A stretch of 64,000 nucleotides of DNA from Bacteroidales bacterium (GTDB taxonomy: Bacteria > Bacteroidota > Bacteroidia > Bacteroidales > JAADJA01). The notes beneath the pieces are model-generated. The model was given only the letters and a program-made list of their open reading frames with translations, was not told the DNA's origin and ran no database searches. Location of the stretch: NCBI GenBank assembly GCA_016783885.1, contig JADHVR010000004.1, positions 1 to 64,000 on the forward strand, written 5' to 3'. Shown here in pieces: positions 1-64,000 of this stretch; the stretch's first letter is position 1; every line of letters begins with the position of its first letter. A program made the translations under genes and the position numbers.

Positions 1-234
1 ATGAAGCCCTTGATGTAACATACCCTTTGTAAATCCCCCGGAAAAAGAAAGAGGCAACATTATAAAGCGGCATTCCGTCAAAACCGGGTAAAATAATCCT
101 CTTCGTAAATTTCAGGAATTTCAATACCGGTTTCCATCTGACAATGTTGAATGACATAAAAATAATGACTAAAGTTAAAAATGACTAAAATTATCTCTGT
201 GCCTCTGCGTTGAAAAATTTAAAATGCCTGAAGT

Positions 235-1080
235 TTAAAAATAATTAATTAATACCTGCAAACTCATATCCAGGCTTTTGACATGATGCGTCAAAGCGCC
301 TACTGAAATATAATCCACACCTGTTTCGGCATACTGCCTTATAGTTTCAAGCGTGATACCTCCCGAAGCTTCGGTTTCATACTTTCCATTAATAATTTCT
401 ACTGCTTTTTTAAGTTCGGCAGGTGTAAAATTATCCGACATAATCCGGTCGATACCTCCACATTCCAACACCTGATCCATCTCGTCGAAATCCCGCACTT
501 CTATTTCTATTTTCAGATTTTTTCCTTTTTCAGCAAGATACCTGTGCGTTGAATCAATAGCCTGTTTTATTCCTCCGGCAAAATCAATGTGATTGTCTTT
601 TATCATAATCATGTCATAAAGTCCTATTCGATGATTTTCTCCTCCGCCGGTTCTGACTGCATATTTTTCAAGCTCCCTGAGTAAGGGAGTGGTTTTCCGT
701 GTGTCAAGCACTTTTGTATTTAATCCTTTAAGTTGAGTAACGAGTTTATGAGTAAATGTGGCAATACCACTCATTCGCTGCATAAAATTCAGCGCCAGGC
801 GTTCTGCTGAAAGAATGGAAACAGACTTTCCTTCAACCGTAAATGCAATGTCTCCTTTTTTTACTATCGAACCGTCAATAATAAGCTTTTTGAAATAAAT
901 GTTTTTATCAACCTTTCCGAATACACGTTCTGCAACATCAATCCCTGCAAGAACACCATCCTCCTTTAAAACAAGTTGCGCCTTACCTTTTGTTTTGTCG
1001 GGAATGGTTGCCAGCGAAGTAAAATCGCCGCCGCCTATGTCTTCCTGCAGTGCTTTGTCTATTATTTCATCAATGTTCAT
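235..1080 (-). CDS. nadC: Nicotinate-nucleotide pyrophosphorylase (quinolinate phosphoribosyltransferase)
   Basis: 281 aa; motifs RTGGGENHRIGLYDMIMIKDNH, VLDTRKTTPLLRELEKYAV and EASGGITLETIRQYAETGVDYISVGALTH typical of NadC. Confidence 0.96.
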   Translation of the reverse strand: MNIDEIIDKALQEDIGGGDFTSLATIPDKTKGKAQLVLKEDGVLAGIDVAERVFGKVDKNIYFKKLIIDGSIVKKGDIAFTVEGKSVSILSAERLALNFMQRMSGIATFTHKLVTQLKGLNTKVLDTRKTTPLLRELEKYAVRTGGGENHRIGLYDMIMIKDNHIDFAGGIKQAIDSTHRYLAEKGKNLKIEIEVRDFDEMDQVLECGGIDRIMSDNFTPAELKKAVEIINGKYETEASGGITLETIRQYAETGVDYISVGALTHHVKSLDMSLQVLINYF

Positions 1081-1101
1081 TTATTTTTTATTGACTATTT
1101 T

Positions 1102-1124
1102 CCCCTTTGGGAAACACAAAGGGG
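1102..1124. terminator. Hairpin CCCCTTTG-N7-CAAAGGGG between two minus-strand genes
   Basis: Perfect 8-bp inverted repeat just downstream of the 1138-1545 (-) gene. Confidence 0.45.
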
Positions 1125-1137
1125 GTTATTTATAATT

Positions 1138-1545
1138 TTAGTCATTCTCAAACTGTAACTGATGTATAAGTAATTTGTTATTTTGGGGTTTTAAAAGTAT
1201 ATAAACCCTGTATTCTTTTCCGGTTGTTTTATATGTGCCGATAATATATTTTGAACCGTCATCGGAAGAACCCTGGTGATTAAGAGTAAATGATTTTAGC
1301 GGAGATTTTTTGAAGAAGTCCCGTATTATTATTTCGGCTTGTGTTTTGCTGTAGCTTCCGTCAATATCCTCAAGTTCAAGGTCGATAGTAGAATTAAAAA
1401 ATCCTGCAAGTTTTTTGGCATCCGTTGTTTTAATTGATTGAACAACATCTTTGATCACATCATCTTGTTTCTGACATAAAGCTGTATGACTGACAAGAAA
1501 AAATGAACAAAAAAATGCGATAACTGATATGGTTTTCATTTTCAT
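1138..1545 (-). CDS. Secreted DUF4783-like protein
   Basis: Likely start is the internal MKMKTISVIAFF signal peptide (pos 1545) rather than the longer ORF; body resembles the DUF4783 Bacteroidetes family. Confidence 0.7.
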   Translation of the reverse strand: MKMKTISVIAFFCSFFLVSHTALCQKQDDVIKDVVQSIKTTDAKKLAGFFNSTIDLELEDIDGSYSKTQAEIIIRDFFKKSPLKSFTLNHQGSSDDGSKYIIGTYKTTGKEYRVYILLKPQNNKLLIHQLQFEND

Positions 1546-1630
1546 TTGAATTAAAATTATTTGAAATAACAAAATTAACAAAAAAATATAAGTACGGGTT
1601 TGTTTTATCTTTGTAAAAAGTTTTATAAAA

Positions 1631-2119
1631 ATGAATACTGACAATAGCGAAAACTCCGGAGAAAAGTTTTTACCCACAGAGCCTGAATGCACACCCGATT
1701 CAATTCGTCATGATGGAATTATCAGGAATATTGACGATAAGTATTATTATGTTTCGATAATTGCCCAGTCTGCCTGTGCTTCGTGTCATGCCAAAGGCAT
1801 TTGTAATATTTCTGAAATCCAGGAAGAAATTATTGAAGTTCCCCGAAAGGAAAATAAAAACTATAAAACAGGAGACAAGGTGGAGGTATTAATGGAAAAA
1901 ACATTGGGAGTAAAAGCGGTTATGCTTGGATATGTAATTCCTTTTATAATACTTTTAATTACCTTGATCGTTTCATTGAGTTTGTTTAAAAATGAAGGTG
2001 TTGCCGGTCTTATTTCAATCGGAATCCTGATTCCCTATTATTTGTTCCTGTATTTTATTAAAGATCGTCTTAAAAAAACTTTTGTTTTTAAAATAAGAGA
2101 ACATAGTTTTGTGAATTGA
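1631..2119 (+). CDS. RseC/MucC-like protein (SoxR-reducing system RseC family)
   Basis: Cys motif SACASCHAKGICNIS followed by two TM helices, typical of RseC. Confidence 0.85.
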   Translation: MNTDNSENSGEKFLPTEPECTPDSIRHDGIIRNIDDKYYYVSIIAQSACASCHAKGICNISEIQEEIIEVPRKENKNYKTGDKVEVLMEKTLGVKAVMLGYVIPFIILLITLIVSLSLFKNEGVAGLISIGILIPYYLFLYFIKDRLKKTFVFKIREHSFVN

Positions 2120-2152
2120 TTATTAAAGGCTAAGGAAAAGGAAAATGAAAAA

Positions 2153-3130
2153 ATGAATATTGCTGTTACCGGTGCAAGCGGACATATAGGCGCAAATCTT
2201 ACCAGAAGGCTTATTGCCGATGGAAATAAAGTTAAAGTTTTATTACACAAGGATAAGAGAGCTATTAAAGGATTACCTTTAGAGATAATTAATGGCAGTC
2301 TGAACGATTTTCGATCTATTGAGGAGTTAGGCAAAAATGCAGATGTTGTTTTTCATTTGGCTGCGAGGATTTCAATTGGTCAAAACAACTATGAAACCGT
2401 TTATAATACGAATGTTGAAGGAACTAAAAATATTGTAAAAACATGCAGGAAGCTCGGGGTGCCAAAATTTATTCATTTCAGCTCTATTCATACGCTCGAT
2501 CCGAATCCTTTTGACCAGCCATTGGATGAAACAAGACCATTGATCGAAAATTCAGGTCTTGTTTATGAAAGGACAAAGGCAGAGTGTGAAAAATGGATTA
2601 CAGAACAAAATTCAGATAACTTTCATGTAGTGGTTTTAAATCCTACGGCAGTTTTAGGTCCGAACGATTTTAAACCATCGTTTATGGGGCAGTTTATTAT
2701 TAAGCTGTATAAAGGCACGATACCGGCTTTGGTGCCGGGCGGCTACGACTGGGTTGATGTGCGTGATGTGGTTGATGCTGCAGTTAATGCAATTGAAAAA
2801 GCTACACCGGGCGAAAGGTATATTTTATCAGGAGGATGGAAAAGCTTTAGAGAAATCGCCAAAATGTTTGCACAAATTACAGGAAAAAAAATAAATCTGC
2901 CTGTCCTTCCTTTTAGCATTGTCCGGTTAGGTTTACCTTTTATTCATTTGTATTCGAAAATAAAAAAAGAACCCGATCTTTTCACAGCCGAATCGCTTAA
3001 GATAGTCAAGTCGGCAAATAGAAATATTATTAATGCAAAATCCAGAAAGCAATTAGGATTTAAACCAAAGCCATTAAACGAAACTTTAACTGACAGTTTA
3101 AAATGGTATAAAGAAAACGGATTTATTTAA
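2153..3130 (+). CDS. NAD-dependent epimerase/dehydratase (extended SDR)
   Basis: N-terminal TGASGHIGANL Rossmann motif; YxxxK (YERTK). Confidence 0.88.
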   Translation: MNIAVTGASGHIGANLTRRLIADGNKVKVLLHKDKRAIKGLPLEIINGSLNDFRSIEELGKNADVVFHLAARISIGQNNYETVYNTNVEGTKNIVKTCRKLGVPKFIHFSSIHTLDPNPFDQPLDETRPLIENSGLVYERTKAECEKWITEQNSDNFHVVVLNPTAVLGPNDFKPSFMGQFIIKLYKGTIPALVPGGYDWVDVRDVVDAAVNAIEKATPGERYILSGGWKSFREIAKMFAQITGKKINLPVLPFSIVRLGLPFIHLYSKIKKEPDLFTAESLKIVKSANRNIINAKSRKQLGFKPKPLNETLTDSLKWYKENGFI

Positions 3131-3131
3131 A

Positions 3132-3296
3132 TGGGCAGGGTTTGCTCTTTTATGCTGGTGTCTTCCGGCATTTTCCTTTTCTCTATGGACAACAGTTAAT
3201 CTTGTACCTCGTGCTCTCAATCATCATAAATGGTATAAATCTCATTTTCCGGATTACCCTGTCAGCCGAAAGGCATTGATACCGTTTATTTTATAG
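3132..3296 (+). pseudogene. 3' remnant of a 3-oxo-5-alpha-steroid 4-dehydrogenase-like gene
   Basis: Frame gives WAGFALLCWCLPAFSFSLWTTVNLVPRALNHHKWYKSHFPDYPVSRKALIPFIL*, resembling the conserved C-terminus of steroid 5-alpha-reductases; no upstream portion. Confidence 0.7.
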
Positions 3297-3456
3297 GTTT
3301 TTTTATGAAACACATTAATTTTTTTATTTTGTAATTTACAAAAATTTTAATATGTTTGTTCCAATTATATTTTTATACTTTTTATAATTTATTGCTTAAC
3401 CACTTTCTTATTAATGAATTACCACATTCAATAATTATTAACAAAAATAATTTATC

Positions 3457-4881
3457 ATGAATAAAATTAATTCAAAAGTTACACTAACCGTATTTGCTTT
3501 AGCAATGATGAACGTTGCAGCAGTGATGAGTCTTCGTGGCTTACCAATGATGGCAAAAGAAGGTCTTACAATGATTTTTTATTTATTGTTTGCTTCATTG
3601 TTTTTTTTAGTACCCGTGTCATTAGTTTCGGCTGAATTGGCAACTGGCTGGCCTCAATCCGGTGGTGTTTACCGCTGGGTAAAAGAAGCATTCGGATCCC
3701 GGTGGGGATTTACTGCAATCTGGTTACAATGGATACAAAATGTAATTTGGTATCCTACTGTCCTCTCTTTTGCTGCCGGAGCATTATCATATTTATTCAT
3801 AGACCAGTCATTAGCTAACAGTAAATATTTTAATTTAGCTGTAATCCTTATTGTTTATTGGGCAGCAACGCTAATCAGTTTAAGAGGCATGAAAACTTCA
3901 GGAAAAATTACAACCTATGGAGTTATTTGTGGAACATTAATTCCTGGTGTTTTTGTTATCATTTTGGGTATTTTGTGGTTCGTTATGGGGAATAAACTTG
4001 AATTTTTAAACCTGGAAACTCACCAGGCAATAAAATTTTTCCCTGTCCTAAGCAATTTTAACAGTGTTGCATTTCTTGCCGGAATCGTATTATTATTTGC
4101 CGGAATGGAAGTTGGTGCAGTTCACGTTACCGAATTAAAAAATCCCACAAGGCAATTCCCAAAAGCTGTTTTTTCGGCTATGTTTATAATAATTATAATT
4201 TTCACATTGGGATCGCTTGCTATCGCTGCTGTAATGCCAGCAAAAGATATTAATTTGAATGCAGGTATTATGCAGGGATTTAATGAATTACTTACTAAAT
4301 TCAATATTCATTGGTTATTGCCTGTAATAGGATTTTTAGTTGCTTTCGGAGCTGTAGGTGGAGTGTTAGCCTGGATTGCAGGTCCTAGTAAAGGTTTGCT
4401 TGCTACTGCCACAAACGGAGACCTACCTCCTTTTATGGCTAAAACAAATAAAAACGGTGTACAACGAAATATACTAATAATTCAGGGATGTATTGTTACT
4501 TTAGTTTCATTGGTGTTCTTAGTTATGCCAAATATAAGCAGTGCTTTTTTCATCCTTTCAATTTTAACGGTAGCGCCATATTTAATTATGTACTTCCTTT
4601 TATATTGTACGGCGATCAGGCTCAGATATACACAACCCAATGTAAAAAGAGCTTATAAGGTACCTGGTGGAAAATTAGGAATGTGGGTAATATCAGGAAT
4701 CGGAATACTGGCTGTTCTGTTTGCATTTTTTATCGGTTTCTTCCCTCCCGACCAGATAGCAGTTGGCAGTCCCACATTTTATGTAATATTCCTTATAGCT
4801 GGAGTCCTGGTTTTTGTAGCAGCTCCACTTATTATTCATCAACTTAAAAAACCAGGCTGGAAACAAAATAACGATAATTAA
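3457..4881 (+). CDS. gadC: APC-family amino acid permease, probable glutamate:GABA antiporter
   Basis: 12-TM APC protein, 474 aa; adjacent to glutamate decarboxylase. Confidence 0.8.
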   Translation: MNKINSKVTLTVFALAMMNVAAVMSLRGLPMMAKEGLTMIFYLLFASLFFLVPVSLVSAELATGWPQSGGVYRWVKEAFGSRWGFTAIWLQWIQNVIWYPTVLSFAAGALSYLFIDQSLANSKYFNLAVILIVYWAATLISLRGMKTSGKITTYGVICGTLIPGVFVIILGILWFVMGNKLEFLNLETHQAIKFFPVLSNFNSVAFLAGIVLLFAGMEVGAVHVTELKNPTRQFPKAVFSAMFIIIIIFTLGSLAIAAVMPAKDINLNAGIMQGFNELLTKFNIHWLLPVIGFLVAFGAVGGVLAWIAGPSKGLLATATNGDLPPFMAKTNKNGVQRNILIIQGCIVTLVSLVFLVMPNISSAFFILSILTVAPYLIMYFLLYCTAIRLRYTQPNVKRAYKVPGGKLGMWVISGIGILAVLFAFFIGFFPPDQIAVGSPTFYVIFLIAGVLVFVAAPLIIHQLKKPGWKQNNDN

Positions 4882-4890
4882 TAAAATATT

Positions 4891-4942
4891 ATACTGACGG
4901 AAATCAGGTTTGCAAATTTAAAATGTTTGATTTCGTCAGTAT
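4891..4942. repeat. Intergenic inverted repeat ATACTGACGGAAATCA / TGATTTCGTCAGTAT
   Basis: Arms at 4891-4906 and 4928-4942, complementary except one extra base. Confidence 0.7.
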
Positions 4943-5012
4943 ATGCTGATCTGTAAGAATTTGCTTTTGTAAATTCCAACAGCATCAGTATAACAATTAA
5001 AATCTAAATATT

Positions 5013-6404
5013 ATGCTTTCAAAAAAATTAAAATTACAAGAACTTCCTGAGTCTGACAGTGTTTTAACACCAACTTATGGACGAAGGGGGTTAAATGTTG
5101 ATGTTCCGAAATATGAAATGCCGGAAATTGAAATGTTACCACGAACTGCTTACAATATTGTTCATGACGAATTGATGCTTGACGGTAATTCAAGATTGAA
5201 CCTTGCAACTTTCGTAACAACGTGGATGGAGCCTGAGGCAAGACAGCTTATGGCTGAAACATTTGATAAAAATATGATTGATAAGGATGAATATCCTCAA
5301 ACTGCCGAACTCGAAATGCGTTGCGTAAATATGCTTGCAAGATTATGGAATTCACCTGACCATGAAGAAGCAACCGGCTGCTCAACAATTGGCTCCAGCG
5401 AAGCTGTTCATCTTGGCGGTATGGCTATGAAATGGAAATGGCGTGAGCGCATGAGGGCAAAAGGAAAACCGACTGATAAACCAAACCTGGTTTTGGGAAT
5501 AGATGTTCAGATTTGCTGGGAGAAATTTTGCAGATACTGGGATGTAGAACCCAGGTTTATTTACATGGAAGGCGACCGTTATATTATCAATGCCGAAGAA
5601 GTCGTGAAATTATGCGATGAAAACACTATTGGTGTAGCAGTTATAATGGGAACAACTTTCACAGGGCAATACGAACCTGTTAAGGAAATTAATGATGCAT
5701 TAGATAAGCTGAATAAGGAAACCGGCTGGGAAATCCCAATCCATGTTGATGGAGCAAGCGGCGGTTTTATTGCTCCTTTTATCCAACCCGAAATAGAATG
5801 GGATTTCAGGTTAAAATGGGTTAAATCAATCAATGCTTCAGGACATAAGTATGGTTTGGTTTATCCGGGTGTTGGCTGGGTTGTTTGGCGAGACAAAAAC
5901 GAACTCCCTGAAGACCTGATATTTTATGTGAATTATCTTGGCGGAGAAATGCCAACTTTTGCACTTAGTTTTTCACGCCCCGGAAGCCAGATTGTTGCCC
6001 AATACTATAATTTTCTCAGGTTAGGCAAGGAGGGATACAGGAGTATTCAGCAATCTTGTCATGATGTGGCGCTTTATCTATCCGGTGAAATAGCCAGACT
6101 TGGCCCGTTCGAACTTGTAAGTGATGGTAGTGATATTCCTGTTTTTACCTGGAAGCTTAAGGAAGAAACCAACTTTACTTTGTACGATATGTCTGAACGG
6201 CTTCGCGATAGAGGATGGCTGATTCCGGCATATTCAATGCCTAAAAACCGTGAAGACCTAATTGTTGAACGTATTGTTGTAAAAGATGGTTTTAGCCGCG
6301 ATATGGCAAATCTTTTATTAGATGATATGAAACGGCATTTGAAATTCTTTGCATCACAACCTGATTATAAATCAAAGAAGACCGGGTCTCACTTTCATCA
6401 TTAA
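5013..6404 (+). CDS. gadB: Glutamate decarboxylase (PLP-dependent, group II)
   Basis: 463 aa; HVDGASGGFIAPF, NASGHKYGLVYPGVGW PLP-lysine motif, GadA/B-like. Confidence 0.95.
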   Translation: MLSKKLKLQELPESDSVLTPTYGRRGLNVDVPKYEMPEIEMLPRTAYNIVHDELMLDGNSRLNLATFVTTWMEPEARQLMAETFDKNMIDKDEYPQTAELEMRCVNMLARLWNSPDHEEATGCSTIGSSEAVHLGGMAMKWKWRERMRAKGKPTDKPNLVLGIDVQICWEKFCRYWDVEPRFIYMEGDRYIINAEEVVKLCDENTIGVAVIMGTTFTGQYEPVKEINDALDKLNKETGWEIPIHVDGASGGFIAPFIQPEIEWDFRLKWVKSINASGHKYGLVYPGVGWVVWRDKNELPEDLIFYVNYLGGEMPTFALSFSRPGSQIVAQYYNFLRLGKEGYRSIQQSCHDVALYLSGEIARLGPFELVSDGSDIPVFTWKLKEETNFTLYDMSERLRDRGWLIPAYSMPKNREDLIVERIVVKDGFSRDMANLLLDDMKRHLKFFASQPDYKSKKTGSHFHH

Positions 6405-6413
6405 CAATTATGT

Positions 6414-9400
6414 TTATTTAACTACCGTCATCTTCTTCGAATCACTTGTTTTTCCGTTTATGTTAATTGAATAAAAATACATACCGTTGGACATGCCATT
6501 GGCGTCGAATTCAACATAATGAACCCCACCGGTTTTCACTCCCTCGTTATAAGATTTTACAAGCTGTCCGGTGTAGTTGTAAACATTAATGCTTACGGTT
6601 GCAGCTTCTTCAATCCTATAGAAGATTTGAGTTAAACCGTTGAAAGGATTGGGTATGTTTTGCAGCAATTCGCCGCTCTTAAGCTGACCAAGACTTTCTT
6701 TCATGGTCTTACTCAACTCATCACCCGGCAGTAATGAAAGCAGGTAATCCCTGTCATCCTCGAATTGCTTGCGCGATACAGGCTTGTATTGAGCCATGTT
6801 ACCAACGTAAGCCGATTTGAATCCACCGTTTTCCATAAGGAAATAAGTGTAACCTAAATCAATAATAGCAAAGATGCTATCTTCCAATGATTCGGGATTC
6901 TGTATCACATCTTCAAACCAGGCTATGGCGGTTTGCCAGTTTTCTAATTTAATTTCGCAGAAATTGATTAGAAAGTCTGCTAGTTTGTTTAGTTCAGGAC
7001 TGTTGGTAATGTTAGGTTCTGAATCGTAGTAAGTTTTTAGCTCAGTATAATTATTACTTACAAAAGCCTCAAGAGAGTAAATTTCTTTTAATGAAGCCTG
7101 TGAATATTTTGAAGCAGGATAGAGACTAATGATTTGCAGGAAGTCGGCTTTGGCACCGGCATAATCTTCGGCAACGATTTTATCTCTTGCGGCAAGGTAC
7201 ATCCCTTCGGCTTCCGAACCTTCGCCCGAACCGCTACCGCTCATGCACTCCCATACAGGCTCCCATAAATAACTCTCATAAGGGTCAAGGTCATCTTCAG
7301 GGTTGAAGTTATATCCCCAGCAGTTGTTCCTAACATCGAGACCATCTTCCTGTCCGGTATATTTTACCAATGGATCGCCCGGCAGGTTGTCGTCATCCTG
7401 TATTAAGTTCCAATGGAAATATTGCGGAAAGCTGCCTCTTGTAGCAAGTACTTCATAAGAATTATTGTCTTTTATCTCCTGCGTAACATTATGATTATCT
7501 CCTTCTATGTGTACCTGGCTTCTGTCAAGGCATTTTATACCATAACTATTATCAACAATTTCACTATGCAAAATGTCCACCGTTGTATTGTATACCGTTA
7601 TCCCCGTAGCGCTATTTCCTGTAATATCACTATTACTTATCTGTTGATATTTATTACCATAACCGCAATTAAACAGGTTAATTGCATCTGAACAGTCGCT
7701 TATCATACAATTGTCTATTTTAAAATTAGGATAATTATCGATGTCAATTGCCGGAACGGTTTGTAGCCCTGAGAAATTGCAATTACCGGTAATACTTACA
7801 AGCCTGTTGACTGCGTCTGCATTTGCAATATGAACGAAAGAATAAATAAATTCGGTGTTGCTTATATCGAAATCTCCGTTGAAACCGTAAATGCCGCTGT
7901 CAGTGAAATCGGAATTTGTAACAGTTAGCTCATCATTATAAGCAATGAGGGCAGAACCTGAGAAGTGCGCATAATCCATTGTAACATCAATGTTTGTATT
8001 ATTAATTCTCAACTGGAGTTGAGCGTCTTCTTCGGCAATGAAGCTTACGTTTGATCCGATAGAAACATTTCCATCTATTATTAGTTTACAAATTCCTTTT
8101 TTAGCAAGTATTGTAACATTACCTTGTAAAATAAGTGAGCTTCCCTGGTTAATATGGATTTCGCTTTCGTACATATCTATCTGTACTCCATCCTCAACTG
8201 TTAAGGTAGCCCCGTTGACTACGGTAGGTGTAAAGCGGGATACCATATTGCTGAACAATAACAAGTCTTCTTCAATATAGGTTTCGTGTGGAATTAAGTC
8301 GTATGGGATTTCAAACACCAAATCTGAATTCACAGGTAATTCAATATTTGTTTCAGGATATTGTAATTCAAATACTTCGCCCCATCTTCTGTCAACTAAA
8401 GTCCAATATTCAAGTGTGCCAGATTCCGAGCTGTTACTATTTATTCTTAGAAATATTTTCCCGAAATCATCCTGGGCAAAATAATGACCGTAATTTAGCG
8501 AAAATTCCAACCACGGGTCATAGTCAATACCTTGCATTGGATTAGCTCCTCCGGCATATTTGAAAAATGTATTTCTCCAATCATCATATGCAGATGGAGG
8601 ATTACTGTTTGCATTCTCTCCCTGTGCCATTCGTACTCTCATATTGTTTCGTTTGTTATGAACCAACTCACCTTTTATTTCAATTAACGGCTCATAACCA
8701 TCATCAACATGCTCTACAATTGCAGATTGATTAGTACACTCAGCCATAGTTTTATATATTACCCAAACAAAACCTTCCTGTGCATAATCGTAATGGCCTA
8801 AGCCTACTACAATAAATGCTCCTATTTCCCAATCTCTTACATCAATATTACCATCTCCGTTCAGGTCAATGTTATTTGTAAACTGGCCATCTTCGTTAAA
8901 ATCCCACATTACATCATCGCAATATCCAACAATTGTCATGGCATGGTTACAAGCCGTACCCCACTCTACTACTGCTTTATCTCCTGCATGATTACTTGGG
9001 GGAAGGAGATCTACTGTGCTTGTGCATGCTCCAAAGTTTGAAAAAACTATCAGTCCTCCGGTTTCCGCACCTTCGTTGTGGTTGGCAAGCCAGTGTTTCA
9101 TCAGTTCATGTTTTTCAGGGTTATACATTGGGTAAATTTGCGAATGACTCTCTATTCTGTTTTGATAAGAAGAAAAATATTTATCATAACCATGCATCCA
9201 CATTGTATAGTTTTCCTCATAATTATCCTCATCACAACTACCCCATTCAATACAACTTGGACAACCGTTTGTTTTAAGAATATTTAAATTACCGGTAAAC
9301 GAAGAACCCGCACCAAAAACACCGCCGTTTAAAAAGTTCCATGTGAAGTTTGCCGGGCATTTGTTTTCATCATACAGTCCGTAGGCTTCACGTACGCGGT

Positions 9401-9728
9401 TCAATTCATACGTTAAAGTGTAATGAACCGTTGAAACCGCTGCACATGCACCGTTACCACCCTGAATGTAAATATGTCTCCATAAATCACCATCTATATA
9501 AGTCCAAGGAAAATACATTAAAACTGAATTATCCACTTCCGTAGGCAAATCCCAATTATCCGATTCAGGCGAAAGTATTAGATGAGGAGTATTGTCCCAG
9601 AATTCCTGGTCATCCTCAATATAACCCGATGCAGCAGCAGGGTCGTTTGATTGTCCGGATACTGTTAATCCGAAAATAGCACTCATTAAAAATGCAATAC
9701 AAAAATTTATTAAATTTATCTGTTTCAT
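6414..9728 (-). CDS. Large secreted papain-like (C1) peptidase with beta-helix, TPR-like region and T9SS type A sorting domain
   Basis: GNGACAAVSTVHY Cys motif, CNHAMTIVGY His motif, GFVWVIYKT; DLNGDGNIDVRDWEIG Ca-binding insert; C-term NIPNPFNGLTQIFYRIEE...GMYFYSI...KKMTVVK. Confidence 0.85.
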   Translation of the reverse strand: MKQINLINFCIAFLMSAIFGLTVSGQSNDPAAASGYIEDDQEFWDNTPHLILSPESDNWDLPTEVDNSVLMYFPWTYIDGDLWRHIYIQGGNGACAAVSTVHYTLTYELNRVREAYGLYDENKCPANFTWNFLNGGVFGAGSSFTGNLNILKTNGCPSCIEWGSCDEDNYEENYTMWMHGYDKYFSSYQNRIESHSQIYPMYNPEKHELMKHWLANHNEGAETGGLIVFSNFGACTSTVDLLPPSNHAGDKAVVEWGTACNHAMTIVGYCDDVMWDFNEDGQFTNNIDLNGDGNIDVRDWEIGAFIVVGLGHYDYAQEGFVWVIYKTMAECTNQSAIVEHVDDGYEPLIEIKGELVHNKRNNMRVRMAQGENANSNPPSAYDDWRNTFFKYAGGANPMQGIDYDPWLEFSLNYGHYFAQDDFGKIFLRINSNSSESGTLEYWTLVDRRWGEVFELQYPETNIELPVNSDLVFEIPYDLIPHETYIEEDLLLFSNMVSRFTPTVVNGATLTVEDGVQIDMYESEIHINQGSSLILQGNVTILAKKGICKLIIDGNVSIGSNVSFIAEEDAQLQLRINNTNIDVTMDYAHFSGSALIAYNDELTVTNSDFTDSGIYGFNGDFDISNTEFIYSFVHIANADAVNRLVSITGNCNFSGLQTVPAIDIDNYPNFKIDNCMISDCSDAINLFNCGYGNKYQQISNSDITGNSATGITVYNTTVDILHSEIVDNSYGIKCLDRSQVHIEGDNHNVTQEIKDNNSYEVLATRGSFPQYFHWNLIQDDDNLPGDPLVKYTGQEDGLDVRNNCWGYNFNPEDDLDPYESYLWEPVWECMSGSGSGEGSEAEGMYLAARDKIVAEDYAGAKADFLQIISLYPASKYSQASLKEIYSLEAFVSNNYTELKTYYDSEPNITNSPELNKLADFLINFCEIKLENWQTAIAWFEDVIQNPESLEDSIFAIIDLGYTYFLMENGGFKSAYVGNMAQYKPVSRKQFEDDRDYLLSLLPGDELSKTMKESLGQLKSGELLQNIPNPFNGLTQIFYRIEEAATVSINVYNYTGQLVKSYNEGVKTGGVHYVEFDANGMSNGMYFYSININGKTSDSKKMTVVK

Positions 9729-9853
9729 GATATTAAAATTTAAAATTATTATAAAAAAAATTAAAGAAAATTGTTTAAGAATAAAATTAAGGAATGCTTC
9801 AATTAATAGAAGCAGGAAGAAAAATCAAGTTTGCAAATAAATTTGCAGTTCGT

Positions 9854-11116
9854 TTATTTTATCAATACCATTTTTCCTGAATAAATACTTTTTTTTCCAG
9901 CCAATGAGTAAAAAAATATTCCAGGTTTTAAATTATTGTTTTGAAAAAAATATTCACCTGTATTCTCAATTTTTTCATTCAAAATTGAATTACCTGATGA
10001 ATTTATTATAACAAGGTTTACATATTTATCTTTTTCTGAATTATTCCATTGAATAACTGTTTTATTAGTAAAAGGGTTCGGAGCATTTGATGTCTGTTCT
10101 GTTTCAGAAAATTCAACATTTTTCACATCAGTATAAACAGGTAGAACACTTCTATAAAAACCCAAACCTTCAGCGTAAATAAAATTATTCGGGTGTTGAA
10201 AAAGATAACTAATTGAAGTACCATTGCCACCATTAATGCCGCTGTTCAACGAGTTAAAACTCAGACCACCGTCTTCTGAATAAATAACACCACCATATCC
10301 GTCTGGCCCCAATCCTACAAATATTTTATAATCCCCGATAAATAAAATATCGTCAGGGGAAACCCAAGGATAATACAGCGCTGTCCACTGCTGGTTCATA
10401 AAGTTATACCTGTATAAACCTTCACTGTGAAAACCGGCGAACAAATCACCTTGCGGTTTAATAGCAAGAGAGAACACCTGGGTGTAATTACAAGGAGAAT
10501 CAAGCTCAGTCCAGGTTTCACCCAAATCGGTCGTAAAGGTTATACTACCTTGTCCGAAAATATTATGCGTTCCTGCCCAAACATGCCCTTCAGCCGAAAC
10601 TGCAAGGGCTTCAAGGTTTTCCTGCCCGTAATTTGTAAAAACATGAACTGTATCCCAGGTTTCACCGAAATCATCTGAACGGATTATCCCGTGCAAATTA
10701 TCAACTCCCCCTGCAAAAATATAACCATTCGATAATGAAAGTATATTAGTAATATTTCCTACAGGCCAATAAGTTTGATACCAGCTAACTCCATTATCAT
10801 TTGATTTAAATATTCCATTTTTTACACCGGTAACAATATTACCATTAATACAAACCTCAATTGAATAAACCGGTTTTTCATCCAATCCTAAATATTCCCA
10901 GGATTGTGCATTGTCTGTTGAACGGTAAATACCTCCTGGATAACTATAACCATTCATCCCGAGATAAATATCTCCTTCAGGGCTTATATCAATGCACCTG
11001 GAAAAAGTTGAATCAATTCCTGTTATAACCAATTCCCAGAAATCCTGTGAAAATGCCTGTAAAAACGTAACCTGAAGAATTAAGAACAAGAAATATTTAG
11101 TTATCTTTTTCATCAT
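9854..11116 (-). CDS. Secreted BNR/YCF48-like beta-propeller protein with T9SS sorting domain (paralog 1)
   Basis: Signal peptide, GIYRSTDNAQSW and IIRSDDFGETW repeats, C-term NAPNPFTNKTVIQW...GIFFYSL...GKMVLIK. Confidence 0.85.
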   Translation of the reverse strand: MMKKITKYFLFLILQVTFLQAFSQDFWELVITGIDSTFSRCIDISPEGDIYLGMNGYSYPGGIYRSTDNAQSWEYLGLDEKPVYSIEVCINGNIVTGVKNGIFKSNDNGVSWYQTYWPVGNITNILSLSNGYIFAGGVDNLHGIIRSDDFGETWDTVHVFTNYGQENLEALAVSAEGHVWAGTHNIFGQGSITFTTDLGETWTELDSPCNYTQVFSLAIKPQGDLFAGFHSEGLYRYNFMNQQWTALYYPWVSPDDILFIGDYKIFVGLGPDGYGGVIYSEDGGLSFNSLNSGINGGNGTSISYLFQHPNNFIYAEGLGFYRSVLPVYTDVKNVEFSETEQTSNAPNPFTNKTVIQWNNSEKDKYVNLVIINSSGNSILNEKIENTGEYFFQNNNLKPGIFFYSLAGKKSIYSGKMVLIK

Positions 11117-11132
11117 TATAAAAATTTAGAAG

Positions 11133-12404
11133 TTAGTTTACGCAAATCATTTTTCCAGTATATAAATTATTTCCCACTAAAATAGAATAATAATAAATTC
11201 CGGATTTTATGTTACCGGCGTGAAATATATAATTACCGTTGTTAATGATTTTTTCTTTCAAAATTATTTTACCGGATGCATTTACAATAGTAATGTTTAC
11301 GAATTTATCTTTTTCTGAAATACACCATCCAATTATTGTTTTATCTGTAAATGGATTTGGATAATTTAGAGACCGAATTGTTTCGGTTTCAACATTATCA
11401 TTTACATCAGTAAATACAGGTACTGTACTTTTGTAAAAGCCCCAGCCTAATGCAAAGATTAAATTATTCGGATGTCGAAAAAGATATCCAATTGAACCTC
11501 CATTACCTCCATTAATTCCACTGTTCAATGTTGTAAAATTCTGGCCTCCGTCTTCTGAATAAATTACTCCAGCACCACCATTTGGATCCTGGTAAAGTCC
11601 GACAAATATTTTATAATCCCCGATAAATAAGATATCATCGGGTGTAACCCATGGAAGATACAAAGCTGTCCATTGTTGTGTTGTGAAATTATAACGATAC
11701 AAACCCTGGCCATAAAATCCAGCAAACAAATCGCCCTGCGGATGAACTGCAAGTGAAAATATCCAGGGCCAGTAAGGTGAAAAATCCGGGATGCTTATTT
11801 CCGTCCATGTTTCTCCCAGGTCGATAGTAAACCAGATGCTTCCTTCACCGAACATGTTATAGGTACCTGCATATACATGACCTTCTGCTGAAACTGCCAG
11901 GGCTTTAAGGTTTTCCTGCCCGTAATTGGTAAAAACATGAACTGTATCCCAGGTTTCACCGAAATCATCTGAACGGATTATCCCGTGTAAATTATCAACC
12001 CCTCCAGCAAATACATATCCGTTTGAAAGTGATATTATGTTGGTCATATTCCCTGATGAATAATAGACCTCGTACCAGGTATTGCCGTTATCAGATGATT
12101 TGAAAATACCCGAAAATACTCCTGCAATAATATCCCCGTTCGAACAAACTTCCAATGCGTAAACAGGTTTTTCCGTTAATCCGAGATATTGCCATGTTTG
12201 GGCATTATCAGTTGAGCGATATATACCACCAGGATAACTAAAACCACGCATCCCAAGATAAATATCACCAATTGGACTTATATCCATACAACGATATGCG
12301 AATGAATCAGGTAAGATTATTTCTTCCCAAAAATCCTGTGAAAATGCTTGTAAAAACGTTACCTGAAGAATTGCAATCAAAAAAAATCGTGTTATCCGTT
12401 TCAT
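11133..12404 (-). CDS. Secreted BNR/YCF48-like beta-propeller protein with T9SS sorting domain (paralog 2)
   Basis: Tandem paralog of 9854-11116 with the same architecture. Confidence 0.85.
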   Translation of the reverse strand: MKRITRFFLIAILQVTFLQAFSQDFWEEIILPDSFAYRCMDISPIGDIYLGMRGFSYPGGIYRSTDNAQTWQYLGLTEKPVYALEVCSNGDIIAGVFSGIFKSSDNGNTWYEVYYSSGNMTNIISLSNGYVFAGGVDNLHGIIRSDDFGETWDTVHVFTNYGQENLKALAVSAEGHVYAGTYNMFGEGSIWFTIDLGETWTEISIPDFSPYWPWIFSLAVHPQGDLFAGFYGQGLYRYNFTTQQWTALYLPWVTPDDILFIGDYKIFVGLYQDPNGGAGVIYSEDGGQNFTTLNSGINGGNGGSIGYLFRHPNNLIFALGWGFYKSTVPVFTDVNDNVETETIRSLNYPNPFTDKTIIGWCISEKDKFVNITIVNASGKIILKEKIINNGNYIFHAGNIKSGIYYYSILVGNNLYTGKMICVN

Positions 12405-12499
12405 AATTTATTGTTTTAAAAAGTATTGATAAAATTACACTTTTTTTTCTAATTAAGGCGGTTTAAAAACTTTTATTTTCATGATAATGAATTTTGGGT

Positions 12500-12763
12500 T
12501 TAACCCGTAGAAAATAGGTTTGCATCGCCGAAAGCACAGGTACTTTGAACTCCATAATCACCCGGGATCAATTCAAATATCATTTCATAGTCAGTAATTG
12601 TAAGGGATGAAACCGGAGGGTCTGTAATATTCAACTCTCCATCCTCACAACTTGTGTAGTAAGTTCTTCCACCGTCATCACTTAGCATTTCACATTGCGA
12701 AAAAATGTTTTCGGAAACGAAAACAAAAATCATGACAAGAAAATAACAAACAAAATTTTTCAT
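12500..12763 (-). CDS. Small secreted hypothetical protein (87 aa)
   Basis: N-terminal signal peptide MKNFVCYFLVMIFVFVSENIFSQ; AGGAGG Shine-Dalgarno 8 nt upstream of ATG. Confidence 0.6.
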   Translation of the reverse strand: MKNFVCYFLVMIFVFVSENIFSQCEMLSDDGGRTYYTSCEDGELNITDPPVSSLTITDYEMIFELIPGDYGVQSTCAFGDANLFSTG

Positions 12764-12852
12764 AGTTTTGTCCTCCTTTTTTTAATTAATTATTAATTTA
12801 GTTAATTAAAGCCGCATTGCACCGGCCCTTATTAGGTGCTTTGCGGTTTTTT

Positions 12853-14106
12853 TTATTTTTTAATTATTTTTTGAGTAATCACTTTTTTATCAGAAAATAG
12901 CTTAATAATATAAACACCACTTTTTATTTGCCGACCGGCATTATTTATACCATTCCACATTATCTTATTATAACCTTTATTCATTATACCGGTATAAAGA
13001 TTTTTAATTACTGTTCCGTTAAGGTCATATATCTTGAGCAATAATTGTTTATCCTTCCAAATATCAACACCAATTGAAACTTTATGAGTAAACGGGTTTG
13101 GAGTTATTTGTAACTTAATTTTATTTTCTTTGTTTTGTTCCTCTTGCAAATCCGTTACCACCCATTCACCTGTGTATTTTAATAAAGTTCCGCTATCGCC
13201 TACTGCCCAACCGGTTTCTTTGCCCGAAAACTCAACATCATATAGATTATATGATGTTGGCGAAGGGTATTTCTGGTATGATACACCAAAGTCTGTTGAG
13301 TAAATTATCTCACCAATCTCACCAACTGCCCATATTGTTGAATCGTATTCATCCACATCGCCTTCGTATAAATCAAGGGTGTCGGGTGTTTGAGCAGGAT
13401 AAAATGGGTAGAAATCTCCTGGATAATAGTTGAAATATGCTGTACCATTTTCACCTACAGTCCAAGTATTATATATCCAGGCAAAAGGTTTGTCTTTTCT
13501 GATAATGCCATATTGTACGCATTCAAAAACAGCTACCCATTCCCAGGTACAACCGAAATCATCTGTACATACCATTTGATAGGGGGTCAAGAAACAAGCC
13601 CTGAACCCATCATAAGGATCCCAATAAGTTATATCATAATACATATTAGAAGGAGTTAATCCAATCCATTCGGCTCCATTTGATGTTCCCGTAACTGCTG
13701 AATCGCCAACACTAAATCCATAAATTAGTCCATTAAAATTTGTTAGTTCAATTGAAACAAACCTTCTGTCGTTAATCTGTGATTCTTGTATTTCCCAAAC
13801 TTGTCCACCGTTATTAGTATGTATAATCGTACCGCTATCGCCACAAGACCATCCCTGCAATGCATTAAGGAAAAAAACATCATACAGGTTCACTGTAACC
13901 GGGGTTGGCTGTTGATTCCAGTTATATCCATCGGTTGTATGTAACATCAAGCCGTTTTCCCCACAAATCCAGCCGGTTAAAGAATCGGTAAAAGAGAGTC
14001 CGTAAAGGTTGTTGTTAGTCTCTATTGCTTGTGTTTGCCATTTCCCGTTTTGAGCTTGTAAAAGAGATATGACTAACAATAACGGAATAAAAATCAGGTT
14101 TTTCAT
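12853..14106 (-). CDS. Secreted YCF48/BNR-like protein with T9SS sorting domain
   Basis: TDSLTGWICGENGLMLHTTDG, ALQGWSCGDSGTIIHTNNGG repeats; C-term ITPNPFTHKVSI...SGVYIIKLFSDKKVITQKIIKK. Confidence 0.85.
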   Translation of the reverse strand: MKNLIFIPLLLVISLLQAQNGKWQTQAIETNNNLYGLSFTDSLTGWICGENGLMLHTTDGYNWNQQPTPVTVNLYDVFFLNALQGWSCGDSGTIIHTNNGGQVWEIQESQINDRRFVSIELTNFNGLIYGFSVGDSAVTGTSNGAEWIGLTPSNMYYDITYWDPYDGFRACFLTPYQMVCTDDFGCTWEWVAVFECVQYGIIRKDKPFAWIYNTWTVGENGTAYFNYYPGDFYPFYPAQTPDTLDLYEGDVDEYDSTIWAVGEIGEIIYSTDFGVSYQKYPSPTSYNLYDVEFSGKETGWAVGDSGTLLKYTGEWVVTDLQEEQNKENKIKLQITPNPFTHKVSIGVDIWKDKQLLLKIYDLNGTVIKNLYTGIMNKGYNKIMWNGINNAGRQIKSGVYIIKLFSDKKVITQKIIKK

Positions 14107-14281
14107 TTTTGTTTATTTTATTAAAAAGGTAAAATTATGTAGAAATTTATAAAAAAATGTAGTTAAAATGATACACGCTGAAAAAAATTTGTAGCTAAAT
14201 TGCTACAAACCTTTGAAAAACCCTGTAAAATAAGGCATTACTTCAAAGAATAATAATTATAAAAGTTGCAATTTATATTGG

Positions 14282-14716
14282 TTATAAATTAGTCATTTTG
14301 TTTTCTAAAGCCCATTTAAACAAGCCAATATCATTTTCTACCCCAGCTTTCTGCATCAGTCTTGCACGATAGGTATTTACGGTGGATTTAGAAATATTAA
14401 GTTTTTTTGCAATATCATTATTACTAAATTCCATACAAATAAATTTTAAGACTTCTTTTTCCCTTGTTGAAAGTTTTGGCTTATCTAAAGTTGTTACTTT
14501 GATTTTATAATGTATTTCAAACCAGGTGCCACCTTCATTTACTGTTTTTATGGCGTTTATTAAATCCTGCTTACTGCAATCCTTTAATAAATAACCGTCA
14601 GCTCCCAATTCCATACATTTTTTAATCAACCCTCTTTCCCCAAATTGAGATAATATGATACACTTAACTTCAGGAAACTTCTTTTTGATTATTTTTAGAG
14701 TGTCTATCCCAACCAT
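14282..14716 (-). pseudogene. Truncated LuxR/NarL-type response regulator (N-terminal half of receiver missing)
   Basis: Begins at GIDTLKIIKKKFPEVK, equivalent to mid-receiver of the intact paralog 16651-17265; HTH LSTREKEVLKFI...NISKSTVNTYRARLM intact. Confidence 0.75.
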
Positions 14717-15623
14717 TCCATGTTAAAAGAGAACATCCGGATAAACCTAGATTACTCCATCCACCCGACCTAGGAATAAAATAATTTTCATGACTTCCAC
14801 CTCCTCCGGCATGGAAATTATTACCTCCATAAAGACTATGTGCATACTCATGGCGTAATGTATTAATAGGCATAGAATTACCATTTGATCCATTAATACT
14901 AACACCACTAATAGGGTACCCAACAATATTTGCATTATTATATACAGTGTATGTTCCGCCAGTCCCCTGTAAATAAAAATGATTTCTCCAGATGATCATT
15001 AAATGATCTATCCTGCTTGGATTATCTGTGCTTGGTGTTATTTTTGGTTTTCCGCTAGGATTTGTTGGACTCCCAGACACGTGTGTCCAGTTGTCAAAAT
15101 ATGAAACATTATTTAGCCCATGTCCAGTAACAAAATTACCTGCCATTTGAGAATTAATCTCACTAATTAATGCAGAAAAATCAAAATTGCTTAATAGTTG
15201 ACTTCGTAGAACTTTAAATACACCACCATTATTTGGTGCGAGTAAGTGATCGCCAAGTACATTATATTCACCTAATGAAGCCTCCAGGTAATACCGTGTC
15301 AAAAGCCCTTGCGGGGTTCCTGAAGGAACGTTCACATCGAGAATCTGATCTGCCCAGTTTGGTAAGGAATGAGGCATCCAGTCATCATTATTTGTTGCGG
15401 GATCCGGATCTGTTCCGGTGTCATATTCAATTTCAGCAAAAACTATCAAAATCCTAAGTGTACCATTTACTGGCAAATACCACCCATAGGTGCTTGAATA
15501 AGGATCGCTTTCATCGGGAGGATATACTATAGTATCATTATTTAGTACATCCTGGCTTATTATAGGACTTATCGCATTTAGATAAATAATTACAATGCTA
15601 ATCACTCTTAATAAATTTTTCAT
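14670..15623 (-). pseudogene. Truncated secreted metallopeptidase (M6-like), C-terminus fused out of frame into the response-regulator sequence
   Basis: Signal peptide, LRHEYAHSLYGG zinc-binding HExxH-type motif; ends ..LLTWNGWDRHSKNNQKEVS, where the tail is read from another frame of the regulator; no sorting domain. Confidence 0.72.
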
Positions 15624-16440
15624 AATAATATTGATTTTTAGAATAAATAAGTTTTAAAATATAAATTCCATTCTTTAAAAATGAGATATCGATAGAATAG
15701 CTATTTTCTAATATATTAGCTTTATATAAAGTTTCACCTGAAATATTCAAAATTCGGATTTGCCTGATTTCATTATTACTTTCGATTTTCAGGAAATTAT
15801 TTGAAGGATTAGGATAAATATTGAACAATAAACTGTTGCTAACTTCTAATTTAACATTTGTCTGTGGTTCCTGATGCATATAAACATTGATAGGAAAATG
15901 TATCCAGGGTTGCCAGAACCATGGATCGGTTATTGATGGATCCGGCGACATTACAGTATCTATTAAAGTCATATCGAAGTCCTGATTGTTTGGATTATTA
16001 TTTATCCAGAAAAAATAGTCACTGTATAACCGGGCATAATTAACCCATCCCACTGGTTCTGGTGGAAGAAAATCTGCGTGGAACAGTGAAGAATCCCAAC
16101 TAAGTTTTAGTGGAAGTGCATAGTTTATTGCAAATAATTGTTTTTCAAAATATTCATTATATGGAATTGCAAAAACCTTGCTTGTATCAAGATTTGGATA
16201 GACTCCAAGTAAGGTAAATACATTAAATTCATCTTGATTAATAATTGCCTGTCCTTCACCCAGAGCTGTATCAATACCGAATATTGTAGCTGTTTCATCC
16301 CAAATAAACCACATAGTATCTTTGGCACCGGTACCATCTTCAAAAGCAATATGGAATTTCCACTGGGGTTGTGAGTATAATGTTGCATTTCCGAAGGCTA
16401 TGGTTAACAATGCTGCAAGAAATAATTTTTTTGCTTTCAT
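15598..16440 (-). CDS. Secreted protein with T9SS type A sorting domain
   Basis: Signal peptide; C-term NIYPNPSNNFLKIESN...GIYILKLIYSKNQYYYEKFIK. Confidence 0.75.
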   Translation of the reverse strand: MKAKKLFLAALLTIAFGNATLYSQPQWKFHIAFEDGTGAKDTMWFIWDETATIFGIDTALGEGQAIINQDEFNVFTLLGVYPNLDTSKVFAIPYNEYFEKQLFAINYALPLKLSWDSSLFHADFLPPEPVGWVNYARLYSDYFFWINNNPNNQDFDMTLIDTVMSPDPSITDPWFWQPWIHFPINVYMHQEPQTNVKLEVSNSLLFNIYPNPSNNFLKIESNNEIRQIRILNISGETLYKANILENSYSIDISFLKNGIYILKLIYSKNQYYYEKFIKSD

Positions 16441-16591
16441 GATATTAGTTTTTTATTTCCTGTAAATGTACGAAGATTATTTTTCTCTCCTGTCAGGGAG
16501 GCACTAATTTTATAGGTTTCACAGCGCAAATCATTTCTAACATTTTTAGAGTTATTATTTGCCTGCAAAGATAAGTTAGATGAAATCATTT

Positions 16592-16648
16592 TTTGTCATC
16601 AAAATGATGACAAACTGAAATTTATTTTGTCATCATTTTGATGACAAA
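16592..16648. promoter_or_regulatory. Pair of perfect palindromes TTTGTCATCA-NNN-TGATGACAAA
   Basis: Copies at 16592-16614 (AAA centre) and 16626-16648 (TTT centre), centres 34 bp apart. Confidence 0.6.
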
Positions 16649-16650
16649 TA

Positions 16651-17265
16651 CTATATCAAATTATTGTCGTTCGCCCATTGAACCAAACCTGCAAGAGTAT
16701 TGTTTCCGGATTTTATCAATAAACGGTTACGGTATGTTCTTACAGTGTTTATGCTTAAGTTTAAACGATTTGCAATTTCTTTGCAAGGTTTATCACCAGC
16801 TATTAAAGTCAGTATTTCATATTCCCTGTTTGAAAGAATATCTGGCTTGAAATGTTTATGCAATTTATTTCTATTGAAATTGTAGGAATTGAAGTATGTA
16901 CCTCCTTTGAATACGGCAATAATTGCATCCTTTAATATAGATGTTCCACAATCCTTTAATAAAAATCCTTCAGCACCTAAATCAATACAGTTTTTTATAA
17001 ACCGTCTTTCTCCAAACTGAGTAAGTACAATAACTTTAACATGCCTGAATTTCTTTTTCACAATCTTTAAGGTCTCAATTCCGTCTAGTTCAGGCATCAT
17101 AATGTCGAGTAAAATGATGTCAGGAAGATTAGTGCTAAGCAATTTTAACAAATCCTTACCATTCATTGCCTCACCAATTATTTTTATTTCCGTAGAATCA
17201 CTTAAAGCTGTTCTGATTCCGTCAAGCATTAGTGGGTGGTCGTCAACAATAATTACTTTGATCAT
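16651..17265 (-). CDS. LuxR/NarL-family response regulator
   Basis: MIKVIIVDDHPLMLDGIRTAL...DIILLDIMMPELDG receiver plus C-terminal HTH. Confidence 0.93.
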   Translation of the reverse strand: MIKVIIVDDHPLMLDGIRTALSDSTEIKIIGEAMNGKDLLKLLSTNLPDIILLDIMMPELDGIETLKIVKKKFRHVKVIVLTQFGERRFIKNCIDLGAEGFLLKDCGTSILKDAIIAVFKGGTYFNSYNFNRNKLHKHFKPDILSNREYEILTLIAGDKPCKEIANRLNLSINTVRTYRNRLLIKSGNNTLAGLVQWANDNNLI

Positions 17266-17323
17266 TTTTATTCGGTTTTGGTTTTTTGTTTATCACATTG
17301 TCTTGGTCTTCTCTTTTTTTTGA

Positions 17324-17430
17324 GCGTTAGTCCCAATTTAAGCTCTTTTGGTTTTTCATCGTTCAGCCTGTGCTTCGCCAAAAAACCGAAAGTGCTTAAA
17401 TGTGCGGTGGCCTTCGCCTTGTTGCTAACT
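17324..17430. repeat. Long imperfect inverted repeat/hairpin
   Basis: Arms AATTTAAGCTCTTTTGGTTTTT (17335-17356) and AAAAAACCGAAAGTGCTTAAAT (17380-17401), flanked by GTTAG/CTAAC. Confidence 0.6.
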
Positions 17431-18061
17431 ACTGGATAACCACCACCCTATGCCTCTTATTTCCACTTTGGGCATAGTTGCCTGCTAAATTATGTGTTTG
17501 AAAAATAAAGAGATATAAGTTTTGGTTTCCTGTTGTCATTTTGTTAATGGTGTTTATATGATTGCTAAAGTACATATTTTTTTTATAATACAAAGATAAT
17601 TTTATGAATTTATCATATCGCCAGGCGAAGTAACCCTGAAGTTTAATGCCGGTGTGAAATAGTTTTGTAAAATTAAGAGCCAGGAACCAGGAAAAAAGTT
17701 TTCCCCTTTGGAGGAACGAAAATGGGGTCAATAGAAAATCCAGCAAATACGGGAATAGTCAATAATTAGAGACTGTCTTTAAACTATTGAAGTTATAAAA
17801 ATCAAAAAAATTAATACCAAAATTCCCCATTGTAGGGGGGAAACAGGGGGGTTAAAATGAGCAATATATTTATTTTTTTGATTTTTGCCGACTTTATGGA
17901 CAAACACTAATTAGAGAGTGTGTTGACTGAGAATTATATCACAATTCCCTGAAAATTTAGATTCTTTCCAAATTAAGAAAATTAGCAAAAACATCTCTAT
18001 CTTTTAAAATGTTTATATTTTTGCCACTGTTAATTAATTAACATTACAAAAAGTTATAACC

Positions 18062-19039
18062 GTGAACGACGTAGTAATATTTGCTGTAGCTTCACTTGGT
18101 GCAATAGGTCTGATAGCAGCAGTGATCCTTTATTTTGTTGCCCGGAAATTCAAAGTATATGAAGATCCGAAGATTGATGAAGTTGAAGAATCGTTACCAT
18201 CAGCCAACTGTGGTGGATGTGGTTTTGCCGGTTGCCGGGCTTTTGCCGAAGCAGCCGTAAACCAGGGTAATCAGAAAGGTAATCTTGAAGGACTGAATTG
18301 TCCGGTTGGCGGTAATGATGTTATGGCTGAAGTGGCTAAAATCCTCGGATTAGAGGTCGAAGAACAAGAACCATTAATAGCCGTTGTCAGGTGCAATGGT
18401 TCTTTTACAAATTCACCAAAAAAAGTCGCTTACGAAGGTGCCAATAGTTGTGCTTTTGCGCATAGCCTTTTCGGCGGAGAAGGTGGCTGCCCGTTTGGTT
18501 GCTTAGGACTCAGGGACTGTGTGGTTGTATGTAACTTCGATGCTATTCACATGAATCCCGAAACCGGTTTGCCTGAAGTAAATGATAAATGTGTAGCCTG
18601 TGGTGCATGTGTGGAAGCTTGTCCGAGAGACATTATTGAATTACGACCTAAGGGTAAAAAAGGCAGAAGGATATTTGTTAGTTGCATGAACGAAGAAAAA
18701 GGTGGCATAGCAAGGAAAAATTGCAAAGTAGCTTGTATAGGATGCGGTAAGTGCGAAAAAGTATGTGAATTTGATGCCATTACTATTAAAAACAATCTTT
18801 CTTACATCGATCCTGCAAAGTGCAGGCTTTGCAGAAAGTGCGTAGAGGTTTGTCCCACAAATGCAATCTGGGAGCTTAACTTTCCGCCAAGAAAACCGAA
18901 ACCGATTAAACCGGCTGAATCTGAAAAACCCACAGAAAAAAAGGAGACTGTTACAAAAGAAACGGTTCTTGATGCTAAAGCAAAAGATAAAGATAACAGA
19001 CCGGAAAAACCCGGAACCGGAGAGGAGAGTGGTGAATAG
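18062..19039 (+). CDS. rnfB: Rnf complex subunit RnfB (GTG start)
   Basis: N-terminal TM, SANCGGCGFAGCRAFAEA, multiple 4Fe-4S motifs. Confidence 0.95.
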   Translation: MNDVVIFAVASLGAIGLIAAVILYFVARKFKVYEDPKIDEVEESLPSANCGGCGFAGCRAFAEAAVNQGNQKGNLEGLNCPVGGNDVMAEVAKILGLEVEEQEPLIAVVRCNGSFTNSPKKVAYEGANSCAFAHSLFGGEGGCPFGCLGLRDCVVVCNFDAIHMNPETGLPEVNDKCVACGACVEACPRDIIELRPKGKKGRRIFVSCMNEEKGGIARKNCKVACIGCGKCEKVCEFDAITIKNNLSYIDPAKCRLCRKCVEVCPTNAIWELNFPPRKPKPIKPAESEKPTEKKETVTKETVLDAKAKDKDNRPEKPGTGEESGE

Positions 19040-19046
19040 TGAATAG

Positions 19047-19095
19047 TAATGTTGACTTGAAATCTAAAATCTAAAATCTAAAATCGTAAATATTA
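19047..19095 (+). repeat. Heptameric tandem array (AATCTAA)3-AATCGTA-AATATTA between rnfB and rnfC
   Basis: 7-bp phase holds from 19061 to the rnfC ATG at 19097; short GTGAATA direct repeat upstream at the rnfB stop. Confidence 0.75.
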
Positions 19096-19096
19096 A

Positions 19097-20437
19097 ATGG
19101 GTTCGTTAAAGACATTCAAACCCGGAGGTGTTCATCCGGCAGAGAATAAGCTATCGAAAGACCGGCAGATAGAAATATTGCCGATTCCTAAAGTTGCTTA
19201 TATCCCATTTTCACAGCATCTTGGAGCGCCGGCTAAAGTTTTGGTTAACCGTGGCGACCAGGTGAAAGCAGGGCAGCTTATTGCTAAAGGTGAGGCTTTT
19301 ATTTCTGCCAATATACACTCCTCTGTTTCAGGAAAGGTTAAAAAAATTGATAATGTAATCGATACAAGCGGATACCGGAAATCTGCCGTGGTTATTGATG
19401 TTGAAGGCGATGAATGGGAAGATACAATTGACAGAAGTGATGAAATAAAGAAGGATATCACACTCAGCCAAAAAGAGATCATCGACAAGATCAATGCTAT
19501 GGGGGTTGTCGGGCTTGGTGGCGCAGCATTCCCTTCTCATGTTAAATTAATGGTTCCTGATGGTAAAAAAGCCGAAGTGCTTATTATAAATGGAGTGGAG
19601 TGTGAACCGTACCTTACTTCCGATCACATGCTTATGATGGAAAAAGGTGAGCAGATACTGACAGGAACAAAGATTTTAATGAGAGCATTAGGTGTTGCCA
19701 AAGCCATGATTGGGATTGAGAATAACAAACCTGATGTGATTGAATATTTAACAGAATTGGCAAAAGACTACGAAGGAATTGAAGTTTATGCACTAAAAGT
19801 GAAATACCCGCAAGGCGCTGAAAAGCAACTTATAAAAGCATTAACTAACAGGGAAGTGCCTTCCGGTAAACTTCCGGTTGAGGTTGGTGCTGTTGTAAAT
19901 AATGCAGGTACTGCCTATGCAGTGTATGAAGCTGTTCAAAAGAACAAACCGCTTTTTGAAAGGGTCGTAACCATAACGGGCAAGTCGGTTAAAAATCCTT
20001 CAAACTGGCTGGTGCGTATTGGTACACCTATATCAGATCTGATTGAAGCTGCCGGAGGATTACCTGAAGATACGGGTAAGGTTATCGGTGGCGGTCCTAT
20101 GATGGGTAAGGCATTAACTTCACTTGATGTGCCTGTTGTTAAAGGCACTTCAGGAATACTGATAATGAAGGAGGAAGAATCCGACAGGGAAATTATCAAG
20201 AATTGTATCCGATGTTCAAAGTGTGTTTCTGTTTGCCCTATGGGACTTGAACCTTATTTGATTGAAAAAACAGTGATGATAGAAGACTATGAAAGAACAG
20301 AAGCAGAAAGGGTTATGGATTGTATTGAATGTGGTTCGTGTCAATATACTTGTCCGGCAAATCGTCAATTGCTTGACTACATCAGGCTTGGTAAAAATAT
20401 AGTCGGACAAATCATTAGAACAAGGTCGAAAAAATGA
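19097..20437 (+). CDS. rnfC: Rnf complex subunit RnfC
   Basis: GGVHPAENK start, GVVGLGGAAFPSHVKL, C-terminal CIRCSKCVSVCP and CIECGSCQYTCP. Confidence 0.96.
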   Translation: MGSLKTFKPGGVHPAENKLSKDRQIEILPIPKVAYIPFSQHLGAPAKVLVNRGDQVKAGQLIAKGEAFISANIHSSVSGKVKKIDNVIDTSGYRKSAVVIDVEGDEWEDTIDRSDEIKKDITLSQKEIIDKINAMGVVGLGGAAFPSHVKLMVPDGKKAEVLIINGVECEPYLTSDHMLMMEKGEQILTGTKILMRALGVAKAMIGIENNKPDVIEYLTELAKDYEGIEVYALKVKYPQGAEKQLIKALTNREVPSGKLPVEVGAVVNNAGTAYAVYEAVQKNKPLFERVVTITGKSVKNPSNWLVRIGTPISDLIEAAGGLPEDTGKVIGGGPMMGKALTSLDVPVVKGTSGILIMKEEESDREIIKNCIRCSKCVSVCPMGLEPYLIEKTVMIEDYERTEAERVMDCIECGSCQYTCPANRQLLDYIRLGKNIVGQIIRTRSKK

Positions 20438-20491
20438 TTTAGTTATTTTAAAAATAGATATTTGGTTTTTGGATTTAGAAATTAACAACTT

Positions 20492-21535
20492 ATGAATATA
20501 TTAAGAGTTTCAGGTTCTCCTCATGTTCACACCGATAACTCGGTAAACAAGATCATGTACGGCGTTATTTACGCAATGATCCCGGCTGCCCTTGTTTCAA
20601 TTTATTTCTTTGGCCTCAGTGCTGTAAGGGTTCTTTTGATCTCTGTTGTTGCTTGTTTACTGGTAGAATATCTTATTCAAAAATATTTACTTAAAAGTGA
20701 GATCAGCATAACTGACGGCTCTGCAATTATCACAGGTGTCTTGCTTGCTTTTAATGTACCTTGTAATTTACCATGGTGGATTATTATAATCGGCGCTATT
20801 GTAGCTATCGGAATAGGGAAAATGTCGTTTGGGGGTCTGGGTAAAAATATTTTTAATCCTGCATTGGTGGGCAGGGTTTTCCTGTTAATATCATTCCCGG
20901 TTCAGATGACAAGCTGGCCGGTTCCAAAACCATTGTTTACCAAAGCTGTTACCGATGCTATTACCGGACCGACACCATTGGGAGCATTAAAAGGAGAACT
21001 TTATAAGGAAGGGGCAACAATTCAGAAAGTGATGCAGGATGGGATAACATATATACAGGATGGAGTTGAAGTAACTTACAGAATACCCTCTTATGTTGAT
21101 CAATTGCTTGGTAATATGGGAGGATCGCTCGGTGAAATATCGGCAATTGCATTGCTGATAGGTGCAATTTATATGTTGTTCAGGAAAATTATTACGTGGC
21201 ACATTCCTGCGGGATATCTCGGAAGTGCGATTATTTTCTCAGGCATTCTATGGTTAGCCGATCCTTCATATTTCATTGATCCTTTGTTTCATCTAATAAC
21301 AGGAGGTATGATGCTGGGTGTGTTCTTTATGGCGACGGATATGGTTACTTCACCGATGTCGGCTAAAGGGCAGTTGATATTTGGAGCAGGAGCAGGTATA
21401 TTAACGATATTGATCAGGGTGTTCGGTGCATATCCCGAAGGTGTTTCATTTGCAATTCTGATAATGAATGCTTTTGTACCGTTGATAGATAGAGGATTTA
21501 AGCCGAAAAGGTTTGGAGAAACGGTTAAGAATTAA
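20492..21535 (+). CDS. rnfD: Rnf complex subunit RnfD
   Basis: SPHVHTDNSVNKIMYGVIYAMIPA; FATDMVTSPMS flavinylation-type motif. Confidence 0.95.
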   Translation: MNILRVSGSPHVHTDNSVNKIMYGVIYAMIPAALVSIYFFGLSAVRVLLISVVACLLVEYLIQKYLLKSEISITDGSAIITGVLLAFNVPCNLPWWIIIIGAIVAIGIGKMSFGGLGKNIFNPALVGRVFLLISFPVQMTSWPVPKPLFTKAVTDAITGPTPLGALKGELYKEGATIQKVMQDGITYIQDGVEVTYRIPSYVDQLLGNMGGSLGEISAIALLIGAIYMLFRKIITWHIPAGYLGSAIIFSGILWLADPSYFIDPLFHLITGGMMLGVFFMATDMVTSPMSAKGQLIFGAGAGILTILIRVFGAYPEGVSFAILIMNAFVPLIDRGFKPKRFGETVKN

Positions 21536-21563
21536 TAAACAATTAACAATAGACAATCAAAAA

Positions 21564-22211
21564 ATGGCAAAAAAAGAATCGTCATTCGTAAATATGGTTT
21601 TAACGCTCTTTGTGGTAACTGCCATTGCTGCACTTACGCTTGGTGGTGTTTATACGGTTACAAAAGAGCCGATAGCAATTGCTAAACTGCTGAAAATAGA
21701 AAAAGCAATCAGTGAAGTGCTTCCTGAATTTGATAATATAAGTGAGTATAAAATTTTACCGGAAGGTGGAAGTGATTCTTTAACATTTTTTAAAGCGACA
21801 AAAAATGGTGAGGAAGTCGGCACTGCAATCAAGACTTATACTGATAGAGGCTTTAGCGGCAGGGTCTGGATCATGGTTGGGTTAAATCCGGAAGGTGTTA
21901 TCAATAATACAGCCGTGCTCGAACATAAAGAAACTCCCGGACTTGGCGATAAAATGGATAAAACGAAATCTGATTGGAGCAATCAGTTTAATGGGAAAAA
22001 CCCGACGGAATTTAAACTAAAAGTAACAAAAAATGGAGGTGATGTAGATGCTATCACAGCCGCTACCATCAGCTCACGTGCTTTCTGCGATGCAGTTCAA
22101 AGGGCTTATGATGAGTTTAAGAAGCAAGAGTCAAGAATCAAGAGTCAAGAACCAAGAGTCAAGAATCAAGAATCAAGAGTCAAGAACCAAGAAGCAAGAA
22201 CCAAAAAATAA
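21564..22211 (+). CDS. rnfG: Rnf complex subunit RnfG
   Basis: GFSGRVWIMVGLNPEGVI...HKETPGLGDKM...VDAITAATISSRAF; start set at MAKKESSF; C-terminal repeat-derived tail. Confidence 0.93.
   Translation: MAKKESSFVNMVLTLFVVTAIAALTLGGVYTVTKEPIAIAKLLKIEKAISEVLPEFDNISEYKILPEGGSDSLTFFKATKNGEEVGTAIKTYTDRGFSGRVWIMVGLNPEGVINNTAVLEHKETPGLGDKMDKTKSDWSNQFNGKNPTEFKLKVTKNGGDVDAITAATISSRAFCDAVQRAYDEFKKQESRIKSQEPRVKNQESRVKNQEARTKK
22121..22204 (+). repeat. 12-unit heptamer array (GARNCAA)12 in the 3' end of rnfG
   Basis: gaagcaa gagtcaa gaatcaa gagtcaa gaaccaa gagtcaa gaatcaa gaatcaa gagtcaa gaaccaa gaagcaa gaaccaa. Confidence 0.9.
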
Positions 22212-22256
22212 GAAATAAGAATTAAGATTATAATTAACTAAATAAAATATCATAAG

Positions 22257-22649
22257 ATGCATAATTTTAAGGAATTGAAAATTTGGCAAAAATCAAGAGT
22301 TCTAACAAAAAAAATATATTTATTAATAAAAGATTATCCTGAAGAAGAGAAATTTGGACTTGTTAGCCAGATTAGGAGATCGGCTATTTCAATTCCTTCG
22401 AATATAGCTGAAGGTTCAGGAAGAAATTCTGATCGGGATTTTCGTAGATTTTTAAATATTGCTCTTTCATCAGCATTCGAACTTGAAACACAGATTATAC
22501 TATCTTTTGATTTAGATTATCTGTTAGAAATAGATTATTTAAAAATTTCTGAGGAAATACAGGAGGTCCAAAAAATGATATTCGGATTTAGAAAATCATT
22601 AAGTAAAGTAAATAAGTCTTATAATTTTTTATTATCATTATTATTTTAA
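22257..22649 (+). CDS. Four helix bundle protein (23S rRNA intervening-sequence/S23 family)
   Basis: MHNFKELKIWQKSRVLTKKIY...FGLVSQIRRSAISIPSNIAEGSGR. Confidence 0.93.
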   Translation: MHNFKELKIWQKSRVLTKKIYLLIKDYPEEEKFGLVSQIRRSAISIPSNIAEGSGRNSDRDFRRFLNIALSSAFELETQIILSFDLDYLLEIDYLKISEEIQEVQKMIFGFRKSLSKVNKSYNFLLSLLF

Positions 22650-22670
22650 ATATATCATAAATCAATTTTC

Positions 22671-22698
22671 TTGATTCTTGAATCTTGGTTCTTGTATC
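22671..22698 (-). repeat. Inverted heptamer array TTGATTC-TTGAATC-TTGGTTC-TTGTATC
   Basis: Reverse complement reads GATACAA-GAACCAA-GATTCAA-GAATCAA, same family as 22121-22204. Confidence 0.85.
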
Positions 22699-22715
22699 TT
22701 TTAATATTTATAAAT

Positions 22716-23300
22716 ATGAATCAGTTACAAAATTTCACTAAAGGTTTTATAAAGGACAACCCGGTATTCGTATTACTTCTCGGGCTTTGTCCGACACTGG
22801 GGGTTACTACTACAGCAATTAACGGATTAGGAATGGGATTGGCGACTACGTTTGTTCTTGTAATGTCGAATTTGGTAGTATCACTTATTAAAAATTTAAT
22901 TCCCGACAAGGTCAGGATCCCGTCGTTCATTGTAATAATTGCATCCTTTGTTACGATTGTTGAACTTACAATGCAGGCATACACACCTGCATTGTTTGAA
23001 GCGCTGGGATTATTTATTCCGCTTATTGTTGTTAACTGTATTGTGCTTGGCAGGGCAGAAGCATTTGCATCTAAGAATAATATTATCTCTTCTGTCATTG
23101 ATGGACTTGGAATGGGATTAGGTTTTGCTTTTGCTTTGTTCTTGCTTGGTGCTGTGAGAGAGATTTTGGGAAGCGGTGCAATTTTAAGCATGAAATTTAT
23201 CCAGGGAGATGGAGTGCTGGTGTTTATATTACCGCCAGGTGCTTTTATTGCTCTTGGATATTTAATTGCGATAATGAACAGGTTGAAGAAAACGACATAA
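22716..23300 (+). CDS. rnfE: Rnf complex subunit RnfE
   Basis: [36 protein letters not shown]. Confidence 0.95.
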
Positions 23301-23303
23301 AGA

Positions 23304-23373
23304 ATTTTAGATTTTAGATTTTAGATTTTTTAAATTGCAAAATAGTCAATAGAAAATAATCAATAATCAATAA
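23304..23373 (+). repeat. Heptamer arrays (ATTTTAG)3 and (NMAATAR)5 between rnfE and rnfA
   Basis: 23304-23324 ATTTTAGx3; 23339-23373 AAAATAG TCAATAG AAAATAA TCAATAA TCAATAA. Confidence 0.75.
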
Positions 23374-23376
23374 AAA

Positions 23377-23949
23377 ATGACATACATCATCATCATCATC
23401 GGGGCGATATTTGTAAATAACATAGTTCTGAACCAGTTTCTCGGGATTTGCCCGTTTATTGGAGTTTCTAAAAAGATCAATACAGCTATCGGAATGAGTG
23501 GAGCAGTATTATTTGTAATGACATTAGCTACAATTGTAACATGGTTAATTCAGAATTATGTATTGAATCCATTCGGAATTCAATTTCTCCAAACTATTAC
23601 GTTTATCCTTGTAATAGCTTCACTTGTGCAGATGGTGGAGATCATCCTTAAAAAAGTCAGTCCTGCTTTGTTTCAGGCATTGGGTATTTTCCTTCCGCTT
23701 ATCACAACTAACTGTGCTGTACTTGGTGTTGCCATCCTGACAATCCAGAAAGATTTTAACTTGATGGAAGGTGTTGTTTTTGCTATTGCCAATGCTATTG
23801 GTTTTGGTTTGGCATTAGTATTATTTTCCGGTATTCGAGAACATCTGGAATTAATGGAGGTTCCAAAAGGTATGCGAGGCGTACCCATTGCCCTTATTTC
23901 TGCAGGTATTCTTGCACTGGCTTTTATGGGGTTTGCTAATTTGGTATAG
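23377..23949 (+). CDS. rnfA: Rnf complex subunit RnfA
   Basis: [32 protein letters not shown]. Confidence 0.95.
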
Positions 23950-23987
23950 TGATTTTATAGTTCTTAGAACTTCAAACATCGAACTAT

Positions 23988-25457
23988 CTAATCCGGTACC
24001 TGGCTATTCGCTCCGACATTCCCAATCCAAACATCATTCTTGTCCGGGTTATTCACCTTTCCGTCCATATCCATGTCGCCGGATTTGTAACCATTTGTTC
24101 CTACCTGTATAACCCAGACATTTGATTTATCGTTTGAATTAACTTGTCCGTCAGCATCTCCGTCTCCGCCAAACATACCCCATATACCGGGCGCAATTTC
24201 TTTTTGCCCTGGGGCAGCGCCATAAGCCTGACCGGAACCGGTAGTAAAGTCATAACTGTAAACACCACCTGATTCTGTTAAGGGATTGGCTGACATTATG
24301 CCAAGATGGTTTCTGTGCCATAAAACTACAAACAAATTATGAATGATTGAATGAGAGAATGAGAGAATGCTTGTGCCGTCCAATCCTACAACAGAACCAT
24401 CATTTAACAGGAAGGCTGCCTGCCGGGCAATCATTGTTTCGCCGGTTGCCAATGAGGCATTTGTCGTATCGCGCAATTCAATTAGAACCCAATCAACAAT
24501 ATCAGCATTTGGTATTGCAGTAACGCTTTCGGTACCTGCATAATCCCAAGGAGCGATATTATAAGGTTGAGCCAACGGGAGATTGCCATCAGCTGCAATA
24601 TTAGTATTCATGCCCGTATCATTAAAAGGTCCTTCTAAGAAAATTTTTAAATTCATTCTGATACCATCCTCCCATCCTCTTAATCTTGCCATCATCCACC
24701 ATACTGCTTTTCCTTTTTGAATGGACGACAGCTCATTAACATGGCCACAGCCAGCACCATTATATGCTGAATGTTGAACAGGTATTGTATCTCCCTCATA
24801 AATATAATAATTCATTTCACCATTATACCAACAATCAATATCAGCAAAGTCAAATAAAACTTTGTTATTATCAATACAATATTGTCTGATCATTTGGTTA
24901 CGTAGATATCTATTATATCCGTTAATTCCATTATATTGGGCATTGCCTGTAAAGTAAACAAATGTAACGTTAGGAAAAGCTGCTTCGAAAGATGTAATAG
25001 AATCTAGGTATTGCTGAACTTTATCTGTAGTCCAGGTATTTAATTCAGTGCACCACGACCATGCAGATACATTGATTTCGGGATTATTATTTAGGACATT
25101 GTGTGTCCATCCCCAACCTTGAGTGGTATACCAATAACCTTCAGGGGTTATGTATGTAAAATTTTCCTGCCCGTCGAAAATGCAAAGTGCACCTGCTGAA
25201 TCAGGAAGATATTTAAATCCGATTTCAACGTCAAGTAACGTGTCGGTGTTTTCAAGGTATTCAATGCCGCAAGTTAGCTGATGACCATGCGATGTATGTG
25301 CATAATGCCATTTAATATTTTCCTGGATATCATCAATAACATCTGCCGGAATTTGACCGATATCCGTACAATTATGATCGATGATTATTCCCTGGCTGAA
25401 TGTGGTTTTTGAAATAAGAATGCTTAAAATTGTGAATAATAGCAATATTTTTTTCAT
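23988..25457 (-). CDS. Secreted SGNH-hydrolase-like protein with C-terminal dockerin-like/SQVPD module
   Basis: Signal peptide; HTSHGHQL, YFTGNAQ; C-term FLEGPF...GDGDADGQVNSNDKSNVW...DMDGKVNNPDKNDVWIGNVGANSQVPD. Confidence 0.65.
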   Translation of the reverse strand: MKKILLLFTILSILISKTTFSQGIIIDHNCTDIGQIPADVIDDIQENIKWHYAHTSHGHQLTCGIEYLENTDTLLDVEIGFKYLPDSAGALCIFDGQENFTYITPEGYWYTTQGWGWTHNVLNNNPEINVSAWSWCTELNTWTTDKVQQYLDSITSFEAAFPNVTFVYFTGNAQYNGINGYNRYLRNQMIRQYCIDNNKVLFDFADIDCWYNGEMNYYIYEGDTIPVQHSAYNGAGCGHVNELSSIQKGKAVWWMMARLRGWEDGIRMNLKIFLEGPFNDTGMNTNIAADGNLPLAQPYNIAPWDYAGTESVTAIPNADIVDWVLIELRDTTNASLATGETMIARQAAFLLNDGSVVGLDGTSILSFSHSIIHNLFVVLWHRNHLGIMSANPLTESGGVYSYDFTTGSGQAYGAAPGQKEIAPGIWGMFGGDGDADGQVNSNDKSNVWVIQVGTNGYKSGDMDMDGKVNNPDKNDVWIGNVGANSQVPD

Positions 25458-25815
25458 AATAGTTAATAATACGTAATAAAAGATTTAAAGATTGAGTTTT
25501 CTTGTACCTGAAATAAGAAAATTAAAATAGAGAGACGCAAAAATAACAATAAAATTGTAAAATGCAATTTAAATCAGCTATTTATACTGACACTGAACGA
25601 TTTTGCAAAAAGATCACGACATGACTAACGAAACACCAACCCTTTTATGTTTTCATCTATTGCAAAGTTTCATAATTTTTTTATTTTAGCTACTTTTATT
25701 TAGGGTGTGTAATAAATTTAATTCCTTATTTTGTGAGTGAATTTGATTGTACTTTTGTTTATTAATTATTTCAGATATGGATTTTTAACTATTACATACC
25801 TAAAATTATTATTTT

Positions 25816-27273
25816 ATGAAATACAAAGAAGTAAAAAATTATATTGGTGGGAAATTTGTCCAAAGTGATAATAAGAGATTAGACGTTTTTAGCCCTTTAA
25901 ACGGTAAGATAATTTCAACCGTGCCATTATCAGGATATAATGATCTGGATGAGGCAGTTAAGGCTGCACAGGAAGCTTTTCCGAAATGGGCAGGATTAAC
26001 TTCAAAAAAAAGATCGGAAGTATTATACCGGTACAGAACAATTTTAAAAAATAATATTAAAGAGCTTGTTTCAGTGATCCATGACGAACATGGGAAAACT
26101 ATTGACGAAGCAACTGCTGAAGTAGAAAAAAGCATTGAATTAACTGAATTTGCCTGCTCAATTCCCCAGATTACTGCCGGAGAAATAATGAAGGTAAGCG
26201 ATGGTGTTGTTTGTCGTACAGAATATGTACCTCTCGGTGTTGTTGCATCTATTGTTCCGTTTAATTTTCCTCACATGGTTCCTCACTGGAGTCTTCCGAA
26301 TATAATAGCTCTTGGGAATTGTATGATATTAAAACCGTCGGAACAGGTGCCGATAACTGCTGCTAAAATAGCTGAAATGCTTAAAGAAGCCGGATTACCT
26401 GACGGAGTTTTAAATCTGATAAACGGAGATAAAGATATTGTTGAAGCAATTTGCGATCACCCGGATATTAAGGCTGTTTCTTTTGTCGGTTCTACAAAAA
26501 TTGCACAAATTGTTTATAAAAGAGCTACATCAAATCTCAAAAGATGCCTGGCTCTGGGAGGCGCTAAAAACCATTTAGTCGTTTTCCCTGATGCTGACCT
26601 GGAAATGACTGCCAATGATATTGCTGCTTCTTTTAGCGGCACTTCAGGACAAAGATGTATGGCAGCTTCAGTTATGATTGCAGTCAGAGATGTGAATCAT
26701 ATTATAGAAAAGTTGTGCGAAGAAACAAGGAATAAAATTCCAGGGTTAAATTTAGGCCCGATTATTTCAAAACAATCCAGGGAAAATATTATTAATTACA
26801 TAAATAAAGCTGAACAATCCGGTGCAATAATCCTGGTTGATGGCAGGAACGCAAAGGTTGAAGGTAAAGGAGATAAAAATGGTTATTACATTGGTCCTAC
26901 AATTATTGATTATCCTAATAATATACCAATGCCTGAAGAAGAAGTGTTTGGGCCGGTTTTCGAAATTATTCATGCTGATAATATTGAAGAGGCAATGTTT
27001 TTTGAAAATAGTTCACCTTTTGGAAATGCAGCCTCTGCCTTTACTCAAAGCGGTGGTTTGGCAAATGAGGTAGCAAGTAAAGCAAGTGCAGGGATGATAG
27101 GAGTGAACATTGGTGTTCCTGTTCCGCGAGAGCCTTTTTCGTTTGGCGGCTGGAACGATTCTAAATTCGGAGTAGGTGATTTAACCGGTAAAGGCGGAAT
27201 CGAATTCTGGACTCAGCTTAAAAAAGTAACAACTAAATGGAGAAAACAGGAAAAGACTGATTGGATGAGTTAG
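25816..27273 (+). CDS. mmsA: CoA-acylating (methyl)malonate-semialdehyde dehydrogenase
   Basis: 485 aa ALDH; VPFNFPHMVPHW, SFSGTSGQRCMAASV motifs typical of MMSDH. Confidence 0.88.
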   Translation: MKYKEVKNYIGGKFVQSDNKRLDVFSPLNGKIISTVPLSGYNDLDEAVKAAQEAFPKWAGLTSKKRSEVLYRYRTILKNNIKELVSVIHDEHGKTIDEATAEVEKSIELTEFACSIPQITAGEIMKVSDGVVCRTEYVPLGVVASIVPFNFPHMVPHWSLPNIIALGNCMILKPSEQVPITAAKIAEMLKEAGLPDGVLNLINGDKDIVEAICDHPDIKAVSFVGSTKIAQIVYKRATSNLKRCLALGGAKNHLVVFPDADLEMTANDIAASFSGTSGQRCMAASVMIAVRDVNHIIEKLCEETRNKIPGLNLGPIISKQSRENIINYINKAEQSGAIILVDGRNAKVEGKGDKNGYYIGPTIIDYPNNIPMPEEEVFGPVFEIIHADNIEEAMFFENSSPFGNAASAFTQSGGLANEVASKASAGMIGVNIGVPVPREPFSFGGWNDSKFGVGDLTGKGGIEFWTQLKKVTTKWRKQEKTDWMS

Positions 27274-27283
27274 GTTTAATATG

Positions 27284-27356
27284 TTATAAGTTATTAAGTT
27301 ATATGTTAATTGTTAAAGATTTTGTAACTTATAACTATTAACATATAACAAATAAC
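27284..27356. repeat. Inverted pair of heptamer arrays (TTANNNG)n / (NNNTAAC)n
   Basis: TTATAAG...TTATATG TTAATTG, short loop, TTATAAC TATTAAC ATATAAC AAATAAC. Confidence 0.75.
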
Positions 27357-27414
27357 AATTATCCAAATACAATTATGATTCTTGTAAACAAATAGTTACA
27401 AAAAATGTAAAGAA

Positions 27415-28764
27415 ATGAAAAACGGAATTCCTGACAAAAACGAAATTTTACAGAACAACCTGAAATATACCCTCTTTTCATGGACAAAACAATCAGGCTT
27501 AAACCCAATTAATGTTGAAAGAGCTAAAGGTGTTTATATTTACGACAGGGATGGAAAAAGATATATTGATTTTTCATCACAGTTGATGAATGTAAATATT
27601 GGTCACGGACACCCCGCAATTCGTGAAGCGGTTTTAAAACAAATGGAAGAAGTCAGTTATGTTTATCCGGGAATGATCACAAAGGTCAGAGGAGAACTTG
27701 GAAAAAAGCTCGCAGAAATATCTCCCGGAAGTCTGAACAAAACGTTTTTCACATTAGGCGGAGCAGATGCTGTTGAAAATGCAATAAAGCTGGCAAGGGT
27801 TTACACGGGAAGGCATAAAATTATTGCGCAATACCGTTCATATCATGGTGCTACTTATGCTGCCATGTCTGCCGGCGGTGATCCGAGAAAATTTCCAATT
27901 GACAGCCAGGGAATGCCTAATATTATTCATATTGAGAATCCTTATGTTTATCGCTGTCCCTGGGGTAGTAAGACTCCGGAAGAATGTGCTGAAAAATCTG
28001 CCCGACAAATTGAAAGGATTATTCAGTTTGAAAACCCTGAGAGTATTGCTGCTATCATTATGGAAGGTGAATCAGGTTCATCCGGTTGCATTAAATTTCC
28101 TGAAGGATACTGGCAGAAGATAAAAGCCATTGCTGATAAATACGGGATATTGACGATAGATGATGAAGTGATGAGCGGTTTTGGCAGGACAGGCAAATGG
28201 TTTGCCATTGAGCACCATGGGGTTGAACCCGATATTATTTGTATGGCAAAAGGATTAACTTCAGGATATATTCCGTTAGGCGGAATTATTGTTAAAGAAG
28301 AAATAGCGAGGCATTTCGATAATAATGTTTTACCACTGGGTTTAACGTATTCATCTCATCCGGTTTCGTGCACTGCTGCCCTGGCAACTATTAAGGTTTA
28401 TGAAGATGAGAATTTATTAGAGAATGCCACGGTTATGGGCAGATACTTAGATGAAAGAATGGAAGGCTTGATAAACAAACATCCATCTATCGGTGATTAC
28501 CGTAATACAGGATTATTTGGTGTTATTGAACTGGTAAAGAACAGGGAAACCAAAGAACCGATTACCCCCTGGAATGCAAAACCGGATAAAATGGAAATAA
28601 CAAATAATATTGCCGGTAAAATTCGTGAGTTAGGGATGTTTACATTCGTAAGATGGAACTGGATATTTATGGCACCGCCGCTATGTATTACTAAAGAACA
28701 GATTGATGAAGGATTAGAAATAATTTCAAAGGCTATTGGTATAGCAGATGAATATGTAATATAA
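27415..28764 (+). CDS. Class III aminotransferase (candidate beta-alanine/omega-amino acid aminotransferase)
   Basis: 449 aa; TLGGADAVENAIKLAR, LTIDDEVMSGFGRTGKWFA, CMAKGLTSGYIPLGG PLP-lysine motif. Confidence 0.87.
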   Translation: MKNGIPDKNEILQNNLKYTLFSWTKQSGLNPINVERAKGVYIYDRDGKRYIDFSSQLMNVNIGHGHPAIREAVLKQMEEVSYVYPGMITKVRGELGKKLAEISPGSLNKTFFTLGGADAVENAIKLARVYTGRHKIIAQYRSYHGATYAAMSAGGDPRKFPIDSQGMPNIIHIENPYVYRCPWGSKTPEECAEKSARQIERIIQFENPESIAAIIMEGESGSSGCIKFPEGYWQKIKAIADKYGILTIDDEVMSGFGRTGKWFAIEHHGVEPDIICMAKGLTSGYIPLGGIIVKEEIARHFDNNVLPLGLTYSSHPVSCTAALATIKVYEDENLLENATVMGRYLDERMEGLINKHPSIGDYRNTGLFGVIELVKNRETKEPITPWNAKPDKMEITNNIAGKIRELGMFTFVRWNWIFMAPPLCITKEQIDEGLEIISKAIGIADEYVI

Positions 28765-28804
28765 AGCTGAAAAATAGACTCGAATTAACACAAATAATAT
28801 TAAC

Positions 28805-29899
28805 ATGCCCAAAAAATCTAACAATAGTGGTTCTGATTTAACGGCCTCAAAATACAATGGGCTAATTTCTACTATTGAGACATTACTGTTTGATGCCAAA
28901 ACGAAAGTAGTAAAAACTATTGATCAAACAATGGTATATACTTATTGGCATATAGGCAGATATATTGTTGAATACGAACAAAGCGGAAAAGAGAGAGCGG
29001 AATATGGAACGGCTTTACTTAAACGCTTATCTAATGATCTAACAAGGTCTTTTGGTAAGGGTTATTCATATAGAAATTTAAGACAAATGCGACAGTTCTA
29101 TATTTCATTTCCAATTTGGCAGACACTGTCTGCCAAATCTGAAAATGGAAAATGGCAGACACTGTCTGCACAATCTGAACTCTCAAAAGTTCAATCAGTG
29201 ATTGTAAAATTGTCATGGTCTCATTTTGTCAGGCTTTTGAGTGTAAAAGATGAAGATGAACGTAATTTTTATTTGATAGAAACAGCAGAAAATAATTGGT
29301 CTGTTCGGGAGCTTGACCGCCAGATAAATTCATCTCTTTTTGAGCGACTGCTTTTAAGTAAAGACAAACCCGCCGTAAAAAAACTGGCAGAAAAAGGTCA
29401 AATCATTGAACATATTGATGATGTTTTGAAAGAACCATACATTTTAGAATTTCTCGGATTAGAGGAATCGCACCGGTATTCCGAAAGTGATTTGGAATCG
29501 GCAATTATTGACAATCTTGGTAAATTTCTTTTAGAACTTGGAAAAGGCTTTTTATTTGTAGCGAGACAAAAACGATTCTCGGATGGTCCCGATCATTATT
29601 ATATTGACTTGGTATTTTATAATCGGTTATTAAAATGTTTTGTCTTGTTTGATTTGAAGATTGGAAAAATAACACATAAAGATATCGGTCAGATGCAAAT
29701 GTATGTCAATTATTATGACAGGGAAATCAAAACTACCGAAGAAAATCCGACTGTGGGAATTATATTGTGCAAAGAAAAACGCGACGTTGTAATAAAATAC
29801 ACATTACCGGAAGACAATAATCAGATTTTTGCAAAAGAATATCAATTGTATCTTCCACAAAAGGAAGAACTCAAAAAGCTATTAAGTAAATATCTATAG
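28805..29899 (+). CDS. DUF1016/YhcG-family PDDEXK nuclease domain protein
   Basis: ARYIVEYEQSGKERAEYGTALLKRLSNDL-type N-domain; C-terminal DHYYIDLVFYNRLLKCFVLFDLKIGKITHKDIGQMQMYVNYYD. Confidence 0.93.
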   Translation: MPKKSNNSGSDLTASKYNGLISTIETLLFDAKTKVVKTIDQTMVYTYWHIGRYIVEYEQSGKERAEYGTALLKRLSNDLTRSFGKGYSYRNLRQMRQFYISFPIWQTLSAKSENGKWQTLSAQSELSKVQSVIVKLSWSHFVRLLSVKDEDERNFYLIETAENNWSVRELDRQINSSLFERLLLSKDKPAVKKLAEKGQIIEHIDDVLKEPYILEFLGLEESHRYSESDLESAIIDNLGKFLLELGKGFLFVARQKRFSDGPDHYYIDLVFYNRLLKCFVLFDLKIGKITHKDIGQMQMYVNYYDREIKTTEENPTVGIILCKEKRDVVIKYTLPEDNNQIFAKEYQLYLPQKEELKKLLSKYL

Positions 29900-29907
29900 A
29901 AAATACT

Positions 29908-31281
29908 ATGTCAATCTTAATTAAAAACGGAAGGATCATCTCTGCATCAGATGATTACATTGCTGATATTTACATCGAAGGGGAAACCATTTCAGCAATA
30001 GGAAAAGATTTGGATGTTAAACCCGATAAAGTTATAGATGCATCAGGTAAACTTATATTCCCCGGAGGTATTGATCCGCATGTGCATCTCGATATGCCAT
30101 TTATGGGTGCTTTTTCAAGTGATGACCACGAAACAGGTACGCGGGCTGCACTTTTCGGTGGTACAACAATGGTTATAGATTATGCTATTCAGACTCGTGG
30201 AGATTCGCTTCATTCGGCTCTAAAAATATGGAAAGGAAGGGCAAACGGCAAAGCTTATGGAGATTATTCATTCCATATTGCAATTACCGATTATAATGAA
30301 AATGTCAAAGCAGAACTGCAAGATATTATTGAGAAGGAAGGAATTACTTCATTCAAAACCTTTATGGCTTATAAAGGCGCCTTGATGATTGACGACAAGC
30401 AAATGTTGGGCATAATGAATGAAGTAAAAAAATATGATGGACTGGTAGCTGTTCATGCAACAAACGGTGATATGATTGAATATTTAGTTGAGAAATATAA
30501 ATCGGAAGGTAAACTGACTCCCTGGTACCATTATCTCTCGCAGCCTGAAATAACCGAAGCAGAAGCCACCGGACGTTTTGTTGACCTGGCTTATTTATCC
30601 GGTGTAAATTCTTATGTTGTCCACATGACTTGTGAGGGCGCATTAAATAAAGTCAGGGAAGCCACAGTTAGGAACCAGAAAGTATTAGTTGAAACCTGCC
30701 CCCAATATCTTCTTCTTGATGCATCTCTTTATAAAAATGGGTTCGAAGCGGCAAAATGGGTTATGAGCCCTCCTTTGAGGGAGAAGAAAGACAGGGAAAC
30801 ACTTTGGGCAGGAATAAAGCAGGGTCTTATCCAGTCGGTTGGCACTGATCATTGCCCGTTTATGTGGAATGATAAATTGAAGGGAGAGAATGATTTTACA
30901 AAAATTCCAAATGGCGCACCCGGCATAGAACACCGGATAGAGCTTCTTTACTCCGAAGGTGTTAAGAAAGACAGAATTTGTCTAAACAAACTAATTGAAG
31001 TTACATCTACGAATGTGGCTAAAATATTCGGCTTATTTCCTCAAAAAGGAACAATAGCCGTAGGTTCCGATGCTGATATCGTAATATTCGACCCTGAAGA
31101 AAAACATACAATCTCAGCCGATACACATCATCACCGTTGTGATTACTCGGCTTATGAAGGTTTGGAAGTAACCGGGAAAACAAAAACCGTTTTTTTAAGA
31201 GGTGAAGTGGCTATAGACAACGATGAAGTAAAGGTTGGAAAAGGGTATGGTAAGTTTATTAAGAGGGGGGTGCCGTTATAA
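29908..31281 (+). CDS. hydA: Dihydropyrimidinase
   Basis: 457 aa; GGIDPHVHLDMPFMG, TFMAYKGALMIDD, GTDHCPF, PNGAPGIEHR. Confidence 0.93.
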   Translation: MSILIKNGRIISASDDYIADIYIEGETISAIGKDLDVKPDKVIDASGKLIFPGGIDPHVHLDMPFMGAFSSDDHETGTRAALFGGTTMVIDYAIQTRGDSLHSALKIWKGRANGKAYGDYSFHIAITDYNENVKAELQDIIEKEGITSFKTFMAYKGALMIDDKQMLGIMNEVKKYDGLVAVHATNGDMIEYLVEKYKSEGKLTPWYHYLSQPEITEAEATGRFVDLAYLSGVNSYVVHMTCEGALNKVREATVRNQKVLVETCPQYLLLDASLYKNGFEAAKWVMSPPLREKKDRETLWAGIKQGLIQSVGTDHCPFMWNDKLKGENDFTKIPNGAPGIEHRIELLYSEGVKKDRICLNKLIEVTSTNVAKIFGLFPQKGTIAVGSDADIVIFDPEEKHTISADTHHHRCDYSAYEGLEVTGKTKTVFLRGEVAIDNDEVKVGKGYGKFIKRGVPL

Positions 31282-31360
31282 AATTGCTTAAAGAGAAGTT
31301 ACAAATGTTAGTAGATAAATAAGATATATAGAAATTACAAAAACAATAAATAAATACGTC

Positions 31361-32227
31361 ATGCCACGAATCGTAAAATCAGGATTAATACAAATGAGCC
31401 TTGCTCTTACAGAAGGAGAAGGTTCCATTGAAGAAATCAAAGATGCAATGTTCCAAAAGCACATCCCGTTTATTAAGGATGCGGGAAACCAGGGAGTGCA
31501 GATTCTTTGCCTGCAGGAAATTTTTAATACGCCATATTTTTGTCCCGGCCAGGATAAGGAGTGGTATAAATCAGCAGAACCTGTTCCCGGACCTACAGTT
31601 GAAAGAATGCAGGAATATGCCAGAAAATTTGATATGGCTATTGTTGTTCCGGTTTATGAAAAAGAAATGCCAGGCTTCCTGTATAATACTGCTGCTGTTA
31701 TAGATGCAGGAGGAAAGTATCTTGGAAAATACAGGAAAAATCACCTGCCACAAGTAGCAGGTTTTTGGGAAAAGTTCTTTTTCAGACCCGGAAATTTTGG
31801 TTATCCCGTTTTTGAAACTAAATACGGGAAAATAGGTGTTTATATTTGCTACGACCGGCATTTCCCTGATGGTGCAAGGATTCTTGGATTAAACGGGGCT
31901 GAAATCGTTTACAATCCGTCAGCAACAGTCGCAGGATTATCTCAATATTTGTGGAAATTGGAGCAGCCGGCGCATGCTGTTGCCAATGGTTACTTCATGG
32001 GATGTATCAATAGGGTAGGGGTCGAAAAACCATGGGACCTTGGAAAATTTTATGGCACTTCATATTTTGTTGACCCAAAAGGACATATCTTCGCCGAAGC
32101 GTCTGAAGATAAAGATGAATTGCTTGTGGCTGAGTTCGACCTGGATATGATTGATGAAGTAAGATCAACCTGGCAATTTTTCAGGGACAGAAGACCGGAG
32201 ACTTATGGGAAGTTGGTGGAATTGTGA
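31361..32227 (+). CDS. Nitrilase-superfamily amidohydrolase, probable beta-ureidopropionase
   Basis: 288 aa; ILCLQEIF (Glu), YRKNHLP (Lys), GVYICYDRHFPDGAR (Cys); co-directional with dihydropyrimidinase. Confidence 0.87.
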   Translation: MPRIVKSGLIQMSLALTEGEGSIEEIKDAMFQKHIPFIKDAGNQGVQILCLQEIFNTPYFCPGQDKEWYKSAEPVPGPTVERMQEYARKFDMAIVVPVYEKEMPGFLYNTAAVIDAGGKYLGKYRKNHLPQVAGFWEKFFFRPGNFGYPVFETKYGKIGVYICYDRHFPDGARILGLNGAEIVYNPSATVAGLSQYLWKLEQPAHAVANGYFMGCINRVGVEKPWDLGKFYGTSYFVDPKGHIFAEASEDKDELLVAEFDLDMIDEVRSTWQFFRDRRPETYGKLVEL

Positions 32228-32253
32228 TATATGATCAATTACTAAAAATATTT

Positions 32254-32383
32254 GTTAAACTGACACTGAAAGAAAATGCAAAACTATTTCGATACAACAA
32301 TCTAATTTGCAGTAAGTTTTTGAATTGTATTATTGCAAAGTTTACGACATGTAATTAGTCCGTAGGATGCGTTTCAGTATAAC
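32254..32383. repeat. Candidate MITE-like intergenic element with TTAWACTGA / TCAGTATAA ends
   Basis: Ends ttaaactgacactgaa and gtttcagtataac; related words at 25581 and 45599. Confidence 0.4.
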
Positions 32384-32394
32384 TTTACATCAGC

Positions 32395-34407
32395 ATGAAC
32401 TTCAGGATAACATCCGAGTATAAACCCACCGGCGATCAACCTGAAGCAATAAAGCAATTAGTTGAAGGAATTGAGAGAGGTGATGAACACCAGGTATTGC
32501 TTGGTGTAACAGGGTCGGGAAAGACTTTTACTATTGCAAATGTTATTCAGCAAACTGAACGCCCTGCTTTGGTTTTAAGCCATAATAAAACACTTGCTGC
32601 ACAGCTCTATGGTGAATTTAAACAGTTCTTTCCACAAAACAGGGTTGAATATTTTGTTTCATATTACGATTATTATCAACCGGAAGCTTATTTACCTGTT
32701 ACAAATACCTACATCGAAAAAGACCTTTCTATTAACGATGAAATTGAAAAGCTCAGATTAAGCGCTACTTCGGCTTTGTTATCCGACAGACGGGATGTAA
32801 TAGTGGTTTCTTCGGTTTCCTGTATTTATGGAATTGGCAATCCCGATGATTTTACTAATAATGTTATTCATGTGAAGGTTGGAGATGTTATTACTAGAAA
32901 TAAGTTTCTCCAGGCATTGGTGAGTGGTCTGTATTCAAGAAATGAAATAGAGTTCACTCATGGTAATTTCAGAGTAAAAGGCGATACTGTGGATGTTTTT
33001 CCCGCTTATGCCGACGTCGCTTTCAGGATTATGTTTTGGGGAGACGAGATTGAGTCGATTCAATCGTTTGATCCAATCAGTGGTTTTAACATTGAAAAAT
33101 ACACAAGCCTGAAGATTTATCCTGCAAGCATTTTTATTATGTCACAGGAAAAAATGAAGCAATCATTAAATGATATTCATCAGGATATGATTAAGCAGGT
33201 GCAGTATTTTAAAGAATCGGGAAAACACCTGGAAGCGAAACGGCTGGAAGACAGGGTTATTTATGATATTGAGATGATGCGGGAATTGGGGTATTGTTCC
33301 GGGATCGAAAATTATTCCAGATATTTCGATGGCAGAAAACCCGGATCCCGTCCCTTCTGCCTGATAGATTATTTTCCTGATGATTTTCTTTTGGTAGTGG
33401 ATGAAAGTCATGTTACTATTCCACAGATCAGGGCAATGTTTGGCGGTGACCGGTCAAGAAAGCAAACGCTTGTGGAGTACGGATTCCGTCTTCCTGCTGC
33501 TATGGATAACCGTCCCTTGAAATTTCCGGAATTTGAAGCCCTCACAAACCGGATGATCTATGTGAGTGCAACACCGGCAGAGTATGAATTACAGAAGTCG
33601 GAAGGAGTAGTTGTGGAACAGTTGATAAGACCCACAGGCTTACTCGACCCGGTTATTGAAGTCAGGCCCAGCCTGAACCAGATTGATGATCTTTTGGATG
33701 AAATAGACAAACGGATAAGTTCCAATGAAAGAACACTGGTTACCACGCTTACAAAACGAATGGCAGAAGAACTGACCAAGTACCTCATAAAACTTGACAT
33801 CAAAACCAGGTACATCCATTCTGAGGTGGAAACTTTAGACAGGGTGGAAATATTGCGGGGATTGCGGTTAGGCGATTTTGATGTGCTTGTGGGCGTAAAT
33901 CTTTTACGTGAAGGTCTCGACCTGCCGGAAGTTTCACTTGTTGCTATTCTGGATGCAGATAAAGAAGGATTTCTCCGTTCTGAGAAATCACTTACTCAAA
34001 CGTCTGGTCGGGCTGCAAGGAACCTCAATGCCAGGGTGATATTTTATGCTGATAAAATAACCGACTCTATGCAGAAGACAATAACCGAAACCAACCGCCG
34101 AAGAGAAAAACAATTAAAATACAATGAAGAACACGGAATTACTCCTACCCCTATCGTCAAATCAACCAAAGCCATTTTAGGACAGACTGCCGTTGCCGAC
34201 GCAAAAGCTGCCGAACCTAAAGCCTACATCGAAAAGGAAGGTATTGATATTGCTGCCGATCCTTTGGTTCAATATATGAGTAAAGAACAAATTGAGAAAG
34301 CCATAGCCAAGTCAGAACGGCAAATGAAAGCGGCTGTAAAGGAGTTAGATTTTATAGAAGCGGCAAGATTCAGGGATGAAATTTTTGCGATGAAAGAAAA
34401 ATTGTAG
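32395..34407 (+). CDS. uvrB: Excinuclease ABC subunit B
   Basis: 670 aa; GVTGSGKTFTIANVI Walker A, beta-hairpin YYDYYQPEAY, C-terminal UVR motif. Confidence 0.98.
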   Translation: MNFRITSEYKPTGDQPEAIKQLVEGIERGDEHQVLLGVTGSGKTFTIANVIQQTERPALVLSHNKTLAAQLYGEFKQFFPQNRVEYFVSYYDYYQPEAYLPVTNTYIEKDLSINDEIEKLRLSATSALLSDRRDVIVVSSVSCIYGIGNPDDFTNNVIHVKVGDVITRNKFLQALVSGLYSRNEIEFTHGNFRVKGDTVDVFPAYADVAFRIMFWGDEIESIQSFDPISGFNIEKYTSLKIYPASIFIMSQEKMKQSLNDIHQDMIKQVQYFKESGKHLEAKRLEDRVIYDIEMMRELGYCSGIENYSRYFDGRKPGSRPFCLIDYFPDDFLLVVDESHVTIPQIRAMFGGDRSRKQTLVEYGFRLPAAMDNRPLKFPEFEALTNRMIYVSATPAEYELQKSEGVVVEQLIRPTGLLDPVIEVRPSLNQIDDLLDEIDKRISSNERTLVTTLTKRMAEELTKYLIKLDIKTRYIHSEVETLDRVEILRGLRLGDFDVLVGVNLLREGLDLPEVSLVAILDADKEGFLRSEKSLTQTSGRAARNLNARVIFYADKITDSMQKTITETNRRREKQLKYNEEHGITPTPIVKSTKAILGQTAVADAKAAEPKAYIEKEGIDIAADPLVQYMSKEQIEKAIAKSERQMKAAVKELDFIEAARFRDEIFAMKEKL

Positions 34408-34642
34408 AATTAGAGAATTGTTGAATCAGTTAAATCTGTAAAATAGTTAAACCTGTTTTCCCGATTCAGCCATTTCCCCGATTCAACCATTTTCCCGATT
34501 TAACCAGTTAACCATTTTACCAATTTTAAAAGCCTTACACTCGCTCGGCTGAATATGGAATAAGTAATTTTTTAGATTTCCTATTTATTTTTTTAGTATT
34601 TTGCACCCTCATTTGATTAAGGCAAACTAACAATAATATTAA

Positions 34643-36577
34643 ATGAACAGACTCCTTGTATTAATATTATCCTTATTCATTTTTTCAAATGCTGTGCAGG
34701 CTATATATATTAATAAAGAAATTGACAGCCTTAACAGCCTTCTTGAAACTTCTACCGACTTAGAAAAAATTGAAATTCTAAATGAATTAAGTAAAGCTTA
34801 TGACACAATATCTTATGACAAATCTTTAGGTTATGCAAAGCAAGCACTTGAATTAACAAAAAAATATAAAGGTAAAGAAGATATTGCTGCTTCTTTTGAC
34901 AGGGTTGCGAGAATATATTATTTCTTATCCAATTACGATGAATCAATTAATTATTTTATTGAATCATTGAAAAAAAGAGAAAAAATCGGCGATAAAAAAG
35001 CTATTGCACAATCTTATAATAATCTTGGGGTTGTTTATCTGAATTTAAATAGCGATAATAAAGCATTGGAATATCTGCAAAAAGCATGGGATTTGAGTGA
35101 GGAGATTGGTGATGATGAGCTTATGAAAAAAACGGCTATTAATTTAGGGATTGTTTATGCACAATTATCAAACTATTATAAATCATTAGAATATTATGAG
35201 AGAGCATTAACTTTAATTGATGAAACAGAATTAAAACAACTATCTGTTTGTTTAAATAATATCGGATTAGTTTATTGGTATTTAGAAGATTATGATAAAG
35301 CCTTGGAATGCTACCTGGATGCTTTAAAAATAAATGAGCAAGAAAGATATAAATGGAGTATTTCCAATTGTTCAAGAAATGTCGGGATGGTTTATATAGA
35401 ACTCAATGATTTTAACAAAGCATCTTTATATCTAACAAAGGCTTTAAAAATAGCTAAAGAAATTGATTCAAAACATTTAATTAAAGATTGCTATATTACT
35501 TTTTCCGATTTATATTTTGCAAAAGGAAATTATAAAAATGCTTACGAATATCATGAAATGTATTCAGACGTCAAGGATAGTATTTTTACAGAAGAACTCG
35601 GAAAAAACATTGCAGAATTAGAAGTGAAATTTGAAACTGTAAAAAAAGAAAAGGAAATCGAAATTTTAAAAAATGAGAAAGAAATCGATGTTTTAAAATC
35701 AAAAAAAAATAAAAATCAAAAAATATTTTTAATAATATTTTTATTACTTGTTTTATTTTTAATAATTATTTTATATAGCCGATTTCTTCTTAAGCAAAAA
35801 ACAAACAAAATCCTTGAAGATGCAAACCAGCAACTTAATATCGCTATTAATAAAATATCAAAATCGGAAGAAGACCTTAAAGAATTAAATGCTACAAAAG
35901 ATAAATTTTTCTCAATTATTGCCCATGACCTTAAAGCACCTTTCAATTCCCTGCTCGGGTTTTCTGAAATATTAGTAAAAAAATCCGAACAATACGACAA
36001 GGAAAAAATTAAACAGTATAGCATAATTATTAATACATCTGCTCATGATTTATTTAATTTGTCCGAAAATTTACTTCATTGGGCAAGATGTCAATCGGAT
36101 AACATAAAATATAATCCTAAAAAGGTTGATTTAAATAAATTAGTTATCAATATTATTTACATATTAGAGATTAGTGCAAAAAAGAAAAATATTACTGTAT
36201 ATCCCGAAATTCCAAAAAATACTTATGTGTATGCTGATGCTAATATTATTTCCACCGTGATAAGAAATTTATTATCTAATGCTTTAAAATTTACTGAAAA
36301 AGGGGGGGAAGTAACTATTACTTCTGTTGAAAAGGATAATTTTGTCGAAGTTTCAGTTATTGATACGGGAATTGGTATTAGTGAAGAAAATATAAAAAAA
36401 CTATTTATATTAGAAAATCAATATACTACAAAAGGTACTTCTGATGAAAAGGGAACAGGCTTAGGTTTAATTATCTGTAAAGAATTTATAGAAAAATCAG
36501 GTGGAGAAATTTGGGTAGAAAGTGAATCAGGAAAAGGAAGTATTTTTAAATTTACATTACCAAAAACTGAGAACTGA
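34643..36577 (+). CDS. TPR sensor histidine kinase (orphan)
   Basis: Signal peptide, multiple TPRs, one TM, HDLKAPFNSLLGFSEIL H-box, N-G1-G2 boxes. Confidence 0.92.
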   Translation: MNRLLVLILSLFIFSNAVQAIYINKEIDSLNSLLETSTDLEKIEILNELSKAYDTISYDKSLGYAKQALELTKKYKGKEDIAASFDRVARIYYFLSNYDESINYFIESLKKREKIGDKKAIAQSYNNLGVVYLNLNSDNKALEYLQKAWDLSEEIGDDELMKKTAINLGIVYAQLSNYYKSLEYYERALTLIDETELKQLSVCLNNIGLVYWYLEDYDKALECYLDALKINEQERYKWSISNCSRNVGMVYIELNDFNKASLYLTKALKIAKEIDSKHLIKDCYITFSDLYFAKGNYKNAYEYHEMYSDVKDSIFTEELGKNIAELEVKFETVKKEKEIEILKNEKEIDVLKSKKNKNQKIFLIIFLLLVLFLIIILYSRFLLKQKTNKILEDANQQLNIAINKISKSEEDLKELNATKDKFFSIIAHDLKAPFNSLLGFSEILVKKSEQYDKEKIKQYSIIINTSAHDLFNLSENLLHWARCQSDNIKYNPKKVDLNKLVINIIYILEISAKKKNITVYPEIPKNTYVYADANIISTVIRNLLSNALKFTEKGGEVTITSVEKDNFVEVSVIDTGIGISEENIKKLFILENQYTTKGTSDEKGTGLGLIICKEFIEKSGGEIWVESESGKGSIFKFTLPKTEN

Positions 36578-36602
36578 AAACGATTAAAATAGTTCCGAAC
36601 CG

Positions 36603-36624
36603 TTTCGAGCGCCCATGCTCGAAA
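36603..36624. terminator. Hairpin TTTCGAGC-N6-GCTCGAAA between convergent genes
   Basis: Perfect 8-bp inverted repeat between 36577 (+) and 36638 (-) gene ends. Confidence 0.6.
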
Positions 36625-36637
36625 ACTTAAATACTTA

Positions 36638-37132
36638 CTAATACCTCTCATAAATCATATAAGAATACGGTAACGGATTCTTCTCGTCCGGCTCTAAAAA
36701 ATTTTCTCTTGAAATCACTTTCCATTCCTTTTCATCAACATCCGGGAAAAAGGTATCTGCTTCAAAGGATTTATGCACCCAGGTGATGTATAGTTTATTT
36801 ACATGAGGTAAAAGCTGCCTGTAAACGGAAGCACCGCCAATTATAAAATTTTCTTTTTCAGCATCCATCTTTGAAATAGCGTCTTCAATGGAATAAGCCA
36901 TTATACAATTATCAATTTGTTCTCCGGGAATATCTGTTATAACAACATTCGTCCTGTTAGGAAGGGGTCTCTTTGGTAAAGAGAAATATGTATTTTTTCC
37001 CATGACCACATAGTGACCGGATGTAAGTTTCTTAAACCTTTTCAAATCCTCAGACAAATGCCACAACAACTTATTGTCCTTTCCAATGGCATTGTTTTTT
37101 GCTACTGCTACAATTATTGAAATATTTGTCAT
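36638..37132 (-). CDS. folA: Dihydrofolate reductase
   Basis: MTNISIIVAVAKNNAIGKDNKLLWHLSEDLKRFKKLTSGHYVVMGKNTY. Confidence 0.97.
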   Translation of the reverse strand: MTNISIIVAVAKNNAIGKDNKLLWHLSEDLKRFKKLTSGHYVVMGKNTYFSLPKRPLPNRTNVVITDIPGEQIDNCIMAYSIEDAISKMDAEKENFIIGGASVYRQLLPHVNKLYITWVHKSFEADTFFPDVDEKEWKVISRENFLEPDEKNPLPYSYMIYERY

Positions 37133-37144
37133 GATTAAGTGAAA

Positions 37145-37456
37145 CTAAATTCTATGCTTCTCAATAATATCCTGTGGGTCGCGCCTGGTATCAAAGACAT
37201 CAGTTATGTAAACTATATTTTTTGTCACCTTGTAAATTATTTTATAATTACTTTCTACTAAATAGCGATGATTCTCTTTCAACACTTTTAAGGTTTCTTC
37301 TTCCTGACCTGCATAAGGAAAATTGTTTAATATCTCAATACGCTTTATAATATTATCTTTAATCTTCCTTGCAACTTTTGGGCTTACAATATCTCTATAA
37401 TACTCATATATGAATTTTAGTTCATCTCTCGCAGAATGAGTCCAGATAATGTTCAT
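37145..37456 (-). CDS. RelE/ParE-family toxin
   Basis: 103 aa; IIWTHSARDELKFIYEYY...YLVESNYKIIYKV...VYITDVFDTRRDP. Confidence 0.92.
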   Translation of the reverse strand: MNIIWTHSARDELKFIYEYYRDIVSPKVARKIKDNIIKRIEILNNFPYAGQEEETLKVLKENHRYLVESNYKIIYKVTKNIVYITDVFDTRRDPQDIIEKHRI

Positions 37457-37458
37457 TT

Positions 37459-37698
37459 TTACCAGCTTTTCGATTCTTCCTTTAAATCATTTTGAGATAT
37501 CACATTTCCCACTTTAATGTCTTCATTTGAGAATTGATCTCTGGCTATTAACTCCTCTTTTGTCATTGGAATTAATGTTTTTTCGAATTCAATCTGCTTT
37601 TCTTTTTTTAATACGGTTTCCAGTTTCTCAATAATCTTTAAATTACTTAACCGTATAAATCCTTCAATAAACTGATATTTTCGTGTTTGTATGTCCAT
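37459..37698 (-). CDS. Cognate antitoxin (addiction-module component)
   Basis: 79 aa, 2 bp upstream of the toxin; helix-rich with TLIPMTKEELIARDQFSNEDI. Confidence 0.8.
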   Translation of the reverse strand: MDIQTRKYQFIEGFIRLSNLKIIEKLETVLKKEKQIEFEKTLIPMTKEELIARDQFSNEDIKVGNVISQNDLKEESKSW

Positions 37699-37812
37699 AT
37701 CTTCAGTTCTTAATTAGAATAAAAATTTTGATAAAGATAAGAAAAATTAACAAAATAAAAATCATAAAAAATATTTTATCCTGGCTGCAATAGGCTTGTG
37801 TAAATTAAAAAA

Positions 37813-38637
37813 TCAAACAGAAATCTCCCCTTTTATATGTGGATGCGACTGGTAACCTTCCAAAGTAAAATCTTCATATTTGAAATCTGAAATACTTTTT
37901 ATCTCCGGATTAATTTTCATTGAAGGCAAAGGAAAGGGATTGCGTGTAAGCTGGAGTTTGGTTTGCTCGATATGGTTCAGGTAAATATGTGCGTCTCCCA
38001 GGGTATGAACCAACTCACCCGGTTTGCAACCTGTAACCTGCGCCATCATCATTGTTAACAAAGCGTAGGATGCAATATTAAACGGGACACCCAGGAAGAT
38101 ATCACAACTTCGCTGGTACAATTGGCATGAAAGTTTTCTGTCAGCCACATAAAACTGGAACCAGGCATGACAGGGAGGCAATGCTGCACGACCTTCAGCA
38201 ACATTCTCTGCAAAAGATTTGCCCTGTTTTGGTAAAACACTTGGGTTCCATGCCGCCACAATCATTCGCCGGCTGTTTGGATTGTTTTTGATTAATTTAA
38301 CTACTTCAGAAATCTGGTCGATACCGTCGTTATTCCAGTTGCGCCACTGTGCACCATAAATCGGTCCCAGGTCACCGTTTTCATCAGCCCATTCATCCCA
38401 AATAGTTACCTTATTATCGTGAAGGTATTTAATATTGGTATCTCCTTTTAAAAACCAAAGGAGTTCGTAAATAATTGACCGTAAATGCAATTTTTTAGTA
38501 GTCAGAACCGGAAAGCCATCTTCGAGGTTAAATCTCATTTGGTAGCCGAAAAGGCTTATCGTTCCTGTTCCCGTTCTGTCCTTTTTTTGAACTCCGTTAT
38601 CTAAAACATTTTGAAGTAAGTCGAGGTATTGACGCAT
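37813..38637 (-). CDS. thyA: Thymidylate synthase
   Basis: [36 protein letters not shown]...[12 protein letters not shown]; start set at internal M. Confidence 0.97.
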
Positions 38638-38762
38638 AGTTAGTTTATTTTTTTGAAAGGGCAAAATTAGGATTTTATTCTTCTTTTAATTGATGTCGGA
38701 GCCGACAATATTTCAAGATAGGAAAGAAAGTTATTAACAAACAAATTGATTTACAGGAACTA

Positions 38763-39137
38763 TTATAATACATTCACTATCCAATTCTCATCAATCCAAA
38801 CCGGAATAACTTCAATATTCGTAAACCATGATTTAAGGAGCTCAACTGATGAAAGGGTTTCAGAAATATGTGTCTGTTTATCTACATGGTTTCCGGCACA
38901 ATCGCCATGACCTACCATCAGGATTATTCCTGAGCCATGCTTATTAATAGATATATCCACTCTTTCTTTAATTGAATTTATTTTAAACTTATCAGTATTT
39001 TCGGCAAGTATTTTATCTGGCCCCGGTTCAGTAATCATATCCACATAATCAACTCCGTAATTATTTTTCAAAAAATTAATCACAGGCTCCTGAACCCTTC
39101 CGTCCATACAGTTAACTGCTGTTGCAAATTTTTTCAT
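38763..39137 (-). CDS. Small beta-carbonic-anhydrase-like protein
   Basis: 124 aa; NCMDGRVQ and VGHGDCAGN match CxDxR and HxxC zinc-site motifs. Confidence 0.65.
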   Translation of the reverse strand: MKKFATAVNCMDGRVQEPVINFLKNNYGVDYVDMITEPGPDKILAENTDKFKINSIKERVDISINKHGSGIILMVGHGDCAGNHVDKQTHISETLSSVELLKSWFTNIEVIPVWIDENWIVNVL

Positions 39138-39147
39138 AGTAATAGTA

Positions 39148-39404
39148 TTAATTCATATAATTAATCAACGATCGAATAATTCTATCCATCTCTTCTTTTT
39201 CAAAAATTATTGAATAATATCTCTTAAAAACAGCAATTTTTAAATCAAGTTCGCAAATTCCAGGATTTTGTTGTTTAACGCTGCTTTTAACCATTGTTCT
39301 TCCAAAATCAATATTTCCGCACCAATTAAAAATCTCTCTTGTGGTGTTTTGGCAAAAATAATTTCTAATTGTTTTTGTTGTATTTCAGGGCTTGTGTCAA
39401 ACAT
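39148..39404 (-). pseudogene. Frameshifted small conserved-type protein
   Basis: MFDTSPEIQQKQLEIIFAKTPQERFLIGAE in one frame continues as NIDFGRTMVKSSVKQQNPGICELDLKIAVFKRYYSIIFEKEEMDRIIRSLINYMN* in another. Confidence 0.55.
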
Positions 39405-39415
39405 TTCTCTGCGGT

Positions 39416-39535
39416 TTAAATTATGTTAAAAGATTTTAGATTGAGCTTGCTGTACCATTTCCTGATATATTCTTTATCAATTTCCGGGCAAGCTAAAAGA
39501 TTTTTAATATCCCGGATATGCTTTTCGCTTTGAAA
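39416..39535 (-). pseudogene. C-terminal remnant of a nucleotidyltransferase-like gene
   Basis: Frame gives FQSEKHIRDIKNLLACPEIDKEYIRKWYSKLNLKSFNII* with a stop immediately upstream. Confidence 0.5.
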
Positions 39536-39631
39536 TTACTGTATCCAATGATATTGTAATTCTATGTAATAATTTTAATATCATAAAATTTTTAAATTGA
39601 TACTGAAGGAGAAGGTCAAAACCATAAATCC

Positions 39632-41170
39632 CTATCCGAGTATCGTTCCAACAATTGTGGCAGACAGCAAGGAAGCAATTGTCCCGCCAAGTAACGCTCT
39701 CATCCCATATTTCGATAGCAATACGCGTTGATTTGGTGCAAGCGACCCGATACCTCCTATTTGTATTCCAATGGATGCAAAGTTAGCAAACCCGCACAGC
39801 ATATACGTCGCCATTATAATAGATTTGGGCTGCAGCGCCCCTGCTTCCTTTAGTTCGGATAAACTCACATAACCGATAAACTCGGTCATAATAACTTTTT
39901 CTCCCAACAATCTTCCGACAAGGGCAATATCCTGCCCCGGTATTCCTATTAACCACATGATAGGAGAAAAAATATATCCCAAAATAAATTGCAAAGAGAG
40001 TTCGGAATATTTTCCATTTGTGTTTTCTGCGATAATTTCATTTAAGTTTGTCCATGCACCTATTTTAACCATAATGTAATTAAACATTGCAATAAAGGCA
40101 ATAAATACGAGCAACATTGCAGCCACATTAACAGCTAGTCTCATTCCTTGTCCCGTGCCGTTTGAAATTGCATCGAGAATATTACTTCCTGCATTTTCTT
40201 TTGTTACTTTAATCGTTTTATCAATATCTTCAGTTTGTGGTACTAAAATCTTTGAAACCACCACGGCGCCTGGAGCAGCCATAACAGAGGCAGTTAACAG
40301 GTGCTTAGCGAATAAAAGTTTCTGAACCGGATCATCTCCACCTAAAAAATCGATATAAACAGCAAGCACTCCACCTGCCAGTGTTGCCATTCCTCCCATC
40401 ATTACCAATAGCATTTCCGACTTATTCATTTTTGGAAGGTACTCTTTGATCATTAACGGTGATTCTGTTTGCCCAAGGAAAATATTACCCGCAACTGACA
40501 AACTTTCGGCGCCTGAAAGTTTCATAAGCTTAGTCATAACCCATGCTAACCCATAAACTATTTTCTGAATTATTCCGAGATAAAATAAAAGACTTGTTAA
40601 TGCTGAAAAGAAAATAATAGTAGGAAGGATTTTCACCACGAAACTTATTAATCCCACTTCAATTTTACCGGTAACCATCGACTTAAAAAGAAAATCAACA
40701 CCTGCCTGTGTAAAATCGAGAATTAAAACAAATAACTTTCCGCCAAATTCAAAAAAAGACTGTATAAAAGGCACGTACAAAACACCAAGCGCCAACAAAA
40801 CCTGAATTGTAAGCCCGGTACCCACTACCTTCCATGAAACTGCCTTTTTGTTAGAGCTAAAAATATAAGAAATACCTATTAGCACGAGCATTCCCAACAA
40901 TCCTCTTAAAATTGTTATTATTGAGAACCCTCCCTTTTTATAATCAGATAAAATAAGTATATTCGATTTTGACCTGTCTGTTTGTTGATTTTGTTGTTCG
41001 GTATCCAGTTGAGTTATCTCGGTGTTCGAATCAGGTAAGGTTACAATTTCCTGATTTGTTGTATCACTTAATTTTGATGCAGAATCAGAAACATTATCAC
41101 TATTAAAAGCAAAAATTCCTGAGATGATAATAGATATAAACAGTAAAAAAAAGATTATTTTAAATTTCAT
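39632..41170 (-). CDS. Concentrative nucleoside transporter (NupC/CNT family)
   Basis: FLGQTESPLMIKEYLPKMNKSEMLLVMMGGMATLAGGVLAVY; GFANFASIGIQIGGIGSLAP. Confidence 0.93.
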   Translation of the reverse strand: MKFKIIFFLLFISIIISGIFAFNSDNVSDSASKLSDTTNQEIVTLPDSNTEITQLDTEQQNQQTDRSKSNILILSDYKKGGFSIITILRGLLGMLVLIGISYIFSSNKKAVSWKVVGTGLTIQVLLALGVLYVPFIQSFFEFGGKLFVLILDFTQAGVDFLFKSMVTGKIEVGLISFVVKILPTIIFFSALTSLLFYLGIIQKIVYGLAWVMTKLMKLSGAESLSVAGNIFLGQTESPLMIKEYLPKMNKSEMLLVMMGGMATLAGGVLAVYIDFLGGDDPVQKLLFAKHLLTASVMAAPGAVVVSKILVPQTEDIDKTIKVTKENAGSNILDAISNGTGQGMRLAVNVAAMLLVFIAFIAMFNYIMVKIGAWTNLNEIIAENTNGKYSELSLQFILGYIFSPIMWLIGIPGQDIALVGRLLGEKVIMTEFIGYVSLSELKEAGALQPKSIIMATYMLCGFANFASIGIQIGGIGSLAPNQRVLLSKYGMRALLGGTIASLLSATIVGTILG

Positions 41171-41175
41171 ATTCC

Positions 41176-41766
41176 TTATTTCTTCTCCTTCTTTCTTTGA
41201 TTAATTTCATCCCTTATTTTAGATGCTTTTTCATACTCTTCTTTTTCTACGGTTTTCTGTAAAAGTTCTTTCAATTCAGAGGTAGTATATTGTTCGTAAA
41301 CGTTTTTTGATTTTTCTCCGCCCATTGGTTTGGCTTTACCTGCTCCGGTTTTCTTTTCTTCGACAACAATTCCGGCAGTAGCCATTATTTTTTCATAAGT
41401 ATAAATCGGGCAATGAAATCGCAAAGCTAATGCAACAGCATCCGATGTCCTTGCATCAATCCTGTATTCCTTTTGTCCGTCGAGGCACACTAATTCAGCA
41501 TGAAACACGCCCTCGATAAACTTATTAATAACAACCTCTCTAAAAGTTATATTAAAAGTTTCTGAAAAGCTTTTAAATAAATCATGTGTGAGAGGACGTG
41601 AGGGCTTCATTTTTTCAAGTTCAATGGCAATAGCCTGAGCTTCAAACCCTCCGATAATAATTGGTAATCTGCGCTTTCCTCCAATCTCGCCCAGAATCAA
41701 AGCATAAGCCCCGCTTTGCGATTGGCTGTATGACATTCCTATTATTTCAAGTTTAATTTTATGCAT
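41176..41766 (-). CDS. Bifunctional nuclease family (DUF151) protein with UVR-like tail
   Basis: YALILGEIGGKRRLPIIIGGFEAQAIAIELE; RTSDAVALALRFHCPIYTYE. Confidence 0.92.
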   Translation of the reverse strand: MHKIKLEIIGMSYSQSQSGAYALILGEIGGKRRLPIIIGGFEAQAIAIELEKMKPSRPLTHDLFKSFSETFNITFREVVINKFIEGVFHAELVCLDGQKEYRIDARTSDAVALALRFHCPIYTYEKIMATAGIVVEEKKTGAGKAKPMGGEKSKNVYEQYTTSELKELLQKTVEKEEYEKASKIRDEINQRKKEKK

Positions 41767-42136
41767 CCGGTAAAATATCTCGCGTGTTTAAGAAATAAAA
41801 AAGATAAAAGTATTAATTATTTTGTATTTAAAAATGGTTTTTGCAAAGAAAAATAAAAAATTATTAACATCCAAAATATCTGGTTTTACGATAAGTGACA
41901 GAATTTCAGCACTTACGGGGAAAATGGTAGTTGTTATAACGATTCCAATGTTACACGATTAGCTATTGTATATAACAAAATACTTTTTATTTTTGATGGA
42001 ATTGTTTTTTATGAACTTATGGAAAATATTTAATTAAAAAACATGTTGGTAATTAGATTATTTATTTCTACTATTGCGGTCATTAAAAATTATCTGAATC
42101 AAAGTATTAACAAAGTATTAATCAATTATTTAATAA

Positions 42137-44524
42137 ATGGAAAATTTAATTTATTATTTACCGGCTGCAGCGATAATTGGATTATTATTTACATTTTGGA
42201 AAACAAACTGGATAAAAAAGAAAGAAGTTGGTGGTGAAAAAATGGCATCAATTGCCAAAAATATCTCCGATGGAGCAATGGCTTTTTTAAAAGCTGAATA
42301 TAAAGTATTAGCAATTTTTGTCGTTGCTATTGGATTGTTGCTCATTTATAAAGGCAGTAGCGACAAAGAATCAAATGCATTTGTTGCACTTTCCTTTCTG
42401 ATTGGTGCATTATCATCAGGATTGGCGGGGTTTTTAGGTATGCGTGTTGCTACAAAAGCAAATGTAAGAACAACAAATGCTGCACGGACCTCATTAAACA
42501 AAGCCCTGGAAGTGGCTTTTTCAGGAGGTTCTGTAATGGGTTTGGGTGTTGTTGCCCTTGGAGTTTTAGGCTTAAGTCTGCTTTTCCTCCTGTATAATTA
42601 TGTGATAGGTGTTGAGTGGGGATTAGGTACTGTTATTAATGTTATTTCAGGCTTTTCATTGGGAGCTTCTTCTATTGCATTATTTGCCCGTGTCGGCGGT
42701 GGCATATATACCAAAGCTGCTGATGTTGGTGCTGACCTGGTTGGGAAAGTAGAAGCCGGTATCCCTGAGGATCATCCCTTAAATCCTGCTACAATTGCTG
42801 ACAATGTTGGAGATAATGTTGGAGATGTTGCAGGTATGGGCGCTGACTTATTTGAATCGTTTGTAGGCTCAATTATTGCAACTATGGTTTTAGGAGCAAT
42901 CTTTGTTACCGGCTTTGAGGCTATGGGTTTTTTCAGTCTCGGAGCTGTAATTTTGCCCTTAGTGTTAGCAGGAACAGGAATAATAGTATCAATCATTGGT
43001 ACATTCTTCGTAAGAGTTAAAGAAGGTCAAGATCCACAAAAAGCTTTAAATACAGGACAATTCGTTTCTGCCGGGATTATGGTTATTGCCTCTTATTTTA
43101 TTATCAAATGGTTTTTACCTTCCAACTGGACTGTTAATAATTTTGATTATAGTTCATTAGGAGTATTTATTGCAACTATTATTGGTCTTATTGCCGGTCT
43201 CGGAGTTGGTAAGATCACTGAATATTATACAGGTATGGGAAGCCCTCCGGTTAGAAAAATAGCGAGACAATCTCTTACGGGTGCAGCCACTAATATTATT
43301 TCAGGACTGGCTACCGGTATGATGTCAACAGCAGTACCAATATTATTAATTGCTCTTGCTATTTTAGGTTCTTACCATTTTGCAGGATTATACGGAATTG
43401 CTATTGCAGCGGTTGGTATGCTTGCAAATACAGGAATACAGCTTGCAGTTGATGCTTATGGGCCTATTTCTGATAATGCAGGTGGTATTGCCGAGATGGC
43501 AGAATTACCAAAAGAAGTCCGCCAAAGAACTGATAAACTGGATGCAGTAGGCAATACAACAGCAGCGATCGGAAAAGGTTTTGCTATTGCTTCTGCTGCC
43601 TTAACAGCTTTGGCTTTATTTTCTGCATTTATGCAACAAGCCGGAATTTATACTATTGATATTACTACTCCAAAAGTCATGGCAGGTTTATTTATCGGAG
43701 GTATGCTTCCTTTTGTTTTTTCTGCAATGGCAATGCAGGCAGTTGGTAAAGCTGCTATGGCAATGATAGAAGAAGTAAGAAGACAATTTAAAGAAATACC
43801 CGCCTTAAAAGCTGCACTTGAAATTATGAAGAAATATGATTCTGATGTTAGTAAAGCTACTGAAGAAGAAAAGAAAACATTTGATGCGGCTTATGGTGTT
43901 GCTGAGTACCAGAAATGTGTTGCTATATCAACTCAGGCATCAATTAAGAAAATGATATTACCGGGTACTTTAGCAATAGCTGTTCCTGCGTTGTTTGGAT
44001 TTTTCGGTGGACCGGAAATGCTTGGAGGTTTGCTTGCAGGTGTGACAGTAGTTGGTGTTTTAATGGCAGTTTTTCAGTCGAATGCAGGTGGAGCATGGGA
44101 TAATGCAAAAAAAATGATAGAAGAAGGAGTTGAATTTGACGGTATTAACTACACAAAAGGCTCTGACCCTCACAAAGCTGCTGTTGTTGGCGATACTGTC
44201 GGTGACCCTTTTAAAGATACATCAGGCCCGTCATTGAATATACTAATCAAGTTAATGGCAGTTGTAGCTCTTGTTATTGCTCCAAGTATTGCTGTTATTG
44301 ACAACAATAAAATTGACAATGAAACCTCTAATAAGACCAACACAGAACAAACTATCTCTGTTCAGTCCGAAGATGCTAATGTAGAAGTGAGAGACGAAGA
44401 AGCTGCTGTATTTGGTGAAGTATCCAAAAGAGAAGGCTATCAGGATTTAACTGAAAATGATACAAAGGAAAGTACTGAAGCACAAAAATTCACAAGCCGT
44501 AAATCAATACAAGAAAACCGGTAG
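42137..44524 (+). CDS. hppA: Membrane (Na+/H+-translocating) pyrophosphatase
   Basis: [49 protein letters not shown]. Confidence 0.97.
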
Positions 44525-44582
44525 TTTATTTTAGGTATAAACTATGACTTTTTAGGCTCTTGCGAAAATCGTTGTTTATTGG

Positions 44583-44636
44583 TATTCGTCAGACCACTTC
44601 GCACGGGCAAACGCACAGGCAGTGGTTAGACAAATA
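44583..44636. repeat. Dispersed hairpin repeat copy A
   Basis: tattcgtcagaccact...agtggttagacaaata; related to copies B and C. Confidence 0.75.
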
Positions 44637-44657
44637 ATAGCGGGAAAATCTAAAATC

Positions 44658-45554
44658 CTACTCCGGCACCTGGCTGCTGTATGAACCGTTTTCGGACCAG
44701 GTATCATTTTTATCCTGGTTGCTTACCTGCACATCCATATTGTTGTCGGTGGCTTTATAGCCTTTCGTTCCGGCATCGTTAGTCCACAGTATTTTATCGG
44801 CAGCGTTAATATCGCCGTCAGCATTTGAATCTCCTCCCACCATGCCATAAACACTTGTTGCAATCTCTTTATATCCGAGACCGCCATTGTAAACCTGAGT
44901 AATTGCCGTAGAAAAATTATAATCGTAAACTCCACCTGATTCGGTAATACCATTTGCCGATAAAATTCCCAAATGATTCCTGTGCCAAACAATAGCATAA
45001 AGGTTTTGTGAAAAAGAAGCTGCCGGGAATTGCAGAACCGATGAACCATTGAGCCCCACAACAGAACCGTTATCTAATATAAAAGCCGCTTGTGTTGCAA
45101 TTGTTGTGGATGGAATAGCAGCATCCGGACTTGCAGCATCGCGAAGTTCAATTAAAACCCAGTCAACTACATCTGAGTTTGGAATGGAGCCTACGTTTTC
45201 TGTTCCTGCGTAATTCCAGGGTGGTACGTTATAAGGTTGTGATAATGGAATCTGATTTCCGGAATTAAGGCCGGTTGTCATTTCAGAGCCAGAATAAGGG
45301 CCCTCGAGAAAAACGAGAAGGTCAATATCAATACCGTGAATTGTTACAGATACAGGTTGCTGAAAACCCTGTGTTAAGATATTAGATGCATTAGAATAAG
45401 TTTCTGTTGCAATTTCGCCGAGTGTCCAGCTAAGGCTTGCGTTTGCGTTTTCATAGTAATCGCCTGATGAAGCTATAACTTCCGGCGACAGGGATTGGGC
45501 TGCAACCGCGAATGATAACAGCCCCCCAATCATAATTATGCTAAATTTTTTCAT
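44658..45554 (-). CDS. Secreted protein with C-terminal dockerin-like/SQVPE module
   Basis: Signal peptide; LSWTLGEIATETYSNASNILTQGFQQP; C-term FLEGPY...GDSNADGDINAADK...SSQVPE. Confidence 0.7.
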   Translation of the reverse strand: MKKFSIIMIGGLLSFAVAAQSLSPEVIASSGDYYENANASLSWTLGEIATETYSNASNILTQGFQQPVSVTIHGIDIDLLVFLEGPYSGSEMTTGLNSGNQIPLSQPYNVPPWNYAGTENVGSIPNSDVVDWVLIELRDAASPDAAIPSTTIATQAAFILDNGSVVGLNGSSVLQFPAASFSQNLYAIVWHRNHLGILSANGITESGGVYDYNFSTAITQVYNGGLGYKEIATSVYGMVGGDSNADGDINAADKILWTNDAGTKGYKATDNNMDVQVSNQDKNDTWSENGSYSSQVPE

Positions 45555-45785
45555 TTGTTTATAAAATAATTATTAATAATGATAATTGAGTGTTTGATTT
45601 ATACTGAAACGCATAAACTTTACAATTTTCTAATAATTTAACTGCGTGGTTTTAAATAAACTATAATTGAAGAAATTTGCATTCCCGTTTTAGTTCAGTT
45701 TAAAATTAGAGGTGCGCAATGTACACAAAATAATGGCTAATGTCAAATTTTTATTTAAGTTTTTTCATGAAGTAGTATTTTTTCT

Positions 45786-45853
45786 CCCCGCTACCCACTC
45801 CAAGAGGGGAAATTTCTCCCCCTTCGGGGAAGTGTCCGGAGGGCGAGAGGGGG
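45786..45853. repeat. GC-rich intergenic hairpin region
   Basis: ctccccgctaccc..gaggggaaatttctcccccttcggggaagtgtccggagggcgagagggggg. Confidence 0.5.
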
Positions 45854-46002
45854 GTTATTTACAATTTACAAAACCTTTATAATTTCTTTTCCATTGGAGT
45901 ATTCAAGTGCTTTGCTGAGAATGCCTGTATTTTCAGCAACAGTTAGCTATGGAGATTAGTTCGATATTTAACAAAAAGACTTCTTCGCTACACCTTCAGT
46001 GA

Positions 46003-47064
46003 TTAGCCCAAAAACACTTTCGGGTTCTCAATAGCGATGGAATTGAAATAGTCTTCTCCTAAATAGGCGCGCAGGTCGAGGCCGAACCTTCTTTCGTTCG
46101 ACTCCACCTCTACCATGTAATAATCGGAACCGAACAGTATCTTTTTCCTCAGTTTCTGATCAGCAAGCAAAACCTTCAGCAAGGAGAAATATTTCATATC
46201 GGCCATCGTGAAGGAGATATCGGTATAAAAATTATCATATTTAATGCACATATCCCTGATAACCCTCATCCAGTTGTCTTTTTCCCCGGGATGATGAATA
46301 AATTTATCCCAGTAATATTGCGAACCAAAATGGCCAAAACAAATCCTGAGTTTGGGGAACTTTTTTACCACATGTTTGAAATTACCGGGATAGGTAAACC
46401 GGGAACATAACTCCTTCTTGCTTTTCTTTCTAGTATCAATGTGGTCTATTGATTTTTCCAGGAGCTTCTTCAGGTCTCTTTTCCTTCCTTTAAAATGGAC
46501 AGGGTTAAACGGGCTGCAGTGTGTCAGCAGAGGCAGGTTTTTCTCCTGGCAATACTCGTAAATCGGGTCCAGGTCAGGATCATACGGAAAGTAGCCCAAA
46601 GGCGGATAAAGTTTCACCCCTTTAAAATTCCAATCCTCAACGCATTCCTTTAACAGGTCAAGAATCCCTTCACGCCTGGGATCGACATGGACAAAAGGGA
46701 TAACTTGCGGATATGTTTGGGATACATTGTAAAGCTCTTCCAGTTGTTGTTTATAAGGCCTGGGAACTTTACCGGCGTGCATATAAGCCATGTCCATAGG
46801 CAGGACGATGAACTTCGTGTCGTCCGGGTAAAAATCTCTGCATTTTTCAAAGATCTTTTGCTGTGAACCAAGTTTACCGGTTGTAATAAACTTAACATAA
46901 CGGTCGAACATGTCTTTATCCGTAAACGGGATTATGTTCTTTAAAATTTTTGTAATGACACCATACCCAACTGTCGATCTGAGGATATTGACGAGTGCCA
47001 ATGGCAGGAACCGATTCGGTACATCCGTATCCTTAAAAATGTGAATGTGGCAATTGTAATACAT
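46003..47064 (-). CDS. Amidohydrolase-family (TIM-barrel) metal-dependent hydrolase
   Basis: YYNCHIHIF, FVHVDPRREG, GVKLYPPLGY, LLTHCSPF, FGSDYYMVE. Confidence 0.82.
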   Translation of the reverse strand: MYYNCHIHIFKDTDVPNRFLPLALVNILRSTVGYGVITKILKNIIPFTDKDMFDRYVKFITTGKLGSQQKIFEKCRDFYPDDTKFIVLPMDMAYMHAGKVPRPYKQQLEELYNVSQTYPQVIPFVHVDPRREGILDLLKECVEDWNFKGVKLYPPLGYFPYDPDLDPIYEYCQEKNLPLLTHCSPFNPVHFKGRKRDLKKLLEKSIDHIDTRKKSKKELCSRFTYPGNFKHVVKKFPKLRICFGHFGSQYYWDKFIHHPGEKDNWMRVIRDMCIKYDNFYTDISFTMADMKYFSLLKVLLADQKLRKKILFGSDYYMVEVESNERRFGLDLRAYLGEDYFNSIAIENPKVFLG

Positions 47065-47092
47065 GATAACCTCCTTTTTTATAAGCTGGATT

Positions 47093-49612
47093 TTATAAGG
47101 GAACCCATGATGTTCCGTTATAATAATACAGTTGTTTGGTTGAGTTATTATAATATATCATACCTTCCTCTTTAGGGCTTGGCGCTAACGACCTCGGAGC
47201 AAGTTTCAGCACATCATTAATGGTTACTTTCCCATTGTTAAACTCTCCATATATTAAAGGTGTGCTGGTATCGGAATTTGAGATGTATAGTCTGTTCGAT
47301 CCGGTTTCATTATAGCCAGCTTTGAAGCCAATAAATAAATTATTACTTCCTGTTTCATTCGAATAACCAGCTTCGTTGCCAATAAAGGTATTTTCCCCGC
47401 CTGTAGTATTGTTGTATCCTGCATTCCATCCGACAAAATGATTGTTAGAAACAATACTGTTCCATCCGGCTTTAAAACCGATAAATAAACTTTGGGATGC
47501 GTTTGTGTTGGAATATCCTGCTTCGTAACCAATGAAAGTATTCTGCCCGGATATTGTATTATTAAATCCTGCATGATAACCGACAAAATGATTATCCCAA
47601 CCGGTGCTGGTGTTCCATCCTGCCTGATGGCCGATAAAAATATTATTGTGCGCATCTGTGTTTGAATAACCGGCCTGGTGGCCAATAAAGACATTTTCTG
47701 TACCCGTAGAGTTTTGATATCCTGCATCATAACCGATAAAAGTATTTAATCCGGCGATATTGTTGAAACCAGATTCAAATCCTATAAAAGTATTGAATCC
47801 CTGATCCTGGTTGGAAAAGCCTGAATTATGGCCAATAAAAACATTTCCAGCACCAGAGGTATTTTGTGAGCCTGCGGTAGAACCAATAAAGGTATTGCTT
47901 CCTGCAATGTTATTGTATCCTGTTCCGAAACCAACAAATGTATTATTGGGCTGGTCTGAATTACTAAATCCGGCATCTTTTCCGATAAAAACATTTGCAC
48001 CACCAGAGGTATTTTGTGAACCTGCGGAAGAACCAATAAAGGTATTGCTTCCTGCAGTGTTATTGTACCCTGCCCCAAATCCCACAAATGTGTTAAAGGC
48101 CTGGTCCAGGTTGCTGTATCCGGCATCTTTGCCGATAAAAATATTCGCCTCTCCGGTTGTATTGGTCCTTCCGGCATTGTTTCCGATTATTGTATTATTT
48201 GCTGCTGTATTATTGTATCCCGCACTGGAACCGATAATTACGTTGTTGGATCCGGTTTGGTTATTTCGTCCAGCTTCGTTCCCAATAAAAGTATTTTCTA
48301 TACCTGAGATATTGTTAAATCCGGCCTGGTATCCTATAAATGCATTGTTTGAAGCGTTATTATACCGACCCGCAAAGTATCCGATAAATAAGTTGTGACT
48401 TCCTGCTTGATTTGCAAGTCCGGTCGAATGGCCTATAAATGTATTTTGTTCACCATTTGTATTGCTAAAACCGGCTTTATAACCTACAAAATGATTATCG
48501 GATATGATATTATTACGGCCCGATTGATAACCGATACAAATATTATTGTTTCCGATTTGATTTGCTTCTCCGGCCAGATGGCCTATAAATGTATTTCTTG
48601 ATGCAGTCTGGTTTGCTCCTCCTGCTCTATAACCATAATAAGTATTGTGTTCTCCGGTAGTATTTGTATAGCCAGTCATGAATCCCGTAAAAGTATTTTG
48701 TTTTCCTTCGGTATTTGAGTGTCCGGCTCTGTCGCCAATAAATGTATTTAATTCACCGGTAGTGTTGTGATTCCCTGCCTTATACCCAACGAAAGTATTG
48801 AAATTAGCTTCTTCATTGTTATACCCGGCTTGATATCCGATAAATGTATTATTCTCCCCTGTTGTATTATCAAAACCGGTCATATAACCTATAAATGTAT
48901 TCCATTTGCCGGTGGAGTTTGTATAACCTGACTTATAGCCAAGAAAAGAATTGTGTTCACCCTCTGTTGTGAATAAACCGGCCTGATGACCAATAATTGT
49001 ATTTCGTACACCTACTCCGGCGGTTAAAAGGCCACCCGTTCCCTGCCCTACAAGTACATTAAAGTCAGGATCAAATGTCTGAATATTTTTTCCATTGAAT
49101 CTATAGGTTGGCGTACCCCCATTATAAAACCGAATGATGTCATCATCGGGTGTTGCTTCCACTTCAATGTAAGTATCTCCATCAGTATCCTTTACAACAG
49201 AGGAGCTATGTGCTTTTTCCGAATACAAAGCATACGGAACCGAAAGCAACTGAGATGTTCCCATAACCACATAAGATGATCCGCCTGCCGGATCGAGTTC
49301 AACTTCCATAAATATATCCGAATCAGCCCAGTTAATGTCTTCGAAAACACCCGATACTATAACGCCTTCTCCGATGTTCAAATTTGCAACGCCAAAGTCA
49401 TTGGTCGTAGTTGAATGTGTTTCCTGGTAAACTACCGGCCCGCCTGCTGTTCCTTCGTGAATGGAAATTTGAAATGAAACAGATTGATTAGCTAAAATTT
49501 CACCTGTGTTGTCTCTTACCACAGACTGGTACTTGAATGCCTGCGGAGGTTGTGCTAAGGCTGTAACAAGTCCTGTAAGACTTGCCAGCATGATAAGTAA
49601 AACTTTTTTCAT
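47093..49612 (-). CDS. Secreted surface protein with 34 tandem NTFIGxxAGxxN repeats
   Basis: Signal peptide, N-domain, then 16-17-aa units such as NTFIGYQAGYNNEEANF, C-term KQLYYYNGTSWVPL. Confidence 0.88.
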   Translation of the reverse strand: MKKVLLIMLASLTGLVTALAQPPQAFKYQSVVRDNTGEILANQSVSFQISIHEGTAGGPVVYQETHSTTTNDFGVANLNIGEGVIVSGVFEDINWADSDIFMEVELDPAGGSSYVVMGTSQLLSVPYALYSEKAHSSSVVKDTDGDTYIEVEATPDDDIIRFYNGGTPTYRFNGKNIQTFDPDFNVLVGQGTGGLLTAGVGVRNTIIGHQAGLFTTEGEHNSFLGYKSGYTNSTGKWNTFIGYMTGFDNTTGENNTFIGYQAGYNNEEANFNTFVGYKAGNHNTTGELNTFIGDRAGHSNTEGKQNTFTGFMTGYTNTTGEHNTYYGYRAGGANQTASRNTFIGHLAGEANQIGNNNICIGYQSGRNNIISDNHFVGYKAGFSNTNGEQNTFIGHSTGLANQAGSHNLFIGYFAGRYNNASNNAFIGYQAGFNNISGIENTFIGNEAGRNNQTGSNNVIIGSSAGYNNTAANNTIIGNNAGRTNTTGEANIFIGKDAGYSNLDQAFNTFVGFGAGYNNTAGSNTFIGSSAGSQNTSGGANVFIGKDAGFSNSDQPNNTFVGFGTGYNNIAGSNTFIGSTAGSQNTSGAGNVFIGHNSGFSNQDQGFNTFIGFESGFNNIAGLNTFIGYDAGYQNSTGTENVFIGHQAGYSNTDAHNNIFIGHQAGWNTSTGWDNHFVGYHAGFNNTISGQNTFIGYEAGYSNTNASQSLFIGFKAGWNSIVSNNHFVGWNAGYNNTTGGENTFIGNEAGYSNETGSNNLFIGFKAGYNETGSNRLYISNSDTSTPLIYGEFNNGKVTINDVLKLAPRSLAPSPKEEGMIYYNNSTKQLYYYNGTSWVPL

Positions 49613-49846
49613 AGTGGTTAATTTTAATTATTAAAAAATATGTTTTAAGAATCGTTTATTTTTCCTGTAATTGTTATTAGTATGAATGGTTTTTCTCTTA
49701 AGTATTAGAATCCTACAAATATACAAATTTTGTAACTAATCAGTGTCAAATATAAGATAAAATTTCCAATCGTTTTTTTTTGAAAAACAAAGGCAATCAG
49801 GATGAGTGTGTTTATTGTTTTAATAATACTGTTTTGTGTTTATCTA

Positions 49847-49929
49847 AAATCTAAAATCCTATTCCCCTTGGTATTCGTCAGACCACTTCGCACGGGCATA
49901 CGCTCCGGCAGTGGTCAGACGAATAATCC
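49847..49929 (+). repeat. Dispersed hairpin repeat copy B (83 bp)
   Basis: 82/83 identical to 51489-51571 by eye; internal inverted repeat 49872-49925. Confidence 0.9.
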
Positions 49930-50002
49930 CATTAACCGGAGTTTATTACCTTCGTGTCAGAATTAGCGATTTAAATGTGGTTAAGAAAATAATGGTATTG
50001 TA

Positions 50003-51451
50003 ATGATAGAAAAAATAAAATTGTTAGAACACAAATCAAGAGAGCTTGAACCGGCATCGCATGAAAGAGATGAATATCTTGATAAAGTAATAAGCTATAG
50101 CAGGAGTTTTTTAGAAAATATTACCAGCTTAAAAGCATATCAAACAACAGAGGATAACGGAAAAGGAATTTACGATTCACCGATATCAGATATCCCGGTA
50201 AGTATTGATAAAATATTAGATATTATTAAAAAGCATGTTGATACTTCCGGAATAAATCCTGCATCAGGAGGGCATTTGGGGTATGTGCCCGGCGGAGGGA
50301 TTTTCCCTTCGGCGTTAGGAGATTATCTTGCAGATATTACCAATAAATATGCAGGTATGTTTTATGCCTCGCCCGGAGCTGTAAGGATGGAAAATATGCT
50401 GATAAGGTGGATGTGCGTAATGATAGGTTTTCCTGCCGAAACATCAGCAGGAAATCTAACTTCAGGCGGGTCGATTGCCAACCTTGTGGGAATAGTTACT
50501 GCAAGAGATACTGCAAATCTTAAATCAAGAGACTTTGAAAAAGTCGTGTTTTATTTTACGGAACAAGCACATCATTCTGCTTTTAAGGCGTTAAAAATTG
50601 CAGGTTTGGATGAGGCAGTAATCAGAAAAATACCGGTGGATTTGAATTTCAAAATGAAAGCTGAGGCTCTTGACAAGCAGATACAATCAGATAAAAAAAA
50701 CGGATTGCTGCCATTTTTTATTTATGCTACTGCCGGTACTACTGATGTTGGAGCTGTTGACCCTTTGGAAGAAATCGGAGATATAGCAAAAAAGCATAAT
50801 GTCTGGTTTCATATTGATGCAGCTTACGGAGGTTTTTTCCTTTTGGTTGACGAAGGTAAAAAAGTTATCAAAGGAACTGAAAAAGCAGATTCACTTATTA
50901 TGGACCCACATAAAGGTTTGTTCCTGCCTTACGGTTCGGGAGCAATTCTGGTAAAAGACGGGAAAAAGTTATTTAATTCACAGCATTACAATGCAAGCTA
51001 TTTGCAGGATGCAGATAAGTTTATTGAAGAATATTCACCGGCGGACCTGTCACTTGAATTGAGCAAACATTTCAGGGGGTTACGGATGTGGCTGCCATTG
51101 AAGCTTTTTGGACTTGTACCTTTTAAAGCATCACTCAGTGAAAAAATTTTACTGACAAGATATTTTTATGAACAAATACAAAAAATAAAAGGCATTGAAG
51201 TTGGCCCATATCCCGATTTGTCAATAATGATTTTCAGGTATATCCCTAAAAATGCAGACCCTGATAAGTTCAATGAAAAATTAGTGCAGGAAATCCAAAA
51301 AGACGGCAGGATATTTTTAACATCAACCCGGATAAATAATACTTTTTTCATTCGTCTTGCCGTATTGAATTTCAGGGTTCATTTAAATACAATTGAGTTA
51401 GCTCTGGAAATTATTAAAAATAAAATCAAATTGTTGTCTTTGAACTTATGA
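50003..51451 (+). CDS. PLP-dependent group II decarboxylase (aromatic-L-amino-acid decarboxylase-like)
   Basis: NPASGGHLGYVPGGG, NLTSGGSIANL, FHIDAAYGG, SLIMDPHKGLFLPYGSGA. Confidence 0.92.
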   Translation: MIEKIKLLEHKSRELEPASHERDEYLDKVISYSRSFLENITSLKAYQTTEDNGKGIYDSPISDIPVSIDKILDIIKKHVDTSGINPASGGHLGYVPGGGIFPSALGDYLADITNKYAGMFYASPGAVRMENMLIRWMCVMIGFPAETSAGNLTSGGSIANLVGIVTARDTANLKSRDFEKVVFYFTEQAHHSAFKALKIAGLDEAVIRKIPVDLNFKMKAEALDKQIQSDKKNGLLPFFIYATAGTTDVGAVDPLEEIGDIAKKHNVWFHIDAAYGGFFLLVDEGKKVIKGTEKADSLIMDPHKGLFLPYGSGAILVKDGKKLFNSQHYNASYLQDADKFIEEYSPADLSLELSKHFRGLRMWLPLKLFGLVPFKASLSEKILLTRYFYEQIQKIKGIEVGPYPDLSIMIFRYIPKNADPDKFNEKLVQEIQKDGRIFLTSTRINNTFFIRLAVLNFRVHLNTIELALEIIKNKIKLLSLNL

Positions 51452-51488
51452 GTTTCAAGATGAGGAACAAACGGATTCTCAACCAACC

Positions 51489-51571
51489 AAATCTAAAATC
51501 CTATTCCCCTTGGTATTCGTCTGACCACTTCGCACGGGCATACGCTCCGGCAGTGGTCAGACGAATAATCC
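51489..51571 (+). repeat. Dispersed hairpin repeat copy C (83 bp)
   Basis: Perfect 16-bp arms TATTCGTCTGACCACT / AGTGGTCAGACGAATA. Confidence 0.9.
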
Positions 51572-53196
51572 TACTCTTTTTTAATGATTACATCTCTCCC
51601 TTTTAGTGTAACAGGAAAATCTAATATAATTGACTCGGCGCTAAAAGTATTCTCAGAGCCGGTCTTAAATATCAATGTAGCAGCATCAGGAATATTTGCC
51701 GTATCAGCAATAGCTGCTTCAATATCGTTGTATGGATTATCAGGTGAACCGTCGCCCGAAGAAGTATTTCCTATAAACTTAACGATATCTTTTGGAGCGA
51801 CATAAGTTACATGCTTTTGATGATATTTGAAATTCCCGGAAGTATATGTAATATTATCAATTGTATGCCATACGTGCGATTGACCAGGTCCCCAGCCCAT
51901 ATTCATCAAATACTGCCTGTCGGGATCTGTACCTGTATTATAGCCATAAACATTCCAGAAATGCCCGGAACCTTTGGAGGCATCACTGTCAGTTCTTCCC
52001 CGGAAGAAAACCGGCCTCAACCATCGTAATTCCTCTGTCATAATACTTGTATCCCTGTCATTCAGAACTGCATCTGTATCGTACTGCCAATGATCTTCAA
52101 AGGCAGGAGCAATATTATTATAACTTGAACCCGAACCTTTTATCCCGTAATCCATTCCAACTGAAACCCCCGCATGAAAACAAATTTTAGCAACTTCATC
52201 ATTACCTTGTGTAGGAGTTGAACCTGTATGTTCATCTAATATTTCACTCCAGTCATAATTAGTGTTGCCAAAATTAACTGAGCAAGTCGTTGTAGCGCTG
52301 GTAAGTCTGTTATACAGAGCTGTTAGAGCTGCTTTATATAAGCTACTTGTATCAATTTCTTGTGCTTCCTCATATAGGGTCTCATCCCAATAACCATTCA
52401 TCCTCAATGAATCATCTTCGTACTTCAAACGGTCATCCCAGTCATCGTCGGGAATACCCGGATCATCATCTAAATATTCTTTGTCCCAATTAGTTCTGTT
52501 ACGATAATAATAAACAGTACTACCTGTTCCCTCACCTGTGCTGGGCCATTGCCAATGATACAGGATCTGCGACAAAGCAATAGCACCACAACCAACTAAA
52601 ACACGTTCATTTGGTGGGGTCAAAACCGGACAATTTGCATTATACGGAGCGCTCTGACGCCATTTGGCAGAAAAGTTCAGAGAATCCAATGCCGGCTGAT
52701 ATTTTAAGTTTTTTATTCTTAGTGGGACATTCCCATTAATAAGGTCTTTCCAGAATAAAAATCTTTCAGACAAAATTTCCCGGATATCTCTTAATTTGGG
52801 ATCATTTTCTCTTATTCCTGTTCTCAGACTCATTGTTCTGGCATAAATTTCCGAGAAAAAATATTCATAAACTGACCACGAATTGTTAAAATCAGCTTTT
52901 GGATTATAGATATAAACAGGCAGAACCAGGTCATCAGCACCGCAAATACAAAAGCCGTCATTCCTTAGATGAGCAACGTAGGCGAACACTTCACCATTCA
53001 CTGTATAAGGTTCCATGCTTTCAACAATAGCATTTGGTTTGGCATCGGCAGTAACTAACCTTACCCAGGTCTGCACAGCATTGCGAACTTGTGCCTCAGT
53101 CAATTTTTCAGCATTGACATTATTTGATAAAGTCAATATACTCAAAATCAAACAGACCTCAAAAACCCTCTTGATATATTTAAGTTTCCTTTTCAT
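51571..53196 (-). CDS. C10-family (streptopain/SpeB-like) cysteine peptidase
   Basis: LVGCGAIALSQILYHWQWP (Cys) and GSGHFWNVYGY (His); Spi-like N-domain; AGGAGG SD 5 nt before ATG. Confidence 0.88.
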   Translation of the reverse strand: MKRKLKYIKRVFEVCLILSILTLSNNVNAEKLTEAQVRNAVQTWVRLVTADAKPNAIVESMEPYTVNGEVFAYVAHLRNDGFCICGADDLVLPVYIYNPKADFNNSWSVYEYFFSEIYARTMSLRTGIRENDPKLRDIREILSERFLFWKDLINGNVPLRIKNLKYQPALDSLNFSAKWRQSAPYNANCPVLTPPNERVLVGCGAIALSQILYHWQWPSTGEGTGSTVYYYRNRTNWDKEYLDDDPGIPDDDWDDRLKYEDDSLRMNGYWDETLYEEAQEIDTSSLYKAALTALYNRLTSATTTCSVNFGNTNYDWSEILDEHTGSTPTQGNDEVAKICFHAGVSVGMDYGIKGSGSSYNNIAPAFEDHWQYDTDAVLNDRDTSIMTEELRWLRPVFFRGRTDSDASKGSGHFWNVYGYNTGTDPDRQYLMNMGWGPGQSHVWHTIDNITYTSGNFKYHQKHVTYVAPKDIVKFIGNTSSGDGSPDNPYNDIEAAIADTANIPDAATLIFKTGSENTFSAESIILDFPVTLKGRDVIIKKE

Positions 53197-53209
53197 AGCG
53201 ACCTCCTTG

Positions 53210-56026
53210 TTATTGTAGTGTTACTAAAATAAATACTAATCCGCTTCCTTTATGCAGAGCGCTCATTGCCTTTCCAATAATGGCTCCTTTGGCTTTATCA
53301 TAATCTTTAACCTTCATTGCATAACCCGGAATTTCAGAAGTAGTCAAAAGGTCTCCCGGCTTAATTTGCCCGTTAGATGTTTCAGCCAGGCAATAAACCC
53401 GACCAGCCAGCGCCACAGGATGATCTCCACATGCCATTGTTCCTTCCTGCTTTAAAATCAGTCCGGGATTAACATTGCCGGCACCACTTATAACACCGGC
53501 AACACACCTGTCATAAGCCTTGTCAGAGACTTTAAGTTTTCCTGGATTTTCAGGGTCAATTGATAATACCATCCCTGGCTCAACCAATCCATTTTCATTA
53601 ATATCAAATGGCTCTGCTATATCTCCCCCGCCTGTTAGCTTTAATACAGTGCATTCAACAATACCGCCATTTGTAATTGTCATCCTTGTTATACCCCTTG
53701 TTTGAAGTGCTATTTCCCCCGTACCATTAGCATCGCTGTCAGCTCCGATAGTTGTAGAACCTGTATTGATAACCCCACCGGTTCCTGTTCCGATACCTGT
53801 TAAGCCTGAACCATCTCCAAGAAATGCCGTTGCTGTAACAGTACCTGCAACATCGAGCTTTGTAGTTGGTATAGTCTTACCAATACCCACATTTCCTGTT
53901 CCGTCAATTGTTAATCGTGTATTTGTAACATGTGAAGTTGTACCGATTTTAAACTTATCCCCATCGGCACAATCAACACCTACGGTAAATGATGTATTAC
54001 CAAATTTCTGAAACCTGATTTCGGTATCACCACCAACGGTATTATTTATATCTATTCCTCCGCCTCCTGCATAAGAATGTTCGATATCCAGTACATTACC
54101 GGGGGAACCTGTACCAATTCCAACAGTACCATGATATGTGATCATAAAAGGAGTAACATCGCCAAAATCATTATCTACTCTAAAGGCATCTATTCCGTCA
54201 AATTCATTTATTATATGAGTTTTTGTTGTTGGAAACAGAGTTCCTATCCCCACTTTACCATCGCTGTCAATAACAAAAGGAGTCGCGTCATCAAACATAT
54301 CATCCACCCTTAAAACATCCATAGGTTCTTCCTGGACAATATGAGCCTTAGCAAATGGTGTCATAGTTCCTATTCCGACATTTCCCGCAATGTTTGCATA
54401 CATATCCATTCCTGTAATGAACCAGTCTGAATCGTCTGAAAGAGATTTCCATAAGCCTTTCCCTTTTTCAGTCGGCTCCTGGCTATCACTATCCTTAACA
54501 TTCTTCAGATTATCTTTTTTACTTTCGAAATAGCCTTCAAAATCGGTTCCTGTCCATCGGATTGTACCTGTATTCATATTTGATGTATTACCGATTTTAA
54601 TACCTCCATCAACCTCCAGTTTTTCCGAAGGGTTAATACCAATGCCAATATTATTACTAATTTCATAAATAATTGAATTGGCGATAGTAGTAGGGTCAGT
54701 AAATTTAGCTATCCTGTTTGAAGTACCACTTCCACCTATTCCACCACTGCCACCGGAAGGCTGTTGCCATGTGCCAATTCCATATTCATCTGTTGTCAAC
54801 ACATAACCTGCCGTTACATTCGTATTCATTTTAAAGGCTTCCATTTGAACCCTTCCGAAAACTTCCAGTAAGCTGCTCCCTGTTGGAGCGCCCCCTATAC
54901 CTACTCCATGAAATGCACGAATGATAAACTGCGAATTATCAGTAGATGAAATTGAATCCGACCAGTAATTATCTGACCAGACAAAGCACCCATCATGATT
55001 TGCTTTGGCATTGCGCCCTGCGGCAAAACTAAAGTGGCCTCTTGCAGCATTGCCACCTCCACCCGGAACAGTAGCATATTCACCGCTGGCAATATTTGAC
55101 CCACCTCCGCTAATTGTTGAATAATAACCGCTTGAAAGATTATTGTATCCTCCACCGATGAATGAACGGGAACCGCTTGCCGTATTTGCTACTCCTCCTC
55201 CAACGGTTGCTCCCTGCCGGTCATCAATTGTGCCGGCATTGTTACCTGCCTGGTTGTTCCAGCCGCCACCTATTGTACCTAATTGATCTGTAACGCGATT
55301 AGGATAATTTAAACCTGTTTTATAACAACCGCCACCACTGATAGTGGCTCCATATATACCCGGTAAAATATAATTGCCACTATCACCACCGATAAGGTTA
55401 GGGCTAAAGAATTTGGGTTCTAACCGAAGAACACGTGATTTATTTACTTTCAATTCCAGGGCTTTATCGTCCTTGGTCCCTATGTAGTTTGTGCCTGGTG
55501 TGGTACCGCTGTTGCCTGTCAGTCTCCAGTCATTTCCGGTTTCATCATCGGCAATAACCCATTCCGAACCGTCCCATTTTATGATCTGCCCGACACCGGC
55601 ATTATTCTGGTTAAATTTATCCAGCGTAACCGCTCCTCCTGATATTTTATCATTTGTAACACCTTGAGGCATAATAGATATTTCCGTAATGCCAGGTTCA
55701 GTATGAATAGCTTCAATACCACCTTCAGGCGGCGCTACTATTATTCCTCCGCTAAACTGGGCCCAGTCAGCACCATCAAAATAGTAGAAGTTATTATCTG
55801 TAGTAATATAAACCAGTAATCCGGTTGCAGGTGTAGTAATGGCATCACGCTGGGCGGATGTCATTCGTGGAATCAGTAATCCTTTATTTAAGGATTTTAC
55901 ATCAAGCATAGCTGAAAGGTCAGCAGTATAAGTGCTGTCATCTGTAATGGTTATATTCTGACCATACAGGAAATTTGTTGCGAGAGCAACAATCAGCATA
56001 CTAATAAAAATTACATTTGTTTTCAT
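53210..56026 (-). CDS. Large surface protein with YadA-head-like and tail-fibre-like repeats
   Basis: [34 protein letters not shown]-module; [33 protein letters not shown] repeats; C-term [31 protein letters not shown]. Confidence 0.83.
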
Positions 56027-56043
56027 GACATATATTTTTTAAG

Positions 56044-57657
56044 TTAATTAATAAAAACTTTTTTCGTCTTAATTGTTTTTTCCGAAACAACTTTTACAAT
56101 ATAATACCCTCTTCCAATATTTACCGGCAACCTGTTCATTTGAAAACTGACCAGGCTTTTTGAGAAAATTTCTTTTCCTAACAGATCATATACTATCACC
56201 AAGGCTGGTGCACTATTCCGGTAATTCACATAAATATTTTTCTCGTAGGAGTAAATTAGGATTTCGTTGAAGCTTCCATCCATTGGGGGATTATTATATA
56301 TATCTGTCTGACTCTTATTAAAATGCAGGACAAACCGATTTATTTCAGTACCGGCATTAGTTGTAAAAGAGTAAACAGGGTTTTCCCGAAGGTTAATAAA
56401 ACTCCGGTTATTGCCGGAAATGAGTTTATCCTCAAGGTAAACATCAATGCTGTTATCGAAGTTATCTAATCCTAAAAAATTAAAGGTGTATTGCCCTTTT
56501 ATTCCGATTTTTAATCCGAGCCTGATGATTTTCTCAGAAACAATATTTGGAAAGAAGTTAGCAGCCATTTCCAAATCTTCATAACATGAAAATAATTGCG
56601 GGGCATCTTCGATACCATAAATTTTATAGGCATCATACTCACTATCAAATGCGTTATTGGCTCCTTGTACCATTCCGACAATTGCTTCATCGCTATATCC
56701 ATTACCATAAATTTCGATTTCAATAATATTATTTATAAAGTCAGAACCTTTATAAAATGCCTGGGAACTGTGGAGCCTTTCGCTATTCGGAATGGTCAAT
56801 GCAGGATTTGATGCATTGGCTTTTACCCAGAATCCCTGTGTTGAAGGAATATCGCCTATTCCCATCGAACCATAACCTCCGAGGTTGTAATTCCAGGTGA
56901 GGTATTGGTTTCCGTCATAAACATAGATTGTGGCATCTATATTTGTTTTGGTCCATAAACTATTCCATTCAATAGCCGAAGGATATGGATTTCCTATCAA
57001 ATTCCAACCATGCCCTTCACCCGAATTATCGTTGTATGTAAGATTTGCAACGGTTTGATTACCTGTATTTAACAAACCAATGAATGAAACATCCACCGGA
57101 CTACTGATACTGCTTGCTGACCAAACAAAATAGCCTTCGGTAACATTTAACGGATCGGTAGTTGAAGTTATATAGCTCCACAAACTGTCAGGTTCATACC
57201 AGTCCAATAAATATAATCCGGCATATACACCTGATACTTCATTAGATACCGGTGATGACACAATATGCCACTCATCCTGTGTGGGAAGATGTTGCTGAAC
57301 TTCTGCATAATTACCGGTAACCGTACCATTAGTAATTAATGAAGCCATTCCGTTGCTGCTTGCCTCAAGCAGTAATGTATCGCTCAAAACCAGGTTTCCG
57401 TTAACGGTAATGTAGGAATCATCGGGTATTGTAAGTTTATAAGTACCAGTGCCTGTAAAGTCTGCTTCCATATTTCCGAAAGTAGTTCTATCGGCATTTG
57501 TACTTTTTAGGGTTATGTCTCCGCTTCCACCGAATTTAAAATAGCTTGTGGAAGAACTTTTTAAATAGCCTCCGTTGTTTTCAACTTTTCCTTGTGAGAA
57601 GCCTGTTAAAGCCAGCCCTGTCAGGAAAAAGAGGGCTATGATTTTTTTTGTTTTCAT
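56044..57657 (-). CDS. Secreted protein with T9SS-type sorting domain
   Basis: Signal peptide; GWNLIGNPYPSAIEW; C-term ILIYSYEKNIYVNYRNSAPALVIVYDLLGKEIF...GYYIVKVVSEKTIKTKKVFIN. Confidence 0.8.
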   Translation of the reverse strand: MKTKKIIALFFLTGLALTGFSQGKVENNGGYLKSSSTSYFKFGGSGDITLKSTNADRTTFGNMEADFTGTGTYKLTIPDDSYITVNGNLVLSDTLLLEASSNGMASLITNGTVTGNYAEVQQHLPTQDEWHIVSSPVSNEVSGVYAGLYLLDWYEPDSLWSYITSTTDPLNVTEGYFVWSASSISSPVDVSFIGLLNTGNQTVANLTYNDNSGEGHGWNLIGNPYPSAIEWNSLWTKTNIDATIYVYDGNQYLTWNYNLGGYGSMGIGDIPSTQGFWVKANASNPALTIPNSERLHSSQAFYKGSDFINNIIEIEIYGNGYSDEAIVGMVQGANNAFDSEYDAYKIYGIEDAPQLFSCYEDLEMAANFFPNIVSEKIIRLGLKIGIKGQYTFNFLGLDNFDNSIDVYLEDKLISGNNRSFINLRENPVYSFTTNAGTEINRFVLHFNKSQTDIYNNPPMDGSFNEILIYSYEKNIYVNYRNSAPALVIVYDLLGKEIFSKSLVSFQMNRLPVNIGRGYYIVKVVSEKTIKTKKVFIN

Positions 57658-57718
57658 TTTTTTTGTTTTTGTGGCTACCTGCCCTTTTCGGGGCAGGCAA
57701 CCTTGTTTTTTTCAATAT

Positions 57719-59761
57719 TTACTTTTCCAGTGCAGCAATTTTATTTTCCATTTCCTTCAGGCGCTGTTCAATCTTTGCAATTTGCGTTTCTTTCTCCTGA
57801 AGACGTTTGTATAATCCCTGGATAGCTGCCAAGGCAATGCCTGCCGGATCGATGGTTGAGATTGATTCACTTTCACCGGCAAGACCGAATATGTTATTCA
57901 TTTCTCTTGCACTCGGGCCTATGTGCGAAACACCTGAATTATCACCTTCCAAACTCCATTGTGTTATTGAAAGTTGAGAGACCTTTTCCAGGATATCTTC
58001 CTTATCGATAGTTTTAATGTTTCCCAAATTGTCGGTTTTAAATGAATTTGTCCAGATACCTGCATCACTCAGGTAAGCCCCTGTTGATGTATTGATCAGC
58101 TTTGAAGGATCATAAGGGGCAATCCCACCTGTGTTGGTGATATACATACCGCCATCGGCCCTTAGTACCATTTGTTCATCACCTCCTGAATTAATTGAAT
58201 CAGAAGGAGACACCCAGGTTGCTGAATTAGCGGCAATAACTATAGAACCATGATGGTCGGCCTTTGCTTTGTTACCTGCTGCAAGACTAAACATTCCATA
58301 AGCAGAGTTTTTCCATCCACCGGGAATAACTGCAGAATGGCCATACAAACCAATAGTATTTCCCTGTCCTCCTCCAATAGCTCCGCCATCACCTCTGTTA
58401 AAGTTGTTGGTTCCCCCACACACAGTGGAGTACTGATGTGATGCTGTGTTGTACATCCCACCGCCGATTGTGGCAAATTGCCGATCTGCCGTATTTGAGT
58501 ACCCCCCACTGACAGTTGTATATCTGTGGCCTGCAATATTATCGGAACCACCACCAACAGTTGCTGCGTAGGAATCGAAAACAGGATCGCCTGCAATATT
58601 TTTAAAACCACCTCCAATAACGCAGTAATTATCAATTGCCTGGTTAACATTACCACTTGTACCGCCACCACAGATAGTTGCCCCAAAAACTCCGCTATTT
58701 ACGCTATTTCCAAAATATCCGCCGATCAGGTTAGGACTGGTTGAATGCGGTTCAATTCTCAAAGCCCTTGTACTATTTACATGAAGCTGAAGTGCAGTAT
58801 TGTCGGTTGTACCCAGGAAATCGGTGCCAGGATTTGTACCGGCATTTCCGGTAAGGTTCCATGAACCGCCTCCACCACCGCCGGCTGGCTGCCAGGCAGA
58901 ATTTCCATAAGAATCTACAGCCGTAAGAACATCGCCCGGTGTAGAAGTTGTACCAACCTGTAATTGTAAAGTTTTGGTTTTACCATTAACATCCAGTTCG
59001 GCAAAAGGCATCGAAGTTCCAACACCAACCCTGCCAAAAGGGTCAAAACCATTAAAAGCAAGAATAACATTTCCAGGATCGCCATTTGTTACCGGTAAAC
59101 CGCCATAAACATAAACATCACCGCCATTTGCACTGCCCTGTATACCTGCCGCATTCCCGGCCACAATATTAACATTTCCGCCTTTACCGGCGTCAAAACC
59201 TCCTGCATTACCGCCTCTGAGAAAAAGTTCTCCGCCCGGATAAGGTCCTGCGCCCCAGATATAACCACCGGCGTTGCCTGCATTTAAAGTTAAATCAAAA
59301 CCGTTATGAGCAACACCTGTAGAACTTTCACCAACAAATAAGCTTCTGTCTGCTCCTTGCCTGAACCTGATATTTCCATTTACCTCAAGCTTTTCTAAAG
59401 GAGCTGACGAACCGATACCGACATTACCGGATACTGCTGAATACATATCATTACCCGAAACAGTCCAGTCACCGTCGCTTCCGCCACTGAATTGTTTCCA
59501 GGATGAACCGTCGTAATAATAAAAATTATTATCATCTGTAACAAAAACCAGCAAACCTGTTGCAGGGCTTGTTATGGCATCCCGCTCAGTTTCTGTCATA
59601 CGAGGAATCAATAATCCTTTGGTTAAGGATTTTACATCCAGCATTGCTGAATTATGTGCTGTATATGTACCGTCATCAGTTATTGTAATATTCTGAGAGG
59701 TAAGCATGCTTGCAATTAAAATAAGCATCAGCACGAACGAAAATAATGCATAATTTTTCAT
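57719..59761 (-). CDS. Surface protein with YadA-head repeats and C-terminal S74-like intramolecular chaperone domain
   Basis: GGGFKNIAGD, VSGGYSNTADRQFATIGGGMYNTAS; C-term LSITQWSLEGDNSGVSHIGPSAREMNNIFGL...DPAGIALAAIQGLYKRLQEKE coiled coil. Confidence 0.85.
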   Translation of the reverse strand: MKNYALFSFVLMLILIASMLTSQNITITDDGTYTAHNSAMLDVKSLTKGLLIPRMTETERDAITSPATGLLVFVTDDNNFYYYDGSSWKQFSGGSDGDWTVSGNDMYSAVSGNVGIGSSAPLEKLEVNGNIRFRQGADRSLFVGESSTGVAHNGFDLTLNAGNAGGYIWGAGPYPGGELFLRGGNAGGFDAGKGGNVNIVAGNAAGIQGSANGGDVYVYGGLPVTNGDPGNVILAFNGFDPFGRVGVGTSMPFAELDVNGKTKTLQLQVGTTSTPGDVLTAVDSYGNSAWQPAGGGGGGSWNLTGNAGTNPGTDFLGTTDNTALQLHVNSTRALRIEPHSTSPNLIGGYFGNSVNSGVFGATICGGGTSGNVNQAIDNYCVIGGGFKNIAGDPVFDSYAATVGGGSDNIAGHRYTTVSGGYSNTADRQFATIGGGMYNTASHQYSTVCGGTNNFNRGDGGAIGGGQGNTIGLYGHSAVIPGGWKNSAYGMFSLAAGNKAKADHHGSIVIAANSATWVSPSDSINSGGDEQMVLRADGGMYITNTGGIAPYDPSKLINTSTGAYLSDAGIWTNSFKTDNLGNIKTIDKEDILEKVSQLSITQWSLEGDNSGVSHIGPSAREMNNIFGLAGESESISTIDPAGIALAAIQGLYKRLQEKETQIAKIEQRLKEMENKIAALEK

Positions 59762-60077
59762 GATAAATAGTTTTTAAGTTTAATTAATGATTTTAATGAA
59801 CTATTGAAATTAAATTTGCACTGTGCGTTTTCTTTATTTTATTTCAATTTTTGTCTAAATTACATCAATGTCAGGCGGTTGTCAATGGAGACCGTATAAG
59901 TGGCAGGAATACAATTATCAATATCAGGGTTTAGTTATTTTACGGCGGGTTGATTTATACCTTAATAGGCAGTCGACAGTAGGAACTTTGATGTCGGACT
60001 CCTGACTAAATATATCCTATCCGCTAAAATAATGGTAGAACCGCTTTAAAAAAAGTAGTAAATTAGCAGATGAAAAA

Positions 60078-60143
60078 GACGCACGGCCGTGCGTCTCAAC
60101 CGAGGGATACAAGAACGTTAGTAAAGACACACGGCCGTGCGTC
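60078..60143. repeat. Two copies of palindrome GACGCACGGCCGTGCGTC
   Basis: 60078-60095 perfect 18-bp palindrome; 60126-60143 one substitution; both followed by TCAACCG. Confidence 0.85.
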
Positions 60144-60158
60144 TCAACCGTGCAACAC

Positions 60159-62627
60159 ATGAACACAAAATCCGGTAACATACCACTCTCTTCTTTTAAA
60201 ATATTGATTTCAATTTATATATTAACCCTTCCCGGTTTTTTAACTGCGGAAAACGATAGTATTCATCAGATAACTCAAACTAATCCGGTGAGAAGTTCGA
60301 CAAACGACACTATTATCTATTTTGAAGAAAATTTCGACGATGGCGACCACACTAACAATCCCGTTTGGCATCCTGATATAAGACAGTCCTGTGCATTAGA
60401 TCCACCACAAATTTTGGTTGAAAACGGTGTTTTAAAAATATACGAAGCAAATGCCGGTAGTTGCGGAACGAATGCCTCAATTATAATTGATCTGGATATT
60501 CCAATATCTGACAGCACAAAAATTAAATTTGATGTAAAACCTGTATATTCATCTGTTGATGAAGGTGCTGGTTGGCTCGATGTTGAATATCCTGTTTATT
60601 TTGTTTTATGGTTTTCTGATATTAATAACAAATTTTTACGATTAAGATTTGGTTATAATTACAGAGGAGGAGAAAGCTTTTATTCAAAAGATAATATTTC
60701 AATTGCATTTCCATATTGCAAACAGGATGTTTGGCTCAGAAATGAAGTATTTACTATCAGAGATTACTTTCCTGATGCGGTATCTGTCAAAAGACTATGG
60801 ATAGGTGGTTCAGGCTGGGATTATGAAGGTTATGCCGATAATATTATAATTTTTAATAATAATCCGAATTTCCATCCTGATTCCATATTAAATTATAAAG
60901 AAGAGCAAGTTCATACTTTGGAGCATATCGGCTTAGATTATAGCTCAATTAGTAAGCATGAAAAAGCTATTGAAATGTACAAGAAGAATCTGAGAATAAA
61001 TGAAAAAATGGGAAATAAATTAGGTGTTAACAGGTTTTTATACTTAATTGGAGATTTATATTTAAAAACAGGAAATTATGATAGTGCACTTACATATTTT
61101 CGAAGATCTTGTGAAATCTGCAATGAAATAGATAAAAAATTTGCAAAAATCGTTTCTTTAAAGGGTATTGCTGAAATACATTTACTATGGAATGAATACG
61201 ATAAGGCATTGGAGACTTATGAAAATATTTTAGCACTTAATGAAGAAACAGGAAATAAGAATGAAATTATATTTTCATTGAATGAAATAGCCAGCATATA
61301 TAATTTATCCGGCAATTCTCAAAAGGCAATTGAATATTATCAAAGATCATTGGAATTATGCCAGGAGACGGGAAAAACAAAGGATGTCGCAAAAACTTTA
61401 GAGAACCTGGGTAATATTTTTAATAAGGATGGAAATTACGAAATGGCTATGGAATATTTCCGTGAATCACTTAAAATCAGCGAAAAAGATGGCGATTTAA
61501 ACAGTGCTGCTTTATCACTTTTTAATATTGCTAATATTTATTCAGGTTTGAAAAATTATAACCTTGCCATTGATAATTTAAAAAAGAGCTTACAAATAGC
61601 ACAAAATCAAAATCTGAAAAGCCTGATAAGCAAAATTTATTTATGCTTTAGCGAGATATATGATAAAACGGGTGATAATAAAACTGCTTTTGGTTATTAC
61701 AAACTGTATGAGGAAACTAAAGATTTAATTTCAGATAAGGAGAGGAATAAAGAAATCAGTGATTTACATATTAAATATCAAATAGAAATTAAAGAAAAAG
61801 AAATTGAATTGCTAAACAGAGAAAAAGAGATACAATTATTGGAAATCAACAAATATAAAACACAAAAATATATTTATATTGGCATAGCTGTCTTTGCTTT
61901 TGTACTGATCCTTATTATTTTCCTTTTGTTTAACCGTTTTAAGCTGAAAAAGGAAAAACAGCAAAGCGACCTTGAAAAGCAAAAGCAGGAAATTGAGAAA
62001 AAATTACTAAGATCACAAATGAATCCTCACTTTATTTTTAATTCACTCAATTCAATTAACAGCTTTATTACAGGTAAAGATACTTATACTGCACAGTCAT
62101 ATTTATCGATGTTTGCCGAATTAATGCGTTATATTCTTGAAAATACCAGGAAGTCATTTATTCCACTTGAAGATGAAATAAAAACTCTAAGGTTGAACAT
62201 GGAGTTAGAAAGACTACGATTTAATAATAAATTTGACTTTAAAATAAATGTTTTACCTGATATCGACACCGAAAACACATATATACCACCAATGTTAATA
62301 CAACCTTTTGTTGAAAACGCAATTATACACGGTATCATGAATAAATCCGGTAATGGTAATATTATTATTGATTTAAATAAAGATCATGATTTAATATTCT
62401 GCACAGTAAAGGATGACGGCGTCGGAAGGAAGAAAGCAAAGGAAATAATGAATCAATCAAAACAAAAACATAAATCAATCGGTTTGCAGCTTACGAATGA
62501 AAGGTTATCTTTATTGAGCAGACAAAGAAAATCGCAATTTGAAGTTAAAATAACCGACTTGAAAGATGAAAATGGAATAGCCACAGGAACCAGGGTGGAT
62601 TTGAGTATTCCGTTTGAAAGTGAATAA
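60159..62627 (+). CDS. TPR sensor histidine kinase of LytS/YehU type with N-terminal jelly-roll-like domain
   Basis: SQMNPHFIFNSLNSINSFI His_kinase H-box, TPR units, single TM; ATG at 60159 preferred over upstream GTG. Confidence 0.9.
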   Translation: MNTKSGNIPLSSFKILISIYILTLPGFLTAENDSIHQITQTNPVRSSTNDTIIYFEENFDDGDHTNNPVWHPDIRQSCALDPPQILVENGVLKIYEANAGSCGTNASIIIDLDIPISDSTKIKFDVKPVYSSVDEGAGWLDVEYPVYFVLWFSDINNKFLRLRFGYNYRGGESFYSKDNISIAFPYCKQDVWLRNEVFTIRDYFPDAVSVKRLWIGGSGWDYEGYADNIIIFNNNPNFHPDSILNYKEEQVHTLEHIGLDYSSISKHEKAIEMYKKNLRINEKMGNKLGVNRFLYLIGDLYLKTGNYDSALTYFRRSCEICNEIDKKFAKIVSLKGIAEIHLLWNEYDKALETYENILALNEETGNKNEIIFSLNEIASIYNLSGNSQKAIEYYQRSLELCQETGKTKDVAKTLENLGNIFNKDGNYEMAMEYFRESLKISEKDGDLNSAALSLFNIANIYSGLKNYNLAIDNLKKSLQIAQNQNLKSLISKIYLCFSEIYDKTGDNKTAFGYYKLYEETKDLISDKERNKEISDLHIKYQIEIKEKEIELLNREKEIQLLEINKYKTQKYIYIGIAVFAFVLILIIFLLFNRFKLKKEKQQSDLEKQKQEIEKKLLRSQMNPHFIFNSLNSINSFITGKDTYTAQSYLSMFAELMRYILENTRKSFIPLEDEIKTLRLNMELERLRFNNKFDFKINVLPDIDTENTYIPPMLIQPFVENAIIHGIMNKSGNGNIIIDLNKDHDLIFCTVKDDGVGRKKAKEIMNQSKQKHKSIGLQLTNERLSLLSRQRKSQFEVKITDLKDENGIATGTRVDLSIPFESE

Positions 62628-62645
62628 GCATTGACAAGATAAAAG

Positions 62646-63386
62646 ATGATAAAAGCGATTATTATAGATGATGAACAGAAAGCCAGGGAAACTCTTTCAG
62701 ATTCTTTATCCCTGTATTGTAAAAATATAGATGTTATAGCAGAAGCTGATGGCGTTAAAACAGGATTGGTGGTAATAAAAGAAAACAATCCTGATGTTGT
62801 CTTTTTAGATATAATGATGACTGATGGAAGTGGTTTCGACCTTCTGGAGCTTATTCCTACGATCAATTTTGAAATAATATTTGTTACAGCGTATGATAAA
62901 TTTGCAGTTAAAGCATTTGAATTCAGCGCTGTTGATTATATATTAAAACCGATTAAGCCTCAACAGTTAATCCGCGCTGTTGGAAAATTAAAAAAAAGTG
63001 AAGGATTTGAAACAATAAACAAAAAGCTCGAAGTTTTAATAAGTAATAAAAACAACCTTGAAAAAATTGCCTTACCATCTCTTGATGGATTGTGTTTTAT
63101 TAGAATTGAAGATATTATAAGATGTGAATCAGATGGAAATTATACTACTTTTTATATGAACTCGGGAGAAAAAGTTATTGTTACCAAGCTGATTAAAGAA
63201 TATGAAGAAATGTTATCCCCCCTTACTTTTTACAGAATTCATAAATCTCATATTATTAATTTTAAATATATAAAAAAATATACCAGGGGCGATGGTGGCT
63301 CTGTGATTATGAATGATGGAACCAAAATAGAAGTTTCCAGAAGAAGAAAGGAAGGATTCGTGTCGGCTCTGCAGATTTACAAATAA
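62646..63386 (+). CDS. LytTR-family response regulator
   Basis: MIKAIIIDDEQKARETL...VVFLDIMMTDGSGFDLL receiver; LytTR FYRIHKSHIINFKYIKKYTRGDGGSVIM. Confidence 0.95.
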   Translation: MIKAIIIDDEQKARETLSDSLSLYCKNIDVIAEADGVKTGLVVIKENNPDVVFLDIMMTDGSGFDLLELIPTINFEIIFVTAYDKFAVKAFEFSAVDYILKPIKPQQLIRAVGKLKKSEGFETINKKLEVLISNKNNLEKIALPSLDGLCFIRIEDIIRCESDGNYTTFYMNSGEKVIVTKLIKEYEEMLSPLTFYRIHKSHIINFKYIKKYTRGDGGSVIMNDGTKIEVSRRRKEGFVSALQIYK

Positions 63387-63493
63387 TGAAACAAGACAAA
63401 AGAAAAAAGTTCAAAGTAAAATGTAAAAAGGTAATGACTAAAAATGCAGGCCGTAAATCGCAAAATTCAAAAATATATTGAAAAAATAGTTAT

Positions 63494-63569
63494 TGACAAA
63501 TACTTTTGTCAGTCAAATATTGATATTCAGACTATTTCTGCCACATTGTCCTGATTTGTTATATGGCAG
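63494..63569. promoter_or_regulatory. Candidate operator region upstream of grpE
   Basis: TGACAAA-tact-TTTGTCA (63494-63511) and CTGCCACAT...ATATGGCAG (63538-63569). Confidence 0.45.
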
Positions 63570-63645
63570 GTTATTTGATTTCACGGCGGGCAAAAAAAAA
63601 GAAGGATAATTATTATAAAACAACAACAATAATAATAAAGAGGAA

Positions 63646-64000
63646 ATGAATAAAGAACAACAAGATACCGTTAATAATGAAACTCAACAGGAAGATATTG
63701 AAAATGCAAACAATACAGGAGAAGAAAAAGAAGCAGAACCTGTTAAGAAAAAGAGTGCAAGAAAAACCAAGGTTTCAAAAGAAATAGAATTACAGGAAAA
63801 AATAGATGAACTAAATGATAAATACCTGCGATTGTATTCCGAATTCGATAACTACCGTAAACGTACAATAAAAGAAAAGATTGATCTTAGTAAAATGGCT
63901 TCTGCCGAAGTCATTTCCGATTTGTTACCGGTGATGGATGACTTTGAAAGAGCTATAAAATCAACTGAGGATTCGGATGACTGTGATGCATTTAAAGAAG
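63646..64000 (+). CDS. grpE: Heat-shock nucleotide exchange factor GrpE (5' part, cut by window end)
   Basis: Translation contains LQEKIDELNDKYLRLYSEFDNYRKRTIKEKIDLSKMASAEVISDLLPVMDDFERAIK. Confidence 0.93.
   Translation, partial: MNKEQQDTVNNETQQEDIENANNTGEEKEAEPVKKKSARKTKVSKEIELQEKIDELNDKYLRLYSEFDNYRKRTIKEKIDLSKMASAEVISDLLPVMDDFERAIKSTEDSDDCDAFKE

Follow-up and report, generated by a model that had tools for sequence, protein, structure and literature searches.

An S23 gene with matched heptamer arms in the rnf operon of a Bacteroidales bacterium looks like an overlooked kind of mobile DNA

Background

How did a gene for an S23-type four-helix-bundle protein come to stand between rnfG and rnfE in the rnf operon of a Bacteroidales bacterium, and what have the heptamer arrays on both sides of it to do with its presence there? 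Ribosomal RNA genes have long been known to harbour S23 as a parasite-like insert. In the rRNA intervening sequences (IVS) of Leptospira and Coxiella, an S23 ORF lies between inverted repeats and the insert is cut by RNase III, its origin being unclear (PMC4990558). Heptamer arrays have been described separately: the cyanobacterial STRRs are intergenic, hairpin-forming 7-bp repeats, e.g., between hupS and hupL, with no known function (PMC2670836), and TAACTGA direct repeats form intergenic arrays in Beggiatoaceae, Cyanobacteria and Bacteroidetes, with a suspected role in rearrangement (PMC4679880). A paper joining S23 genes with heptamer arrays was not found in the literature searched, subscription papers lying mostly outside it.

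Results and discussion

The window, a stretch of 64,000 nucleotides, presents the co-directional gene order rnfB, rnfC, rnfD, rnfG, S23, rnfE, rnfA. On the forward strand, rnfG for the FMN-binding subunit (21564-22211; PF04205, 73 bits) is followed by the S23 gene (22257-22649, 130 amino acids) and the downstream host gene rnfE (22716-23300; PF02508, 233 bits), confirming that an S23 ORF separates the two rnf genes. Its product is a family member by PF05635 (138.8 bits, E=9e-41, curated cut-off 33.8) and by TIGR02436 (131 bits, cut-off 24), and structures of homologues have been solved (2gsc, 2rld). Tandem repeat analysis (TRF) and motif matching located the left array on the forward strand at 22119-22227, with a (GARNCAA)12 core at 22121-22204: 12 exact in-register matches, at 22121, 22128 and so on to 22198, whereas 2000 shufflings of this segment gave no more than 3. 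The right array at 22668-22700, located by TRF, alignment and motif matching, carries the heptamers on the reverse strand as (TTGNNTC)4, with four exact matches at 22671-22692 and a family span of 22671-22698. The repeat counts of the earlier note were thus exact. Its reading of the arrays as terminal inverted repeats holds in so far as they are inverted, with an alignment score of 27 that 3 of 1500 random window positions of equal spacing reached; however, the best pairing is an imperfect one of 33 bp (left arm 22140-22172 on the forward strand with 22668-22700) and not the whole array, and the 3' end of rnfG lies within the left array, which encodes the last approximately 25 residues of RnfG (KKQESRIKSQEPRVKNQESRVKNQEARTKK). 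RnfG of the close genome G013 terminates ahead of any such array.

Between the window arms no ORF besides S23 was present, and a transposase or integrase of its own was absent. An S23 ORF looped between terminal inverted repeats, as here between the 33-bp imperfect arms, is a feature of the IVS, but the gene lies between rnfG and rnfE instead of in a 23S rRNA helix, and no rRNA was detected in the window at the Rfam gathering score; no known RNA family was found in the window either. Terminal inverted repeats together with empty sites in relatives are features of inverted-repeat transposons and gene cassettes. The homologous four-helix bundle bAvd belongs to diversity-generating retroelements, but the window protein reached only 27.8 bits with DivGenRetAVD, below the Avd cut-off of 80, and its neighbours are Rnf subunits. 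A phage origin and a defence system were rejected, as the phage collection gave no S23 match and PADLOC no match. Elsewhere in the window, the rnfE-rnfA gap holds two short 7-bp arrays (23304-23373; ATTTTAG, then AATAATC) with no gene between them, possibly the scar of a lost cassette, and a 150-bp unit occurs at 47831-48145 in two tandem copies, 84 % alike.

That the gene is an insertion, as had been proposed, was supported by the relatives. S23 occupies 2 of 14 readable rnfG-rnfE junctions, those of the window's genome (G000) and of G003, whose S23 is 62 % identical; the 12 other congeners lack it, among them one with a 98 % identical RnfE, and the junction in G013 is empty, a distribution that gain or loss of S23 may explain. 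A gene conserved at this junction across the clade without arrays, which would have spoken against insertion, was not the pattern observed. At the dxr locus only G000 has S23, most others having a gap of a few bases, while at sufB-sufC the gene is present in G000 and G004 and G003 retains a GATTTACG array, the gene being absent. The gldA-gldF junction has S23 in G000, a 3' coding remnant in G007 and G014 (VEIISIFTAIVKSSQIR and KEIINILTSIDRTSQSY versus EEIINILTAIVKSSQMR), and one or both arrays in G013, G001 and G012. The cassette at this junction is thus old in the genus and was lost several times, with arrays outliving the gene; this clearest same-site comparison records loss, not gain.

Exact presence and absence was also found in an element family with fixed ends (CATAGCGCCATAAATGGC ... 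ACAGGATAATAGTATA), for which G000 gave 6 matches, G013 gave 9 and the other congeners none. In the copy on G013:C157 S23 is the sole gene, and internally deleted copies exist elsewhere. Empty forms at exact sites between the two close genomes were G013:C9 for G000:C126 and G000:C145 for G013:C156; a possible target duplication, AACAC, was seen at one polymorphic site only. S23-bearing DNA is mobile in this genome, as had been suspected. Since S23 and its arms are here inside a larger element, this proves movement of S23 DNA and not that the arms alone suffice; S23 and arms could be passengers of the larger polymorphic element. Among the genomes compared, no transposition of a typical cassette like that of the window was caught, and neither a target duplication nor an enzyme was identified for such a cassette.

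The inspection of flanks was extended to the 14 PF05635 matches in G000. Most of these genes are situated between inverted arrays with an own word at each locus: GATTTACG at sufB-sufC, elsewhere GGGTGAA, GTAATTC, GGTTGCT and others. The pattern does not hold for L009, which has no arms, for the Avd-like L013, which has none either and adjoins variable-region repeats, or for L020, which has an array upstream only. L013 (G000:C47, around 6098-6403) is probably a diversity-generating retroelement, its Avd-like gene adjoining near-identical repeats that differ at scattered positions. At L020 (G000:C2), positions 8069-8184 form a near-perfect palindrome of CAAGANN heptamers, the word also found in the window; it contains no gene and hardly any loop. 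At L366 (G000:C52), a MITE-like element bounded by the terminal inverted repeats TTAATTAGTGTCTGTC...GACAGACACTAATTAA stands directly behind a CAAGANN array.

For the genus, stretches around 96 S23 genes from 17 congeneric genomes were compared, mostly drafts with contig ends falling in repeats. The inverted flank score, 250 bp upstream aligned with the reverse complement of 250 bp downstream, had a median of 19 and was at least 20 in 46 of the 96 cases. Flanks swapped between S23 loci had a median of 12 (34 of 960 at 20 or above) and other genes with intergenic gaps one of 14 (17 of 152; p=3e-9 versus S23). Direct repetition was rejected, the same-strand score showing no excess (median 13). 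The best arm period was 7 or 14. Beside S23 the G-rich strand pointed inward in 55 arrays and outward in 9, while elsewhere the polarity was only 35 to 21. Inverted arrays flank S23 genes generally, contrary to the possibility that other copies lack them, yet the anticipated GANNCAA was not shared, the heptamer being particular to each locus or S23 clade. A GANNCAA signal common to all four-helix-bundle genes was therefore rejected. Nor do the data show the arrays mediating insertion; they agree with arms that are part of the cassette and persist after its loss.

Length divided the family. Long S23 proteins (at least 149 amino acids) are a vertically inherited clade without arms and serve as a built-in control: close pairs were at the same locus in 55 of 55 cases and arms were present in 1 of 15. 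Short S23 proteins had close pairs at different loci in 22 of 47 cases and arms in 45 of 81, about 44 % of the short genes scoring below 20; close pairs were defined by normalised bits of 0.5 for the long and 0.6 for the short comparison. Arms accompany the S23 lineages that change locus, not the lineage that stays. A dN/dS of 0.09 in close pairs indicates purifying selection on S23.

The pairing of arms could serve the RNA: the arms would pair in the polycistronic mRNA, RNase III would cut S23 out, and selection on RNA pairing would keep the match. RNase III excises the rRNA IVS of Coxiella (PMC4990558), and S23 is usually co-directional with both neighbours, as in 62 named loci. At 18 orthologous Flavobacterium loci the words vary between species while arms match within species (20.7 versus 16.5; 2 of 20000 permutations), and the duplex of own arms is more stable than one with arms of other species (-39 versus -32 kcal/mol). 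The differences between arms do not show the expected trace, however. Over 112 loci G.U-compatible differences (232) were not enriched over A.C-type ones (249), so wobble was rejected as driver of arm matching; this argues against selection on RNA pairing and, by inference, for copying at the DNA level. An RNA element also leaves unexplained that related S23 genes have related arms at unrelated loci. Among loci with non-homologous neighbours, the more similar the S23 proteins, the more similar the arms, an effect seen on one strand only (Mantel r=0.25, 0 of 2000), permutation tests correcting for shared ancestry only in part; S23 proteins of the MKLEELQVY type, for example, are accompanied by GTAATT arrays in four genomes although their loci differ. 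We consider the RNA explanation unlikely.

This link between arm and S23 clade would equally be expected if S23 were a nucleic-acid-binding autoregulator, the arrays its binding sites and the other copies its regulon, without any mobility. Arrays of the window's family do lie, with no S23 gene, at a dozen or so further places between genes of this genome, and arrays may on this account have an independent origin. Binding motifs, however, need no common order of units, and order is kept: shuffling the units of one arm cost 4.0 points, while a re-trimmed null lost 1.6 (p=3e-10). The arms are therefore copies of each other in register, more than a pair of arrays that share a motif. Operators also fit poorly with short S23 genes that change locus and are polymorphic, and with arrays that remain as scars after S23 loss; this explanation is quite improbable. 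Passive slippage, by which replication slippage and hairpin template switching would produce heptamer arrays everywhere and S23 would merely be tolerant, is already disfavoured and seems very improbable. Measured on stretches around S23 genes, arrays in other intergenic DNA are indeed about 12 times as frequent as chance (0.47 versus 0.038 per kb in shuffles), but beside S23 the density is 3.6 per kb, polarity and inverted matching are specific to S23, and slippage does not account for the arm-clade link at unrelated loci.

Outside the genus, a named set of 79-80 loci from Bacteroidota and a few other MAGs was scanned with a narrower profile, because the 22-member profile was too diverse for a contig scan, and is biased towards one S23 clade; its median inverted score was 19 versus 12 for swapped flanks (p=8e-23), with 35 of 79 at 20 or above versus 5 %. 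Fourteen plasmid loci, 13 from Cyanobacteria and one from Riemerella, had a median of 25.5 versus 12 when swapped. Inverted heptamer arrays flank the plasmid S23 genes of Nostoc, Calothrix and Geminocystis, most clearly as (GGGAACA)n in Nostoc and GGGAAAA/GGGAAGA in Geminocystis. At L305, L312 and L313, on cyanobacterial plasmids, S23 lies inside cas operons (cas6-S23-cas4 twice, cas10-S23-cmr3).

Several known systems share parts of this anatomy. Like the 23S rRNA IVS (PMC4990558), the cassettes are part of a transcribed unit and have their S23 ORF looped out between terminal inverted repeats; unlike it, they are situated between protein genes of operons, many per genome, and the arms are tandem heptamers specific to locus or clade. 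The STRRs are likewise intergenic 7-bp repeats forming hairpins but were reported without S23, whereas here plasmid S23 genes stand between inverted arrays. TAACTGA repeats share the intergenic heptamer array and differ by one fixed word, direct orientation and no link to S23. MITEs and other inverted-repeat elements resemble the S23 elements in dispersed copies, internally deleted derivatives and exact presence/absence, yet S23 cassettes lack a transposase and a clear target duplication, and their arms vary by locus.

Conclusions

The arms of S23 genes are inverted, in register, specific to locus and clade, G-rich inward, and matched despite divergence between species; sister genomes differ at exact sites in the presence of S23 DNA, and cassette loss leaves gene fragments and single arrays. 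The probable explanation is an IVS-like mobile S23 cassette with palindromic heptamer arms, some solitary arrays being its scars. The segment 22119-22700 would be a palindrome with heptamer arrays as arms and a small S23 gene as loop, an anatomy that would correspond to the S23 IVS of 23S rRNA but is placed between operon genes. S23, probably as an oligomer, may bind the arms typical of its clade when they form a hairpin or cruciform. The protein has no recognised catalytic domain; the cassette would move as an arm-bounded unit via host or foreign enzymes. Arm identity may be maintained by copying across the palindrome in replication or repair, and many solitary intergenic heptamer arrays would be scars of lost cassettes. 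More tentatively, and with somewhat less than even confidence, S23 cassettes may be widespread minimal selfish elements of Bacteroidota and Cyanobacteriota that move from one operon junction to another, each S23 protein recognising the heptamer palindrome that its clade carries; rRNA IVS would be members trapped in rRNA, and the long-unexplained heptanucleotide STRRs the arms and scars.

One anatomy joins three separate puzzles, the function of S23, the movement of rRNA IVS and the origin of heptanucleotide repeats, and it is testable in harmless bacteria that can be cultured. S23 proteins gain a candidate ligand in the arms flanking their own gene, and many of the heptamer arrays between genes may have no regulatory role and be relics. 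An S23 gene with matched heptamer arms in ordinary operons looks like an overlooked kind of mobile DNA.
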